Of a stretch of 64,000 nt of DNA, positions 1 through 64,000 are shown in pieces. Both the position numbers and the translations under genes were made by a program. Every line of letters starts with the position of its first letter. The stretch's first letter is position 1. The stretch spans positions 4,638,976-4,702,975 of the forward strand of contig CP136069.1 in NCBI GenBank assembly GCA_032622095.1, written 5' to 3'. Under the pieces are notes generated by a model. The model saw only the letters and a list, made by a program, of their open reading frames with translations. It was not told where the DNA came from and did no database searches. Origin of the DNA: Siphonodentalium dalli (taxonomy: Eukaryota > Mollusca > Scaphopoda > Gadilida > Siphonodentaliidae).

Positions 1-68
1 TACAGCCATTGTTTGACTTGGAAATATGTGAATTTTGTGTCCATCCGAACATAACACCTTGTAACTTG

Positions 69-235
69 GGTGATAGTGCATGTTAGCGGGAAGGATTGCA
101 TGGTGATAGTGCATGTTAGCGGGAGGGATTTCATGGTGATAGTGCAGGTTAGCGGGAGGGATTTCATGGTGATAGTGCAGGTTAGCGGGAGGGATTTCAT
201 GGTGATAGTGCAGGTTAGCGGGAGGGATTTCATCC
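69..235. repeat. 33-bp tandem repeat, about 5 copies
   Basis: Five head-to-tail copies of a 33-bp unit beginning GGTGATAGTGCA and ending GGGATTTCAT. The last three are nearly identical; the first two differ at a few bases. No coding potential is seen. Confidence 0.9.
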
Positions 236-387
236 ATTAATTTCTACCAGAGTTACAGCTCTTGTTTGATTTGGAAATAAGTGAATTTTGTGTCCGTAGA
301 AATATTTCAGCTTGCTTGGAATGCTAATAGACCAGGATTGATGGAAGGATACTGATAGGTTTTGTCCATGTCTTTTTGTCAGAGTTA

Positions 388-1065
388 TTGCCCTTGTTAG
401 CTCAACTTACTTTGTAAGTTTGAGCTATTGCCATGGGTTGGTGTCCGTCGTCCGTATGTCCGTCAACAATTTCCTTTGGCACAGGCTACAGGTCGTACCT
501 TTAGTCTGATCTTTATGAAATTTGTCATGAATGTTGACATTGACATATAGATGGGAACGAGTCATTTTGGGGTCATTCAGCAAAAAAACATGGCTGCCAG
601 CAGCCATCTTGGATTTTACTCTTTGCATGACTAAATTCTTTGGCGCGGGCTACAGGTCGTAGCTTTGGTCTGATCATCATGAAATTTATCATGGATTTTA
701 ATATTGACATGTAGATAGGAACGAGTCATTTTGGGGTCGTTTGGCCAAAAAACATGGCCGCCAGCAGCCATTTTGGATTTTACTCTTCGTATGACTAAAT
801 CCTTTGGCACGGGCTACATGCAGGTCCTACCTTTGTCGGATCATTATGAAATTTGTAACGGCTGTTGACATTGACATGTAGATGGGAACGAGTCTTTTTC
901 TGGTCATTTGGAAAAAAAACATGGCTGCCAGTGGCCATCTTGGATTTTCCTCTTTCCATAACTAGGCCTTTCAACTTTCCACATTCCTAATCACTCCATT
1001 GACTGTAACACATGAAATGTTTCCCTTTCCAAGTTGAGCTACAGTGTCATTGACACTTTCATTGG
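388..1065 (-). mobile_element. Pearl-like interspersed repeat, minus orientation
   Basis: The element starts with a short palindrome-like end (TAGCTCAACTTAC then GTAAGTTTGAGCTA) and a GTCCGTCGTCCGTATGTCCG tract. It continues through three to four diverged internal units of about 160-190 bp and ends with AAGTTGAGCTACAGTGTCAT next to TGACACTTTCATT. The same ends, inverted, bound the copies at 35.5, 44.1 and 52.2 kb. The open frame inside is repeat translation. Assignment to pearl/Helentron-type elements rests on the architecture (short ends plus about 160-bp core repeats) and is an inference. Confidence 0.75.
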
Positions 1066-1255
1066 AAGTAGCAAGATTCTACACCTTCGCTTCACAGTTA
1101 ACGTTGTTACAAAAGTGCCAACAATTGGAAATCTTTGGAATAGTGATAGGTCAGAATGAGAAAATGGATACACTGGGTTTTAACCATTGATTTCCTCAGA
1201 GTGATGGAACTTGGATTTAGAAAATAACAAAATCTTCCATCCATACAAATATTTA

Positions 1256-1353
1256 CAGTAATGCCCTAAATAATCGACTCGTCAATCACAGCATAATTAT
1301 GGGTAAGTTTTCAGGATTTAGTCGGATTTAGTCGATTATTTAGGGCATTACTG
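1256..1353. mobile_element. TA-flanked palindromic MITE, internally deleted copy
   Basis: A 98-bp copy of the family with ends CAGTAATGCCCTAAATAATC, flanked by TA on both sides. It keeps both termini but has lost most of the arms that full copies of about 215 bp carry. TA flanks and pure inverted-repeat structure point to a Tc1/mariner-type MITE. Confidence 0.85.
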
Positions 1354-1404
1354 TAGTACTGAGCATCAAGTGCATGCTATGATTGGTGTTACACTTGTTA
1401 CTTG

Positions 1405-1808
1405 TTACACCTTTCTGTGCCAAGTCCGATTTTTGTATGAACCCATATACCCTGTGCCAATGCATTCTCTTATATATGCGAGTCGACCATAGGTCGCCTC
1501 GCATATATAAGAGAATGCATTGGCTTAACAATTTTTCATCATTTGTTATTATTTTTTACATTTTTTTACAATTTTAATAATTTTTTCTTATATTCTTTAA
1601 CAGACTTATTTTGTAGGTTCAGTGCCAGGGAATCTTAATTATTACTATGAATACTTGGTGATAGTTTTGAGTTATAACATGCCCCCTAAGGTTTTATCCA
1701 GTTTTTTTTAAATTCGCTATAGCATGCTTAAGCATACCTAAAAAAAAATCAATATAAAAAAAATTTTAGGGCCAATTTTACAGACCGTAAATTAGGGCAC
1801 TCAAAGGG
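1405..1808. mobile_element. TTAA MITE with central hairpin module, degenerate left end
   Basis: The right end reads GGCACTCAAAGGG followed by TTAA. The left end is a diverged match to the ACCCTTTGAGTGCC terminus of the copy at 6230. At 1456-1524 it carries the 69-bp hairpin module (GCCAATGCATTCTCTTATAT and its reverse complement) that recurs through the window. Confidence 0.65.
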
Positions 1809-1899
1809 TTAAAGGGACCCAACCTATCTGATGAATGGAATTGAAATAAGTGAGTGATTGCTTGGATTTAATTGATGATTGAATTTTTATTCATATGCC

Positions 1900-1990
1900 T
1901 GCCTGAAAATATGGTGCCGGACATTTGCGGAATGAGGTTCCCAGAGGGTGAATTAGTGACGTTTCTCTGCACAGCGGGTATTCTGCATGG
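1900..1990. repeat. Fragment of the CCCAGAGGGTGAATT palindromic family
   Basis: Contains GACATTTGCGGAATGAGGTT followed by CCCAGAGGGTGAATTAGTGA, one arm of the hAT-like palindromic family best preserved at 49914-50064. The second arm is not recognisable. Confidence 0.6.
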
Positions 1991-2071
1991 CCTCATCTGT
2001 TATGGGAGACATAGACAGAGATGCAGATTTAAGTTCTCAGATGGTGAAGATGGTGATTCTTTAACAATTTT

Positions 2072-2310
2072 ATAATTTCACCCCCCATACAGACAAACAT
2101 GAGCAGACGACACTCTTCTATATGCTTCTATATATGCATGGGGCTCCCTACAGGGTAATGGATGTTTTTTATTTTATGTCCTAAAAATTGTAAGAAAAAT
2201 TTATTTTAAAAAATGATAAAAAATTGTTAGGCCAATGCATTCTCTTATATATGCGAGGCGCCCTATGGTCGACTCACATATATAAGAGAATGCATTGGCA
2301 CAGGGTAAAA
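2072..2310. mobile_element. TTAA-family MITE fragment with hairpin module
   Basis: Reverse-orientation relative of 6345-6510, sharing the GAGCAGACGACACTCTTCTA segment, followed by the hairpin module at 2231-2299. The outer ends are eroded and no TTAA pair is seen. Confidence 0.65.
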
Positions 2311-2444
2311 ATTGTGCATTGTGTCATCTGGGAATGTGATATAGAGAAACTAAACTAAATAATAAAAAGAAACTTTTCAAAGAAAAGTGAAAATTGAAAC
2401 TAAAATTGTTTTTAATTTGGTAATACAGTTACTTTCCAGAGAAG

Positions 2445-2620
2445 ATAATGCCTAAGCATAATGAGTTCCCCAGAGGGTGAATTTAGTGATGCTAGCTCGT
2501 CACTAAATTCACCCTCTGGGGACCTCATACTACAAATGTCCGGCACTAAATTCACCCTCTGGGGACCTCTTACTACAAATGTCCGGCACTAAATTTTCAG
2601 GCCTGTTCATATTTGGGGAA
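2445..2620. mobile_element. Short palindromic element, CCCAGAGGGTGAATTT family
   Basis: Left arm CCCCAGAGGGTGAATTTAGT, then a spacer of about 10 bp, then the reverse complement ACTAAATTCACCCTCTGGGG. The right arm is repeated once more about 50 bp downstream, so the copy has a duplicated half. Confidence 0.75.
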
Positions 2621-2661
2621 ATTTAGGTTAGCCATTTTTTTTGGCCATTTACAATTTATTT

Positions 2662-3509
2662 TCGCCAATGGCTAAAGTGACTCCCACCAGCATGAACACT
2701 GGTGCCAATGCATTCTCTTATATATGTGATTTAGGAGATAAACGTACCCTGTTTCGTTGTACATTCTGGGATTCGAGCATGAAAACAGTTTGTGAACGAG
2801 CAGGCTTAAACTTTTCATGCTTGAATCCCAGATGTACAACGAAACAGGGTACGTTTATCTCCATTGTAATTCAATCTAGCAAGGAATTTGCAAAAAAAAA
2901 CGTACAAAAAGTATCATTTAGTCATTTTCATGACACGAATCGATACTTTTTCATTTTCCCATTGTCACCGTGCACAAATCGTTGGGTTTGTTCATTGCGT
3001 TACTCGGAACACTGCTCCGTAGCAATTTCCTGTGGGGAGGGTTGGCTCATTTCGCTAATCCGTTCTGCGCCAATGAAATTTTACCGTGCTACATTCAGAT
3101 TTGATGCACGCTGAAGCGGCCGATGAACGGTATCTATAGACAGCAATGCACGGGTGTGCTCATTTCGCTACTCCGTTCTGCGCCGATGAAATTTTTACCA
3201 TGCTACATTCAGATTTGATGCACGCTGAAGCGGCCGATGTCGGTGAATCGAAAACTAAAGTTAGCCGCTCTCGGCCAATCAGAATGCTTGTTTTTAGTGA
3301 CAAATAGTCAATTGAATTACAATGTCCCATAGCGAGCCTTGCATAAATAAGAGAATGCATTGGCCTAACAATATTTACCTTGACCTTTGTAAGTCAGTGA
3401 ATTCTCTTATATATTCGAGGCTCCTAATGGGAGACTCGCATTTATATAAGATAATGCACTGACACAGGATCTTTAATGCTGCACAAGCGCAGCTCCCGTC
3501 ATGAAAGGG
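2662..3509. mobile_element. TTAA MITE split by an insertion of about 600 bp
   Basis: Two hairpin modules can be followed: a split one (left half from 2703, right half ending 3364) and an intact one at 3395-3462. The right end CATGAAAGGG is followed by TTAA at 3510-3513. The order of two modules and a right end near 'GCAGCTCCCGTCATGAAAGGG' matches the elements at 42990 and 51085. About 600 bp of unrelated sequence (about 2729-3328) sits inside the first hairpin. The left end is not recognisable and its coordinate is approximate. Confidence 0.6.
2733..2861. repeat. 129-bp hairpin inside the insertion
   Basis: Starts GGAGATAAACGTACCCTGTT and ends with its reverse complement AACAGGGTACGTTTATCTCC; the arms are about 50 bp with few mismatches. 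Downstream, two diverged direct copies of a segment containing GCTGAAGCGGCCGATG occur (about 3040-3130 and 3158-3240). The 157-codon open frame over this area runs through the hairpin and is not taken as a gene. Confidence 0.8.
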
Positions 3510-3685
3510 TTAAGGCCGATTTGGTCACTTTCACTTATTCTTTGTGATAAAGTTAAATAGGTTCCCAAAATTTTGATAAAGATACCCAGCTTAATCCAAT
3601 ATCACAATGTGAGCAAGATTTAAAGTGACGGAGGGAAATATTGCGTTCAGTTCTGTTAAATTTATAAATATTAGTACAGGAGGCG

Positions 3686-4085
3686 GTCATATTTGCAGAA
3701 TGAGGTCCCCCAGAGGGTGAATTTAATGACGCTATCCCGCAAAGCTGGCTGGCATCACTAAATTCACCCTCTGGGGATCTCATTCTGCTTAGGCCATCAA
3801 CTGCTATGATAGACCTAGGATCAGAATGAAGTTCCCAGTTGAAGTTTGTGATGTTCACTCATTGGGCACCTGGATTATGAATTTTATCTTCTGCAAATTA
3901 GGGGATATAGAAACTTCCCAGAAGGGGAAAAAGTAACTAAAACCAATGTTAATTTGATACAATAAATACTTCCCAGAAGATGAGGCCTAAGCAGAATGAG
4001 GTCTCCAAAGGGTGAATTTGGTGATGCTAGCCCTCTGGGGACCTCATTCTGCAAATGACAAACACGCTATTTGCAGGCTTGTATA
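3686..4085. mobile_element. hAT-like palindromic element, about 0.4 kb
   Basis: Left module CAGAATGAGGTCCCCCAGAG with its inverted partner, then an internal segment (TTTGCAAATTAGGGGATATAG type), then a second palindromic module ending GCAAATGACAAACACGC. It has the same order as 5447-5860 and 31226-31935. It ends about 40 bp before the MMACHC acceptor site. Confidence 0.75.
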
Positions 4086-4125
4086 TAAATGAAAATTTAA
4101 ATCTATTCCTGTTCTTTAATTTCAG

Positions 4126-4443
4126 AAAATATTTGGCGTGAGTATTCATCCTAAGTACGGTGGATGGTTCGCATTGAGGGGAGTTCTAGTGTTCCGAAAT
4201 ATAAAGTGTCCGGATCTGGAAAGAAAGGACCCTGAAGACTGTATACAAATGAATGAGGACCGAATCCGACTGCTCGAGATGTTTAACTATAGTTGGCGAG
4301 ATTGGAGTTTCCGTGATATTATAGCGACTGATGATAAATACTCAGAACTGCAGAAGGAATATTTTGCAACTTTGCCGAAAGAAAGACAATCTATTTTGGA
4401 TAAAATAAAAATCTTACAGGATACAAAATCTGCTGTTAGATGA
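4126..4443 (+). CDS. MMACHC: Cyanocobalamin reductase / alkylcobalamin dealkylase (MMACHC) homologue, terminal exon
   Basis: MMACHC binds incoming cobalamin in the cytosol and removes its upper ligand, using reduced flavin or glutathione, before hand-over to MMADHC. The exon follows a good acceptor (TTCTTTAATTTCAG, ending 4125), opens in phase 0 and encodes 105 residues up to TGA at 4441-4443. HPKYGGWFALRG (exon residues 8-19) and NYSWRDWSFRD (54-64) match the human protein without gaps. On that alignment, recalled from memory, exon R18, R63 and R87 fall on human R161, R206 and R230, arginines linked to glutathione binding and disease alleles, and W60 falls on W203. The protein would end about 34 residues before the human one, lacking the Pro/Ser-rich tail. 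Codon 5 is GTG read as Val, not a start. No upstream exon was found in 1-4125. Confidence 0.93.
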   Translation, partial: KIFGVSIHPKYGGWFALRGVLVFRNIKCPDLERKDPEDCIQMNEDRIRLLEMFNYSWRDWSFRDIIATDDKYSELQKEYFATLPKERQSILDKIKILQDTKSAVR

Positions 4444-4464
4444 TATCGAACAAATGCTAGTTTT

Positions 4465-4568
4465 ATAAACTTCCTTCGTATAGATATAGAGAAACCACTG
4501 CAATTCAGAGATAAAGATAAACTTCCTTCGTATAGATATAGAGAAACCACTGCAATTCAGAGATAAAG
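4465..4568. repeat. 52-bp perfect tandem duplication after MMACHC stop
   Basis: Two consecutive copies of a 52-bp unit starting ATAAACTTCCTTCGTATAGA. It begins 22 bp after the stop codon, so it would lie in the 3' untranslated region. The identity of the copies suggests a recent event. Confidence 0.9.
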
Positions 4569-4713
4569 ATGATATATCTTTTCAAGACATTATTTCAAAC
4601 ATCAAAATTTCTTTGAAAATCCTTTTCAAATTATTTTTCAATTTTGATTAATAACAGACACCAAAGGAACATCTGGTGTGGCATATATTTCACTTGAAAG
4701 TGTTTTGAAAGAT

Positions 4714-4825
4714 AGAAATCGGAAAGCTCTCAGTGAATGGCAACAAGCCATATTTCCGACTAAATCCTGAAAAGTTACCCATAATTCTGCTGTGGTTAAG
4801 GAGTCGTTTATTTAGGGCATTACTG
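4714..4825. mobile_element. TA MITE, right half
   Basis: Starts within the central GGAAAGCTCTCAGTGAATGG part and runs through the right arm to GGGCATTACTG followed by TA. The left arm is missing. Confidence 0.85.
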
Positions 4826-4953
4826 TACAAAGTTCTAAAAAATAGTCACATTTTCTGTCCCAGTTCATAGACAGTAACCAGAGAAAATATTTATTTCCTA
4901 TTGAAAGAAGCTCCTGAAAGAGTCCTGTTACAGGTCTGTCTGACTCAAAAATT

Positions 4954-4959
4954 AATAAA
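4954..4959 (+). promoter_or_regulatory. Candidate polyadenylation signal for MMACHC
   Basis: AATAAA is the first clear hexamer noticed downstream of the MMACHC stop, about 510 bp away and beyond an inserted MITE. In DNA this AT-rich a chance match is quite possible. Confidence 0.25.
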
Positions 4960-5031
4960 TTTAGACGTCCGAATCTATACAGAGTGTTCAGTGATACATC
5001 ATATTTAAAGGTCCTCATGGCATTCACAATG

Positions 5032-5386
5032 TTAAAGACATAATATGGACTTGTTCGGGTGCGTGATAAGTTAGAACTCAGGTGCTATGCCAACTGTGGG
5101 GAATGTAGCATTCCACTAACATCGCCGAAAATCTCAAAGATATCAACCATACCACTCCATACATGTAGGTGTCTAAACTACCCATAATAATAAATATTTA
5201 CATTCGGGACGCAACAATCGGCGATAAACTAACGTAAACGATTTTGCCATGGAGAGTCATTGAATTTAATAATATATAAGAATGACGGTTTGTGCTATAA
5301 ATATTCGTAAAAAATAACTACTTTGTGCAAGATTATTCTCCATTTCCATTTGATCACTCAACCGGAGTGTTTCACATCACTTCAAT
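5032..5386. repeat. Interspersed repeat 'TTAAAGACATA' family, copy 1
   Basis: Begins TTAAAGACATAATATGGACT and ends near GAGTGTTTCACATCACTTCA. The same sequence of about 0.36-0.38 kb recurs at 6511-6888 and 49301-49682. The ends share TTAAAG/CTTTAA, suggesting a TTAA-targeting non-autonomous element. Confidence 0.7.
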
Positions 5387-5446
5387 AGAAAGTTTGCTGA
5401 TCAAATAACAAATTACAACTTGTTTGAATGATGCCGTACCAGTGAG

Positions 5447-5860
5447 TGACATTTGCAGATTGAGGTCCACAGAGGGTTAATTTATTGACATGACCCTGCA
5501 CAGCTGGCTAGCATCACTAAATTCACCCTCTGGGGATCTCATTCTGCTTAGGCCTCATCTTCTGTGAAGTTTGTATAGTCTCAAATTAATATTGTTTTAA
5601 TTACTTTTTCCGTTCTATTCAGTGTCTATATCCCCTAATTTGCAGAAGATAAAATGCATAATCAAGGTGACAAATGGGTGAACATCACCATCTTCAACTT
5701 AGGAACTTCAATCTGATCCTAATTCTCCCATAGCACTGGAGGCCTAAGCAGAATGAGGTTCCCAGAGGGTGAATTTGGTGATGCTACCCCACTGTGCAGA
5801 ATAGCGTCACTAAATTCACCCTACAGGGACGTCATTCTGCAAATGACAGACACACTATAT
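5447..5860. mobile_element. hAT-like palindromic element, about 0.4 kb
   Basis: Two palindromic modules (about 5452-5560 and 5740-5855) flank an internal segment that includes CCCCTAATTTGCAGAAGATA. The terminal TGACAGACACACTAT is kept on the right. Same layout as 3686-4085. Confidence 0.75.
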
Positions 5861-6225
5861 CTGGGCTAATTAAACATTTAGCAGCAATAAAATTATTCAT
5901 TTGAACATAATTCATGTCGCTTAAATGTTAAACTGAATGCAGAGGCAACTACTAGTACTACAAGCTAATGTGTTTGTAGAGCCACTCCCACAAATGTGTT
6001 GTAATTATTGAATTTGTGCAATGATGTATGCTCAATCAGTTCATATAAATATATACTTTACAAAGAGCGCTAATAAGATTTATGCTAATAAGGTTTTGAA
6101 TAGTTTTGAAATTTATATTTATGTTTTCAGTATCTCATTTATTTCTGTGATGTTTTGTTTGATGTTACTTTTATCTAAATGTCTATAATTTTACAGTTTT
6201 GGTTGTTGAATAAAATAAAATTTTG
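5861..6225. other. AT-rich spacer with no recognised feature
   Basis: About 365 bp of AT-rich sequence between two elements. No open frame, splice-like exon or repeat match within the window was seen. Confidence 0.5.
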
Positions 6226-6229
6226 TTAA

Positions 6230-6510
6230 ACCCTTTGAGTGCCAGGTCGATTTTTGTATCAACCCATATACCCTGTGCCAATGCATTCTCTTATATATGC
6301 GAGTCGACCATAGGTCGCCTCGCATATATAAGAGAATGCATTGGCTTAACAATTTTTTATCATGTTTTTTAAATAAATGTTTCTTACAATTTTTAGGACA
6401 TAAAATAAAAAAACATCCATTACCCTGCAGGGAGCCCCACACATATAAAGAAGCATATAGAAGAGTGTCGTCTGCTCATGTTTGTCTGGGGCTCTGTATG
6501 GGTGAAAGGG
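6230..6510. mobile_element. TTAA MITE with hairpin module, 281 bp
   Basis: Flanked by TTAA at 6226-6229 and 6511-6514. The ends are ACCCTTTGAGTGCC and GTATGGGTGAAAGGG, sharing the inner CCCTTT/AAAGGG. The hairpin module occupies 6277-6345. The right TTAA is shared with the next repeat, so the two elements abut. Confidence 0.8.
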
Positions 6511-6888
6511 TTAAAGACATATTATGGACTTGTTCATGTCCTTGAAACTGATATGTTAGTATGCAGGTTCTATACCAACTGGGAGAATGTAGCATTCTAC
6601 TAACATCACAGAAAATATCAAGCAAATCGACCATACCGCTCCATAGAAAAAAATCGTCTGAACTACGCTCAATTCTAAATATTTACTGCTCGATTCTGGA
6701 TGCATTTATTAACGATAAACTAACAAAAATTATTTCTTCATCGAGAGTCACTGCATTTAATTAATATATAAGAATGACACTCTGTGTAGTCAATTGTGGA
6801 TATAATATTTGTAAAAATAACAACTTTGAGAAAGATTATTCTCCATTTCTATTTGATCACCCTACCAGAGTGTTTCACATCACTTTAA
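6511..6888. repeat. Interspersed repeat 'TTAAAGACATA' family, copy 2
   Basis: Begins TTAAAGACATATTATGGACT and ends GTTTCACATCACTTTAA. It starts at the TTAA that closes the preceding MITE. Internal frames are repeat translation. Confidence 0.75.
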
Positions 6889-7101
6889 TTTTAAATTCTT
6901 TCATGTCATCTTGTTGGTTGATCAGGTGGGGAGATTGTGACAATTATCAGGATTGAAAGTTGTTTTTATGGGTTGTTCTGATTTTGGTTCACAATAAGTA
7001 TTGCACAATTGCACATAATCATAGGTGTGGTTAGAGGGTCTCCATTGGGGGTAACCACCAAGTTCCAACCCCCTCCCTTTGAAACAGAACCAAGGTGCAA
7101 A

Positions 7102-10100
7102 AATCCCAACAGTACCATATTGATGGGCGGTGATTGGAATGTTCCACTAGACTATGATTTGGACACGATTAACTATAAACACAAAAATAATGTAAAACCA
7201 ATGAAAAAATTCTTCAAGCCATGCAACAGTTAGATATACATGATGTTTGGAGACTAAATAACAAAGATCAAAAGAGATTTACTTGGAGAGGCCCAAACAA
7301 GAAAATGGCCAGGCTTGATTATTTTCTGGCGTCATCTGATTTACAGCCTTTTATGGTTGATACAGATATATTAAACAGCTACAAATCTGATCATAATCCA
7401 ATAAACCTGAGTTTTAAATTCACTAATCACCCCAGAGGAAGAGGTTTTTTGGAAATTTAATGATAGTCTTTTAGAAGACCCAAAGTATTCAGATATTGTC
7501 AAAGACACAATTATTAAGACTGTGGATACATATTCTAAAAAAGATGGAAACTCCCTCACAATAAATGACCAATTATTTTGGGAAACACTTAAAATCATGA
7601 TTTGCGGTGAAACAATAGCCTATTCATCTAAACTGAAAAAAAAACAGAAATAAAAGGGAATCTGAAATAGCAGAAAAACTAACTAAACTCAATGTATTGC
7701 TAGATAATGGTGACCATTCTGCTACAGCTGAAATTGATAAACTCCATGCAGAATTAAAAGGAATTCGAGATATAAAAATAAAGGGGATGATACTTAGAAC
7801 CAAGGCTAAATGGAAACTGGAGGGGGAAAAAGCCACTAAATATTTTTGTAATCTTGAAAAACGTCACTACACAGAAAAAACTATCCCAAAAATTATAAAG
7901 TCAGATGGAACAGAAACATCTATTTTTTACGAAATTCACTTAGAACAAGAAAACTTCTATAGAAATCTCTACACATCAAAATTGGAAAACGAGGCCGAAC
8001 ATGAATGCGATTTTGACTTCTGGGATAAAAATAACCCATTCCTTAATTTCCTAGAGAATGCAGAAGCCGAGTCCTTAGAAGGTAAATTATCTACTATCGA
8101 ATGTATCACAGCACTGAAAGCAATGAAATCACCTGGTAATGATGGTTTCACTGTCAGATTCTACAATTTTTTTTGGAATGACCTTGGTCAGTATATAATC
8201 AACTCCCTAAATCACGGATATGAAAATGAAGAACTCTCTATAACTCAGAGATGCGGCATAATTACCTGTATCCCAAAAGCAAACAAGTGCAAACACTACC
8301 TGAAAAACTGGCGACCCATCTCGCTCCTTAATGTAGACACTAAAATAGCATCAGCAGTTATTGCCAATAGAATGAAAAAATATCTAGAAAATCTTATAAG
8401 TTGTACTCAGCTTGGGTTCATGTCTGGGCGATATATTGGGGAGGCAACAAGACTGATCTTTGACCTAATTCAAAAATGTGAGCAGAATGATCTATCAGGA
8501 ATTATAACAATATTAGATTTTGAAAAAGCATTTGATTCTTTAGAATGGGATTTCATTCAGAAAACTCAAGAATTCTTCAATTTTGGTCCATCTATTAAAA
8601 AATGGATTAAAACTTTTTACACAAATATATACAGTTATGTGATAAATAATGGTAATATATCCAACAAAATAGACACCCTTTGTCTCCATATTTATTTATA
8701 CTATGTGTAGAAATTCTCAGTGCATGCATAAAATTTAATCCAGACATCAATGGGATAAAAATTTATGATTCCGAATATTCTTTGATACAATATGCAGATG
8801 ACATAAACCTCTTCCTCCAGGATGACGAAAAGTCTCTAAATACTGCCCTCAATACCTTCAGTGCATTTGCCAAACTTTCAGGTTTAAAGGTAAACTTTGA
8901 TAAGACACAAGCTATATGGATTGGGGCAAAAAGGGGTTGTGGTGAAGAGTTGAACACTGACCAAACAATAATATGGAATCAAAACCAATCTTTTACAATT
9001 CTTCGTATAGAATTCAATTTATTCAACACTGATTTCATCGAAAACAATTATAAAACAAAATTCAAAAAAATAGAAAATCTATTAAATGACTGGTCTTTTA
9101 GATCCCTCAGCCTATATGGAAAAACAACTGTTGTTAAAACACTTGCCCTACCAATTTTAACACATTGTCTTTCAGTATTACCGGCACCTTCATCTCAATT
9201 GTCAGATAAGATTCAAAAGCTCTTCTACAATTTTTTGTGGTCCGGTAAAAATGATAAGATAGCAAGGAATGTTGTAATAAATAGTATTGAAGAGGGTGGA
9301 TTGAAATTTCCCCATTTGAACTCTTTCAGCAATGCTCTGAAAATGACTTGGATACAAAAACTTGTAGACCCAAATACTAGCGCAGGATGGAAAAATCTAA
9401 TAATGGATGATATAGAACCTCATGGAGGCCCACACATATGGAATCTTCGAAGTGAGGGTCTGAAAGTGATAAGTAGTAAAGTGAACACATTCTGGAAAGA
9501 TGTACTTCAAGCATAGTCAAATCTCCATAAAAATCCCACCACAACCCCTTTAGACATTCGATGTGAACCTCTATTTTACAATCCAAATGTCCTTATTAAT
9601 AAAAAGTTATTTTACAATAGGCACCTTATAGAAAATGAAATATATTGCACGAATGATCTCATGAAGGATAACTCAGGTCTTTTGAATTATGAGGAATTTT
9701 GTCAAAAATATACCTTTAAAATTCCTTTCACCACCTATCATGGACTGTTAGCTGCCATACCTCGTGCATGGAAAACATTTGTGAATGAGAACATGAAACT
9801 TGATACAATTACCAATAATAATCTAGAAACCTTGAAGAATTGTGTAAAAACATGCAAAACATTTTATCCAAAATTTTTACAAATTTATTGCACAATTCCA
9901 ACTGTTTCGCAGAAAAAGTGGGCGAAAAATCTTGATAAAATATTTTCTGAAGAAGACTGGAAAAAAATCTATACTAATATCTATACATTTACTAATGACA
10001 GTTGTCTCATATCATTCCAGTACAAAATTAACCACAATATACTCTATGCCAATGCAAAACTACTAAAGCTGTCAGAAACAGCCATTTGTACATTCTGTCA

Positions 10101-10470
10101 GTCGGATAGAGAAACAATACTACACTTGTTTTATGATTGTACAGTCACAAAATCTATTCTACTTGAATTTCAACAAAAAATTAAAGAGAAATGTGATCTG
10201 ATACTGAAAATTTCACCAGAAATTGTGATTTTTGGAATATATGACGAATACAACACTCAAGACAACTTGAGGAATATTTGCCTCCTACTATTCAAACAAT
10301 ATATTTTCTCCAGCATGATAAAAAAGAAAGAGCCAACTTTTATTGGATTTCAAGAATGGCTTAAGTATTATAAGACAGTAGAACAAGCATCGCCAAAAAA
10401 TTTTGCATCGAAAAAAGACATCCTTTTTCATGATAGATGCAATATGATAGAAAATATCTTTAAACAATAA
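7102..10470 (+). pseudogene. L1/Tx1-type LINE ORF2 (endonuclease - reverse transcriptase), decayed
   Basis: 5'-truncated non-LTR retrotransposon. The surviving endonuclease part shows GGDWNVPLDYD (about 7120-7155) and the catalytic SDHNPI (about 7387-7404). The reverse transcriptase follows: SPGNDGF, NWRPISLLNVDTKIA, QLGFMSGRYIGE, motif A LDFEKAFDS (about 8513-8540), SPYLFILCVE and motif C YADDINLFL (about 8790-8816). A C-terminal zinc knuckle CTFCQSDRE..HLFYDC lies near 10088-10140. Breaks: a frame change near 7221-7233, an extra T in a T-run near 7446-7451, a frame change in the A-run near 7637-7650, loss of the segment before SPYLF with a frame change near 8670-8685, and an in-frame TAG at 9514-9516. 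It cannot encode an active enzyme. The L1/Tx1 clade is assigned by motif style only. Confidence 0.9.
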
Positions 10471-11160
10471 CATTATAACGTTATAAAAAATCTTTTTAGT
10501 CCTCTCCTTCACATGTTTTCTGGCAAATGTCAGCATAGTTCCACGGCAATTCATACTCATAAATAAAAATAAAAAGTACTGTATACAAGCCCACATACAT
10601 ATGTATGTCACAGGAGTTCATCTCCTTCAACAACCTTGCAACTTGTCGAATTTCATTCTTGGACTAGCCTTTGGCAAATCATAGAGAGAGTCTTCTGGCA
10701 GGTTGCACTGAGTTGTTGGCGGAGGGGGGGGGGGGGGGGGGTGGACTTTTGGAACATTGTGTTTGTCTTACATGGTTCTTTTTGCTTACTGTATTTTTTC
10801 TTCTCAACTCATCAAACAAATAAAAGTAAAAAACAGACATCAGAAGATAACCATCATCCAACATGATAACTTTTCACTCTGATAACTTAATAACAAAACA
10901 AAAACAAGAAAACAAAACAAATGGGTTTAATACCTCCAATCGTTTATTTTGAGTAAACACTCATCACAGAACCATGTAAGGAAGAACTATATTATAGGAC
11001 AGTATTTTGCTTCCTAAGTTTATGTAATTTTCTTTACCTTAAATATACAAAAATTCATATACATTTATGTCATTACAGTTTTGTGTAAATCAATATTTTC
11101 TGATTCCAATAAAAATTATTAAAAAAAATAATAATAATTTCCGTACAAAACTTTCTCAAA
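10471..11160. other. LINE 3' flank and AT-rich DNA, G-run
   Basis: The first part may be the LINE 3' untranslated region; an A-rich tract around 10888-10922 could mark the tail, but no target-site duplication was established. A run of about 17 G lies near 10725-10741. No gene is supported. Confidence 0.45.
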
Positions 11161-11179
11161 AAATAAAGTAGGTAAATAT

Positions 11180-11615
11180 TCAAATTTTGGTCTAAATACA
11201 ACATATTTCACACTAAACGGGTGGGGGTAAAAAAAATCAGCAGGAAGGTACAACAAATTCCACACTAAATACAACACATCTAACACTAAATAGAAAATAT
11301 TCCGCACTAAATACAAACATTCCACTAAATACAACGCAGTTCACAATTAACACAACATATTTGACACTAAATACAACACAGTTCACACCAAAGACAATTT
11401 ATTCAACACTAAATACAACACAGTTCACATTAAGTACAACACATTTCACACTAAATACAACATATTCCACAACTAAAAACATTTCAAACTAAATAACAAC
11501 ATATTACACACTAAATACAACACATTTCACTCTACATACAACACATACACTATAAAAAAAACACATTCCACACTAAATACAACAGTCCACGCTAAATACA
11601 GCACATTCCCCCCTG
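11180..11615. repeat. Short-period tandem repeat, about 20 bp
   Basis: Imperfect repeats of the type ACACTAAATACAACACATTC with variable spacing. Two more units appear at 11941-11995. Low-complexity array. Confidence 0.8.
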
Positions 11616-12060
11616 ATAAAAAAAACTCACAAACTGGAATTATAGAATTTATGAAGCTCGTGCATCATTCCACTTGACATACTATATTTGACAATTAAAT
11701 GAGTGAAAACTCTTACATGTACATCGCATGTTTAGCAAATTCTGATTAAAATACATTGTATTTGTGACTTACCTGTAAATGACGCACTCAAACGATTATC
11801 TACCCAAACCATCGCGCGCGACGAAGCGATCCAATTGCTTTTTGTGTGAATATATAAAAATCGCGCGCTTTGAACAGGTATACGGACGACAGAAAACGGC
11901 CGTAAAAATCGCGCGCTCGCGACCTGTGTGGATTGACCCTAACACATTCCACACTAAATTCAACACATTCCACACTAAATATACAACACATCAGTTGTGC
12001 CAATACGGGTACATATAACTCTTAAGGCTATCAGAACGGTTTGATTATTTATATATAACA
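11616..12060. other. Mixed spacer with TCGCGCGC-containing segment
   Basis: Contains a more GC-rich segment (about 11810-11930) in which AAAATCGCGCGC occurs twice, interrupting the ACACTAAATACAACA repeat. The open frames on both strands here are short and unsupported. Confidence 0.4.
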
Positions 12061-12119
12061 AAGTCAATAATGTTCAATCATCGGTATCTGGGTTTCTCTT
12101 CCTGTCGTCTGCTTGGGTT

Positions 12120-12345
12120 GGGATCTTCTTCCGTCTTCATAGGTTGGATGTATCTGCTTGTCTTCTACTCGGTTGAGTTCCGGTTGAGTTTATCTTCCTG
12201 TCGTCTCATGTTCTTCTTCCGCCGGCGCATCAGTGAGATGTTGTTAGGATCACAAGATCATCGTGTTACCTTGTATCTTCATCCATCCTTCTAGCTGCTT
12301 TTCTCTGGCGTCCGAGAATTCCTTGTTACTATCGGGTAGCTGGTT
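12120..12345 (-). pseudogene. Possible decayed retroelement pol fragment
   Basis: On the minus strand, positions about 12250-12330 translate to EFSDAREKQLEGWMK before stops. It resembles in style the start of reverse transcriptase regions in Ty1/copia-type polyproteins. The frame is broken downstream. The match is from recollection of family style only and may be wrong. Confidence 0.2.
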
Positions 12346-12349
12346 AGAA

Positions 12350-13040
12350 CTGTCTTTACATGTTGGCTTCCTTCTTCCTAAAATACCCAGTGTCTGCTAA
12401 TGACGGCCATGTGTATTTTCACGGCGCGTCGGTTCATCGTACTTAGGGTAATTGCGTTATCGTCATCTCCCCATGGGTCCTATTAACTCTCCTGGTTTCA
12501 GTAGCTTTCTAGGCGATACATCTGGTCTTGCTAATCCTCAAGACCGTGTTCTGTTTACTCCACAAATCATTTCCCTATGTTATTGCATGGACGCTCGCTA
12601 ATTCGATTTGGTGCTCAGTACTTTTGTGATCTAGATGTGGTCAACAGCGACGCTGATATGTGTGGTAATCGAGCGCCCCTCTGACAGAGATTTCCTATCT
12701 TCTTCCCGGGTTGAAAGTTATGTCCCTGTGGTTGTCTTGGCACACAGTTTATCTTACGTTTGGTCCAGCTGTTTGGTCGGAAATTTAGTTTTGTGTCAGG
12801 CACGAAATTTCCAACTTAAAATTTTGACCAGTGTATAAGACTGCCCCCAACTCCCACTGAGCGTGGTGATAACAACACGTGTAGTGCATCGTATATTGGT
12901 ATGGGTTTGGTGGTAAGCCATGCAGTTAGATTGATTCTAGATTATCACGTCCCAGTGGAATTCAGCGGATAACTATATATGCACTATAAGAGAACACAAC
13001 TGTCATGCGACGCCTGTTTGTCGTCTGTGAATATCTCTCG
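12350..13040. other. Spacer, no gene recognised
   Basis: Somewhat richer in GC than its neighbours. Includes AGTGGAATTCAGCGGATAAC (about 12954-12973), which recurs near 15484-15503. Only short frames on both strands. Confidence 0.45.
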
Positions 13041-13050
13041 TGTAAATTAA

Positions 13051-13434
13051 CCCTTTACCCAAAAAACCGGCCAAATAAAGCTTCAACAGCCTAAAATATC
13101 TTCGGTCTGTCTCAATAGAACCATACAAATATGGATATCATTGGAATCGGCTCCTTGACCACATTGTGATAGTCACAGTTATGCCCTGTGCCAATGCATT
13201 CTCTTATATATGCGAGTCGACCATAGGTCGCCTCGCATATATAAGACAATGCATTGGCCTAAAAAAAATCTTTTTTTAACACTTTTTACCATTTTTTCTT
13301 ACATTCTTTAACAATTTTAGAGAATTTTTAATGTTTTAAGCCAATGCATTCTCTTATATATGCGAGGCGACCTATGGTCGACTCGCATATATAAGAGAAT
13401 GCATTGGCACAGGGCCCTTCTGTTGGATAAAGGG
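13051..13434. mobile_element. Full-length 384-bp TTAA MITE, two hairpin modules
   Basis: Flanked by TTAA at 13047-13050 and 13435-13438. The left end is CCCTTTACCC; the right end (GGATAAAGGG) is slightly diverged. Hairpin modules are at 13190-13258 and 13340-13408. It has the same length, in opposite orientation, as the copy at 56733-57116. Confidence 0.9.
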
Positions 13435-13579
13435 TTAACCTTATTTTGTACATATTGTGCTGGTTTTATCTATTTCCAGATGACAAACAATTACAAGTAA
13501 AGAAGATGCATGCATCAGATCCCCCATGAACTATTTTACAAGATTTAATCACGTATATTTGGAAAGTATTATAAATTAA

Positions 13580-13742
13580 TATATAGAGGATATGAAATGA
13601 GTGTTTCTCTCATATGATATTTATGAAACGAGTCTAAGAATTTTCAGTTTTCTCGAGCCTCGGGCGAGAGAAAACTGAAAATTCGTGACGAGTTTCATAA
13701 GTATCATATGAGAGAAACACGAATTACATATTCTATTTATCA
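13580..13742. repeat. Palindromic element, about 160 bp
   Basis: Arms GTGTTTCTCTCATATGATA and TATCATATGAGAGAAACAC, with inner arms GAATTTTCAGTTTTCTCG / CGAGAGAAAACTGAAAATTC around a GC-rich loop. Probably a fold-back MITE; no target duplication was determined. Confidence 0.75.
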
Positions 13743-14232
13743 TATGACACCTATAAATTGATTATGATGTCCAAAACGTACACAAATCACTAAATAGCTA
13801 GATGACATCGGCAGCAAAAAGTTAATGTGACGTCACTTCATTGCACCGGAAGCCCAATTACACCTGGTGAACTAGCAGAAATAATATGCACGCGAAGATA
13901 TAGTGCGCTATTCTGTTCTCAGTTTGTGACATTATATCCTATGTTTATTAGATAAATACGAATTACATATTCTATTTATCGTATAACAATGTCCAAAACT
14001 ATATATTTCAAGATTATAATTGCGAGAATTTCGGCATCGCGTTGATTCGTGTTTTTGACGCGCACGAATTTGACCTGCATTTATTCAGAGATGCGGCTCG
14101 GCCCCCGGCTGCCATTCAGCCAATCAGAACACACTTTTTGTCAACAAACCAATCAAATTATTGGAAGGTGATATGAATTAGTAATTGATATGAAATTGAT
14201 TTATGACATAGGATCCAACGTAAATAATGATG
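13743..14232. other. Spacer with CRE- and ETS-like motifs
   Basis: Contains TGACGTCA about 13828-13835 followed by CACCGGAAG about 13845-13853, both common in metazoan promoters. No first exon could be tied to it, so promoter function is only a possibility. No coding frame. Confidence 0.25.
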
Positions 14233-14415
14233 GAGTCATATGATAAATAGAGGATCTCACATGAGTTTCTATTTTATACGGAATTTATCAACCGAGTTCA
14301 CTAAATTCGATTTGAGCCGAGGTTTACCGAGGCTCAAATAGAATTTAGTGGACGAGGTTGATAAATTACGTATAAAATAGAACGAGTTTGAGATACTTTT
14401 TATCACATGATCATA
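14233..14415. repeat. Palindromic element, about 180 bp
   Basis: Arms such as TTCTATTTTATACG with CGTATAAAATAGAA, and GAGCC..GGCTC near the centre. It is organised like the palindrome at 13580-13742 but differs in arm sequence. Confidence 0.75.
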
Positions 14416-14774
14416 TAATCGCTAAAATTTTGTCGAAAACAACAAATAACTGCAGCCCGCGATCATTGTCCAAAGAGCAGCCTGACGTCATGTGATAAAT
14501 ATATTTATCACACAATTAGCCCCTAAATTCGGCCTCATGATTTAGCAAGACACGTGTATTACCGGCATGCGCAGTGACGTAAGAGCTTAGAGCAATTATA
14601 TCGATGGCAACACCGGATCGAACTTTATTATTATGTTAAAAGTCCAGTGCATTTGTGACACAGGGTAAGCGAAGTTTCGCGTATTATATATACCCGTTGG
14701 GAGAAACAAGCCGATCAGGTGGTTAATGTAGAAAGCAGAATAATTGGATAAGTTGAAAAAATGAGCAACAGCGC

Positions 14775-15132
14775 TATATCACCTAATTGGCTATCGCCGG
14801 GGGGGGGGGGGCTTTTATAACAGCGCTTATATATCACCGTTCTCCTAACTGGCGATCGCCGGGGGTGGCTTGTATAACAGCGCAATATCACCTAACTGCG
14901 ATCGCGGGGGGGGGGGGGGGGGGGGCTTGTATAACAGCGGTATATCACCTAACTGGCGATCGCCGGGGGTGGCTTGTATAACAGCGGTATATCACCTAAC
15001 TGGCGATCGCCGGGGGGGGGGTTGTATAACAGCGCTATTTCACCTAACTGGCGATCGCCGGGGGGGGGGGCTAAATTGTATAACAGCGCTATATCACCTA
15101 ACTGGCGATAGCCGGGGTGTGGCTTGTATAAC

Positions 15133-15213
<81 letters not shown>

Positions 15214-15320
15214 CATATACATATCACCTAACTGGCGATCGCCGGGGGGAGGGGCTTTTATAACAGCGTATCACCGTTCTGCTAACTGGCAATCGCCGGG
15301 AACGCGTTCCGCTGACATTA
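14775..15320. repeat. Tandem repeat of about 50-60 bp with G-runs
   Basis: About nine units containing TATCACCTAACTGGCGATCG, then CCGGGGG of variable G-run length, then GCTTGTATAACAGCG. Length variation is mostly in the G-runs. The long frames crossing it are repeat translation. Confidence 0.85.
15137..15208. repeat. (TA)n microsatellite
   Basis: About 36 uninterrupted TA steps inside the G-rich tandem array. Confidence 0.95.
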
Positions 15321-17490
15321 AAAGAGAAAGAAAACATTTTTTTTTACATGTATAGGCCTATATACGTCTCTCTCATTAATTGTTAAGCTGTTAAAATTCA
15401 CCTTAATATGCATGATGAAGGCTACCTTTAATTGTTCATTGTTGTATATCTACACTCATATAATGCATCTCACCACGCCCTGTAGTGGAATTCAGCGGAT
15501 AACCATGCCCTCAAATTACTTAAAGAGACACTATAGGAATAATTAACAATAGAGAGCGTTTATTATCAACTTAAAATATAGATGTAGGCCTAACTTTATC
15601 CGACCGGAGAGAGTGCATGCAATAGGTTCTGTTTATCCCATATAACTAATAAGTATATAAAATGACTTGAAGAACTATTAATAATTACGAATTATCAACC
15701 GAGCAACGCCGTGTTACCCAGTTAGTTAATAATAAGAATGATCCCGATGCAGCCTAGATGCACGCAATTCGTGTTCTTATACCTTCATAAGCTCTATTCA
15801 GTTAATGATTGTTGGAATACGTGATTCTCAGTAAAAGTTATATATTCTCCAAACATGTTATCTTCATTTAAGTGTCTGCATGCGTTGATTTATTTCATTC
15901 TACGGAATTAGAACATTCCCAGCCGGACTCCATAAGTTTACCGGGTTGCCATGTTCATTGTTCCGATACCCTAAACCAATCTAATTTTTTAATCGGTTGC
16001 AAAACCCCGCGAAATTTGAAAAATAATTATTCGGTTTCTTTACCGTTTCATTTCTGCGTATTCCACTTGAACAACAACAACAACACTTGAATATTAATCA
16101 ATAAGCTTTAATTTTCGACAAATATGTGGAAATAACGATGAGTGATAGTTCTTATGTTGGGACGCCATCACCTATCACCAGGTATTATGTATCCGTTTTG
16201 GCTATTATGACTATGAGTCTTGAGCTTCGATAACAGGTTGTAAAAATTCAGTTGCCTATTTTCGACTACTCTATTATGTAGTCACTAATACTGTGGCTGA
16301 GTAATGGGGTCGTTGTCGTAACGTTTTATACATAAAGGCATACCGTGTGCTTTTCTTTCTGTATACATAAATATACCAGTTTAATACTAAGATTGATATG
16401 TAATCATTGATTAATCATATCGCTATTTCGTCCTTGTGATATAAATATTTCGTCCTTGTGATATAAAAATTTATTCCTCTATATCGGAAGAAATAGACTT
16501 TAAATTTAAAGAGACAGCAACATTTTAATATTGCGCCGACCTAAACTGGTGTGCATTTCTGTATACATAAATGCACACAGTGTGCATTTATGTATAACTA
16601 TAACACATAACTACAATGACCTCATCAGTGACAAAAGCGTAATTTATTTACACTAAATAAGCATAAATATAATGTAGATTTTGAATTGCCGTATAATTTG
16701 TGATGATAGGATAGGACAATTGAACATGCAATGAAAGGTTCAATTGCAAGTGCAGATTTACTGATTTAGTGTTGATAAAATACTGTCCACTAGGAAAACT
16801 TCCATATATGGTGATGCCCATAGTTTTAGTGGAATTCCCACACATGCCATCACAAATGTATTTCCACATGTAACTGTAAAATTCCTAGAATTTTGAACAG
16901 TGTTCTTGTTATGTTGAATTTACAAATCTGTATGCCCCACATGTTTCATATGCATTCTGTTAACACATGTAACTGGCATGCTGTTATATAACATGTCTAT
17001 TTGCATGACTAAAACATGCTTACTGATTCCTAAATAAGAATATGATATGTATCCATACATTAACTACATGTAACACAAGTTTCCTTTATATTTATTGTTG
17101 CCAATGTTACTTTTTGTCGTGTTATATTCCGAAGTTAATTTGCGATATCATTAGGGCTGCAATCATACACTTATAGTCACGATACAATATGATTCACGAT
17201 ACATGATCAATGATTTTAATTGTTGGCTAGATGAGTCAAATATACATGTAAACTTGAGAGATAATTGCGGGTTTTGCTTTTTAACACTATTACTTGATAT
17301 CCTGTCTCACGATACACATGACACGATACGATATCGTTTGAAAGTTTATTGTGATACATTGAATTCACAATGTATTGTTGCAGCTCTATAGATAGCATTG
17401 ATCGCCATGCAAAATTACGATGAACTGTGACCTTTCAAACTCTTGCGACGGCATCTTCGCATATTCATATATTTCTGGATGAAAATTGTT
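15321..17490. other. Low-repeat spacer, no gene recognised
   Basis: AT-rich, with few repeat matches in the window. Small local structures include a hairpin near 16551-16597 around GTGCATTT..AAATGCAC and a duplicated ATTTCGTCCTTGTGATATAA near 16425-16470. An undetected first exon of the SWI5 homologue could lie here; none could be supported by phase and splice sites. Confidence 0.4.
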
Positions 17491-17539
17491 TGAATATTTG
17501 CCAGGCCGCCAAATATTCCATGTGGTGATTAATTACAGA

Positions 17540-17665
17540 TTAAATTTTTTTATATCTGATAACTTAGAGCTTTGATGCATTGGTTCCTGGAATCAAATAT
17601 GTTTCACCTCGAAGCCGACGAAATGGTATTTTAGGTGTGTTTAATCAGATTATGCATCTTTAATT
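17540..17665. repeat. Fragment related to the 50367-50831 element
   Basis: Shares GAGCTTTGATG..TTGGTTCCTGGA and the closing GCATCTTTAA with the right end of the element at 50367-50831. Confidence 0.5.
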
Positions 17666-17894
17666 ATTGCTCAATAAAGTTACAAAATGCGACATTCAAA
17701 ATGATTAGTTTGCCCATTAGTTGTTGATAATATCAGTTGCACGGTGATTGCATGCAGACTGCATATTGAAATTGAAATACAGTACATCATTTGTACATCA
17801 TCTTATGGTCGTAACCAATTGTAAAATGTGCCGTATAAACTATCTGCTCTGAATTATTGAGCACATGTATTGAGTTTCTATTTTATATTTGCAG

Positions 17895-17943
17895 GAATGT
17901 CCCCAAGGTTGCCAGAAGAAGACTAAGTAATTTTAAGTCTCCA
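17895..17943 (+). CDS. SWI5: SWI5 homologue, probable upstream exon
   Basis: A 49-nt segment between a good acceptor (TTTTATATTTGCAG, ending 17894) and a consensus donor (CCA|GTAAGT). With one base completing a split codon it reads NVPKVARRRLSNFKSP and ends in phase 0, matching the phase-0 start of the exon at 27476. A basic stretch followed by F-K-S-P is reasonable for the variable N-terminal part of SWI5 proteins, but that part is too poorly conserved to prove membership. The exon containing the start codon was not found. Joining to the next exon removes an intron of about 9.5 kb that holds a LINE fragment and the 28-bp minisatellite. Confidence 0.55.
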
Positions 17944-17987
17944 GTAAGTGACTTATGGCATAGATCATAGATGTGTGTTCTGACCTA

Positions 17988-18120
17988 CAGTAAAGCTCTA
18001 AGTAATCGACTCCTTAACCACACCAGAATTATGGGTAATTTTTCAGGGTTTAGTCAGAAATATGGCTTATTTCCATTCATTGTAAAGCTCTCCCTGAGAG
18101 CTTTCCGATGAATGGCAACA
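17988..18120. mobile_element. TA MITE, left half, with flank duplication
   Basis: Starts CAGTAAAGCTCTAAGTAATC (diverged CAGTAATGCCCTAAATAATC) and runs past the central hairpin turn; the right arm is lost. The host sequence before it (17953-17987, ATGGCATAGAT..TTCTGACCTA) recurs after it (18123-18150). Confidence 0.75.
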
Positions 18121-18202
18121 AGCTATGGCATAGATGTGCATTCTGGCCTAGATGTCCGTTTTGCCTAAAATTTCTCCTATAAAAATGGATTTTCACAAGA
18201 TA

Positions 18203-18310
18203 CAGTAATGCCCTAAATAATCGACTCCTTAGCCACAGCAGAATAATGGGTGATTTTTCAGGATTTAGTCGGAAATATGGCTTATTGCCATTCATTGAAA
18301 AGCTCTCCCA
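18203..18310. mobile_element. TA MITE, left half
   Basis: Begins TACAGTAATGCCCTAAATAA and continues to the central AAAGCTCTCCC; the right arm is missing. Confidence 0.8.
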
Positions 18311-18546
18311 TTCCGTCGGAGGACTAAAGTAATGACCCTCGCCCATCCAGAACATTGTCTGAGCTTGATACTTTCTGACACATTTAAGATGTGCAACATA
18401 TTTAATGAATATGCACTGTGTATTATATTGGTGTAATCAATTACTCCTACAGTTTGTGGTACATGTATAGGTATTTTCAATAGAGTTTATTTAATACTAA
18501 ATTTCATAATAATAATGTACAAACCTGCCACCTTCGTCAGGCAAGC

Positions 18547-18665
18547 CTGAGTTTAGTGTGTCTGTCATTTGCAGAATGAGGTCCCCAGAGGGTGAATTTA
18601 GTGATGTTATCCCACATAGCATGCTTGTATAACTAAATTCACCCTCTGGGGACCTCATTCTGCTC
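18547..18665. mobile_element. hAT-like palindromic element, short form
   Basis: GTGTCTGTCATTTGCAGAAT, then CCCCAGAGGGTGAATTTAGT, a spacer, and the reverse complement down to CCTCATTCTGC. The outermost right terminus is missing. Confidence 0.8.
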
Positions 18666-18751
18666 TTCTCGGGAAAGTTTCTTTTATTATAAAATTTCTT
18701 TAGAAACTTCTTCACAGATAATATTTCCTTTTTAGTTTAGTTTCTATATAT

Positions 18752-18753
<2 letters not shown>

Positions 18754-18782
<29 letters not shown>
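18754..18782. repeat. Poly-G run of 29
   Basis: 29 consecutive G. Likely hypervariable, and able to form G-quadruplex or to cause assembly error. Confidence 0.95.
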
Positions 18783-19945
18783 TCGTGAGAAAATTTACAC
18801 ATACAGGGCCCAAAAAAAAAATTACAGCTCTTTTGCTACGCACCCACCCTTTTTGTTCCAATTTTTTTTTTTTCCGCCTGATTTTTTTGGACAAACCCCC
18901 TAAAATAAGAACAAAATCATTTTAAATCTATTCAAGACCAAATCAAACAGAATCAAAGGTCAGTTTTAAATTGGTCCGTTTCTGGCAGATTCCAAGTGTT
19001 CAAACAATTGAAAAACTATCAACAGTTATGATGTTGTTTTCGACATTGAAAAATACATTTTGAAATAAAAAGTGTTTTATTCTACAGTATGCACAGATAT
19101 TGTGAGGTAATATTTATAGTGCCAATAAGCCAACATTGTGTTTAATTTTTACATAAATAGTCCAGTTACTAATTAATGACTTCTTCACTGTTGTTCCCAA
19201 AAAGGTGCCACCAACCATCATATCAGAACACCTTATAGCCATACCTGCAATGACAGTTATATAGTATATAAGTATCACTCTTTAGAGCCAAATAAACAGG
19301 CTGGCATGTTTATTTTTTTAATTTGAGGTATTTTGTTAGCCAGCACTCTGCAGCACTAGTATTATTTGGTCATTAGACATGCCAGAGTGAAAATGCCAGC
19401 ACTATGAGACACTATTCAATATTAATTTGAGGTGAAATGCAAACCAGCACTCCTATTCAGTCATCACTTTTATTTGGCACCAGAGAGTGCTTTATCTTAT
19501 ACCTACATATATTCTTAAGTGTTGGTTAAGGTCATAATCTATGTTAGAACACATTTATTAGTGAAAACAACTTAAAACAATGTCCATGATGTGGGTTGAA
19601 AAAAATTTGCACAAACTTTTTTTCAGGCCTCTGAGGTGCACCCATCCCGCCCGGTATAGGTATGTTTTTGGAAGATCTCCCTTGTATTACTTATACCTAT
19701 CCTGTTCCTAAGTGTCTGTAAAGGCCATAACCTGCCTTAGAGCACAATTATTAATGAATATATTTGAAAACAACTTAAAACAAGGGCAAAAATGTGAATA
19801 GAAAAAAATTTGCACAAACTCATTTTTTCGGGCCTCTTCGGATCCCACCCACCCCGGCCCTGTATGATAAAACTTTTGTGCGACCCCCCCCCCCCCACAT
19901 GGTTACTATGTATTATATAGGGGTATGGTTACTATGGTGTTGGGC
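18783..19945. other. Spacer with fragments of a C-rich interspersed repeat
   Basis: Fragments containing GGGCCTC..CCCACCCACCCC occur near 19620-19660 and 19820-19905 and again near 62340-62430. A related GGGCCC-plus-A-run motif lies near 18805. Otherwise AT-rich with no gene recognised. Confidence 0.45.
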
Positions 19946-19947
19946 CC

Positions 19948-20495
19948 TGCGAATCGATTTGATGCGATTCAGAATCTTTCATCTGACTCGATTCGATACA
20001 AAATCGGCTGCCCTGATTCGAATTGTATCGAATCATTAGCACCAGTTGCATTCTCAATACTTCAACAGACCACATTGCTTTTTAGCAAAGATATATTATG
20101 ATAACAACGCATATAAATAATGTTGCTATCGACTGAGCTGTACTATAGACCACCAAAGCATTGTAAAAAATGCAACTGATCCAGCAATATTTCATATCTA
20201 TTTCAAACTTGTGAACGGCTGAACGCGATTGAATTTTGACTTCGATATTGCTTTTGATACTGTTTCATCATTTTGTAAATAGTTAACAGACAAAGAATGC
20301 ACACATAATTGGTTTGACATGCATCTCATTCATTTATAAATAATATTTATATTGTGTACTGATGACCAAGTGAACAAATTGATATTAAGTCATGTATTAT
20401 CGTCATCTTCACTATTATTATGCTTGATGCCATGGATGCGATTCTGAACCATTTGGCTGATTCGATTCGAAATGAAAATGCCCGATTCACAAGGC
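19948..20495. mobile_element. Element with GGGCC..GAATCG inverted ends, about 0.55 kb
   Basis: Left end GGGCCCTGCGAATCGATTTG; right end CCCGATTCACAAGGCCC, an imperfect inverted match. Another partial left end lies near 27707-27745 (CCCTATGAATCGAATCG). The terminal style suggests a hAT-type non-autonomous element, but no clean target duplication was found. Confidence 0.5.
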
Positions 20496-20839
20496 CCTAC
20501 TATGACGTTACATTCATCAGCCAACTAAAAGTTTAAGTCAATCGTTTTGGCACAAATGAAGCTCCCTTGTATCGAGCAAAGTCAATAATCTATTATGGTA
20601 GTTTTAGTCAAGTTTTTATCTAATCTCGACTGTTGATATGGCGAGGGCGGCATACATCTATACATAACTATTTATTGATGGATTCTGACAATTTTTAATC
20701 GAGTTTTTTTTTCAAAATTGAATTCATATTTGCTATTTGGGTCTGTTACAACAATATATAGCTCAAGTTTGAAAACCAGGTTTGTTCAATCTTTTTTTAT
20801 ACAAGAGTTATGGGCCTTTATAGTAGTTTGTCTATTTTA

Positions 20840-21880
20840 ATGATTTTGATCATTCGCGACCGTTCGTGCGATAACAAACTTTGACTGATTTCCACATTAT
20901 TCAGTCTGAGTCTACGATCATATCTAGATGGGAGCTATCAAATTTAAACTGTTTTCGTTGAAAAACATGGACGTAGACAGCCATCTTGGGTTTTAATCTT
21001 TGCATGACTAAATTCTTTGACACGCCTTAAAGACCGCATCCTTCATCCGATCATCACCAAATCTCATATGGATCTTCGGGGTGACCTCTAAAAATTAGCC
21101 ATCAAATTTTTCCGTATTTTTTTTTTAAAACATGGCCACCAGCAGCCATCTTGGATTTTATTCTTTGTATGACTAAATCCTTCAGCACACCCTACAGGCC
21201 ACCTCCCTCATCCTATCATCACCAAACTTCATATGGATCTTAAGGGTGATCTCTAGATGGGAGGTATTCACTTTTTCCGAAATTTGTTTAAAAACATGGC
21301 CGACAGCAGCCATCTTGGATTTCAAATTTGAATCCATCGGCACACTCTGCAGCCCGCATTTTTTCGGGAAATCTTTTGAAAATTTACAGTCATATATAGG
21401 GTCACCTCTAGATCGGAGCTATCAAATTTGAACGATTTTCAATGAAAAACATGGCCAACAGCAGCCATCTTGGATTTTACTCTTTGCATGACTAAATCAC
21501 ATCCCTCATCCGATCATCACCAAACTTCATATGGATCTTCGAGGTGACCTCTGGATGGGAGCCTTCAAATATTTGCATCTTTTGTTGAAAAATATTTCCT
21601 CCGGTACACCCTGCAGACCACATCCCTCATCTGATCATCACCAGGCTTCATATGGAACTTTAGGTGACCTCTAAATGAGAGTCATAAAGTTTTTCCGAGC
21701 TTTGTTGAAATACATGGCCACCAGTGGCCATCTTGGATTTTGTTCTTTTGAAATTTTTTGGCATGTTTAGGATCACCTTTCGATGAAAAACATGGCCACC
21801 CGCAGCCATCTTGGATTTTACTCTTTGCATGACTGAATCCTGTGGCACACCCTACAGACTACATCCATCATCTAATCATC
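20840..21880. repeat. Degenerate pearl-like repeat subfamily
   Basis: About five units of 150-190 bp containing CAGCCATCTTGGATTT and TCATCCGATCATCACCAAAC. Related to the repeats at 32810-33520 and more distantly to the 35.5 and 52.2 kb elements. The outer ends are lost. Confidence 0.7.
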
Positions 21881-21892
21881 ATCAATCATCAT

Positions 21893-23195
21893 CAATTGAC
21901 ACACCTATTTATAACTCTCCCAAGTCCAGATACAGCATTTTTAAAGACCATAAATACCAGTCTATATAATTTCATTTGGAATTCCAAACGCGATAGAATA
22001 AAAAAGAAAACAATTATGTGCCGAATATATGCACGGAGGTTTGAAGATGATTAATGTTGAAAACTTTGATAGCGCCAATAAAATTACCTGGATTAGACGA
22101 TTGGTTTGCAAACAATCGAAATGGTTTTCACTATGCAATGCCAACCCTTTCTTAAAAGATCCACTCTTTCTCACATATCACCCAAATTATATTGTAAAAC
22201 AAACAGACAAGTTCGCAAATCCATTCTGGAGAGATGTTTCTCTCCGCATGGTGTAAATTTATGCGATTAAATAATTTGAATAATACTTTTATGGCCTCAA
22301 CTGTATGGAATAATCCGAAAATAAAAATCGGAGGTTCGTCGATCAACTTTAAATTGTGGAGAGAAGCCGGAATATATTTTATAAATGATCTATTCCAATC
22401 AGATAATACATTCCATACCCCACGCACACTTTATGCAACTTTCAACATCTGCGTTGATTTTATGACAATCAACAGCATAAAGCGTCAGATTATGTCAATG
22501 GCAAGTTCTATTAATCAACCCTTAATCCATATACCCTACCCATGTATACCCAACAATCTCATTCCGATACTCCGTTATGTAAAAGGCGGTCAATTATTTT
22601 TTATAAAATTCTATCAAATGAGAAAACTATGCCAAATGCATGTCAAAAATGGGAATCCGAAATTTGCGAGAAAATAGAAAATTTAGGAAGAATATTTGAG
22701 CATGCCCTTTAAAACGACAACGGATACAAAATTACAGTGGCTCCAATTCAGAATAAACACACGAATTATTAGTACCAATATATTTCTGAAGGTGGCTAAC
22801 CGTCGAGTCAACGATTTTTGCAATCGTTGTCAAAACGTACAGGAAACCATTTCTCACATTTTCTAGGATTGTCCCCACGTACAAACCTTTATGAAAGAAA
22901 TTGAAACATGGGCAAGAATCAACCAATTTCCCATTGATCTAACAAAAAAGAATATCATTATCGGCATAGATCATGAATACAAAAATTCAAAAAGTAATCT
23001 ATTCCAACTAGTGCTGAAACAATATATACATGTATATAGAACAAAATTCACGCCCACACAACTATCACTTCGATCATTCCTTTGTGATCTTCAATTCAGG
23101 TATGAATGCGAGAGATACAACGCAAAATGTAACATGAATTATGAATTCAAAAACCAATGGCTGACACTTCGAAATGCCTTAAAAATTAAATAATG
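21893..23195 (+). pseudogene. L1-type LINE ORF2 C-terminal fragment, decayed
   Basis: Successive frames give TINTSLYNFIWNSKRDRI, then NKITWIRRLVCK, then NPFWRDVF across a frame change near 22234-22255. Next come LWREAGIYFINDLF and, after another break near 22677, a zinc-knuckle-like CNRCQNVQETISHIF with an in-frame TAG at about 22865, then a tail ending KNQWLTLRNALKIK. This corresponds to the region downstream of the reverse transcriptase motifs in the 7.1-10.5 kb LINE, but the sequence is clearly different, so it is another subfamily. No catalytic motif remains. Confidence 0.8.
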
Positions 23196-23968
23196 GTGTA
23201 TTTGAAATTTTTCAGGCACAAAGTACACCCCGAGCTTAACAGTGACTGGATGACACACAAAATAAATCAATTACCAGGTACCCGAGCGACAGACATTTAT
23301 GCAATATTTGTACAATTTCAGTACACCATCATTTTTACTTTCCAATCATATTCCCCGAGAACGTCAATATATATACTGGTTTGCTTAACAATACCACAAT
23401 TTTGTTCAGCCACAGTCCGAAACGTCAAGAGAGCGTTGTGTATTTTCACCGAGTGCTGTCGAACCAATAATTACAACAACTACAATATTTACAATACAGT
23501 TGCAATATGTTAAATTGTCTAAGTATATTGTTCTTGGTAAATTTAGAATGTAAAAATATTTAAAACTGCACATAGTGTTTGGAACTTTGATTATACAAAC
23601 ATTAAATACTACATATAACCAAATAATATAGCTGAACGTGAAATCTAAAATTATTCTGAAGAAAAAGAATAACTAATTGTTCTTATCAGCATTGTTGTAG
23701 CAAAATAAAGCCCATTTTCTGGAAAAATATTATACCATCGTAGCCTTAAATTTACTTTTAGCCTGAACACTCTTTGTGAAAATTATCCGAACACACTGTG
23801 TGCCTTTAAAGTTTAAATATTTTAGAATTATATGTCACATGTAAGAAAGTAGTCCAGGTTATGAAAGAGTCTCGCTCTTCCATGCCTTGGATTGAGAGAA
23901 TGAATTGTGTGTGTGAATTTTTGTCTTTCCTCCTTTGTCATTCTTTCTTCTAAATAAAAAAAATATAT
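23196..23968. other. AT-rich spacer, no gene recognised
   Basis: Possibly the 3' flank of the LINE fragment. Only short unsupported frames. Confidence 0.4.
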
Positions 23969-24048
23969 ATATATATTTCCGACTAAATCCTGAAAAGTTA
24001 CCCATAATTTTGCTGTGGTTAAGGAGTCAATTATTTAGGGCATTACTG
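23969..24048. mobile_element. TA MITE, right arm only
   Basis: TTTCCGACTAAATCCTGAAA through GGGCATTACTG followed by TA. Confidence 0.85.
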
Positions 24049-24190
24049 TACAATTATTCTCTAACAGAAATCATGGCAGATAAATCAAAAATTTATTTAA
24101 AAAGTCATTTCGAACGAGATTTCAAAACCTGTGTACTGTGTACCCTTCAGCACTTGTTTTGGTGAGAGTGACCCCTTCAGCGTTACTAGG
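24049..24190. mobile_element. Right half of the GCTGAAGGGGTCACTCTC element
   Basis: Matches 42205-42321: ACAATTATTCTCTAACAGAA, ATCATGGCAGATA, and GGTGAGAGTGACCCCTTCAG at the right. The left half is absent; it adjoins the TA MITE arm exactly. Confidence 0.7.
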
Positions 24191-24284
24191 CGGTTAGCGG
24201 TGGCCATAATGCACTACTAATTGCACAAAAGAAATGTCACAAATATTATGTCATAGTAAAATATGGAAAATTGTTATCAACTAC

Positions 24285-27200
24285 GTGCATAATGGGCTAT
24301 GCGATTAATGATGTGCATAATGGGCTATGCGATTAATGATGTGCATAATGGGCTATGCTATTAATGATGTGCATAATGGGCTATGTGATTAATGATGTGC
24401 ATAATGGGCTATGCGATTAATGATGTGCATAATGGGTTATGTGATTAATGATGTGCATAATGGGCTATGCGATTAATGATGTGCATAATGGGCTATGCGA
24501 TTAATGATGTGCATAATGGGTTATGTGATTAATGATGTGCATAATGGGCTATGTGATTAATGATGTGCATAATGGGCTATGCTATTAATGATGTGCATAA
24601 TGGGCTATGCGATTAATGATGTGCATAATGGGCTATGTGATTAATGATGTGCATAATGGGCTATGTGATTAATGATGTGCATAATGGGCTATGTGATTAA
24701 TGATGTACATAATGGGTTATGTGATTAATGATGTGCATAATGGGCTATGTGATTAATGATGCGCATAATGGGTTATGCGATTAATGATGTGCATAATGGG
24801 CTATGTGATTAATGATGTGCATAATGGGCTATGTGATTAATGATGTGCATAATGGGCTATGCGATTAATGATGCGCATAATGGGCTATGCGATTAATGAT
24901 GTGCTTAATGGGCTATGTGATTAATGATGGGCTATGTGATTAATGATGTGCATAATGGGCTATGTGATTAATGATGTGCATAATGGGCTATGTGATTAAT
25001 GATGCGCATAATGGGCTATGTGATTAATGATGTGCATAATGGGCTATGTGATTAATGATGCGCATAATGGGCTATGTGATTAATGATGTGCATAATGGGT
25101 TATGTGATTAATGATGTGCATAATGGGCTATGTGATTAATGATGTGCATAATGGGCTATGCTATTAATGATGTGCATAATGGGCTATGCGATTAATGATG
25201 TGCATAATGGGCTATGTGATTAATGATGTGCATAATGGGCTATGTGATTAATGATGTGCATAATGGGCTATGTGATTAATGATGTACATAATGGGTTATG
25301 TGATTAATGATGTGCATAATGGGCTATGTGATTAATGATGCGCATAATGGGTTATGCGATTAATGATGTGCATAATGGGCTATGTGATTAATGATGTGCA
25401 TAATGGGCTATGTGATTAATGATGTGCATAATGGGCTATGCGATTAATGATGCGCATAATGGGCTATGCGATTAATGATGTGCTTAATGGGCTATGTGAT
25501 TAATGATGGGCTATGTGATTAATGATGTGCATAATGGGCTATGTGATTAATGATGTGCATAATGGGCTATGTGATTAATGATGCGCATAATGGGCTATGT
25601 GATTAATGATGTGCATAATGGGCTATGTGATTAATGATGTGCATAATGGGCTATGTGATTAATGATGCGCATAATGGGCTATGTGATTAATGATGTGCAT
25701 AATGGGCTATGTGATTAATGATGTGCATAATGGGCTATGTGATTAATGATGTGCATAATGGGCTATGTGATTAATGATGTGCATAATGGGCTATGTGATT
25801 AATGATGTGCATAATGGGCTATGCGATTAATGATGTGCATAATGGGCTATGCGATTAATGATGTGCATAATGGGCTATGTGATTAATGATGTGCATAATG
25901 GGCTATGTGATTAATGATGTGCATAATGGGCTATGCTATTAATGATGTGCATAATGGGCTATGTGATTAATGATGTGCATAATGGGCTATGTGATTAATG
26001 ATGTACATAATGGGTTATGTGATTAATGATGTGCATAATGGGCTATGTGATTAATGATGTGCATAATGGGCTATGTGATTAATGATGTGCTTAATGGGCT
26101 ATGTGATTAATGATGTACATAATGGGTTATGTGATTAATGATGTGCTTAATGGGCTATGCGATTAATGATGTGCTTAATGGGCTATGCGATTAATGATGT
26201 GCATAATGGGCTATGCGATTAATGATGTGCATAATGGGCTATGCGATTAATGATGTGCTTAATGGGCTATGTGATTAATGATGTGCATAATGGGCTATGC
26301 GATTAATGATGTGCATAATGGGCTATGCGATTAATGATGTGCATAATGGGCTATGTGATTAATGATGTGCATAATGGCCTATGTGATTAATGATGTGCAT
26401 AATGGGCTATGCTATTAATGATGTGCATAATGGGCTATGTGATTAATGATGTGCATAATGGGCTATGTGATTAATGATGTGCATAATGGGCTATGTGATT
26501 AATGATGTGCATAATGGGCTATGTGATTAATGATGTGCTTAATGGGCTATGTGATTAATGATGTGCATAATGGGCTATGCGATTAATGATGTGCTTAATG
26601 GGCTATGCGATTAATGATGTGCATAATGGGCTATGTGATTAATGATGTGCATAATGGGCTATGTGATTAATGATGTGCATAATGGGCTATGCGATTAATG
26701 ATGTGCATAATGGGCTATGTGATTAATGATGTGCTTAATGGGCTATGTGATTAATGATGTGCATAATGGGCTATGCTATTAATGATGTGCATAATGGGCT
26801 ATCAACTACGTGCATAATGGGCTATGCGATTAATGATGTGCATAATGGGCTATGTGATTAATGATGTGCATAATGGGCTATGTGATTAATGATGTGCATA
26901 ATGGGCTATGTGATTAATGATGTGCATAATGGGCTATGCTATTAATGATGTGCATAATGGGCTATCAACTACGTGCATAATGGGCTATGCGATTAATGAT
27001 GTGCATAATGGGCTATGTGATTAATGATGTGCATAATGGGCTATGTGATTAATGATGTGCATAATGGGCTATGTGATTAATGATGTGCATAATGGGCTAT
27101 CAACTACGTGCATAATGGGCTATGCGATTAATGATGTGCATAATGGGCTATGCGATTAATGATGTGCATAATGGGCTATGCGATTAATGATGTGCATAAT

Positions 27201-27437
27201 GGGCTATGTGATTAATGATGTGCATAATGGGCTATCAACTACGTGCATAATGGGCTATGCGATTAATGATGTGCATAATGGGCTATGCGATTAATGATGT
27301 GCATAATGGGCTATGTGATTAATGATGTGCATAATGGGCTATGTGATTAATGATGTGCATAATGGGCTATGTGATTAATGATGTGCATAATGGGCTATGT
27401 GATTAATGATGTGCATAATGGGTTATGCGATTAATGA
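24285..27437. repeat. 28-bp minisatellite, about 112 copies (3.15 kb)
   Basis: Unit GTGCATAATGGGCTATGYGA then TTAATGAT, with C/T variation at the Y and occasional GTGCTTAAT or GTACATAAT variants. A block with period 579 bp (20 full units plus one 19-bp truncated unit) is repeated, seen from the truncated unit at about 24901 and 25480 and the GTACAT variant at 24705 and 25284. Near the right end, junction units containing ATCAACTACGTGCATAATGG occur about four times and match the sequence at the left border. The array stops 38 bp before a SWI5 exon. Confidence 0.95.
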
Positions 27438-27475
27438 CAACCCTACATGTGATAAAAATTATTCTTTAGTTACAG

Positions 27476-27576
27476 AATATTCCACAGAAAGAAAAACAAG
27501 TTAGCAGAGAGCAAATTGAAGAAATCGAGAGAAAAATCAAAATCGTGGGACAAGAAATAGATGAGATTGAAAAGGA
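27476..27576 (+). CDS. SWI5: SWI5 homologue, coiled-coil exon
   Basis: SWI5 pairs with SFR1 and stabilises RAD51 filaments in homologous recombination (nucleus). The exon begins after TTCTTTAGTTACAG (ending 27475) in phase 0, encodes 33 codons plus GA, and ends at a consensus donor (GA|GTGAGT). Its residues (…VSREQIEEIERKIKIVGQEI…) are rich in E, K and I with heptad-like spacing, as expected for the coiled coil ahead of the conserved SWI5 core. Without splicing the frame would stop at the TGA inside the donor. Joining to the next exon creates E-K-E-G-C, where the human protein has S-E-G-Y. The acceptor lies 38 bp after a 3-kb minisatellite. Confidence 0.85.
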
Positions 27577-27624
27577 GTGAGTTAATTCTAAGATCATGCA
27601 GATCTCCCAGATTATAGGAATAAA

Positions 27625-27697
27625 AGGATTGGGCTGGTATTCCGGTCTCTCTGGTTATAGGAACATAAGGATTGGGCTGGTATTCCGGTCTCTCGGG
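27625..27697. repeat. Two-copy direct repeat of about 43 bp
   Basis: AGGATTGGGCTGGTATTCCG and its continuation GTCTCTC occur twice in tandem just inside the intron. Confidence 0.8.
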
Positions 27698-27837
27698 TTA
27701 GGAGCCCTATGAATCGAATCGATTTGATGCGATTCAGAATCTTTCATAAATACTCTACAATAATGCTTTAACCCACAGCGAGCCCCACAGAACGGTGAGC
27801 AGACGACACTCAGCAGTACATTCATCTGTTTGTTTGG

Positions 27838-28505
27838 GGATCCCTATGGGATAACTACTCATCAATGATGCTTTAGTACAGAAAGGTTTAAACTTATTAC
27901 TTGAACATATCCTGTGGGATAACTACTCACCAATGATGGTTCAGTATAGAAAGGGTTAAATTTATTATCTGAACATTTCCTACGGGATAACTACTCACCA
28001 ATGATGCTTTAGTATCGAAAGGATTAAACTTTTTATCTGAACATTTCCTATGGGATAACTACTCATCAATGATGCTTTAGTATAGAAAGGGTTAAACTTA
28101 TTATTTGAACATTTCCTATGGGATAACTACTCACCAATGATGCTTTAGTATAGAAAGGGTCAAACTTATTATCTGAACATTTCCTATGAGATAACTACTC
28201 ATCAATGGTGCTTTAGTATAGAAAGGGTTAAACTTATTATCTGAACATTTCCTATGGGATAACTACTCACCAATGATGCTTTAGTATAGAAAGGGTAAAA
28301 CTTATTATCTGAACATTTCCTATGAGATAACTACTCATCAATGGTGCTTTAGTATAGAAATGGTTAACTTATTATCTGAACATTTCCTATGGGATAACTA
28401 CTCACCAATGATGCTTTAGTATCGAAAGGATTAAACTTTTTATCTGAACATTTCCTATGGGATAACTTCTCATCAATGATGCTTTAGTATAGAAAGAGTT
28501 AAACT
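27838..28505. repeat. 68-bp minisatellite, about 10 copies
   Basis: Unit contains GGATAACTACTCACCAATGA, TGCTTTAGTATAGAAAGGG and TTAAACTTATTATCTGAAC. Copies differ by a few bases. Confidence 0.92.
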
Positions 28506-28710
28506 AGTAAGGTATTAATCAAAAGTTTTTTAGACAAAACTAATGGTTTGTTAACTGGTTTGCTGCTAAATATCCTACATACACAAAATGAAATGCGTAC
28601 ATAATTCAATAAACAGAAAATCATTGAATTTTATGCTTGGAGTAGGTAATTGATTACATTTGTGCTCTTTTCTCAAATTTGACCCCAACATATATACATT
28701 TGTGATTATG

Positions 28711-30080
28711 TTATGAGCCTGGATGTCTCATTAGGCTATGGTTATGAGCATGGTTGTCTCATTAGGCTATGGTTATGAGCCTTGATGTCTCATTAGGCTA
28801 TGGTTATGAGCCTGGATGTCTCATTAGGCTATGGTTATGAGCCTGGTTGTCTCATTAGGCTATGGTTATGAGCCTGGATGTCTCATTAGGATATGGTTAT
28901 GAGCCTGGATGTCTCATTAGGCTATGGTTATGAGCCTGGATGTCTCATTAGGCTATGGTTATGAGCCTGGATGTCTCATTAGGCTATGGTTATGAGCCTG
29001 GTTGTCTCATTAGGCTATGGTTATGAGCCTGGATGTCTCATTAGGATATGGTTATGAGCCTGGATGTCTCATTAGGCTATGGTTATGAGCCTGGATGTCT
29101 CATTAGGCTATGGTTATGAGCCTGGTTGTCTCATTAGGCTATGGTTATGAGCCTGGATGTCTCATTAGGCTATGGTTATGAGCCTGGATGTCTCATTAGG
29201 CTATGGTTATGAGCCTGGTTGTCTCATTAGGCTATGGTTATGAGCCTGGATGTCTCATTAGGCTATGGTTATGAGCCTGGATGTCTCATTAGGCTATGGT
29301 TATGAGCCTGGATGTCTCATTAGGATATGGTTATGAGCCTGGATGTCTCATTAGGATATGGTTATGAGCCTGGATGTCTCATTAGGCTATGGTTATGAGC
29401 CTGGATGTCTCATTAGGCTATGGTTATGAGCCTGGTTGTCTCATTAGGCTATGGTTATGAGCCTGGATGTCTCATTAGGCTATGGTTATGAGCCTGGATG
29501 TCTCATTAGGCTATGGTTATGAGCCTGGTTGTCTCATTAGGCTATGGTTATGAGCCTGGATGTCTCATTAGGCTATGGTTATGAGCCTGGATGTCTCATT
29601 AGGCTATGGTTATGAGCCTGGATGTCTCATTAGGCTATGGTTATGAGCCTGGTTGTCTCATTAGGCAATGGTTATGAGCCTGGATGTCTCATTAGGCTAT
29701 GGTTATGAGCCTGGATGTCTCATTAGGCTATGGTTATGAGCCTGGATGTCTCATTAGGCTATGGTTATGAGCCTGGTTGTCTCATTAGGCTATGGTTATG
29801 AGCCTGGATGTCTCATTAGGCTATGGTTATGAGCCTGGATGTCTCATTAGGCTATGGTTATGAGCCTGGATGTCTCATTAGGCTATGGTTATGAGCCTGG
29901 TTTTCTCATTAGGCTATGGTTATGAGCCTGGTTGTCGGATCAGATTATGAGTGGTTGTCGGATTAGGTGATGGTTATGAGTCTGGTTGTCGGAATATGTT
30001 ATGGTTATGAGTCTGGTTGTCAAATTAGGTTTTGGATATGAGCATGGATGTCTGATTAGGTTATGGTTATGAGCTTGGTT
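28711..30080. repeat. 31-bp minisatellite, about 44 copies
   Basis: Unit TTATGAGCCTGGATGTCTCA then TTAGGCTATGG, with GGATG/GGTTG and GGCTATGG/GGATATGG variants. The last units (after about 29930) are diverged (GTCGGATTAGG). Recurring orders of variants suggest block duplications. Confidence 0.93.
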
Positions 30081-30089
30081 GTCGGACGC

Positions 30090-30880
30090 CGTTAGGAAAA
30101 ACAATTTGTCATTTTTCTCAAACTTTTTGCAAATAGAAGTACATTTTCTAACATTTCGGTATCCATTCAAACTTCGCAAATATTGTCCCAATTTAATTAT
30201 ATAAGTAACAATATTTCCAAAATATTACCTGGCAAACTTTATTTAAATGAATAAACTAAACAAGCAATACAGTGTTGTCGCCAAAGCCCAGATCTGGGCT
30301 TCCAGTACTCTTGCGTAGGGTCCAAATATGGGTTTTCAGCACTAGACCAGTCAAGGCAAGGTATATTGTGCAGTTCCTATCCTTTATTAATTAGCTATAG
30401 GTTATCGGCCGCAATAAGTAAAATGCTGCCCACGTCATAAGTAACAAAAAGTCGGCCAATAAGTAGAAAACGCAGCCAATAAGTAACAAAAAGTCGGCCA
30501 ATAAGTAGAAAACGCAGCCAATAAGTCAAGGTGACGTAAATGACGTCATACGTAATTAGCTCGATCGCTAAAGAATATTGGGTCGACGGAAGATATATTG
30601 CAGTTGATTTTGGATGAATTACGGACAGTCACTGTTTTTGTGATTAAATATACATGTACGTGGATGAACTACATGTACATGTATCCGTATCAATACCATC
30701 CAGTGGAAACTGACAGTACTGTGAAATCGCTGCAAGTTCTTCACAAAGTTCACAAGAATAAAAATTTGCTGGAATAATTGTTAATTTAATAAAACACACA
30801 ATGGTATATCTATGTTAATATATTCATCATCATCATGTGAAACAGTTTTTGCCATTGTTGCTAATTAATAAAATACTTAT
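30090..30880. other. Spacer inside the SWI5 intron
   Basis: Contains a short direct repeat around 30440-30525 (CGGCCAATAAGTAGAAAACG) and CRE-like TGACGTCA near 30541. No exon recognised. Confidence 0.4.
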
Positions 30881-31012
30881 TAATTGGTTGTTTCCACATT
30901 GACCGAGTTATGAGGCCTCGGTCTGTCGTATTAGCCTTCGGCCTGCGGCCTCAGGCCAATACGACAGACCTCGGCCTCATAACTCGGCCAATATGGAAAC
31001 AACCAATTAATA
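30880..31012. repeat. 133-bp palindrome
   Basis: Arms TTATTAATTGGTTGTTTCCA and TGGAAACAACCAATTAATAA, continuing through GACCGAGTTATGAGGC / GCCTCATAACTCGGCC to a GC-rich centre (GCCTTCGGCCTGCGGCCTCA). Fold-back MITE type. Confidence 0.85.
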
Positions 31013-31038
31013 ACATATAATATATCTTATATAACCTA

Positions 31039-31210
31039 CAGTAATGCCCTAAATAATCGACTCCTTAACCACAGCAGATTTATGGGTAACTTTTAAAGCT
31101 CTCGTGAGAGCTTTCCGATGAATGGCAACAAGCCATATTTCCGACTAAATCCTGAAAAGTTACCCATGATTCTGATGTGGTTGAGGAGTCGATTATTTAG
31201 GGCATTACTG
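31039..31210. mobile_element. TA MITE, 172 bp
   Basis: Both ends present (CAGTAATGCCC / GGGCATTACTG), flanked by TA, with the central GAGAGCTTTCCGATGAATGG. The left arm is shortened. Confidence 0.9.
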
Positions 31211-31225
31211 TATATTCTTTCCCAC

Positions 31226-31935
31226 ACAGTGGGCTAGTATTACCAAATTCACCCTCTGGGGACCTAATTCTGCTTAGGCCTCTTCTTCTGGAAAGTATCT
31301 ATAGTCTCAAATTAACATTGTTTTACATGTAGTTACTTTTACCCTTCTGTTCAGTTTCTATATACGCTAATTTGCAGAAGATAAAATGCATAATCGAGGT
31401 GATGGGTGAACATCACCAACGTCAACTGGGTAACTTCAGTCTCCCATAGTATTTGAGTCCTAAGCACAATAAGGTCCCCAGAGGGTGAATTTGGTGATGC
31501 TAGCCCACTATGCAGGATAGCAATACTAAATTCACCCTCTGTTGGATAGCGTCACTAAATTCACCCTCTGGGGACTTCAATTGTTCATTCTGCCAAGCCT
31601 GCAAATAGCGTGTCTGTCATTTGCAGAATGAGGTCCCCAGAGGGTGAATTTATAGTAACAAATTAACATTGTTTTTAGTTACGTTTTCCATTCTGGGAAG
31701 TTTCTATATCCCCCTAATTTGCAGAAGATAAAATTCATAATCGAGGTGCCCAATGGGTGAACATCACCAACTTCAACTGGGGAACTTCCATCTAATCGTA
31801 GGTCTACCTTAGAGGGCCTAAGCAGAATGAGGTTCCCATAGGGTGAATTTGGTGATGCTAGCCCGATATGCGGGATAGCATCACTAAATTCACCCTCTGG
31901 GGACCTCATTCTGCAAATATCAGACACACTACTAA
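31226..31935. mobile_element. hAT-like palindromic elements, nested or repeated modules
   Basis: At least four CACCCTCTGGGGACC or inverse modules separated by the internal segment containing TTTGCAGAAGATAAAATGCA. One inner module pair is duplicated around 31500-31640. The right end is ATTCTGCAAATATCAGACAC. It appears to be two copies of the family joined or nested. Confidence 0.75.
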
Positions 31936-31939
31936 CAGG

Positions 31940-32255
31940 CCAGCTCCATGCAGAGTTCAGTCCCCTACACAGGACTTACCGCTGCCAGCACCTACACATA
32001 ATGTGAAGAAATCACTAATTTATTTATTTGACACCTTTGTAGGTTGTAGGTTCATTTTGCATTATTCTGAGAAACTGAACTGTCTATATTCATTTGAAAA
32101 TTATCTAGATTAATCCAGAATGAATTATAACTGACAAAACACTCAATAAAATCTGTTAGATTTAATTCAGTTTTTTAATTAAGAAAATATACATGTCGGC
32201 AGCGGTCAGACATAGCGTAGCAAGGGGACTGAACTCTGTTTTGCAGCTTGACTAA
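31940..32255. repeat. Inverted-repeat element, about 0.3 kb
   Basis: GCAGAGTTCAGTCCCCT near 31952 is matched in inverse by AGGGGACTGAACTCTG near 32224, and CCGCTGCC by GGCAGCGG. The interior is AT-rich. It ends about 75 bp before a SWI5 exon. Confidence 0.6.
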
Positions 32256-32329
32256 CAGGTTGTATATTCTTACAAACAGAGGTTGTATTTTCTTTTTATT
32301 AAATAGAGGCTATTTTTATTTTCTAACAG

Positions 32330-32424
32330 AGGTTGCCGTGAAGCTGAGCTGAAGCAGCACATTACGATGCTACATGAGTACAATGAGGTCAAGGACATTG
32401 GACAGATCATTCTGGGGAGAATAG
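32330..32424 (+). CDS. SWI5: SWI5 homologue, conserved core exon
   Basis: A 95-nt exon between TATTTTCTAACAG (ending 32329) and ATAG|GTGAGA. It completes the split GA|A codon and encodes GCREAELKQHITMLHEYNEV followed by KDIGQIILGRI. The string LHEYN-x-x-KD-x-GQ-x-x-LG is the hallmark of the SWI5 family and aligns without gaps to human LHEYNDIKDVGQMLLG. It ends in phase 1. The intron before it (4.75 kb) holds the 68-bp and 31-bp arrays; the intron after it (9.95 kb) holds several MITEs and pearl-like repeats. Confidence 0.93.
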
Positions 32425-32500
32425 GTGAGATATACAGTAGTTATTTGCGAGCCAGGCCACAATGAAACACATTGTTTGACCTAACACTTTCTTAAAGCTA

Positions 32501-32630
32501 CAGTAATACCCTAAATAAAATTGACTCCTTAACCACAGCAAAATTATGGGTAACTTTTCAGGATTTAGTCGGAAATATGGCTTGTTGCCATATTTCCGAC
32601 TAAATCCTGAAAAGTTACCCATAATTCTGT
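32501..32630. mobile_element. TA MITE, right end truncated
   Basis: Starts CAGTAATACCCTAAATAAAA; the hairpin turn is reduced to CTTGTTGCC, and the right arm stops at CCCATAATTCTG. It starts 76 bp downstream of a SWI5 donor. Confidence 0.85.
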
Positions 32631-32659
32631 AGAACACCACCAGCCTTTTTAGCCCAACA

Positions 32660-33632
32660 TGACGAGACAAGTTTGAGCTATTGCCATGTGTTGTCGTCCG
32701 TACAGCACTCTTAATTCAGACTGTTTGGCTTCAGCACTCTGCTATGGCAACCCTTTACCATGGCCCAGTTTGCTTCAGCATTGCTGATAGCCATAGCCAA
32801 TTATGAGGGCTGCTTGTGCACCAGTCGGTCAACAAATCATTTGGCAGGCCACATCCCTCATCCGATCATCACCAACCTTCAAATTGATCTTTGGGGTGAC
32901 CTCTAGATGGGAGCCATCAATTTTTTCCGAAATTTGTTAAAAAACATTGGCCACCAGCAGCCATCTTGGATATCTAATTTGAATACATCGACAGATCCTG
33001 CAGCCCGCATTTATCAGAGAAATTATTTGAAAATTCACAGGCATGTTTAGGATCACCTCTATATTATTTGAACAATGTTCAATGAAAAACATGGCCACCA
33101 GCAGCCATCTTGAATTTTACTCTTTGTATGACTAAATCATTTGACACACCCTACAGACCACATCCCTCATCCTATCATCCCCAAACTTTATATGGATATT
33201 CAGGTTGACCTCTTGATGGGAGCCATCAATTTTGTTAAAAATTTGTTCAAAAACATGGCCGGCAGCAGACATGTACTGGATTTCAAATTTTAATCCATCG
33301 GCACACCCCTGTAACCCACATTTTTTGGAGAAATGTTTTGAAAATTTATAGGCATGTTTAGGACCACCTCTAGATGGGAGCTATCAAATTCATACGAATT
33401 TCGTTAAAAAACCTAGCCACCAGCAGCCATCTTGGATTTCATATGTGAATCCATCACCACACCCTGCAGTCCACATTTATTGGTGAAATGTTTGAAATAA
33501 AAATAATTTCATCTACCGGAACACAATACAAGCACTTTACTGTAACATTTTGACTTTTCTTTTGCTTTATTGATCAGCATAATATTAATGCCACCCCAAG
33601 TTAAGCTACAATGTCATTGACACTTTCATTTG
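32660..33632 (-). mobile_element. Pearl-like interspersed repeat, minus orientation
   Basis: Starts near CAAGTTTGAGCTATTGCCAT and ends AAGTTAAGCTACAATGTCAT with TGACACTTTCATT. The inner units (about five) are of the 'TCATCCGATCATCACCAA' subtype, like 20840-21880. Confidence 0.75.
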
Positions 33633-33796
33633 TTAAAATAAAATGCAAGGATACCGAATGATGCAAAAACTATTAGTGCTGAGAGTAGGATAACATTTTG
33701 AGAGTGGAAGAACACGTTCAGTCTTCTATGAGTTTGGATACGACTTATATTTTTATGTGAAAAGTTGACGAAAATATAATAAATAGACAATAGTTA

Positions 33797-33951
33797 ACTG
33801 TTCTGAGTAGCTTACGGTTTTTCTCCTCAAGTGAGATGCGGAAGATTATTTTTTATGAGGTGTAGCCGAGAGAAAATAATCCTCACGAGAGGAGAAAAGC
33901 CATACGCTACTCAGAACAGTTATACGCTACTCAGAACAGTTGACTTTTGTG
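33797..33951. repeat. Palindrome with duplicated right arm
   Basis: Left arm AACTGTTCTGAGTAGCTTAC..TTTTTCTCCTC; right arm GAGGAGAAAAGCCATACG then CTACTCAGAACAGTTATACG followed by a second CTACTCAGAACAGTT. Same architecture as 13580 and 14233. Confidence 0.8.
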
Positions 33952-34047
33952 TTTATTAATTTATTATATTTTCTATACAAGTTTGTTATGACCCAGACCA
34001 CAATGAAACACAAGGTTAGACCTAATACTCTTGGGTTCCTTATAAAA

Positions 34048-34285
34048 GTGCAGGCCCAAATTATAGTGCAGGGGGAAATTCCATTGAAAGTTAATAAACG
34101 TGCAGACCCAAATAATAGTGCAGGGGGGAAATTCCATTGAAAGTTAATAAACGTGCAGACCCAAATAATAGTGCAGGGGGGAAATTCCATTGAAAGTTAA
34201 TAAACGTGCAGGCCCAAATTATAGTGCAGGGGGGAAATTCCATTGAAAGTTAATAAACGTGCAGACCCAAATAATAATGCAGGGG
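34048..34285. repeat. 53-bp tandem repeat, 4-5 copies
   Basis: Unit AATAAACGTGCAGACCCAAA then TAATAGTGCAGGGGGGAAAT and TCCATTGAAAGTT. Two diverged copies lie apart at about 34534-34600. Confidence 0.9.
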
Positions 34286-34289
34286 GTAC

Positions 34290-35530
34290 TCCGAGCAAAA
34301 CATAAACATATTAACTGTGGTTGAACAAATTATTTTTATAGTAGGTCAAGTATAGGAATCAACATAGTATGTGTCATGTGGTGTTTTATTCAATATTTAA
34401 ATGTTCACATGTATGCCATATTCTTTAATAATGTACATGCATAAAGTTATAGCGGTAAGCTCACCATTTTGCTATCAGAATCATAGAGAAATCTTGAGTT
34501 TGTGCTGATTTCAATTTTCATAGCCTCAAAAATAATAAATGTGCAGACCCAAATAAGAACTGTGCAGGGGGGAAATTACCCAAGAAAATAATAAACGTGC
34601 ATCCATGTTTATTTGGAGCCCAAGAGTACATTCTTAAAGCTATACGACATGACCAGCCGCTTCTGTTCAAATAATGTGCAAGGATGCCGAATAACGCAAA
34701 GATTGACGTCTTTGGTTTTCTGGGAGTGGGGATATGATTTATATTTTGATGTAAACAGTTGATGAAAATAGAATCAACTAGAATGCACTCACTGGAGCTG
34801 CCTATACTTGCGCCCATCACACATTTGGCATGTTTTGTGGTGCCTTGCCAACACCAGTTTTAGCCACAGGTGCTGGGCCCTCTTTTGAGAGATCGATAGA
34901 AAATCTAGATATCAAATTTCAGTTCATCCATCGAAATATTTGCGCGAATGGACAGAATATCTCTGTTATCTCCAGTTGATCTATTACACTAATGATGGTC
35001 TTAGTAATAATACCATACAAGTTGTTTGACATATTTAGAGAACAATATAGACATCGCTCATATGAAGGGTGTGAAGACAATTGGTTGCAGATGATGCTAT
35101 ATATTATATACCAATTGGGTTAAATTACTAGTTTGACTAAAATGATTTGTGTTTGCCATTTCACTTCAACGGCAAAAACATCAAAGTCAATTTCAAATGC
35201 TGTCGTCTGTCGACGCAATTAAATAAAAGACATGCGATCATTGGCTAGTCTTTGACTAACAATGTGAACATGCCCTTAGCGACTGATCTACAGTCTTCGG
35301 GAACATATATATCATCATAATGTCTATTCTGTTGAGAATGAGAAAGCTTGTTTTCCCAGTTAATTGATAAAGCAGTTTAATCACATTTTTCAGTATAATT
35401 GTGTCTCAATAGAACCATGCTCTGGATAGCTTGGCCCGACATGGTTTATATGCACCTGCCACTTTCGGAAATGTTTTGAACTGCGAACAAAGTTTCCAGA
35501 AATATGTTTGCAAGTCACCGTCTCTGCAAA
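34290..35530. other. Low-repeat intron DNA
   Basis: Apart from the two stray 53-bp units, no repeat or exon was recognised. Lies within the last SWI5 intron. Confidence 0.45.
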
Positions 35531-35533
35531 AAA

Positions 35534-37213
35534 AATGAAAGTGTCAATGACACTGTAGCTCAACTTAGGTAGGGGAATAATTTAATGGTCGACAGCAAAT
35601 GGAGGAATAGGAAAAAATGCTAATTGAAATGTCTAAGTAAGACTAGATGTACATGTCAATATCAACATTCATAACAGGTTTCATAATGATCGGATCAGGG
35701 ATGTGGTGAATAGTGATTATGGTGTGCCAAAGGATTTATTGATGCAAAGAGTAAATTCTAAAATGGCCACCGGCAGCCATGTTTTTTTCCGAATTACCCC
35801 AAAATGACTTGTTCCCATCTACAGCCTTTACAAATCTCATAATGATCTGATCAAAGGTATGACCTGTAGCCTGTGCCAATGGATTTAGTCATGCAAAGAG
35901 TAAAATCCAAGATGGCTGCTGGCGGCCATGTTTTTCGGCTGAACGACCCCAAAATGACTCATTTCCCATCTACATGTCATTGTTAACATACATGACAAAT
36001 TTCATGAAGTTCCGACCAAAGGTACGACCTGTAGCCCGCACCAAAGGATTTATTCATGCAAAGAGTAAAATCCAATATGGCTGCTGGCGGACATGTTTTT
36101 TAGCCAAAAGACCCCAAAATGACTCGTTCCCATCTACATGTTAATATTAACATCCATGATAAATATCATGATGATCAGATAAACAGTACGACCTGTAGCC
36201 TGTGCCAATGGATTGAATTTTGAAATCCAAGATGGCTGCCAGCGGCCATGTTTTTTGGCCGTATGACCCCAAAATGACTCGTTCCCATATACGTGTACAT
36301 GTCAATATCAATATTCATGACAAATTTCATAAAGGTCAGACCAAAGGTACTACCTGTAACCCACGCCAAAGGATTTAGTCATGCAAAGAGTAAAATCCAA
36401 GATGGCTGCTGGCGGCCATGTTTTTTGGCCGAACAACCCCAAAATCACTCGTTCCCATCTACATGTCAATATTAACATCCATGACAAATTTCATGATGAT
36501 CAGACGAACAGCACGACCTGTAGCCCACGCCAATGGATTGAATTTTGAAATCCAAAATGGCCACCAGTGGCCATGTTTTTTGGCCAAATGACCCCAAAAT
36601 GACTCGTTCCCATCTACATGTCAATGTCAACATTCATGACAAAATTCATAAAGATCAGACCATAGGTACGACCTGTAGCCCGCGCCAAAGGATTTAGTCA
36701 TGCAAAGAGTAAAATCCATGATGGCTGCTGGCGGCCATGTTTTTTGGCCGAACAACCCCAAAATCACTCGTTCCCATCTACATGTCAATATTAACATCCA
36801 TGACTAATTTCATGATGATCAGACGAACAGCACGACCTGTAGCCCATGCCAATGGATTGAATTTTGAAATCCAAAATGGCCACCAGCGGCCATGTTTTTT
36901 GGCCGAATGACCCCAAAATGACTCGTTCCCATCTACATGTCAATGTCAACATTCATGACAAAATTCATAAAGATCAGACCATAGGTACGACCTGTAGCCC
37001 ACGCCAAAGGATTTAGTCATGCAAAGAGTAAAATCCATGATGGCTGCTGGCGGCCATGTTTTTTGGCCGAACAACCCCAAAATCACTCGTTCCCATCTAC
37101 ATGTCATTGTTAACATCCATGACAAATTTCATGAAGTTCTGACGGACACACGCACACACGGACGACGGACGCCAAGCCATGGCAATAGCTCAAACTTACA
37201 AAAGTTGAGCTAA
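35534..37213 (+). mobile_element. Pearl-like element, about 1.7 kb, about 10 core units
   Basis: Left end AATGAAAGTGTCAATGACAC then TGTAGCTCAACTTAGG; right end GGACGACGGACGCCAAGCCA then TAGCTCAAACTTACAAAAGT and TGAGCTA. Between them are about ten units of roughly 150-165 bp carrying TACGACCTGTAGCC, GCAAAGAGTAAAATCCAAGA, GGCCATGTTTTTTGGCC and ACTCGTTCCCATCTACATGT. Two unit types alternate, one with 'GGATTGAATTTTGAAATCCA'. The left 0.35 kb is nearly identical to 52238 onward. Confidence 0.85.
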
Positions 37214-38197
37214 AAACGATTCCGCGTGCATCTTTTGGATTTGATTTCAACTACGACCTGTAGCCTGCGCCAAAGGATTTAGTCATGCAAAGAGTAAAAT
37301 CCAAGATGGCTGCCAGCGGCCATGTTTTTTGGCCGAACGACCCCAAAATGACTCGTTCCCATCTTCATGTCAATATTAACATCCATGACAAATTTCATAA
37401 TGATCAGACGAACAGTACGACCTGTAGCCCGCGCCAATGGATTGAATTTTGAAATCCAAAATGGCCACCAGCGGCCATGTTTTTTGGCCGAATGACCCCA
37501 AAATGACTCGTTCGCATCTACATGTCAATGTCAACATTCGTGACAAATTTCATAAAGATCAGACCAAAGGTACGACCTGTAGCCCGCGCCAAAGGATTTA
37601 GTCATGCAAAGAGTAAAATCCAAGATGGCTGCTGGTGGCCATGTTTTTTGGCCGAACAACCCCAAAATCACTGTTCCCATCTACATGTCATTGTTAACAT
37701 CCATGACAAATTTCATGAAGTTCCGATCAAAACTACGACCTGTAGCCTGCGCCAAATGATTTAGTCATGCAAAGAGTAAAATCCAAGATGGCTGCTGACG
37801 GCCATGTTTTTTGGCCGAACGACCCCAAAATGCTTCGTTCCCATCTACATGTCAATATTAACATCCATGACAAATTTCATGATGATCAAACGAACAGTAC
37901 GACCTGTAGCCCGCGCCAATGGATTGAATTTTGAAATCCAAGATGGCCACCAGTGGCCATGTTTTTTGGCCGAATGACCCCAAAATGACTCGTTCCCATC
38001 TACATGTCAATGTCAACATTCATGCAAAATTTCATAAAGATCAGACCAAAGGTACGACCTGTAGCCCGCGCCAAAGGAAATTGTTGACGGACACACGCAC
38101 ACACGGACGACGGACGCCAAGCCATGGCAATAGCTCAAACTTACAAAAGTTGAGCTAAAAACGATTCCGCGTGCATCTTTTGGATTTGATTTCAACT
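37214..38197 (+). repeat. Tandem duplication of element tail plus flank
   Basis: The flank AACGATTCCGCGTGCATCTT right after the element's end at 37213 is followed, within about 40 bp, by a return into core units. About six units later the same element end and the same flank appear again (38158-38197). The simplest reading is a duplication of about 945 bp spanning the end of the element and host DNA. Confidence 0.8.
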
Positions 38198-38272
38198 CAT
38201 TTTCAGAGTTTCAAGTTACATAATATAGGCTTCTAATGGGCTATTACCCACTTATTATTCTTTCAGGGTATA

Positions 38273-38435
38273 CAGTAATGCCCTAATTAATCGACTCTCT
38301 AACCACAGCAGAATTATGGGTAACTTTTCAGGATTTAGTCGGAAATATGGCTTGTTGCCATATTTCCGACTAAATCCTGAAAAGTTACCCATAATTCTGC
38401 TGTGGTTAGAGAGTCGATTAATTAGGGCATTACTG
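38273..38435. mobile_element. TA MITE, 163 bp, near-perfect palindrome
   Basis: CAGTAATGCCCTAATTAATC and its exact inverse at the right, TA flanks, and a loop reduced to about CTTGTTGCC. Confidence 0.92.
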
Positions 38436-38712
38436 TATATAGATATATATATATCTATCTATTTATAATAAAACACAAAGCTGTTGGCAGATGGATCGGT
38501 TTAGCCTGCCCGTGTAATACGAGTCTCAGCTGTCTGGACATCGATGCAATCAGGTCTGGTGTTTTGTGTGCCTATGCAGCTTGTGACATCCTGATGTGTG
38601 TCCTGATGTCATGGCATCTTTATTGGTTTCCAGAAAGCAATCTTTCAATATTGTTCATTTATGAATGATTTATTACTAAATTAAAACCAGATAGCAATGC
38701 AAATTAAGTATA

Positions 38713-39099
38713 TATGTGACCTGCCATATCAAATCCAGTCGTAAGTTGGGATTTTTTTACCCTGTGCCAATGCATTCTCTTATATATGCGAGTCGACCAT
38801 AGGTCGCCTCGCATATATAAGAGAATGCATTGGCCTAACAATTTTTTATCATTTTTTAAAAATAAATGTTTCTTACAATTTTTAGGACATAAAATAAAAA
38901 CCATCCATTACCCTGCAGGGAGCCCCACACATATATAGAAGCATATAGAAGAGTGTCGTCTGCTCATGTTTGTCTGGGGCTCTGTATGGGTGAAATTATA
39001 AAATTGTTAAAGAATACAAGAAAAAATTATTAAAATTGTAAAAAATTGTTAGGCCAATGCATTCTCTTACGACTGGATTTGATATGGCGGGTCACATAT
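38713..39099. mobile_element. MITE with GCCATATCAAATCCAGTCGT ends carrying the hairpin module
   Basis: Terminal inverted repeats of about 34 bp: ATATGTGACCTGCCATATCA and TGATATGGCGGGTCACATAT, each continuing into AATCCAGTCGTAAG or its inverse. The hairpin module is at 38766-38834 and a partial third arm lies at about 39053-39069. The interior shares GAGTGTCGTCTGCTCATGTT with the TTAA MITE at 6230-6510, but the termini are unrelated to it. Confidence 0.82.
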
Positions 39100-39167
39100 G
39101 TGGATTTAAATAACAATATTAGCGCATGTGCTTCTTTACATTCTGGTATGACGTAACATATTTGCAG

Positions 39168-39235
39168 AAGGACAGATCAACGCAGATCCGGACAGACCGA
39201 AAACATTACTTGCATCCAGCATGGAGCTGGGACAA
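39168..39235 (+). CDS. Orphan exon candidate in the last SWI5 intron
   Basis: A segment in non-repetitive DNA after CATATTTGCAG. With one base supplied by the previous exon it opens in the phase left by the SWI5 exon ending 32424 and reads EGQINADPDRPKTLLASSME then LGQ. A possible donor (CAA|GTAATG) ends it in phase 0. Without that donor the frame runs to TGA at 39257-39259. It could be an alternative SWI5 exon (which would truncate or replace the conserved C-terminus), an exon of another gene, or chance. No homologue is recognised. Confidence 0.3.
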
Positions 39236-39279
39236 GTAATGATATTAACAAACGGGTGATATCTGTATTGATAGCCACC

Positions 39280-39375
39280 TTCTTCTGTAACCTTTTAACC
39301 TTTAACCTTCTAACCTTTACCTTCTTTAACCCTGTATTGATAGCCACCTTTAACCTTTTAACCTTCTTTAACCCT
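39280..39375. repeat. Degenerate TTTAACCTTC-type low complexity
   Basis: Repeated TTTAACC and TTCTAACC words, plus a duplicated CTGTATTGATAGCCACCTT (about 39256 and 39329). Not a telomeric repeat. Confidence 0.7.
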
Positions 39376-39634
39376 TCCTGATCATTGTTGACACATCCTC
39401 GAATCTTTCTCTGACCATAACATCAAATGATCAAACCCAGCTGTCATTGAGGTGATATGGTCTAATGGCTAAAACGTCATTAAACCTTTAATCAGTCTAT
39501 CATTGAGTGTCAACTATTTAAAATTGTAAAGATGATAAGAGTTGAAGATGCCGTTCCAATTTGACACCCATAAATTACTATTTCATCTGCTTCAGGGGTT
39601 AAATTATCTGTTTAGAGCAGGCCTGAGAATAAGT

Positions 39635-40925
39635 TGTCTGTCATTTGCAGAATGAGGTTCCCAGAGGGTGAATTTAGTGACGCTATCCCACATAGCGGGC
39701 TACCATCATTAATTCACCCTCTGGGGACCTCATTCTGCTAAGGCCTCATCTTCTCTATAAGGTTTATTATCAAATTGCTATAGAAACTTAGATTCTATTT
39801 ATTTTTATACGCCCGTTTGAAAAAACGGCCGTATTATAGTATTGGTCTGTCTGTCCGTCCGTCCGGGCGTCCGTTAACCTGGTTTCCGGATGATAACTTT
39901 AGTTAGAGTGAACCAAATTTAATAAAATTTGGTATGTGGCCGAAAAGTATGTGGCCGAAAAGTAAGTTCAAGTTCGAATTTGGGTTCCGCCCGCCAATTT
40001 TCACCGGAGTTATGCCCCTTATTTGACGTTTTTTGACTTAGAAAATCCTTTAAATTTGTTAATAACTTTAGTATAGTTTATCGGAATGATTCCAAATTTG
40101 GTATATTACTTTCTCCCACCAAAACACAGGTCAAGTTCGAACTTGGGTCCTGTCCAACCATTTTTGGCAGAGTTATGCCCCTTTTTCGACTCAGAAAATT
40201 CAGTTTTTCTTATGTTTTTTGGTTTCCGGATGATAACTCGATTTTGGAATGTTTATACGCAAAACCAGTTTTTTTGTGGATTACATATATCGAAATACAG
40301 CTCAAGTCCGAATTTCGTTTTAATCCGATAATTTTTGCGAGAGTTATGGCCCCTTTTTTTACGTAATTTGACTTAGAAAATCCCTGAAATTTGTTGTCTG
40401 GATGATAACTTTAGTTAGAGTGAAGCGATTTGGTATGTGGGTTTATTAGGAGAAAAGACAGCTCAAGTTCGAATTTGCGTTCCGTCCGCCAATTTTCACC
40501 GGAGTTATGACCCTTATTTGACGTAATTCCGGATGATAACTTTAGTTAGAGTGAACCGATTTCAATCAAATTTGGTGTGTGGGTTTATTAGGAGAAAAGA
40601 CAGATCAAGTTCGAATTTGGGTTCCATCCGCCAATTTTCCCCAGAGAGGGCGTATTTTGCACGCCCAGCGTAGCTCTTGTTTAGTTTAGTTTCTGTTAGA
40701 TCCTCAAATTGGCAGATGACACATTGCATAATCGAGGTTCCCAGTGTACATCACAATATTCACCATTTGGGAACTTCAATCTGAGTCTGTTTCTCCTATA
40801 TTTAATGAGGCCATGCAGCATGAGGTTCCCAGAGGGTGAATTTAGTGATGCTAGCCCATCACTAAATTCACCCTCTGGTGACCTCATTCTGCAAATGACA
40901 AGACACATTAAACTCAGGCTTGGTG
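39635..40925. mobile_element. hAT-like palindromic element interrupted by another element
   Basis: Left module GTCTGTCATTTGCAGAATGA..CACCCTCTGGGGACC (39640-39740). Right module CATGAGGTTCCCAGAGGGTG..CTCATTCTGCAAATGACA (40815-40905). The internal segment TTTAGTTTCT..GATAA resumes at 40680. The 0.87-kb insertion is listed separately. Confidence 0.8.
39806..40680. mobile_element. Nested repeat element with GCCCG ends and core repeats
   Basis: Starts ATACGCCCGTTTGAAAAAAC with an inverted ACGGCCGTATTATAG, then a (GTCT/GTCC) tract GTCTGTCTGTCCGTCCGTCC. Several units contain GATAACTTTAGTTAGAGTGA and CAAGTTCGAATTTGGGTTCC. It ends GGGCGTATTTTGCACGCCCA then GCGTAGCTCTTGTTTA. Palindromic ends, a GTCCG tract and 100-170-bp inner units recall the pearl-like family. 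Confidence 0.75.
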
Positions 40926-40948
40926 ACAGTCCAGCGAGGACCATACAG

Positions 40949-41054
40949 TGAGAGCTTTCCGATGAATGGCATCAAGCCATATTTCCGACTAAATCCTGAA
41001 AATTTGCCCATAATTCTGCTGTGGTTAAGGAGTCGATTATTTAGGGCATTACTG
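40949..41054. mobile_element. TA MITE, right half
   Basis: From the central GTGAGAGCTTTCCGATGAAT to GGGCATTACTG plus TA. Confidence 0.88.
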
Positions 41055-41320
41055 TAACTCCATTAGAAAGAATGGAAAAATCCCTATAGTAAGTGGATAT
41101 CCTTTCCTGCTATCATCACACCCACAGACACAAATTTCCAAGTACAACAAGGGTCGTAAATCTGGTCAAAATAAATGGATGAATTGAATCCCATAGTACA
41201 TGTATGTGGGTATCATTTCCCCCACTCTGGGCTATCACTGTGCCAAATGACAACAAAATCCGATAATTAACACCCAAGTTAGAAGGTGATATGTTCATAA
41301 GGACAATGAGCCCTTGACTA
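41055..41320. other. Spacer, nothing recognised
   Basis: Unique sequence between two MITE copies; no exon seen. Confidence 0.4.
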
Positions 41321-41533
41321 CAGTAATGCCCTAAATAAACGACTCCTTAACCACAGCAGAATTATGGGTAATTTTTCAGGATTTAGTTGGAAATATGGCT
41401 TGTTGCCATTCATCAGAATGCTCTCACTGAGAGCTTTCCAATGAATGGAAACAAGCCATTTTTCCCGACTAAATACTGAAAAATGACCCTAATTCTGCTG
41501 TGGTTAAGGAGTCGATTATTTAGGGTATTACTG
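41321..41533. mobile_element. TA MITE, full length 213 bp
   Basis: CAGTAATGCCCTAAATAAAC to GGGTATTACTG, flanked by TA, with the complete central palindrome around AGCTCTCACTGAGAGCTTTC-type sequence. Confidence 0.92.
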
Positions 41534-41543
41534 TATCAGTAAG

Positions 41544-42321
41544 GCTGAAGGGGTCACTCTCACCAAAAAAGTGCTGAAGGGTACACATGATTTGAAAATG
41601 TGCTGAAGGGTTCACAGGGTTTGTGATCGGCACAAACACCGTCACTTAAACTGTGTTTCTGAAAGTCGAGCGCCCATTTGCAGTTTGTTTTCAGTTCATT
41701 TTAAAGGTACTCAATCCGATAAAACTCCTCTCAATTACTATTTCAATGGCTTCGGGGGTCAAAAATATTTGATTCGAGTCGAGGAAGTCACCCATCAAAG
41801 CTCAGATTTGTTAGATATCAATTTTAGAAATCTATTATTTTTCATTATCGGGAATACTTTCTGGCCCAGATCTCAGTCAAAATTGCGTTTTTATTACCAC
41901 TTGATTTTAGAGTTATCCATCCTTGTCTGTTTGAATAGAGTTTTGGTGTAAAAATCTCGAGCAGGATACGAAATTGACGGCAATTATTAGTACTCATCTC
42001 GAGAACATAACAAATTTCAAAAATCAATATCTAATAACTCTGAGCTTTATTTGATGGGTTCATCGACTCAAATCAAATATTTTTTACTCCCAAAGCCAAA
42101 GAAATAGTAATATAGGACCCTCTGATCGGATTGTTGTTGTTGGAATCTGTTGAGATGGGGACCCTCTTTACGGATTGAGTACCTTTAATGTTCATTGGAA
42201 CATAAAACAATTATTCTCTAACTGAAATCATGGCAGATACGAAAACTAAATGTCATTTAGAACACATTTAAAAACCTGTGTACCCGTCAGCTCTCTTTTT
42301 GTTGAGAGTGACCCCTTCAGC
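41544..42321. mobile_element. 778-bp element with GCTGAAGGGGTCACTCTC ends and 9-bp target duplication
   Basis: Terminal inverted repeats GCTGAAGGGGTCACTCTCAC and GTTGAGAGTGACCCCTTCAG-C, flanked by identical ATCAGTAAG at 41535-41543 and 42322-42330. A 9-bp duplication suits Mutator-like elements; no transposase is present. A second, half copy is at 24049-24190. A TTAA element is nested inside. Confidence 0.8.
41705..42184. mobile_element. Nested TTAA element with AGGTACTCAATCCG ends
   Basis: TTAA followed by AGGTACTCAATCCG at the left (from about 41701), and CGGATTGAGTACCT followed by TTAA at the right (to about 42188). The interior is loosely palindromic, with AAATATTTGATTCGAGTCGA near its inverse. 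The open frame inside is not regarded as a gene. Confidence 0.8.
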
Positions 42322-42375
42322 ATCAGTAAGGATATAATGTCCAGAGATTATCATCTGCTTGTTGTCTTTTTTCAG

Positions 42376-42440
42376 CACATTTAAAGGGAGTTACAACAAG
42401 AGATCTATATGAGGCATATGACCTGGAGCTGGAAGATTGA
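42376..42440 (+). CDS. SWI5: SWI5 homologue, terminal coding exon
   Basis: After TTGTCTTTTTTCAG (ending 42375), CA completes the split codon G|CA. The exon then reads AHLKGVTTRDLYEAYDLELE-D and stops at TGA (42438-42440). The human C-terminus is AVIRGVTTKELYPEFGLDMND, so GVTT, LY, the aromatic and the acidic end are kept. Together the four exons give about 103 codons, including the split ones, without the start. A TA MITE is inserted 30 bp after the stop, and the end of this exon is duplicated beyond it (42689-42746). Confidence 0.94.
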
Positions 42441-42469
42441 CATTCTATGAAGACCTGTCTCCTGATATA

Positions 42470-42684
42470 CAGTAATGCCCTAATTAATCGACTTCTTTAA
42501 CCACAGCAGAATTATGGGTAACTTTTCAGGATTTAGTCGGAAATATGGCTTGTTGCCATTCATCGGAAAGCTCTCCCCGAGAGCTTTCCGATGAATGGCA
42601 ACAAGCCATATTTCCGACTAAATCCTGAAAAGTTACCCATAATTCTGCTGTGGTTAAAGGAGTCGATTAATTAGGGCATTACTG
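42470..42684. mobile_element. TA MITE, full length 215 bp
   Basis: Near-perfect palindrome from CAGTAATGCCCTAATTAATC to GGGCATTACTG, flanked by TA, lying in the presumed SWI5 3' untranslated region. The centre is AAAGCTCTCCCCGAGAGCTT. Confidence 0.94.
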
Positions 42685-42688
42685 TATA

Positions 42689-42746
42689 TGAAGCATATGA
42701 CCTGGAGCTGGAAGATTGACATTCTATGAAGACCTGTCTCCTCATC
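42689..42746 (+). pseudogene. Duplicated tail of the SWI5 last exon
   Basis: Repeats ATATGACCTGGAGCTGGAAG, then ATTGACATTCTATGAAGACC and TGTCTCCT, found at 42413-42464 across the stop codon. It lacks an acceptor and the upstream codons, so it is a non-coding copy. Confidence 0.85.
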
Positions 42747-42772
42747 TTTCCAGATTGTATATAACCTGTTCT

Positions 42773-42975
42773 ACAGTAATGCCTTAAATACTCGACTCCT
42801 TAACCACAGCATAATTATGGGTTATTTTTCAGTATTTAGTCTTGTTGCCATTCATCGGAAAGCTCTCAGTGAGAGCTTTCCGATGAATGACAACAAGCCA
42901 TATTTCCGGCTAAATCCTGAAAAATTACCCATATTTCTGCTGTGGTTAAGGAGTCGATTATTTAGAGCATTACTG
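42773..42975. mobile_element. TA MITE, about 203 bp
   Basis: CAGTAATGCCTTAAATACTC to TAGAGCATTACTG, with a central AAAGCTCTCAGTGAGAGCTT palindrome. The right flank is TCTCA, so the TA there is lost. Confidence 0.9.
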
Positions 42976-42989
42976 TCTCACTTTATTAA

Positions 42990-43340
42990 CCCTTTCATGA
43001 TGGGAGCTGCGCTGGTGCAGCATTAAAGATCATGTGACAGTGCATTCTCTTATATATTCAATTCTCCCATGGGGAACCTCGCATACATGTATATAAGAGA
43101 ATGCACAGGCTTTCAAGGTAAATATTGTTAAGTCAATAAATATATAAAAGGGATGGGATGACAAGTGCTGCCACATAATTAACATCCTCTCCCCATCCAC
43201 TGGATTACAAGGCCAAGGTAAATATTGTTAGGCCAATGTATTCTCTTATATATATGAGGCTCCCAATGGGAGACACATATAAGAGAATGCATTGGCACAA
43301 GGTTTTCTCAAAATTTCTGGAAGCTCTAGTCATGGAAGGG
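42990..43340. mobile_element. TTAA MITE (CCCTTTCATGA ends), two hairpin modules
   Basis: TTAA at 42986-42989 and 43341-43344. Ends CCCTTTCATGATGGGAGCTG and GCTCTAGTCATGGAAGGG. Hairpin modules at about 43035-43110 and 43232-43296. Same layout as 51085-51333. Confidence 0.85.
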
Positions 43341-43425
43341 TTAACGTTTACATTCTTGAGTTGATGGATTCGCTGTGATATTTTGAGTAATGAATTCAGT
43401 TCATTCCAGTGTTTTTCTTTTTCAG

Positions 43426-43458
43426 TATGCAGCCCTGGGAAAAAAGCTGAGTCAATAA
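43426..43458 (+). CDS. Orphan terminal-exon candidate
   Basis: A strong polypyrimidine acceptor (TGTTTTTCTTTTTCAG) is followed in phase 0 by YAALGKKLSQ and TAA; the stop overlaps an AATAAA. Joined to the candidate at 39168-39235 it gives a continuous frame. No family is recognised, and eleven codons are too few to prove anything. An alternative frame (CSPGKKAESIKGRPEKNNKD) is also open. Confidence 0.22.
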   Translation, partial: YAALGKKLSQ

Positions 43459-43459
43459 A

Positions 43460-44105
43460 AGGCCGTCCTGAAAAAAATAACAAGGACCCTAAATCCGATA
43501 CTAAATTTCAGAACAAAATGGGTGGATCGTGCCCATATTCGAATTTGATCTGTATTTCGAGCTGATAAACTCATATACCAAATTTGATTCAGATATGATC
43601 ACACAAACTAAAGTTATCATCCGGAAACCATAAATTGACAGGATTCTAAGTCGTAAAAGGGCCATAAGTTATAACTCTCACAAAAATGGGCAGAGCAAAC
43701 CCATTTTCGAATCTGACCTGTATTTTGGGCTGGTAAACTAGCATACCAAATTTGATTCAGATATGATCACACAAACTAAAGTTATCATCCGGAAACCAGA
43801 AATTGACAGGATTCTAAGTCAAAAAAGGGCCATCACTCTCGCAAAAATGGGCGGATTGTACCCATATTCTAACTTGACCTGTATTTCGAGCTGATAAACG
43901 CACATTCCAAATTTTATCATCCGGAAACCAGAAATTTACAGGATTCCAAGTCGAAAAAAGGCAACAACTCTCGCAAAAATGGGCAGAGCAAACCCATATT
44001 CGAACTTGAACTGTATATAGGGCTGATAAACTCACATATTTGGTTCAGATATGATCACATAAACTGAAGTTATCATCCGGAAACCAGAAAATTACAGGAT
44101 TCTAA
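43460..44105. repeat. Repeat units related to the 39.8-kb nested element, inverse orientation
   Basis: About four units of 140-170 bp with AAAGTTATCATCCGGAAACC, ACAGGATTCTAAGTC and GATTCAGATATGATCACA. They are the inverse of the GGATGATAACTTTAGTTAGA units at 39890-40650. The outer ends are not clear. Confidence 0.7.
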
Positions 44106-44106
44106 G

Positions 44107-45236
44107 TAAAATGAAAGTGTCAATGACACTGTACCTCAACTTTGTAAAGAAGGTAATTTTTTTGTGATGAGCAATGAATAGAGAGATTAAAAAGGAGTGT
44201 AAAAATGAGCAGTAAAGAATTTAGTCACACACAGAGTAAAATCCAAGATGGCTGCTAACGGCCATATTTTTTGGTCGATATGACCCCAAAATGACTCGTT
44301 CCAATCTTCATGTCATTGATAACATCCATGACAAATTTTATGATGATCAGACTAAAGGTACGACCTGTAGCCCGTTCTAAAGGATTTAGTCATACAAAGA
44401 GTAAAATCCAAGATGGCTGCTGGCGGCCATGTTTTTGGGCCGAATGAACCCAAAATGACTCGTTCACATCTGCATGTCAATATTAACATACATGTCAAAT
44501 TTCATGATGATCAGACGAACAGTACGGCCTGTAGCCCGTGCTAATGGATTGAATTTTGAAATCTATGGCCATGTTTTATTTCCGAATGACCCCAAAATGA
44601 CTCGTTCCCATCTACATGTCAATGTCAACACCCATGACAAATTTCATAATGATTCGACCAAAGGTACGACCTGTAGCCCGTGCCAAAGGATTTAGTCATG
44701 CAAAGAGTAAAATCCAAGATGGCTTCCCGCGGCCATGTTTTATGGCCGAACGACCCCAAAATGACTCGTTCCCATCTATATGTCATTGTTAACGTCCATG
44801 ACAAAGTTCATAATTATTCGATCAAAGGTACGACCTGTAGCCTGTGCCAAACAATTTAGTCATGCAAAGAGTAAAATCCAATATGGCTGCTGGTGGCCAT
44901 TTTTTTGGCCGAACGACCCCAAAATGACTCGTTCCCATCTACATGTCAATATTAACATCCATGACAAATTTCATGATGATCAGACGAACGGTAGGACCTG
45001 TAGCCCGTGCTAATGGATTGAATTTTGAAATCCAAGATGGCCATGTTTTTTTCCCCGAATGACCCCAAAATGACTCGTTCCCATCTACATGTCAATGTCA
45101 ACAGCTATGACAAATTTTATAATGATCCAACCAAAGGTATGACCTGTAGCCCGTGCTAAAGGAAATTGTTGACGCATCACACACGGACAAAGCCATGGCA
45201 ATAGCTCAAACTTTACAATATAAAGTTGAGCTAAAA
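44107..45236 (+). mobile_element. Pearl-like element, about 1.1 kb
   Basis: Left end AATGAAAGTGTCAATGACAC then TGTACCTCAACTTTG. Six or so core units. Right end GCCATGGCAATAGCTCAAAC then TTTACAATATAAAGTTGAGC. Shares all core motifs with 35534-37213. Confidence 0.85.
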
Positions 45237-45373
45237 AGCCTAAGTATTGGTTGTCTGCACAGTTGAGTCCCACAAGGAAAAATTGGGCGATAAAACTTAA
45301 CTGAAATACCTAGGAAAACTCAATTATTGCCTAGGCCAATTCAGTTTGCCTGGGTGATTTTTTCTTAATTCCC

Positions 45374-45795
45374 AGGGCTATATATTCACCCATCCAGGGC
45401 TATATATTCACCCATCCAGGGCTATATATTCACCCATCCAGGATTATATACTCACCCATCCAGGGCTATATATTCACCCACCCAGGGCTATATACTCACC
45501 CATCCAGGGCTATATACTCACCCATCCAGGGCTATATACTCACCCATCCAGGGCTATATACTCACCCACCCAGGGCTATATACTCACCCATACATGGCTA
45601 TATACTCACCCACCCAGGGCTATATACTCACCCATACATGGCTATATACTCACCCATCCAGGGCTATATACTCACCCATACATGGCTATATACTCACCCA
45701 TCCAGGGCTATATACTCACCCATCCAGGGCTATATACTCACCCATCCAGGGCTATATACTCACCCATCCAGGCTATATACTCACCCATCCAGGGA
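45374..45795. repeat. 22-bp minisatellite, about 19 copies
   Basis: Unit GGGCTATATACTCACCCATC-CA with ATTCACC and ACATGG variants. The open frames of repeated tyrosine-serine-proline type crossing it are repeat translation. Confidence 0.93.
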
Positions 45796-46121
45796 AACTT
45801 CATCTCACTTGTGAAAGATGGAATCTCTACATTTTCTGCATTTCAAAGTAATTCTCTTATATATTGTATTCGACCAAGTAGACCAGATATTCAGTCTTAG
45901 TATTATTTATAGAAATAGAGGTTCCAAATTTGGTTCCATGATGTTGAGACAAGTCTCGTACAAAGTTGCACATTTTCCTGGCTGTTTCAAGGGCCTTAGA
46001 CTCAGTGGAAAATTTCTTGGAGACGACGAAAAACACGGGAAGCTGTGAGAAATCAAAATACTCTCATGATCACCAGATTTATGCCATGCTTGTCGTGGAT
46101 ACTGATTTATGGTCAGACAAA

Positions 46122-46221
46122 TACTGGTACTCATAAACATCAGCATTGATGTAAACTGGTACTCATAAACATCAGCATTGATGTAAACTGGTACTCATAA
46201 ACATCAGCATTGATGTAAATT
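46122..46221. repeat. Three direct copies of about 32 bp
   Basis: ACTGGTACTCATAAACATCA then GCATTGATGTAA, three times. Confidence 0.92.
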
Positions 46222-46559
46222 TGGTTGTATTCAAGACCAAATAAAAATCTCTCACCAAGAGCTAATTATTTTTGAACTGCCAGATATTCACTGAACCAAA
46301 TTTGGTATATTAGTTTACCACCACCCCAAAATACAGATCAAGTTCAAATATGGGTTTCTTCCGCATGATTTGGACTGAGTTATGCCCCTTTTTCGACTTA
46401 GATTTTACCTGATATGCGGTTTCCAGATTACATGTATTGTGTTTTATTATACTTCAATGTTTTAACATTGAAGGATATTGTAATTCTTCTGGCTTTTATT
46501 ATTATTATTCCGATAACATGCTTATATCTCAGGAACGGCTGAACCGATTCACCTGCTGT

Positions 46560-48480
46560 TTTCGGCTTCAGTATATAACTTTGGAATATCTGGTAAAATA
46601 GCCTATTGAGAATTTCGTCCGACCCTGACCTTCGATTGATTTGAAATTTGGTACCTGCATAGTCATTGAGTATATGCAGTCGATACACAAATAGGGAATT
46701 TCGTGTAACCTTGACCTTTGGAAAAAACGCTCTTTATCTGTTTTATTGTTGTTAGCGTATCTCCTCCGAAACGGCTTGAGATATCGGGTTTGGACTTTTT
46801 TCATTATTTGCGCATGTATGTGTGTTCTAAAATATTGAAAAATGATAGGGGTCGCACTTCCGGTTTAAAAGTTCGCCACTGGTCGAATAATAAAACAACG
46901 CTCTTTATACAAAATCCAGAAGGGCTTGAGATATTGAGTTGGGACATTTTGCATTATGTGCATCAACCTCTGCGCTCTATAATGATATATAAAGTTTACG
47001 GATTTCACTTCCGGTTTGGGAGAACGGGCGTGTGGGTATGTATCTCAAAACTATTATGGCGCAGATTTTGATGAAAATTGGTGGACATCATCATTAGTTG
47101 CCGCTGATCACTATTCCACTAAAAATTTTAAAGTCGGACTTAAACTTCTAGAGTTATGGCTGCTTAAATACCTGATTTTTATTGGGTTTTCGCGCCTATA
47201 GAATGACTTGCAAAATTGCAAAATCGATATTTGATTTCTTTTGTCGTCGAAACGGCGTGGCCAATTGATTTGAACTTTTATACCTGCATAGCCATTGAGC
47301 ATATGCAGTCGATGCACTAATATGGAATTTCGCCTGACCTTGACCTTTGAAAACAACACTCTTTATGTGTTTTATTGTTGTTAGCGTATCTCCTCCAAAA
47401 CGGCTGTAGATATCGTGTTTGGACTTTTTTCATTATTTGCGCATTTATCTGTGTTCTAAAATACTGAAAAATGATAGGTTTCGCACTTCCGGTTTAAAAG
47501 TTGGCTACTGGTCGAAGAATAAAATAACGCTCTTTATACGAAATCCAGAACGGCTTAAGAGATTGAGTTGGGACTTTTTACATTATGTGCATCGAATTCT
47601 GCGCTCTAGGATATTTTTTTTTTATATTTACAATACACATATGAATAGTACAATAAATTAACATATAACTAGAATAATTCAGTATATTGCTGGGGGGAAC
47701 ATAGCCCTGCCGGGCTGTCTTCCTGTTTCCCCCATAACAAATATCATTATACAAATAATTTATCAGATAGCGTGAGTATTATTCATATTCATATCCACGC
47801 TCTATAAAGATATATATATAGGTTACGGATTTCACTTCCAGTGTGGGTATGTATCTCAAACCTATTTTGGAGCAGATTTTTATGAAATTTGGTGGATATA
47901 ATCTTCATTTGCCACTGAAAACTATTCCAATCGAATTTTTAAAGTCAGACTTAAACTTCGGGAGTTATAGCTGCTTAAAAACCTGGTTTTTGGGGGGGGG
48001 GGGTTCGTGCCACCAGAATGACTTGCAAATCGAGGTTTGATTTCTTATATCGTCTAAACGGCTTGGCCAATTGATTTGAAGTTTTGTACCTGCATAGCCA
48101 TTGAGTATATACAGTCGATGCACTAAAAGAGAATTTCGTCTGACCTTTACCTTTGGATAGAACGCTCTTTATGAGTTTTATTGTTGTTAGCGTATCTCCT
48201 CCGAAACGGCTGTAGATATCGGGTTCAGACGTTTTTCATTATGTGCACATTTATATGTTTTCTAAAATACTGAAAAATGATAGGGTTCGCACTTCTGGTT
48301 TAAAAGTTGGCTACTGGTCGAAGAATAAAATAACGCTCTTTATACAAAATCCAGAACGGCTTGAGATATTGAGATTGGACTTTTTGCATTATGTGCATCA
48401 GATACTGCGCTGTACAATGATGTATATTGGTTACGGATTTGACTTCCGGTTTGTGAGAAATGGCGTGTTGGTACCGGTAT
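46560..48480. repeat. Three tandem copies of a 0.45-0.65-kb unit
   Basis: Each copy contains TGTTGTTAGCGTATCTCCTC, AAAATACTGAAAAATGATAG, GCACTTCCGGTTTAAAAGTT and TACGGATTTCACTTCCGG. Copies begin near 46600, 47230 and 48050. The second is interrupted at about 47605-47800. Frames on both strands are conserved only by copying; no protein family is recognised. Confidence 0.8.
47605..47800. mobile_element. Insertion of about 190 bp in the second unit
   Basis: Sequence absent from the sister copies, bordered by CGCTCTA on both sides (about 47601 and 47799). Contains ATAGCCCTGCCGGGCTGTCT, which forms a small hairpin. The family is unknown. Confidence 0.55.
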
Positions 48481-49300
48481 GTTGATGGAATTTGGTGGAT
48501 AGAATCTGTGGTTGCCGAGTATTACTATGAGCTATAGTATCACCATACTGATATGTGTCTCCTGACAACTGACGCTTTATCAGTGGCACAATTTCCGTCA
48601 TTGGCGAACATGGAAGTATCGAAATTGCTGTCAGTTTCGTTCTAGTTATTGTTATTATTTTGTCTTAAGTCAAAGGTATCAAACAAATGAATTAAACCTT
48701 GCCCCACTCTACTCCAGAAACGGGCGTATTATGCCACAAATTGATACCTTGAACAAGATTGTTCTAGTTGATCACCCTGCTGGGGTGTTTCACATCACTT
48801 TAACAGTGGTCAATAGTTGCAGCATCCATATAAAAGATGAAAATTATTTTAGTTCTGCATAGCGAAGTCCTAAACAAATTCTAAATCTGAATAGCATCAG
48901 TGGTTTTAAAGTGGTTCATATGTGACTCTTAGAAATCACTATGTACATGTAGCTTAAGGGGTATAGTCCTGGCAAAAAGTGTGGACAGAATTTCTCAGGA
49001 TTTTCTGTAGTTGGGGAAATATCAGGATTTTTGTATCTCATGTTTTAAATGTTCAATGGGAGAAAAGAATGGATTTTCTGTGTAATAAAAAAAAAACACG
49101 TCATAGATACTATCCCGGAACATTTAAAATGCGCAATTTCCCGGGTTTATCTACCCTGGCCAAGATTTTTTATTTCATGAATTTTCTCAGTATGCTCCTT
49201 ACATTTTAGTAACTTTCCTTGTCTACTTTTTTCTCATTTCAAAAATGCTCAATGGGAGAAAAGAATGAATTTTCTGATTTGTGTAATAACAAAAACAACT
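48481..49300. other. Spacer with one short repeat fragment
   Basis: 48765-48810 (TTGATCACCCTGCTGGGGTG then TTTCACATCACTTTAA) is the end of the TTAAAGACATA family. The GGGAGAAAAGAATG motif occurs twice (about 49055 and 49254). No gene seen. Confidence 0.45.
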
Positions 49301-49682
49301 TTAAAGACATAGTACTGGTATGTACTTGTTCGGATGCGTAAAACTGATAAGTTAGTATTCAGGCACTATGCCAACTGGAGGAATGTAACATTCTACTAAT
49401 ATCGCCGAAAATCTGAAGCAAAACGACCATACCACTCCATAGAAAACATTGTCTGAACTACACTCAATTGTAAATATTTACTACTCGATTCGGGACGCAA
49501 CTATCTGCGATAAACAAACGAAAACGATTTCGCCATCGAGAGTCACTGCATTAAATTGATATATAAGAATGACTGTGTGTGTTGTCAATTTTGATATAAA
49601 TTTGTAAAAATTACTAGTTTGAACGAGAATATTCTCTATTTCTATTCGATTACCCTGCTGGAGTGTTTCACATCACTTTAAA
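49301..49682. repeat. Interspersed repeat 'TTAAAGACATA' family, copy 3
   Basis: TTAAAGACATAGTACTGGTA to GTGTTTCACATCACTTTAA. Matches 5032-5386 and 6511-6888 along its length. Confidence 0.8.
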
Positions 49683-49913
49683 TACAATTTCAAGAATATT
49701 TCAAATTTTCCACATCGATTAGCCTGGCCCTGGTCGCTTTTTGATTTTGGATTTCAGAATTTATCTCTTTGCCCTTACACCGGTATTAACCAACTAAAGA
49801 ACCATTGATCTTGGATTTTCCACAAATATATGCGATGTTACCAGCTGTCAAACATTGTGGCATGGAGGTGGGCGTAAAATTAAGATAATGATTATGATAA
49901 TTGTGCCTAGGAG

Positions 49914-50064
49914 CAAGCCTTGAAATAGCGTGTCTGTCATTTGCAGAATGAGGTCCCCAGAGGGTGAATTTGGTGATGCTAGCACGCTATGCGGGGTAGC
50001 ATCACTAAATTCACCGTCTGGGGACCTCATTCTGCAAATGACAGACACACTATTTCAAGGCTTG
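49914..50064. mobile_element. hAT-type MITE, 151 bp, with perfect 8-bp target duplication
   Basis: Almost perfect palindrome: CAAGCCTTGAAATAGCGTGT and ACACACTATTTCAAGGCTTG ends, inner CCCCAGAGGGTGAATTTGGT and inverse. Flanked by CCTAGGAG at 49906-49913 and 50065-50072. The 8-bp duplication supports a hAT-type origin for the whole family. Confidence 0.92.
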
Positions 50065-50366
50065 CCTAGGAGCCACCATACTGGATCATACTGATTGGTA
50101 TATTTTGCTCTAAAGTCCTTGAATTTGACCTCAGCAATAAGCAATGCTGTGGGAAACGCCTGGCAACATGTGGAATCAACTGTGACACATTTTCCTAATC
50201 TCGAAAGCTTTTCAAAGTGCCTGCAGTTTGTTAAACATGCATTGGGTAATGTTAAAATTTCTTTATTAAATAGATTCCATAGATTCCTATTTATTAATGG
50301 GAAGTATTCAGATATTAGGTTTAACCATAGCCATAATAATGTTGAACTCATTGATCTGAAAATTTC

Positions 50367-50831
50367 TTAAAGGTACTCAATCCGATCCGACGGTCCCCAT
50401 ATCATCAAGATACAACAACACCAACATTTCTTCAAAATACGCTTCAGTTATCAGAATCGATTCATTGCAACAAAATAATGCTAATCGTTGTCTACTATGG
50501 TATCAAATTTCCCAAAACATGTTATTTTTCAACATTTTGTTCTACGAAATATGGCCGTATTAATCTATTATCAAAAAATTTGGCCGTATTACCACTTGAT
50601 TTTAGAGTTATCCATCTTCATCCACAATTTTGTCCGAGACCGTCGGTTTGACAACTCTTATCTGGGCCACATATAAATTGCACATCTAGAGAAATAACCA
50701 ACTTTAAAAATCGATATCTGATCACTCTGAGCTTTGATGGGTTGGTTCCTGGACTCGAATCAAATATTTTTGACCCCTAAAGCCCAAGAAATAGTTATTT
50801 GCGAGCGTTAATTCAGATAAAGCATCTTTAA
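50367..50831. mobile_element. TTAA element, AGGTACTCAATCCG family, diverged
   Basis: Left end TTAAAGGTACTCAATCCGAT; right end AAAGCATCTTTAA. Shares TGATTTTAGAGTTATCCAT and GACTCGAATCAAATATTTTT with the nested element at 41.7-42.2 kb. The right terminus differs. Confidence 0.65.
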
Positions 50832-51084
50832 GGAACTACTCGTCAAGGAGTATGTAAGGCCAATAAAAATAAATTGCTCGATTTACATCCAACTTTTTCA
50901 GAAAACTGGGGCGGGATAGCGTATTTTATTTTTTATATTTTATTCTTCCTAACATAAATGTACATGGAGAGTTCTAGATATTGAAGCAGTATCCTATCTT
51001 ATATATTACAAAGTGATTTAGATTGTCCCTATTTGACCAAAATAGACTGATTAATGGATCATTGAAATGTAATTTGATGATTAA

Positions 51085-51333
51085 CCATTCCATGACATGA
51101 GCTTCCTGATTTTTTCGAAAACCCTGTGCCAATGCATTCTCTTATATATGCGAGTCGCCCATAGTGCGCCTCGCATATATAAGAGAATGCATTGGCCTAA
51201 CAATATTTACCTTAATCTTGTAAGCCAGTGCATTCTCTTATATATGTGAGGCTCCCTTTGGGAGACTCGCATATATAAGAGAATGCACTGGCACAGGGTC
51301 TTTAATGCTGCACCAGCTCCCATCATGAAAGAG
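51085..51333. mobile_element. TTAA MITE, 249 bp, two hairpin modules
   Basis: TTAA at 51081-51084 and 51334-51337. Ends CCATTCCATGACATGAGC and GCTCCCATCATGAAAGAG. Hairpin modules at 51128-51196 and 51224-51292. Confidence 0.88.
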
Positions 51334-51530
51334 TTAAGGCATGAGAAAAAAATTTGCATAACAGATATTCAAATAAAAAAATTGAGGAGGGGACTAAAAA
51401 AATAGGGTCGGGAGGGGATGTAAATCTAGCAATATTTTTATATTGGCCTAATAAAGAAATGGTTAATTGTTAATGGATGCTGATCAATGCCTTCATATCA
51501 AGAGGGCAAACACTGGGAGATTGCTAAAAC

Positions 51531-54496
51531 CAAGGCTCAAAATAAGTGGTTGGTCACGGTCATTGTCCGATGAAAAATAGCTTATGTCCAGTGCACTTCT
51601 GTATCTGTCGGAAATTTTGTCCAATGCCATTTTTTAAATCAGTATCTGTCCGAGGAGCCACTACTGCCCAAATCAGACATTGAAAGTAAAAAAAAGTTCA
51701 TTTTTTATTTCAGATCAATTCAGAGTGAATATAATTATGTCGTTTGTGAATTGCATGTGTATTTCTTAATCAACGTAAAGTTTTTTTAACTTTTGAAAAC
51801 AAAAATAACATGGGGTTTTCCTGGGTGGCGATTGGAACTCACTAAAATGTGTGTCTCATTGACAAATGACAGTCAAATGTTTAGCCAAGGCTCAAATAAT
51901 TTTTTTGTACTGCCGGACTGTCAAAATGACAGGCACCAAATGGACCGTGTTGGTCATTTCAAAATGGTGCCTGTCAAATTTTCAGATAGAAACAGTATTT
52001 AAATTTCCAATTGACTTATTATTCGTCAATGAGAGTGAGCTTCCAATCGCTACCGGAAAAACCCATGTTATTTTTGTTTTCAAAAGTTCAAAAACTTTAC
52101 GTCGATTAAGAAATACACATGCAATTCACAAACGGCATAATTATATTCACTCTGAATTGATCTGAAATAAAAAAAGGACTATTTTTTACTTTCAATGTCC
52201 GATTTGGGCAGCAGTGGCTCCTTGCACAGATAGATTAAATGAAAGTGTCAATGACACTGTAGCTCAACTTAGGTAGGGGAATAATTTAATGGTCGACAGT
52301 AAATGGAGGAATAGGAAAAGTGCTAATTGAAATGTCTAAGTAAGACTAGATGTACATGTCAATATCAATATTCATAACAGGTTTCATAATGATCGGATCA
52401 GGGATGTGGTGATTATGGTGTGCCAAAGGATTTATTGATGCAAAGAGTAAATTCTAAAATGGCCACCGGCAGCCATGTTTTTTTCCGAATTACCCCAAAA
52501 TGACTTGTTCCCATCTACAGCCTTTACAAATCTCATAATGATCTGATCAAAGGTATGACATGTAGCCTGTGCCAATGGATTTAGTCATGCAAAGAGTAAA
52601 ATCCAAGATGGCTGCTGGCGGCCATTATTTTCGGCTGAACGACCCCAAAATGACTCGTTTCCCATCTACATGTCATTGTTAACATACATGACAAATTTCT
52701 TGAAGTTCCAACCAAAGCTACGACCTGTAGCCCGCACCAAAGAGTAAAATCCAATATGGCTGCTGGCGGACATGTTTTTTAGCCAAACGACCCCAAAATG
52801 ACTCGTTCCCATCTACATGTTAATATTAACATCCATTATAAATATCATGATGATCAGACGAACAGTACGACCTGTAGCCCGTGCCAATGGATTGAATTTT
52901 GAAATCCAAGATGGCTGCCAGCGGCCATGTTTTTTGGCCGTATGACCCCAAAATGACTCGTTCCCATATACATGTCAATATCAATATTCATGACAAATTT
53001 CATAAAGGTCAGACCAAAGGTACGACCTGTAGCCCGCGCCAAAGAATTTAGTCATGCAAAGAGTAAAATCCAAGATGGCTGCTGGCGGCCATGTTTTTTG
53101 GCTGAACGACCCCAAAATCACTCGTTCCCATCTACATGTCAATATTAACATCCATGACAAATTTCATGATGATCAGACGAACGGCACGACCTGTAGCCCG
53201 CGCCAATGGATTGAATTTTGAAATCCAAAATGGCCACCAGTGGCCATGTTTTTTGGCCGAATGACCCCAAAATGACTCGTTCCCATCTACATGTCAATGT
53301 CAACATTCATGACAAAATTCATAAAGATCAGATAGGTACGACCTGTAGCCCGCGCCAAAGGATTTAGTCATGCAAAGAGTAAAATCCATGATGGCGCCAA
53401 TTTTTTTTGGCCGAACAACCCCAAAATGACTCGTTCCCATATACATGTCAATATCAATATTCATGACAAATTTCATAAAGGTCAGACCAAAGGTACGACC
53501 TGTAACCCGCGCCAAAGGATTTAGTCATGCAAAGAGTAAAATCCAAGATGGCTGCTGGCGGCCATGTTTTTTGGCCGAACGACCCCAAAATCACTCGTTC
53601 CCATCTACATGTCATTGTTAACATCCATGACAAATTTCATGATGATCAGACGAACAGCACGACCTGTAGCCCGCACCAATGGATTGAATTTTGAAATCCA
53701 AAATGGCCACCAGCAGCCATGTTTTTTGGCCAAATGACCCCAAAATGACTCGTTCCCATCTACATGTCAATGTCAACATTCATGACAAATTTCATAAAGA
53801 TCAGACCAAAGGTACGACCTGTAGCCCGCGCCAAAGGATTTAGTCATGCAAAGAGTAAAATCCAAGATGGCTGCTGGCGGCCATGTTTTTTGGCCGAACA
53901 ACCCCAAAATCACTCGTTCCCATCTACATGTCATTGTTAACATCCATGACAAATTTCATGAAGTTCCGATCAAAACTACGACCTGTAGCCTGCACCAAAT
54001 GATTTAGTCATGCAAAGAGTAAAATCCAAGATGGCTGCTGACGGCCATGTTTTTTGGCCGAACGACCCCAAAATGACTAGTTCCCATCTACATGTCAATA
54101 TTAACATCCATGACAAATTTCATGATGATCAAACGAACAGTACGACCTGTAGCCCGCGCCAATGAATTGAAATTTTGAAATCCAAGATGGCCACCAGCGG
54201 CCATGTTTTTTGGCCGAATGGCCCCAAAATGACTCGTTCCCATCTACATGTCAATGTCAACATTCATGCAAAAATCAGACCAAAGGTACGACCTGTAGCC
54301 CGCGCCAAAGGAAATTGTTGACGGACACACGGACGACAAGCCATGGCAATAGCTCAAACTTACAAAAGTACGTTGAGCTAAAAAATGGCATTGGACAAAA
54401 TGTCCGACAGATACAGAAAAATAGCTTATGTCCAGTGCCATAAGCTATTTTTCGTTAGACAATGACCGTGACCAGCCACTTATTTTGAGCCTTACA
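51531..54496. mobile_element. Large fold-back element containing a nested pearl-like element
   Basis: Outer arms AAGGCTCAAAATAAGTGGTT..GGTCATTGTCCGATG at 51531 and the inverse AATGACCGTGACCAGCCACT-TATTTTGAGCC to 54496. Inner arms (51640-51825 and about 52050-52220) carry ATTCAGAGTGAATATAATTA and TAATTATATTCACTCTGAAT. Without the nested 52238-54384 element the fold-back would be about 0.8 kb. Confidence 0.82.
52238..54384 (+). mobile_element. Pearl-like element, 2.1 kb, about 13 core units
   Basis: Left end AATGAAAGTGTCAATGACAC; right end CAATAGCTCAAACTTACAAA then TTGAGCTA. Units of about 150-165 bp alternate between two types, as at 35534-37213; the first units are nearly identical to that copy. 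It lies inside the arms of the fold-back element. Confidence 0.87.
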
Positions 54497-54582
54497 GGTG
54501 AATGTTGGTAAGACAAACGACTCTGGTAAGGGTAAGGGACCATCATCACGCCGACAGCATCACAGCTAATTTTAACATTTTT

Positions 54583-54760
54583 ATGAGTACCCATACCATA
54601 GTATGGTACACATAGTGTCGACGTCAAGATTGTCTACACGTCGTCCATCCAGACACTTTACGCATGGTGCGATAACTCTAACATTTTTTTTTATGGATAA
54701 CCGGTTTGATAAGTTTTTTTTACAGAGTTATTGCCCTTTTTCGACTTAGAATTCACGCAT
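54583..54760. repeat. Interspersed repeat with CCATACCATAGTATGG end, copy 1
   Basis: Starts GAGTACCCATACCATAGTAT-GGTAC (a palindrome), followed by ACACATAGTGTCGACGTC, a CGTCGTCCATCCAGACAC tract and GCGATAACTCTAAC. Further copies are near 55811 and 56335. Confidence 0.75.
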
Positions 54761-55223
54761 GCCGGGATAACTCAAATTTATTATTTTTGTTTACTTCAAT
54801 AAACAAACAAATTATAGTGGTGACCAGTCTAAGTAAACTCATACCTAAATATTCATAACAACATTGAATATTAGGTCTGACGGATAACATCGCTATCTCA
54901 TTTCCAAGTCCTCGGGATTCCGTAATCTGATTGATTGCGTAAATTATTTTCCGTCCAATGAAACCGTTATGGGTTAATAAACAAGTGTTAGTGGGCGGAG
55001 ACTGTCCCATAATGTCACCTCTAAATATAGTAACAGAGCGGAATTTCTTCGGTATTTCTCCGATCGAAAGCGAGGCTTGCAAATACAACAGAGACAGAAA
55101 AAATGGTTTCAAAATTATATATTCGGTACGAGTCGGATTAATTTGAAGGATGTGCTAGACCTGATAGATAGGCCTGCGTATGGTACCAACTTGGCCTCCC
55201 ATAAATTTTAGTTCATCAATTTT
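54761..55223. other. Unique sequence downstream of the cysteine-rich frame
   Basis: Open frames exist on both strands (119 codons on minus, 62 on plus) but neither has recognisable motifs. GGGCGGAG with an inverted CCAAT (54950-54990) could be promoter-like. No firm call. Confidence 0.3.
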
Positions 55224-55514
55224 TTACACATGTCCGTGTATTTGATTTACTTTATTGTAACATGGTTTGCAAATCAAATTATTTGTCATAAAAAAGTCAT
55301 CTGAAACACCGAGGAAATCACTTAATTTTATGCTTTTAAATAGTTCTAAAGCATCATTTTTGATGACGACCTTATTTTTTGCTCTCGGATGCAGCTTTCC
55401 CGTTGATGCGGCGAGTTCATCTCCCGAAAAAGAATAGTCGCACACACGACAAATATTATCTTCTGTAAATTTATGTCGCGACACAGGCCTTCTAGGGGTT
55501 GATGAGTCGGCCAT
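55224..55514 (-). CDS. Putative cysteine-rich zinc-binding N-terminal exon, unknown family
   Basis: The start at 55514 is preferred to the upstream ATG at 55559 because ACAATGGCC is a good start context. The frame gives MADSSTPRRPVSRHKFTEDN, then CRVCDYSF, a middle part DALELFKSIKLSDFLGV, and CKPCYNKV before the stop at 55224-55226. Two CxxC pairs about 70 residues apart suggest a treble-clef-like or ZAD-like zinc site as in some transcription-factor or transposase N-termini; this is inference. A donor-like AAA|GTAAAT just after CYNK could end the exon a few residues earlier. It lies in non-repetitive DNA with TGACGTCA about 75 bp upstream of the start. Confidence 0.5.
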   Translation of the reverse strand: MADSSTPRRPVSRHKFTEDNICRVCDYSFSGDELAASTGKLHPRAKNKVVIKNDALELFKSIKLSDFLGVSDDFFMTNNLICKPCYNKVNQIHGHV

Positions 55515-55582
55515 TGTTATTGCGAAGCACAACAAATAACACGTGGGGACACCTGTCATGCAATCATCGATGTATTTTTAAA

Positions 55583-55600
55583 AATCCGTGACGTCATTTT
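55583..55600 (-). promoter_or_regulatory. CRE-like motif upstream of the cysteine-rich frame
   Basis: TGACGTCA (palindromic) near 55588-55596 lies about 75 bp upstream of the proposed start codon on the minus strand. CACGTG (near 55540) and a run of A/T follow. Suggestive of a promoter only. Confidence 0.25.
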
Positions 55601-55810
55601 GGGGAAGCCCTTCGCTGAATAGAAATGATTTTGGCGACATTAGCTCCAGACTTTAGATTTCAAATATAGAGTCGACGTTCACCCAGACTGAGTGGTGACC
55701 ATCTCGGATGTTTTTCACAAGAAACCGGTCACATTTAAAATAACTTGCCATGCGAAAGACCGCTTAAAAATTTGACATTCTTCACGCAGCCAGTTTCTCG
55801 ACAATTGAGT

Positions 55811-56190
55811 TTTTATGTGTACCCATACCATAGTATGGTACACATAGTGTCAACGTCCGGATTGACCACTCGTCGTTCGTCTGTCCGTAGACACTTTATG
55901 CATGTGCGATAACTGATCAGAACCAAATTTTGTATATGAGTTTCTCAGACCAAAATACAGATCGAGTTCGAATATGGGTTTGATCCGAGTTTTTTGTATG
56001 GAGTTATGGCCCTTTTTTTACTTAAAATTCACACATGCTACGATAACTCAAAAAAATGTTATCTGATCGGAACCAAATTTGGTATCTGTGTTTCTCAGCC
56101 CAAAATAAAGATCGAGTTCAAATATGAGTTTGATAAAAAAAATTTTAACATAGTTATGGCCCTTTTTCCACCCAAAAAAAAATATATATA
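55811..56190. repeat. Interspersed repeat with CCATACCATAGTATGG end, copy 2
   Basis: GTGTACCCATACCATAGTAT-GGTACACATAGTGTCAACG, then CGTTCGTCTGTCCGTAGACA and two units with CAGACCAAAATACAGATCGA and GAGTTATGGCCC. Followed by A- and T-runs at 56215-56250. Confidence 0.75.
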
Positions 56191-56334
56191 TTTTTTCAAC
56201 TATAAGGCTTGCTCAATTAAAAAAAAAAAAAAAAAAAATTTTTTTTTCATTATTAATAATTACTGAGACTCATTTAAATATTATCTCGTTTTATTATTAT
56301 GGACCAAGTCACTGACAGAAAACTCTATACGGTT

Positions 56335-56470
56335 TTTATGTGTACCCATACCATAGTACCATACCGTCCGTCTGTCTGTAGACACTTTACGTATAATGCG
56401 ATAACTGAAACATTTTCTATCTGATCAGAACCAAATTTGGTATGTGCGTTTCTATATGTACATGTATCTT
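56335..56470. repeat. Interspersed repeat with CCATACCATAGTA end, copy 3 (partial)
   Basis: TATGTGTACCCATACCATAG, GTCCGTCTGTCTGTAGACAC and GATCAGAACCAAATTTGGTA. Confidence 0.7.
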
Positions 56471-56531
56471 GTTTTAAGCAGTCTGGCTTGTCAACAAATT
56501 ACAATTTCTCTTTAGAAGTGAATTATTTTTG

Positions 56532-57348
56532 AATATCTGGCAAGTCAAAAGTGGCAGAGATAAGGGTTTATCACTTTTGCTTCCCAATGAGTTAACTTAA
56601 ACTCCTAAACATATCCTCCGAAATCACTAAACCGTTGGATCTCACAGTGAGAGGTCCTTGGGTGAATAGGGACATAGTTATGAGATTTAAAACTACTCCT
56701 CCCCCACCCCAAACACTTTAACCCCTTCTTAACCCTTTACCCAACAGAAGGGCCCTGTGCCAATGCATTCTCTTATATATGCGAGTCGACCATAGGTCGC
56801 CTCGCATATATAAGAGAATGCATTGGCTTAACACATTAAAAATTATCAAATTGTTAAAAAATGTAAGAAAAAATGGTAAAAAGTGTTAAAAAAAGTTTTT
56901 TTTTAGGCCAATGCATTCTCTTATATATGCGAAGCGACCTATGGTCGACTCGCATATATATAAGAGAATGCATTGGCACAGGGCATAACTATAACCATCA
57001 CAATGTGGTCAATGAGCCGGTTCCAATGATATCCATATTTGTATGGTTTTATTTAGACAGACCGAAGATATTTTAGGCTGTTGAAGCTTTATTTGGCCGG
57101 TTTGTTGGGTAAAGGGTTAAGACATATTTTTATTATTTTTATTATTTTTGAATATCTGGCAAGTCAAAAGTGACAGAGATAAGGGTTTATCACTTTTGCT
57201 TCCAATGAGTTAACTTAAACTCCTAAACATATCCTCCGAAATCACTAAACCGTTGGATCTCATAGTGAGAGGTCCTTGGGTGAATAGGGACATAGTTATG
57301 AGATTTAAAACTACTCCTCCCCCACCCCAAACACTTTAACCCCTTCTT
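56532..57348. repeat. Direct repeat of about 200 bp; one copy filled, one empty for a MITE
   Basis: 56532-56732 and 57148-57350 are nearly identical (AATATCTGGCAAGTCAAAAG to ACCCCTTCTTAA). In the first copy the closing TTAA is followed by the 384-bp MITE. In the second, TTAA is followed directly by GACATATTA, the sequence that follows the MITE in the first copy. Confidence 0.93.
56733..57116. mobile_element. Full-length 384-bp TTAA MITE, two hairpin modules
   Basis: TTAA at 56729-56732 and 57117-57120. Perfect ends CCCTTTACCCAACA and TGTTGGGTAAAGGG. Hairpin modules at 56759-56827 and 56907-56977. Same length and content as 13051-13434 in inverse orientation. TTAA duplication and C-rich ends suggest mobilisation by a piggyBac-type transposase. 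Confidence 0.95.
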
Positions 57349-57609
57349 AAGACATATTATTTGAGCTTTTGATTTCATGTTGGGTACTGATATATGGATT
57401 CCTGTGATCATATCTTTGACAAATTATCAGTTATAGCTAAACGCTATCGCCAAGGTATGGGTTAAACATCTGCCGATCATGATCGGCCTCTCGTCGAATC
57501 TCCATTCTACGAGCGACGTATACTATGGAAGTGTTTGCATCAAACACACCTATGGCAACAACCCATGCCATACGGGGCAGGGACATGTTAGAGTGAATGC
57601 AGTGGACCA

Positions 57610-57785
57610 CAGGGACCAGCCTAGAGGGCGACTTGGGATACAGGGACCAGCCTAGAGGGAGACAGGGACCAGCCTAGAGGGTGACTTGGGAGACAGGGAC
57701 CAGCCTAGAGGGTGACAGGGACCAGCCTAGAGGGCGACTTGGGAGACAGGGACCAGCCTAGAGGGAGACTTGGGAGTCGGGACCA
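57610..57785. repeat. About 31-bp tandem repeat with 22-bp short units
   Basis: GGGACCAGCCTAGAGGGCGA then CTTGGGAGACA, about seven copies, some lacking CTTGGGAGA. Confidence 0.9.
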
Positions 57786-58615
57786 AATAAGGGGATGGTT
57801 CAAAATCATGCCCCTACCCATCGCCGGGTGACACTTGAGAAACACTGATCACCCAGTTATCCAATCAACATGCAATTCTGTTGAGCGTCAAATTTTAAAA
57901 TGCGATTTTTGAAAATTGCAAATTTTCCAATCAAGCTTACTTTTTTGAAGTGTTTATAAGGCAATCAGTACAAAGAGATCCGAAAACTACTGCCTGAGTA
58001 ACAAGTGCAATGGCATGATGTGTATATACCCCCACCCCCTGAAAACTACTGCCCCGGGCAATGAAATGTTAGGAAGATGCCCATGGCATGGTGTGTATAT
58101 ATACATGTACCAACCTCCCCCACCCCAGACAATGGATTGTTTAGAAGGAGTTATGCCCATAATGTAATACACAGGTCCCAGCACAAATTTATCCCCACCT
58201 CATTATATTTAAAGCTGGGGACCTGTAAGTAATCTTACTCATTATGACCCAGTAAAAGTGATAACTCTGGTCAATAAGGCCAAACAAAAACAACCTGTGT
58301 TTAGGGTTTCCCTACCTACCCTAGAAAAAGGTGCCTACCCAAAACTTTTTATTGGACTGTAGACACAGATAAAAAAAATTTGCTCAGTGGGAAGGGCATT
58401 GAAAGGTATTTTACTCATTTTCAAACTTCCCCTTTAATTTGTATAAAAACGTTTAGAAGTTTTATTAGTCTAGTGCTCTGACTAATTCAAGATTAACAAT
58501 ATTTAGTATTGAACCGTTCAATTAATCTGAATTGTGAAGCTTTCTATTTTGGACAATGTAACCCTAAACACAGGTATTATTTTTGTTTGGCCTGAAAGGA
58601 TATGCTTTCGCAATG
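57786..58615. other. Spacer, no gene recognised
   Basis: Contains a diverged direct repeat (ATGCCCATGGCATG..TGTATATA near 58010-58140). Otherwise AT-rich with no supported frame. Confidence 0.4.
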
Positions 58616-58618
58616 TTA

Positions 58619-59140
58619 GCCCACCACCATACCTGGGCTGGGAACCATGCTTGTCCATCACCGTACCTGGGCCGGGAACAATACTAGCCTATCACCATAC
58701 CTGGGCTGTGACACATCTACCCCACCACCATACCTGGGCTTGGAACCATTTTAACCTATCACCATACCTGGGTTGGGAACAATTATTGCCCATCTCCATA
58801 CGTGGGAACCATGCTAGCCCATCATACCTGGACTGTGAACCATGCTAGCCCATCATCATACCTGGCCTGTGAACCATGCTATCCCATCACCATACCTGGG
58901 CTGTGAACAATGCTATTCTATCACCATACCTGGGCTGGGAACCATGCTAGCCTATCATCATACCTGGACTGAACGATGCTAGCCCATCACCATACCTGTG
59001 AACCATGCTAGCCTATTACCATACCTGGGCTGTGAACCATGCTACCCTATCACCATACCTGGACTGGGGACCATGCTAGCCTATCACCATACCTGGACTG
59101 AACCACGCTAGCCTATCACCATACCTGGGCTGTGAACCAG
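58619..59140. repeat. About 33-bp tandem repeat, about 16 units
   Basis: CATCACCATACCTGGGCTGT then GAACCATGCTAGCC, with many indels. The frame crossing it is repeat translation. Confidence 0.9.
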
Positions 59141-60038
59141 CCATAATTTGCTCGTAAATGGCAGAAAGATATCACCAGTAAATATATATATAAAAAAAAA
59201 AAATTCTAAATTCACAACTCATCTCGATACCATAAACTGGATATCAACAGATTTTAGGCGTTCAAATGTCGCAACCTCAAAAAATGGTGACTGAAGTCAC
59301 TTGAACACATCTCAAGGTGAAGAAAAACGATAAATATACGGCAATATTCACCTCGATGCGAGACCTCATGCAGCCAGTTTCAAGAAATTTATGCCGGCCC
59401 TGCATCAGCGGTGGTGCCAGGACCCCCCCCCCCCCCCAATGCTTCAAATCGATGTGGTTTTTATATGAAAAGTTGGCATTTGGAATGAAACAAGCAGTCG
59501 CAGACGATGGTATCCCCCGCCGAATTGTGCAGTTGGGAAAGTGCATTCTCAATGTTTGCGTTCTCAGTATGTGCTAAACAAAGAGGTGGGATTTTGTCAA
59601 AAAGCCTGGCTTGCGAACTCATTTTAGGTACTGACATTTGTGGAAATTAGCCATGTGACGTCATCCATTTGCACCAAAAATAATAAATGAAGTCCAATAA
59701 CTCTGCTGAAAATATCCGGCCGGACCTGGTCATGTGAACTCGTATACCAAAATATCTTTGAAATCCGTGGAAATGAGCCCTGCGACGTAGTCTATTTGCT
59801 AAATTCGAAAAAATAATAAACAGTCCAATAACTCCGGTAAAAATATCTGGCCGGACCTTCTAGGTAATGGTCAGGTGAACTCATATACTAAAAATGTTTG
59901 AAATCCATTGACATTTGTTAAAGTTATGACTCCTACAAATTCGGGATGGACAGACAGATGGAACACATTCCTATATCCCCCGCAAATTTTGAATTTGGCA
60001 GGGGATAATAATTATAGGGATCCAAATAAAGCATTATA
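59141..60038. other. Spacer, partly repeat-like
   Basis: 59630-60000 holds two diverged units with CCAATAACTCCGGTAAAAAT and CGGACCTGGTCATGTGAACT, ending GGACAGACAGATGGAAC and CCCGCAAATTTTG; this looks like another GTCCG-type interspersed repeat. No gene seen. A C-run lies near 59425-59438. Confidence 0.4.
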
Positions 60039-60039
60039 C

Positions 60040-60835
60040 CCAGCTTGACAAAACAAGTGTCCACCTAACCGCGGTGCAGTTAGCGTTGCCACCGCGGCTG
60101 AAATGCAACTACACCGCGGCTCCACCGGCTAACTACAGTTGGGCCACGGTGTACTTGCCGTTCGGCCATGGTGTAGTTGCCACAGTGTACGTTCATTAAA
60201 CTGAAAAAAGACGATACAAACCAGAAATCTAACCACGGTGTACATGCCGTTCGGCTGCGGTGTAGTTGCCTTTCGGCCGCAGTGTAGTTGCTGTAGGGCC
60301 ACGGTGTACTTGCCGTTCGGCCCCGGTGCTCAACTGCAGTTACAAACTCTGACACCGCGGCCGAACGGCAAATACACCGCGGTGCCAATGGACACTTGTT
60401 TTGTCCAGCGCACATGCAGGGGGTGGGGGGGGGAGGTCTGGGAAAAAATTGCACATATACCCTGCTGAACAAAACAAGTGTCCATTGGCACCGCGGTGTA
60501 TTTGCCGTTCAGCCGCGGTGTCTTGAGTTTGTAACTGCAGTTGAGCACCGCGGCCGAACAGCATGTACACTACGGCCAAACGGCAAGTACATCTTGGCCG
60601 AAAGGCAACTACAACGCGACTGAATGGCATGTGCGCTGTGGTTAGATTTCTGGTTTGTAATTGTATTGTCTTTTTTCAGTTTAATGAACATACCGGTACA
60701 CCGCGGCATCTACACCATGGCTGAATGGCAAGTACACCGCGGCCCAACTGTAGTTAGCCGGTGCAGCTGCGGAGTAGTTGCATTTCGGCCGCGGTGGCAA
60801 TGCTAACTAACACTTGTTTTGTCCAGCAGGGTAGG
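60040..60835. mobile_element. GC-rich fold-back element with multiple CCGCGG motifs
   Basis: Starts near GACAAAACAAGTGTCCACCT and ends with the inverse TAACACTTGTTTTGTCCAGC. The middle holds a second such pair (TTGTTTTGTCCAGCG near 60407 and CTGAACAAAACAAGTGTCCA near 60464). The arms are built from variants of GTACACCGCGGC and GCCGTTCGGCC, with at least ten CCGCGG. Frames on both strands are artefacts of the repeats. Confidence 0.85.
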
Positions 60836-62330
60836 GCCCAAAAAGTTTTTTTCAGACCTCGAGGGACCCACCACCCCATTTTTGCAAAAAAAATATTTTT
60901 TTCCTCCAAAATTTTGGGGACCCACAACCTGTTTCTCATGTTTTTATCAAGATTTCAGAGGTTTTTTTTAGCCGTTCAATAACTGTTAACTGCCTTACTA
61001 ATTGGTAAACACAGATCAGAAAAACGAAAAATATACTGTATTTCCATGTGTTTTCAGTATCTAACAACAATATTAATTAAGCATTGTGTAGGTACCGGTA
61101 CACTATATGTCACAAATTGCTATAGACCCCATTATAGCCTTAATATAGCAAGTGTGTTGTGTCTGACAGGAGAACACTGGCCAGTGTAAATAGTGAGTGG
61201 TAAACAGGTCAGGGGTGCCACAATTATATGTGCATGATCAAAGAACTCTTTAGTTTTATCTAACGGGATGGGGTGGGAGGGGAATTGTTTTTTGGTTATG
61301 TGTACACATAGATATATGGTTATTATACTGCCCGATATTAGTCGGCAGGTATATAGTTGACGTCTCGAGCCGTCTGTCCGTACAAACATTTTGAATTTTA
61401 ACTCAAGAGTCAGTTGTCATACATGTATTTGATGCCCTATGGCATGGCGACGGACCAGAAATGGGGGACGAATATGCATAATATCGTGGGTTGTGACCAC
61501 CAAAGCCTACCAGAGTTATGGGCCCTGTTCGACTTTATGAAATTCAGTCCATACAAAGTTTTTGCAATAAAAGTTAAGTGTCGGTTGTCAAATTTTTATG
61601 TGTTTGGTATGGTGATAGACCAGAATGAAGAATTGAATGTCATTTCTCAATGCATCACATTATTTAAGTGATAACAGTATACAATTAGTATTTTAGTTTC
61701 GTCTTGTTGAGCAGTAAAGCTCCCAGATGAAGTTCGGAATTCAATGAGAATAGCGTCACCTTCATTTGGGATTGCTGAGCAGTAAACAGTAATGTCATTC
61801 ATCACAACCAATTCAGTTTTATTTGGATAATTGTTGCAAATTAACATTACTTGCAATCATTCAAGATGAGAAATAACCAGAAGGAATGAATTTGATTACA
61901 TGCCAGAACAAGACAGTATTTCAGACATTAGAAATTTATGAGATACCCTTTTCAATTTCATGTTGTGCAACAATCAGGTTAATGATATCTACTAGTAGTC
62001 ATCATTGAGTATTCACCATGTAGTATCCAATTTGTGATACGAGTTTTTTTGTTTTATTACTTTTATTCAGATAATACAACTGGATAATATATTAATTTTG
62101 TTACTAAATATTTCTTCCGTTGATCATAAGTTTCCTGAACGTTAATACGGTGGTCCACTGTGAAGTGGTCCGGGATACTGTGAAATCCAGAATGTTGCTA
62201 AATCTGAGGCTAAAGAGTCACTTTAGCTGCCTATATAGCCCTATACCAACAAGCATGGTACTAACATGCTTACAAACAACATTACATGGTCAGTACTTGT
62301 AAATTGTTTGAAAAAAAACCCATTTTGGAA
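60836..62330. other. Spacer with scattered repeat fragments
   Basis: 60836-60930 is a GGGCCC/ACCCACC-type fragment. 61320-61640 begins with CTGCCCGATATTAGTCGGCA (palindromic) and GTCTGTCCG and resembles the GTCCG-tract repeats. The rest is unique. No gene. Confidence 0.4.
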
Positions 62331-62430
62331 AAAAATTACAAGCACAATTTTTTCGGCCTCTGGACCACCCACCCACCCCGCCCTATATACGGAATTTTTT
62401 GGCAGACCCCTCCCCCCTGGCACATGGGGG
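62331..62430. repeat. C-rich interspersed repeat fragment
   Basis: TTTTCGGCCTCTGGACCACC then CACCCCGCCCTATAT and CCCCTCCCCCCTGGCACATG, like 19820-19905. Confidence 0.6.
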
Positions 62431-63528
62431 ATTTTTACCCATATATTTATTTGGATCCTGAGAGTGAATCAATAAGTAAAATATTTGACGACTAAAATAT
62501 TTTAATAGAAATGTTAGTTCAATTCTAAAACAGATGTTTATGCCAGTGATAAAAGACCCGTTACGATAAAAGAATGGCCAAAAAACAGCTGCTTCCATGG
62601 CAACCAAGACCAGCTTAGCTGCAAAATTTATATAAAAGGTGTTAAAATACGAAATTGTCGAGAAGATATTCAACAGAAACCAGGTGGTACGGTAGACTAG
62701 AATGAAGAACTTTTGACAATTTGAAAATACATGTAGAAGCAGGCTATTTTTAGTACAGACTATATAGATGATAATAAATGGTAAAACGTCACGAAGATAT
62801 TAAACTCTGCAATTTGCAGACATCAATTCTCAAATTTTAAATACATGATTATCTTTTACGAGCGATATGTTTGTTCTTTTACATATGATATTTGTTTATG
62901 TACAATCATATCCTCTCGATAGTCGCTAGATGGTAACTTTTTCATAATTGTCTTAAATTTTCAAACTTAAAAATTCCTACAACAAAACAATAATAACCAA
63001 ATTAACATGAGGTGTATATTGACATGATTCCGTGTATGTGACCATGAAAAAAAGTGCTAAAATCCACATTGTGTTAAGATGGAGATTAATAACAAAATCA
63101 GGACACAAAATTTGAGGTGAACACAAAATTTTAAAACTACTGGTTTATTATGTTGAAACAATTTGTACTTAAAATGGTGACAAACTTGTTATTTCATCAA
63201 AAATGAACAAGGGCAATTTTTACAAACTATGAACTACAGATTATCAATTAACTGTCTCCCCAACAGTGATCAATATGATCATCGTAATATCCACTATTTT
63301 ATAACTTGCTGAGTTAAATTCATCAATGAGTGATTAACCACTTTCAATCCCTAATTTTAATTGAATGACTGGATCACCTCAAATTTTATGCAATGAAAAT
63401 GTCAGCAATAATTGACTATTCCACAGAAAGTGCTAATATTACTATACACTGAGAAAGATCAAACAGCTGGCAATGTCTGTAAAGATGGTACAACACAAAA
63501 TTGACCGACAATTCCACAAAACAGCTCT
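62431..63528. other. AT-rich unique DNA, possibly untranslated region of a minus-strand gene
   Basis: About 1.1 kb free of the window's repeat families and without long frames. It lies directly downstream (minus strand) of the short frame at 63529-63642, so it could be a long 3' untranslated region; this is only a possibility. Confidence 0.25.
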
Positions 63529-63642
63529 TTAGTCGTGCTCAATCTGGACGCTGCTTTGACACGACATTTCGACATCTCCGATGGATTGTTCTGGGTCGTC
63601 ATCAGATCTTATTAACCGAGTCTTGAGATGGTGAGTTGACAT
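63529..63642 (-). CDS. Short frame, possible exon or small ORF, unknown
   Basis: Reads MSTHHLKTRLIRSDDDPEQS then IGDVEMSCQSSVQIEHD and stops; 37 residues with an acidic, polar C-terminal half that looks protein-like rather than random. An in-frame stop lies just upstream of the ATG, so it is either a complete small frame or a last exon starting after an AG near 63619. No homologue is recognised. Confidence 0.25.
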   Translation of the reverse strand: MSTHHLKTRLIRSDDDPEQSIGDVEMSCQSSVQIEHD

Positions 63643-64000
63643 GTTGATTTTATCGCCAAACTAGGGCCAGTTGTTTTACATGTACATCACGTGGGATCGA
63701 AATCCCTGGTCCCGATAGCTAATGTCAGCAGACTGGCGAATCATCCGAACCCAGATCCATCTTTTCCATTATTTAGTTGTGATTAAATGATACTACACAT
63801 ACCTATTAAATACTAATTCCATGGCTTAGAATACAATGAGTGAATAAATTACAGAGACTCATCATTGACATGATTTCGTCCGTTTCTACACAGAGGAGAG
63901 TGAAATGCAGGTCCTATAGTAGAATACTATAAAACAACGAAGAATGACTGAAACTATGTTGTCCCATAGATTTTGTGTTTGATGAGTATGGTTTTTCTTT
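63643..64000. other. Spacer, no gene recognised
   Basis: Unique AT-rich sequence to the end of the window. Confidence 0.4.

Follow-up and report, generated by a model that had tools for sequence, protein, structure and literature searches.

The window, a 64,000-nucleotide stretch of the Siphonodentalium dalli genome (assembly GCA_032622095.1, contig CP136069.1, positions 4,638,976 to 4,702,975 of the forward strand), contains a filled and an empty TTAA site side by side. This pair, put forward in the original prediction, was seen both by direct reading and by a repeat search, which placed a 384-bp MITE (family F1; 56733 to 57116, forward strand) between two TTAA copies within a single copy of a tandemly paired ~210-bp repeat. 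The filled unit (56522 to 56732, forward strand; delimited by alignment to the second unit and by repeat families D4 and D6) opens with ATTATTTTT and ends in CCCCTTCTTAA, or in longer spelling CCTTCTTAA, with the left target-site copy of TTAA at 56729 to 56732. The MITE follows, then the right target-site copy (57117 to 57120) and GACATATT, which shares positions 57121 to 57140 (forward strand) with a T/A-rich junction between the tandem units. The neighboring unit (57141 to 57350; annotated to 57361 on the forward strand from direct reading and alignment) opens with the same ATTATTTTT and ends in CCCCTTCTTAA, followed by GACATATT. It is uninterrupted across CCTTCTTAA-GACATATT, and its matching TTAA (57347 to 57350) is empty and clean, without a footprint; copies that were never filled look identical. 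The units align over 211 and 210 bases with two substitutions and one one-base indel. The flank had been described as a sequence of about 200 bp present twice; the two units stood, while their start moved about 10 bases earlier and the sequence proved to be a dispersed repeat instead of a unique one. Just downstream of the pair are minisatellites at 57609 to 57800 and 58607 to 58998, with spacings of 22/9/31 and mostly 34 bp.

The pair does define the exact ends of the element, as had been claimed: the 14-base ends, CCCTTTACCCAACA, repeat each other exactly in inverted orientation, TTAA lies on both sides, and the tips are of the piggyBac type. A TTAA-containing 18-mer matched the window four times with up to three mismatches, whereas 100 shuffles gave 0.09 matches on average, and the remaining two of the four matches bound a second F1 copy (13047 to 13438, reverse strand) that has TTAA on both sides and the opposite orientation. 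The interior of the 384-bp element contains two palindromes arranged as a core. CCCTGT (56753 to 56758, forward strand) forms one outer edge and is followed by a near-perfect palindrome of 69 bp (56759 to 56827, forward strand; pair I2, with 33-nt arms that are 97% complementary and 3 nt between them), an A/T-rich spacer (56828 to 56906, forward strand), the reverse complement of the first palindrome with a few changes (56907 to 56977, reverse strand; 71 bp through a private AT insertion), and ACAGGG as the other edge (56978 to 56983, reverse strand). The F1-specific sequence outside the core, referred to here as the wrapper, includes a long right arm (56984 to 57098, forward strand). As single-stranded DNA, the element is predicted to fold at −118.9 kcal/mol, compared to −37.2 kcal/mol (standard deviation, 4.7) for 100 shuffles.

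Several features identify F1 as a probable nonautonomous piggyBac-type MITE. The element is 384 bp long, has terminal inverted repeats (TIRs) and a high copy number, and its longest overlapping ORF is 67 aa (table 11). The TTAA plus TIR pattern, with up to two mismatches, gave 54,485 + 54,557 = 109,042 matches in the genome (reversed control, 95 + 103 = 198), which, at two ends per element, would correspond to approximately 54,000 copies. The junction between the short arm and the core gave 27,162 + 27,276 = 54,438 matches (control, 0 + 0). The TIR and junction matches are consistent with approximately 54,000 elements, most of which have the core; in 20 F1 copies drawn from within 6 Mb of the start of contig C1, the palindrome arm matched in all 20 (these copies were chosen by exact TTAA ends and are thus uninformative on TTAA). 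The 39 genomic copies nearest to the window element were picked by the body of the element, independently of TTAA, and an end was counted as readable when its exact 10-mer was present. TTAA adjoins 69 of the 71 readable ends (78 in total) and is present on both sides in 30 of the 32 copies readable at both ends. The exact 10-mer is absent at one end in 7 of the 39 copies (L025, L027, L031, L032, L046, L048, and L058), and the two readable ends that lack TTAA belong to L030 and L039, one each. When the ends were recounted under a stricter bound on position, which costs L047 one end, the result was 68 of 70 ends and 29 of 31 copies. Both ends, CCCTTTACCCAACA, conform to CC[C/T]T, which is given as the piggyBac TIR hallmark in the coral MITE study discussed below (PMC2872659). 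TTAA duplication, CCCTTT tips, the lack of a transposase gene, and the high copy number are shared with piggyBac MITEs generally; the two long internal palindromes set F1 apart, as does the lack of a same-ended autonomous partner among the loci examined.

The genome was searched for possible partners of F1. PF13843 (piggyBac DDE) gave at least 128 match rows at 116 loci, 12 of which match as two separate pieces (of 649 candidates, 116 were scored), compared to matches in none of 14 control genomes. The F1 ends (TTAACCCTTTACCCAACA) were sought at 61 of the 116 placed loci, 12 (L009 to L020) with 1.5 kb of flank to either side and 49 (L100 to L119 and L130 to L158) with 1.2 kb upstream only. The F1 18-mer was found within three mismatches at none of these 61 loci, and the full transposase with the same ends for which the original prediction had called did not emerge among them. 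At four mismatches, the 18-mer matched L102, L133, L145, and L146, which form one family with ends like TTAACTCTTTACTCCCCATAAGCG; other piggyBac loci end in TTAACCCTTTATCTGCTATACGCG and similar sequences, and L015 and L020 match the F1 14-mer at two mismatches but lack TTAA. In a BLAST search of F1 pieces against the 61 loci (E value, 0.05), no arm matched; the sole matches were a 15-base piece of the A/T-rich spacer (L018 to L020) and the palindrome (L137 and L156, where other MITEs seem to lie nearby). Many transposase frames of several families are free of stops, for example at C6:127663242 (722 aa) and C1:161101192 (606 aa), and the genome may therefore host active piggyBac elements.

The repeat that flanks the MITE is itself abundant. 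Unit 2 matched 40 scored places among 2,277 candidates, of which two are the window units themselves. The motif of the empty site, allowing three mismatches at most, matched 947 + 963 = 1,910 times, the window site among them (control, 0 + 0). In all 13 of the other repeat copies examined (L002 to L008 and L180 to L185), a single unit was present within the fetched stretch and its TTAA was uninterrupted. The bases after TTAA are GACAAA in 12 of these copies and GACAGA in 1, compared to GACATA in both window units. Among the units read, GACATA occurs in the two window units alone, and it is therefore most likely that one repeat copy was duplicated locally at this locus. A distant copy (C6:208476678) matches the empty unit at 99% identity (209 bp, three mismatches) and is as close to it as the tandem partner is; thus, the argument for local duplication rests on shared bases and adjacency. 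The flank repeat (57141 to 57488 in the window; also L002, L004, and L180 to L185) ends in the palindrome GCCGATCRTGATCGGC, of which variants were seen, and then CTCTCG. CTRR is the end motif of rolling-circle elements, and the end of the flank repeat recalls such elements but lacks CTRR. An insertion hot spot at the TTAA of the repeat was considered and rejected: 11 exact CCCTTC-TTAA-TIR matches were found, including the window, and among the 10 matches elsewhere, the same upstream repeat is clear in two (L122 and L125) and possible in one (L121). Average TTAA occupancy would give approximately 5.6 filled sites for 1,910 sites, a rough figure based on the TTAA density of the window, and the comparison is limited to exact matches.

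In transposon annotation, a related empty site is a paralogous flank that lacks the element and thereby reveals its ends and target duplication. We consider it highly probable that the pair is an ordinary site of this kind, in which a piggyBac-type MITE would have entered the TTAA of one unit of a dispersed repeat that was duplicated locally and the TTAA of the other unit is empty; unlike in the usual case, the filled and empty copies lie next to each other in tandem. F1 itself would have moved by cut-and-paste, with a piggyBac transposase acting in trans. Kolobok elements, a different superfamily, also duplicate TTAA, and F1 could in principle belong there, as the TTAA duplication and the lack of a matching piggyBac locus (61 of 116 placed loci) would allow. 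This assignment is nevertheless quite unlikely, because the CCCTTT tips fit the piggyBac hallmark (PMC2872659) and because TTAACCCTTT or TTAACTCTTT lies near the transposase at several piggyBac loci of this genome. It is also very improbable that the pair is an assembly artifact in which two alleles of a single locus, one filled and one empty, were set in tandem. The two units do resemble two alleles, but at ~0.2 and ~0.6 kb they are shorter than usual long reads, the repeat runs on in normal order on both outer flanks, and the 13 other copies continue differently at the junction.

The original prediction had limited the history of the pair to duplication of the flank before insertion or precise loss from one copy. 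These two routes are not exhaustive, since the flank is dispersed, insertion and duplication appear to be of similar age, and unequal exchange is a third route. Set against the 39 copies nearest to it, the window MITE carries two private substitutions and a private 2-bp insertion in 384 bp; these 39 are the best-scoring copies, and a state that is private among them may occur in copies outside the sample. Of the differences between the units, the empty unit carries a G-to-A change (G in all 10 readable copies of the 13 others) and a C-to-T change that recurs in 2 of the 13, and the filled unit carries an extra C (in none of the 13). Because the private changes are comparable, insertion and duplication appear to be of similar age; dating their order by private changes gave no resolution, with two substitutions each, or ~0.5% in both cases. 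Precise excision from one unit, after insertion and tandem duplication of the filled unit, would leave the footprint-free TTAA that the empty unit has, and it is compatible with a MITE that is not clearly younger than the duplication (two private substitutions per 384 bp and two between the units per ~211 bp). However, a clean TTAA is equally the never-filled state, as in 13 of 13 other copies and 1,910 motif matches, and this history requires an additional event compared with the other routes, making it improbable. A single unequal exchange between a MITE-bearing and a MITE-less chromosome would yield the filled/empty tandem with neither excision nor prior duplication. In a highly heterozygous animal, two alleles could differ by three changes in ~211 bp, as the units do, both units open with ATTATTTTT, and the junction between them is T/A-rich; duplication before insertion fits these observations just as well, and we regard the exchange as possible but doubtful. 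The related-empty-site reading accommodates a pair made either by insertion after duplication or by such an exchange between filled and empty homologues, and excision would be unnecessary in both.

The pair is a tidy and ordinary proof of the ends of an abundant MITE; the palindromic core, which is common to families with different ends, is less ordinary. A 25-base arm of the palindrome matched the genome 217,712 + 217,061 = 434,773 times (control, 0 + 0), and CCCTGT plus the arm matched 119,508 + 119,269 times (control, 1 + 0). By word rules, 152 palindromes with a two-arm match were assigned to F1 (117), F2 (11), F3 (8), and F4 (2), with 14 unassigned; these numbers do not represent genome proportions, as most F1 entries come from loci picked as F1. 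The mean identity of the 69-base palindrome was 0.989 within F1 and 0.989, 0.983, and 0.930 between F1 and F3, F2, and F4, respectively, for 69-base palindromes only (other lengths were omitted) and with identity raised by the arm-match selection. The majority 69-nt string is identical in F1, F2, and F3, and F4, represented by two sequences, differs at one place. In the 20 F1 copies from contig C1, identity was 0.991 and 0.983 in the palindromes, 0.942 in the spacer, and 0.946 in the long arm; the choice of exact ends raises the values of 0.975 for the short arm and 0.963 for the right TIR segment. For these values, gaps were ignored, pairs with less than 60% overlap were dropped, and 136 to 190 of 190 pairs were kept.

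The other families differ from F1 in their ends. F2 has ends of the form GTGACCCGCCATATC..., with 9,778 + 9,699 exact matches to its junction with the core and 14,335 + 14,395 matches to its tips. F3 has the form TTAA-CCCTTTSAGTGCCAGG (core junction, 9,110 + 9,072 matches); its TTAA was read in a few copies (L081, L094, and L179), and TTAAACCCTTT is present instead in L096 and at window position 6277. F4, of the form TTAA-CCCTTTCATGATGGGAGC, is more diverged and was found at 42986 to 43344 of the window and in L080, with changed tips at 51081 to 51337 of the window. F2 probably makes A/T-rich target duplications of 4 bp and not TTAA, and TTAA flanks are consequently not common to all core-sharing families. 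Under the first rule, identical 4-bp flanks were present in 12 of 17 usable F2 copies (23 tried; 11 ATAT and 1 AAAT); with exact GTGACC/GGTCAC tips, 15 of 17 usable copies agreed (23 tried; 11 ATAT, 2 ATTT, 1 AAAT, and 1 ATCT), with disagreeing flanks in L176 and L177. ATAT equals its own reverse complement, and support for a duplication of 4 bp therefore comes from ATTT, AAAT, and ATCT (over both rules, flanks that are not self-complementary occur in L086, L087, L088, L163, and L169). The interior is thus common to families with different terminal repeats, as sampled in F1, F2, and F3. Core copies in F2, F3, F4, or unassigned elements also lie in the window at 1456 to 1524, 2231 to 2299, 6277 to 6345, 38766 to 38834, 43036 to 43296, and 51128 to 51292. 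In L092 and L099, double palindromes have no recognized wrapper; runs of T or of C/T lie beyond the core. The possibility that the core is itself a TA-duplicating element was rejected: the F2 and F3 junctions (TA-CCCTGT...ACAGGG-TA) fit, but F1 (GGG or CGG on one side and CATA on the other) and F4 (GA/TC) do not.

In searches of an open-license library of papers, no report recognized as describing this core came up. The closest precedent found is the CMITEs of the coral Acropora, which, in the account of Wang et al. (2010; PMC2872659), are short TTAA elements of ~100 bp, with CCCTTT tips in most families and an estimated ~1,600 copies in A. millepora. According to the same source, several CMITE families differ in their ends but have one strongly conserved internal region of unknown origin in common, with a shared interior of 75 bases; a filled and an empty allele were reported, and one derived family was formed by insertion (PMC2872659). 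The likeness thus lies in TTAA elements with CCCTTT tips and differing ends around a common interior. It is a likeness by description, and unlike the CMITEs as described there (PMC2872659), F1 is ~384 bp long and has ~54,000 copies, the shared part consists of two inversely oriented 69-bp palindromes, and F2, one of the wrappers, lacks TTAA flanks.

A speculative reading, which we hold to be rather unlikely, is that the core is a module taken up by unrelated families (F1, F3, and probably F4 with TTAA, and F2 with A/T-rich 4-bp duplications) that aids the multiplication of its carrier and is kept steadier in sequence than the wrapper. Such aid might act, for example, through a shared binding site for transposases or host factors or through hairpin-aided replication. 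The sharing of the core could have arisen by nested capture or by exchange between families, or it could reflect selection that acts on the core. What makes a MITE successful was left open in the Discussion of the CMITE study (PMC2872659); if the reading is true, one noncoding module that raises copy number under different transposases would offer a natural, testable case of MITE success.

Matches to the palindrome and TIR recur on contig C1 every ~11.2 kb and 14.5 kb at approximately 820,000 to 921,000 and 735,000 to 786,000, and this recurrence suggests long tandem arrays with embedded MITEs. Identical 501-base stretches at L096 (C1:4234825) and L097 (C1:5158231), 0.9 Mb apart, probably represent a recent duplication.
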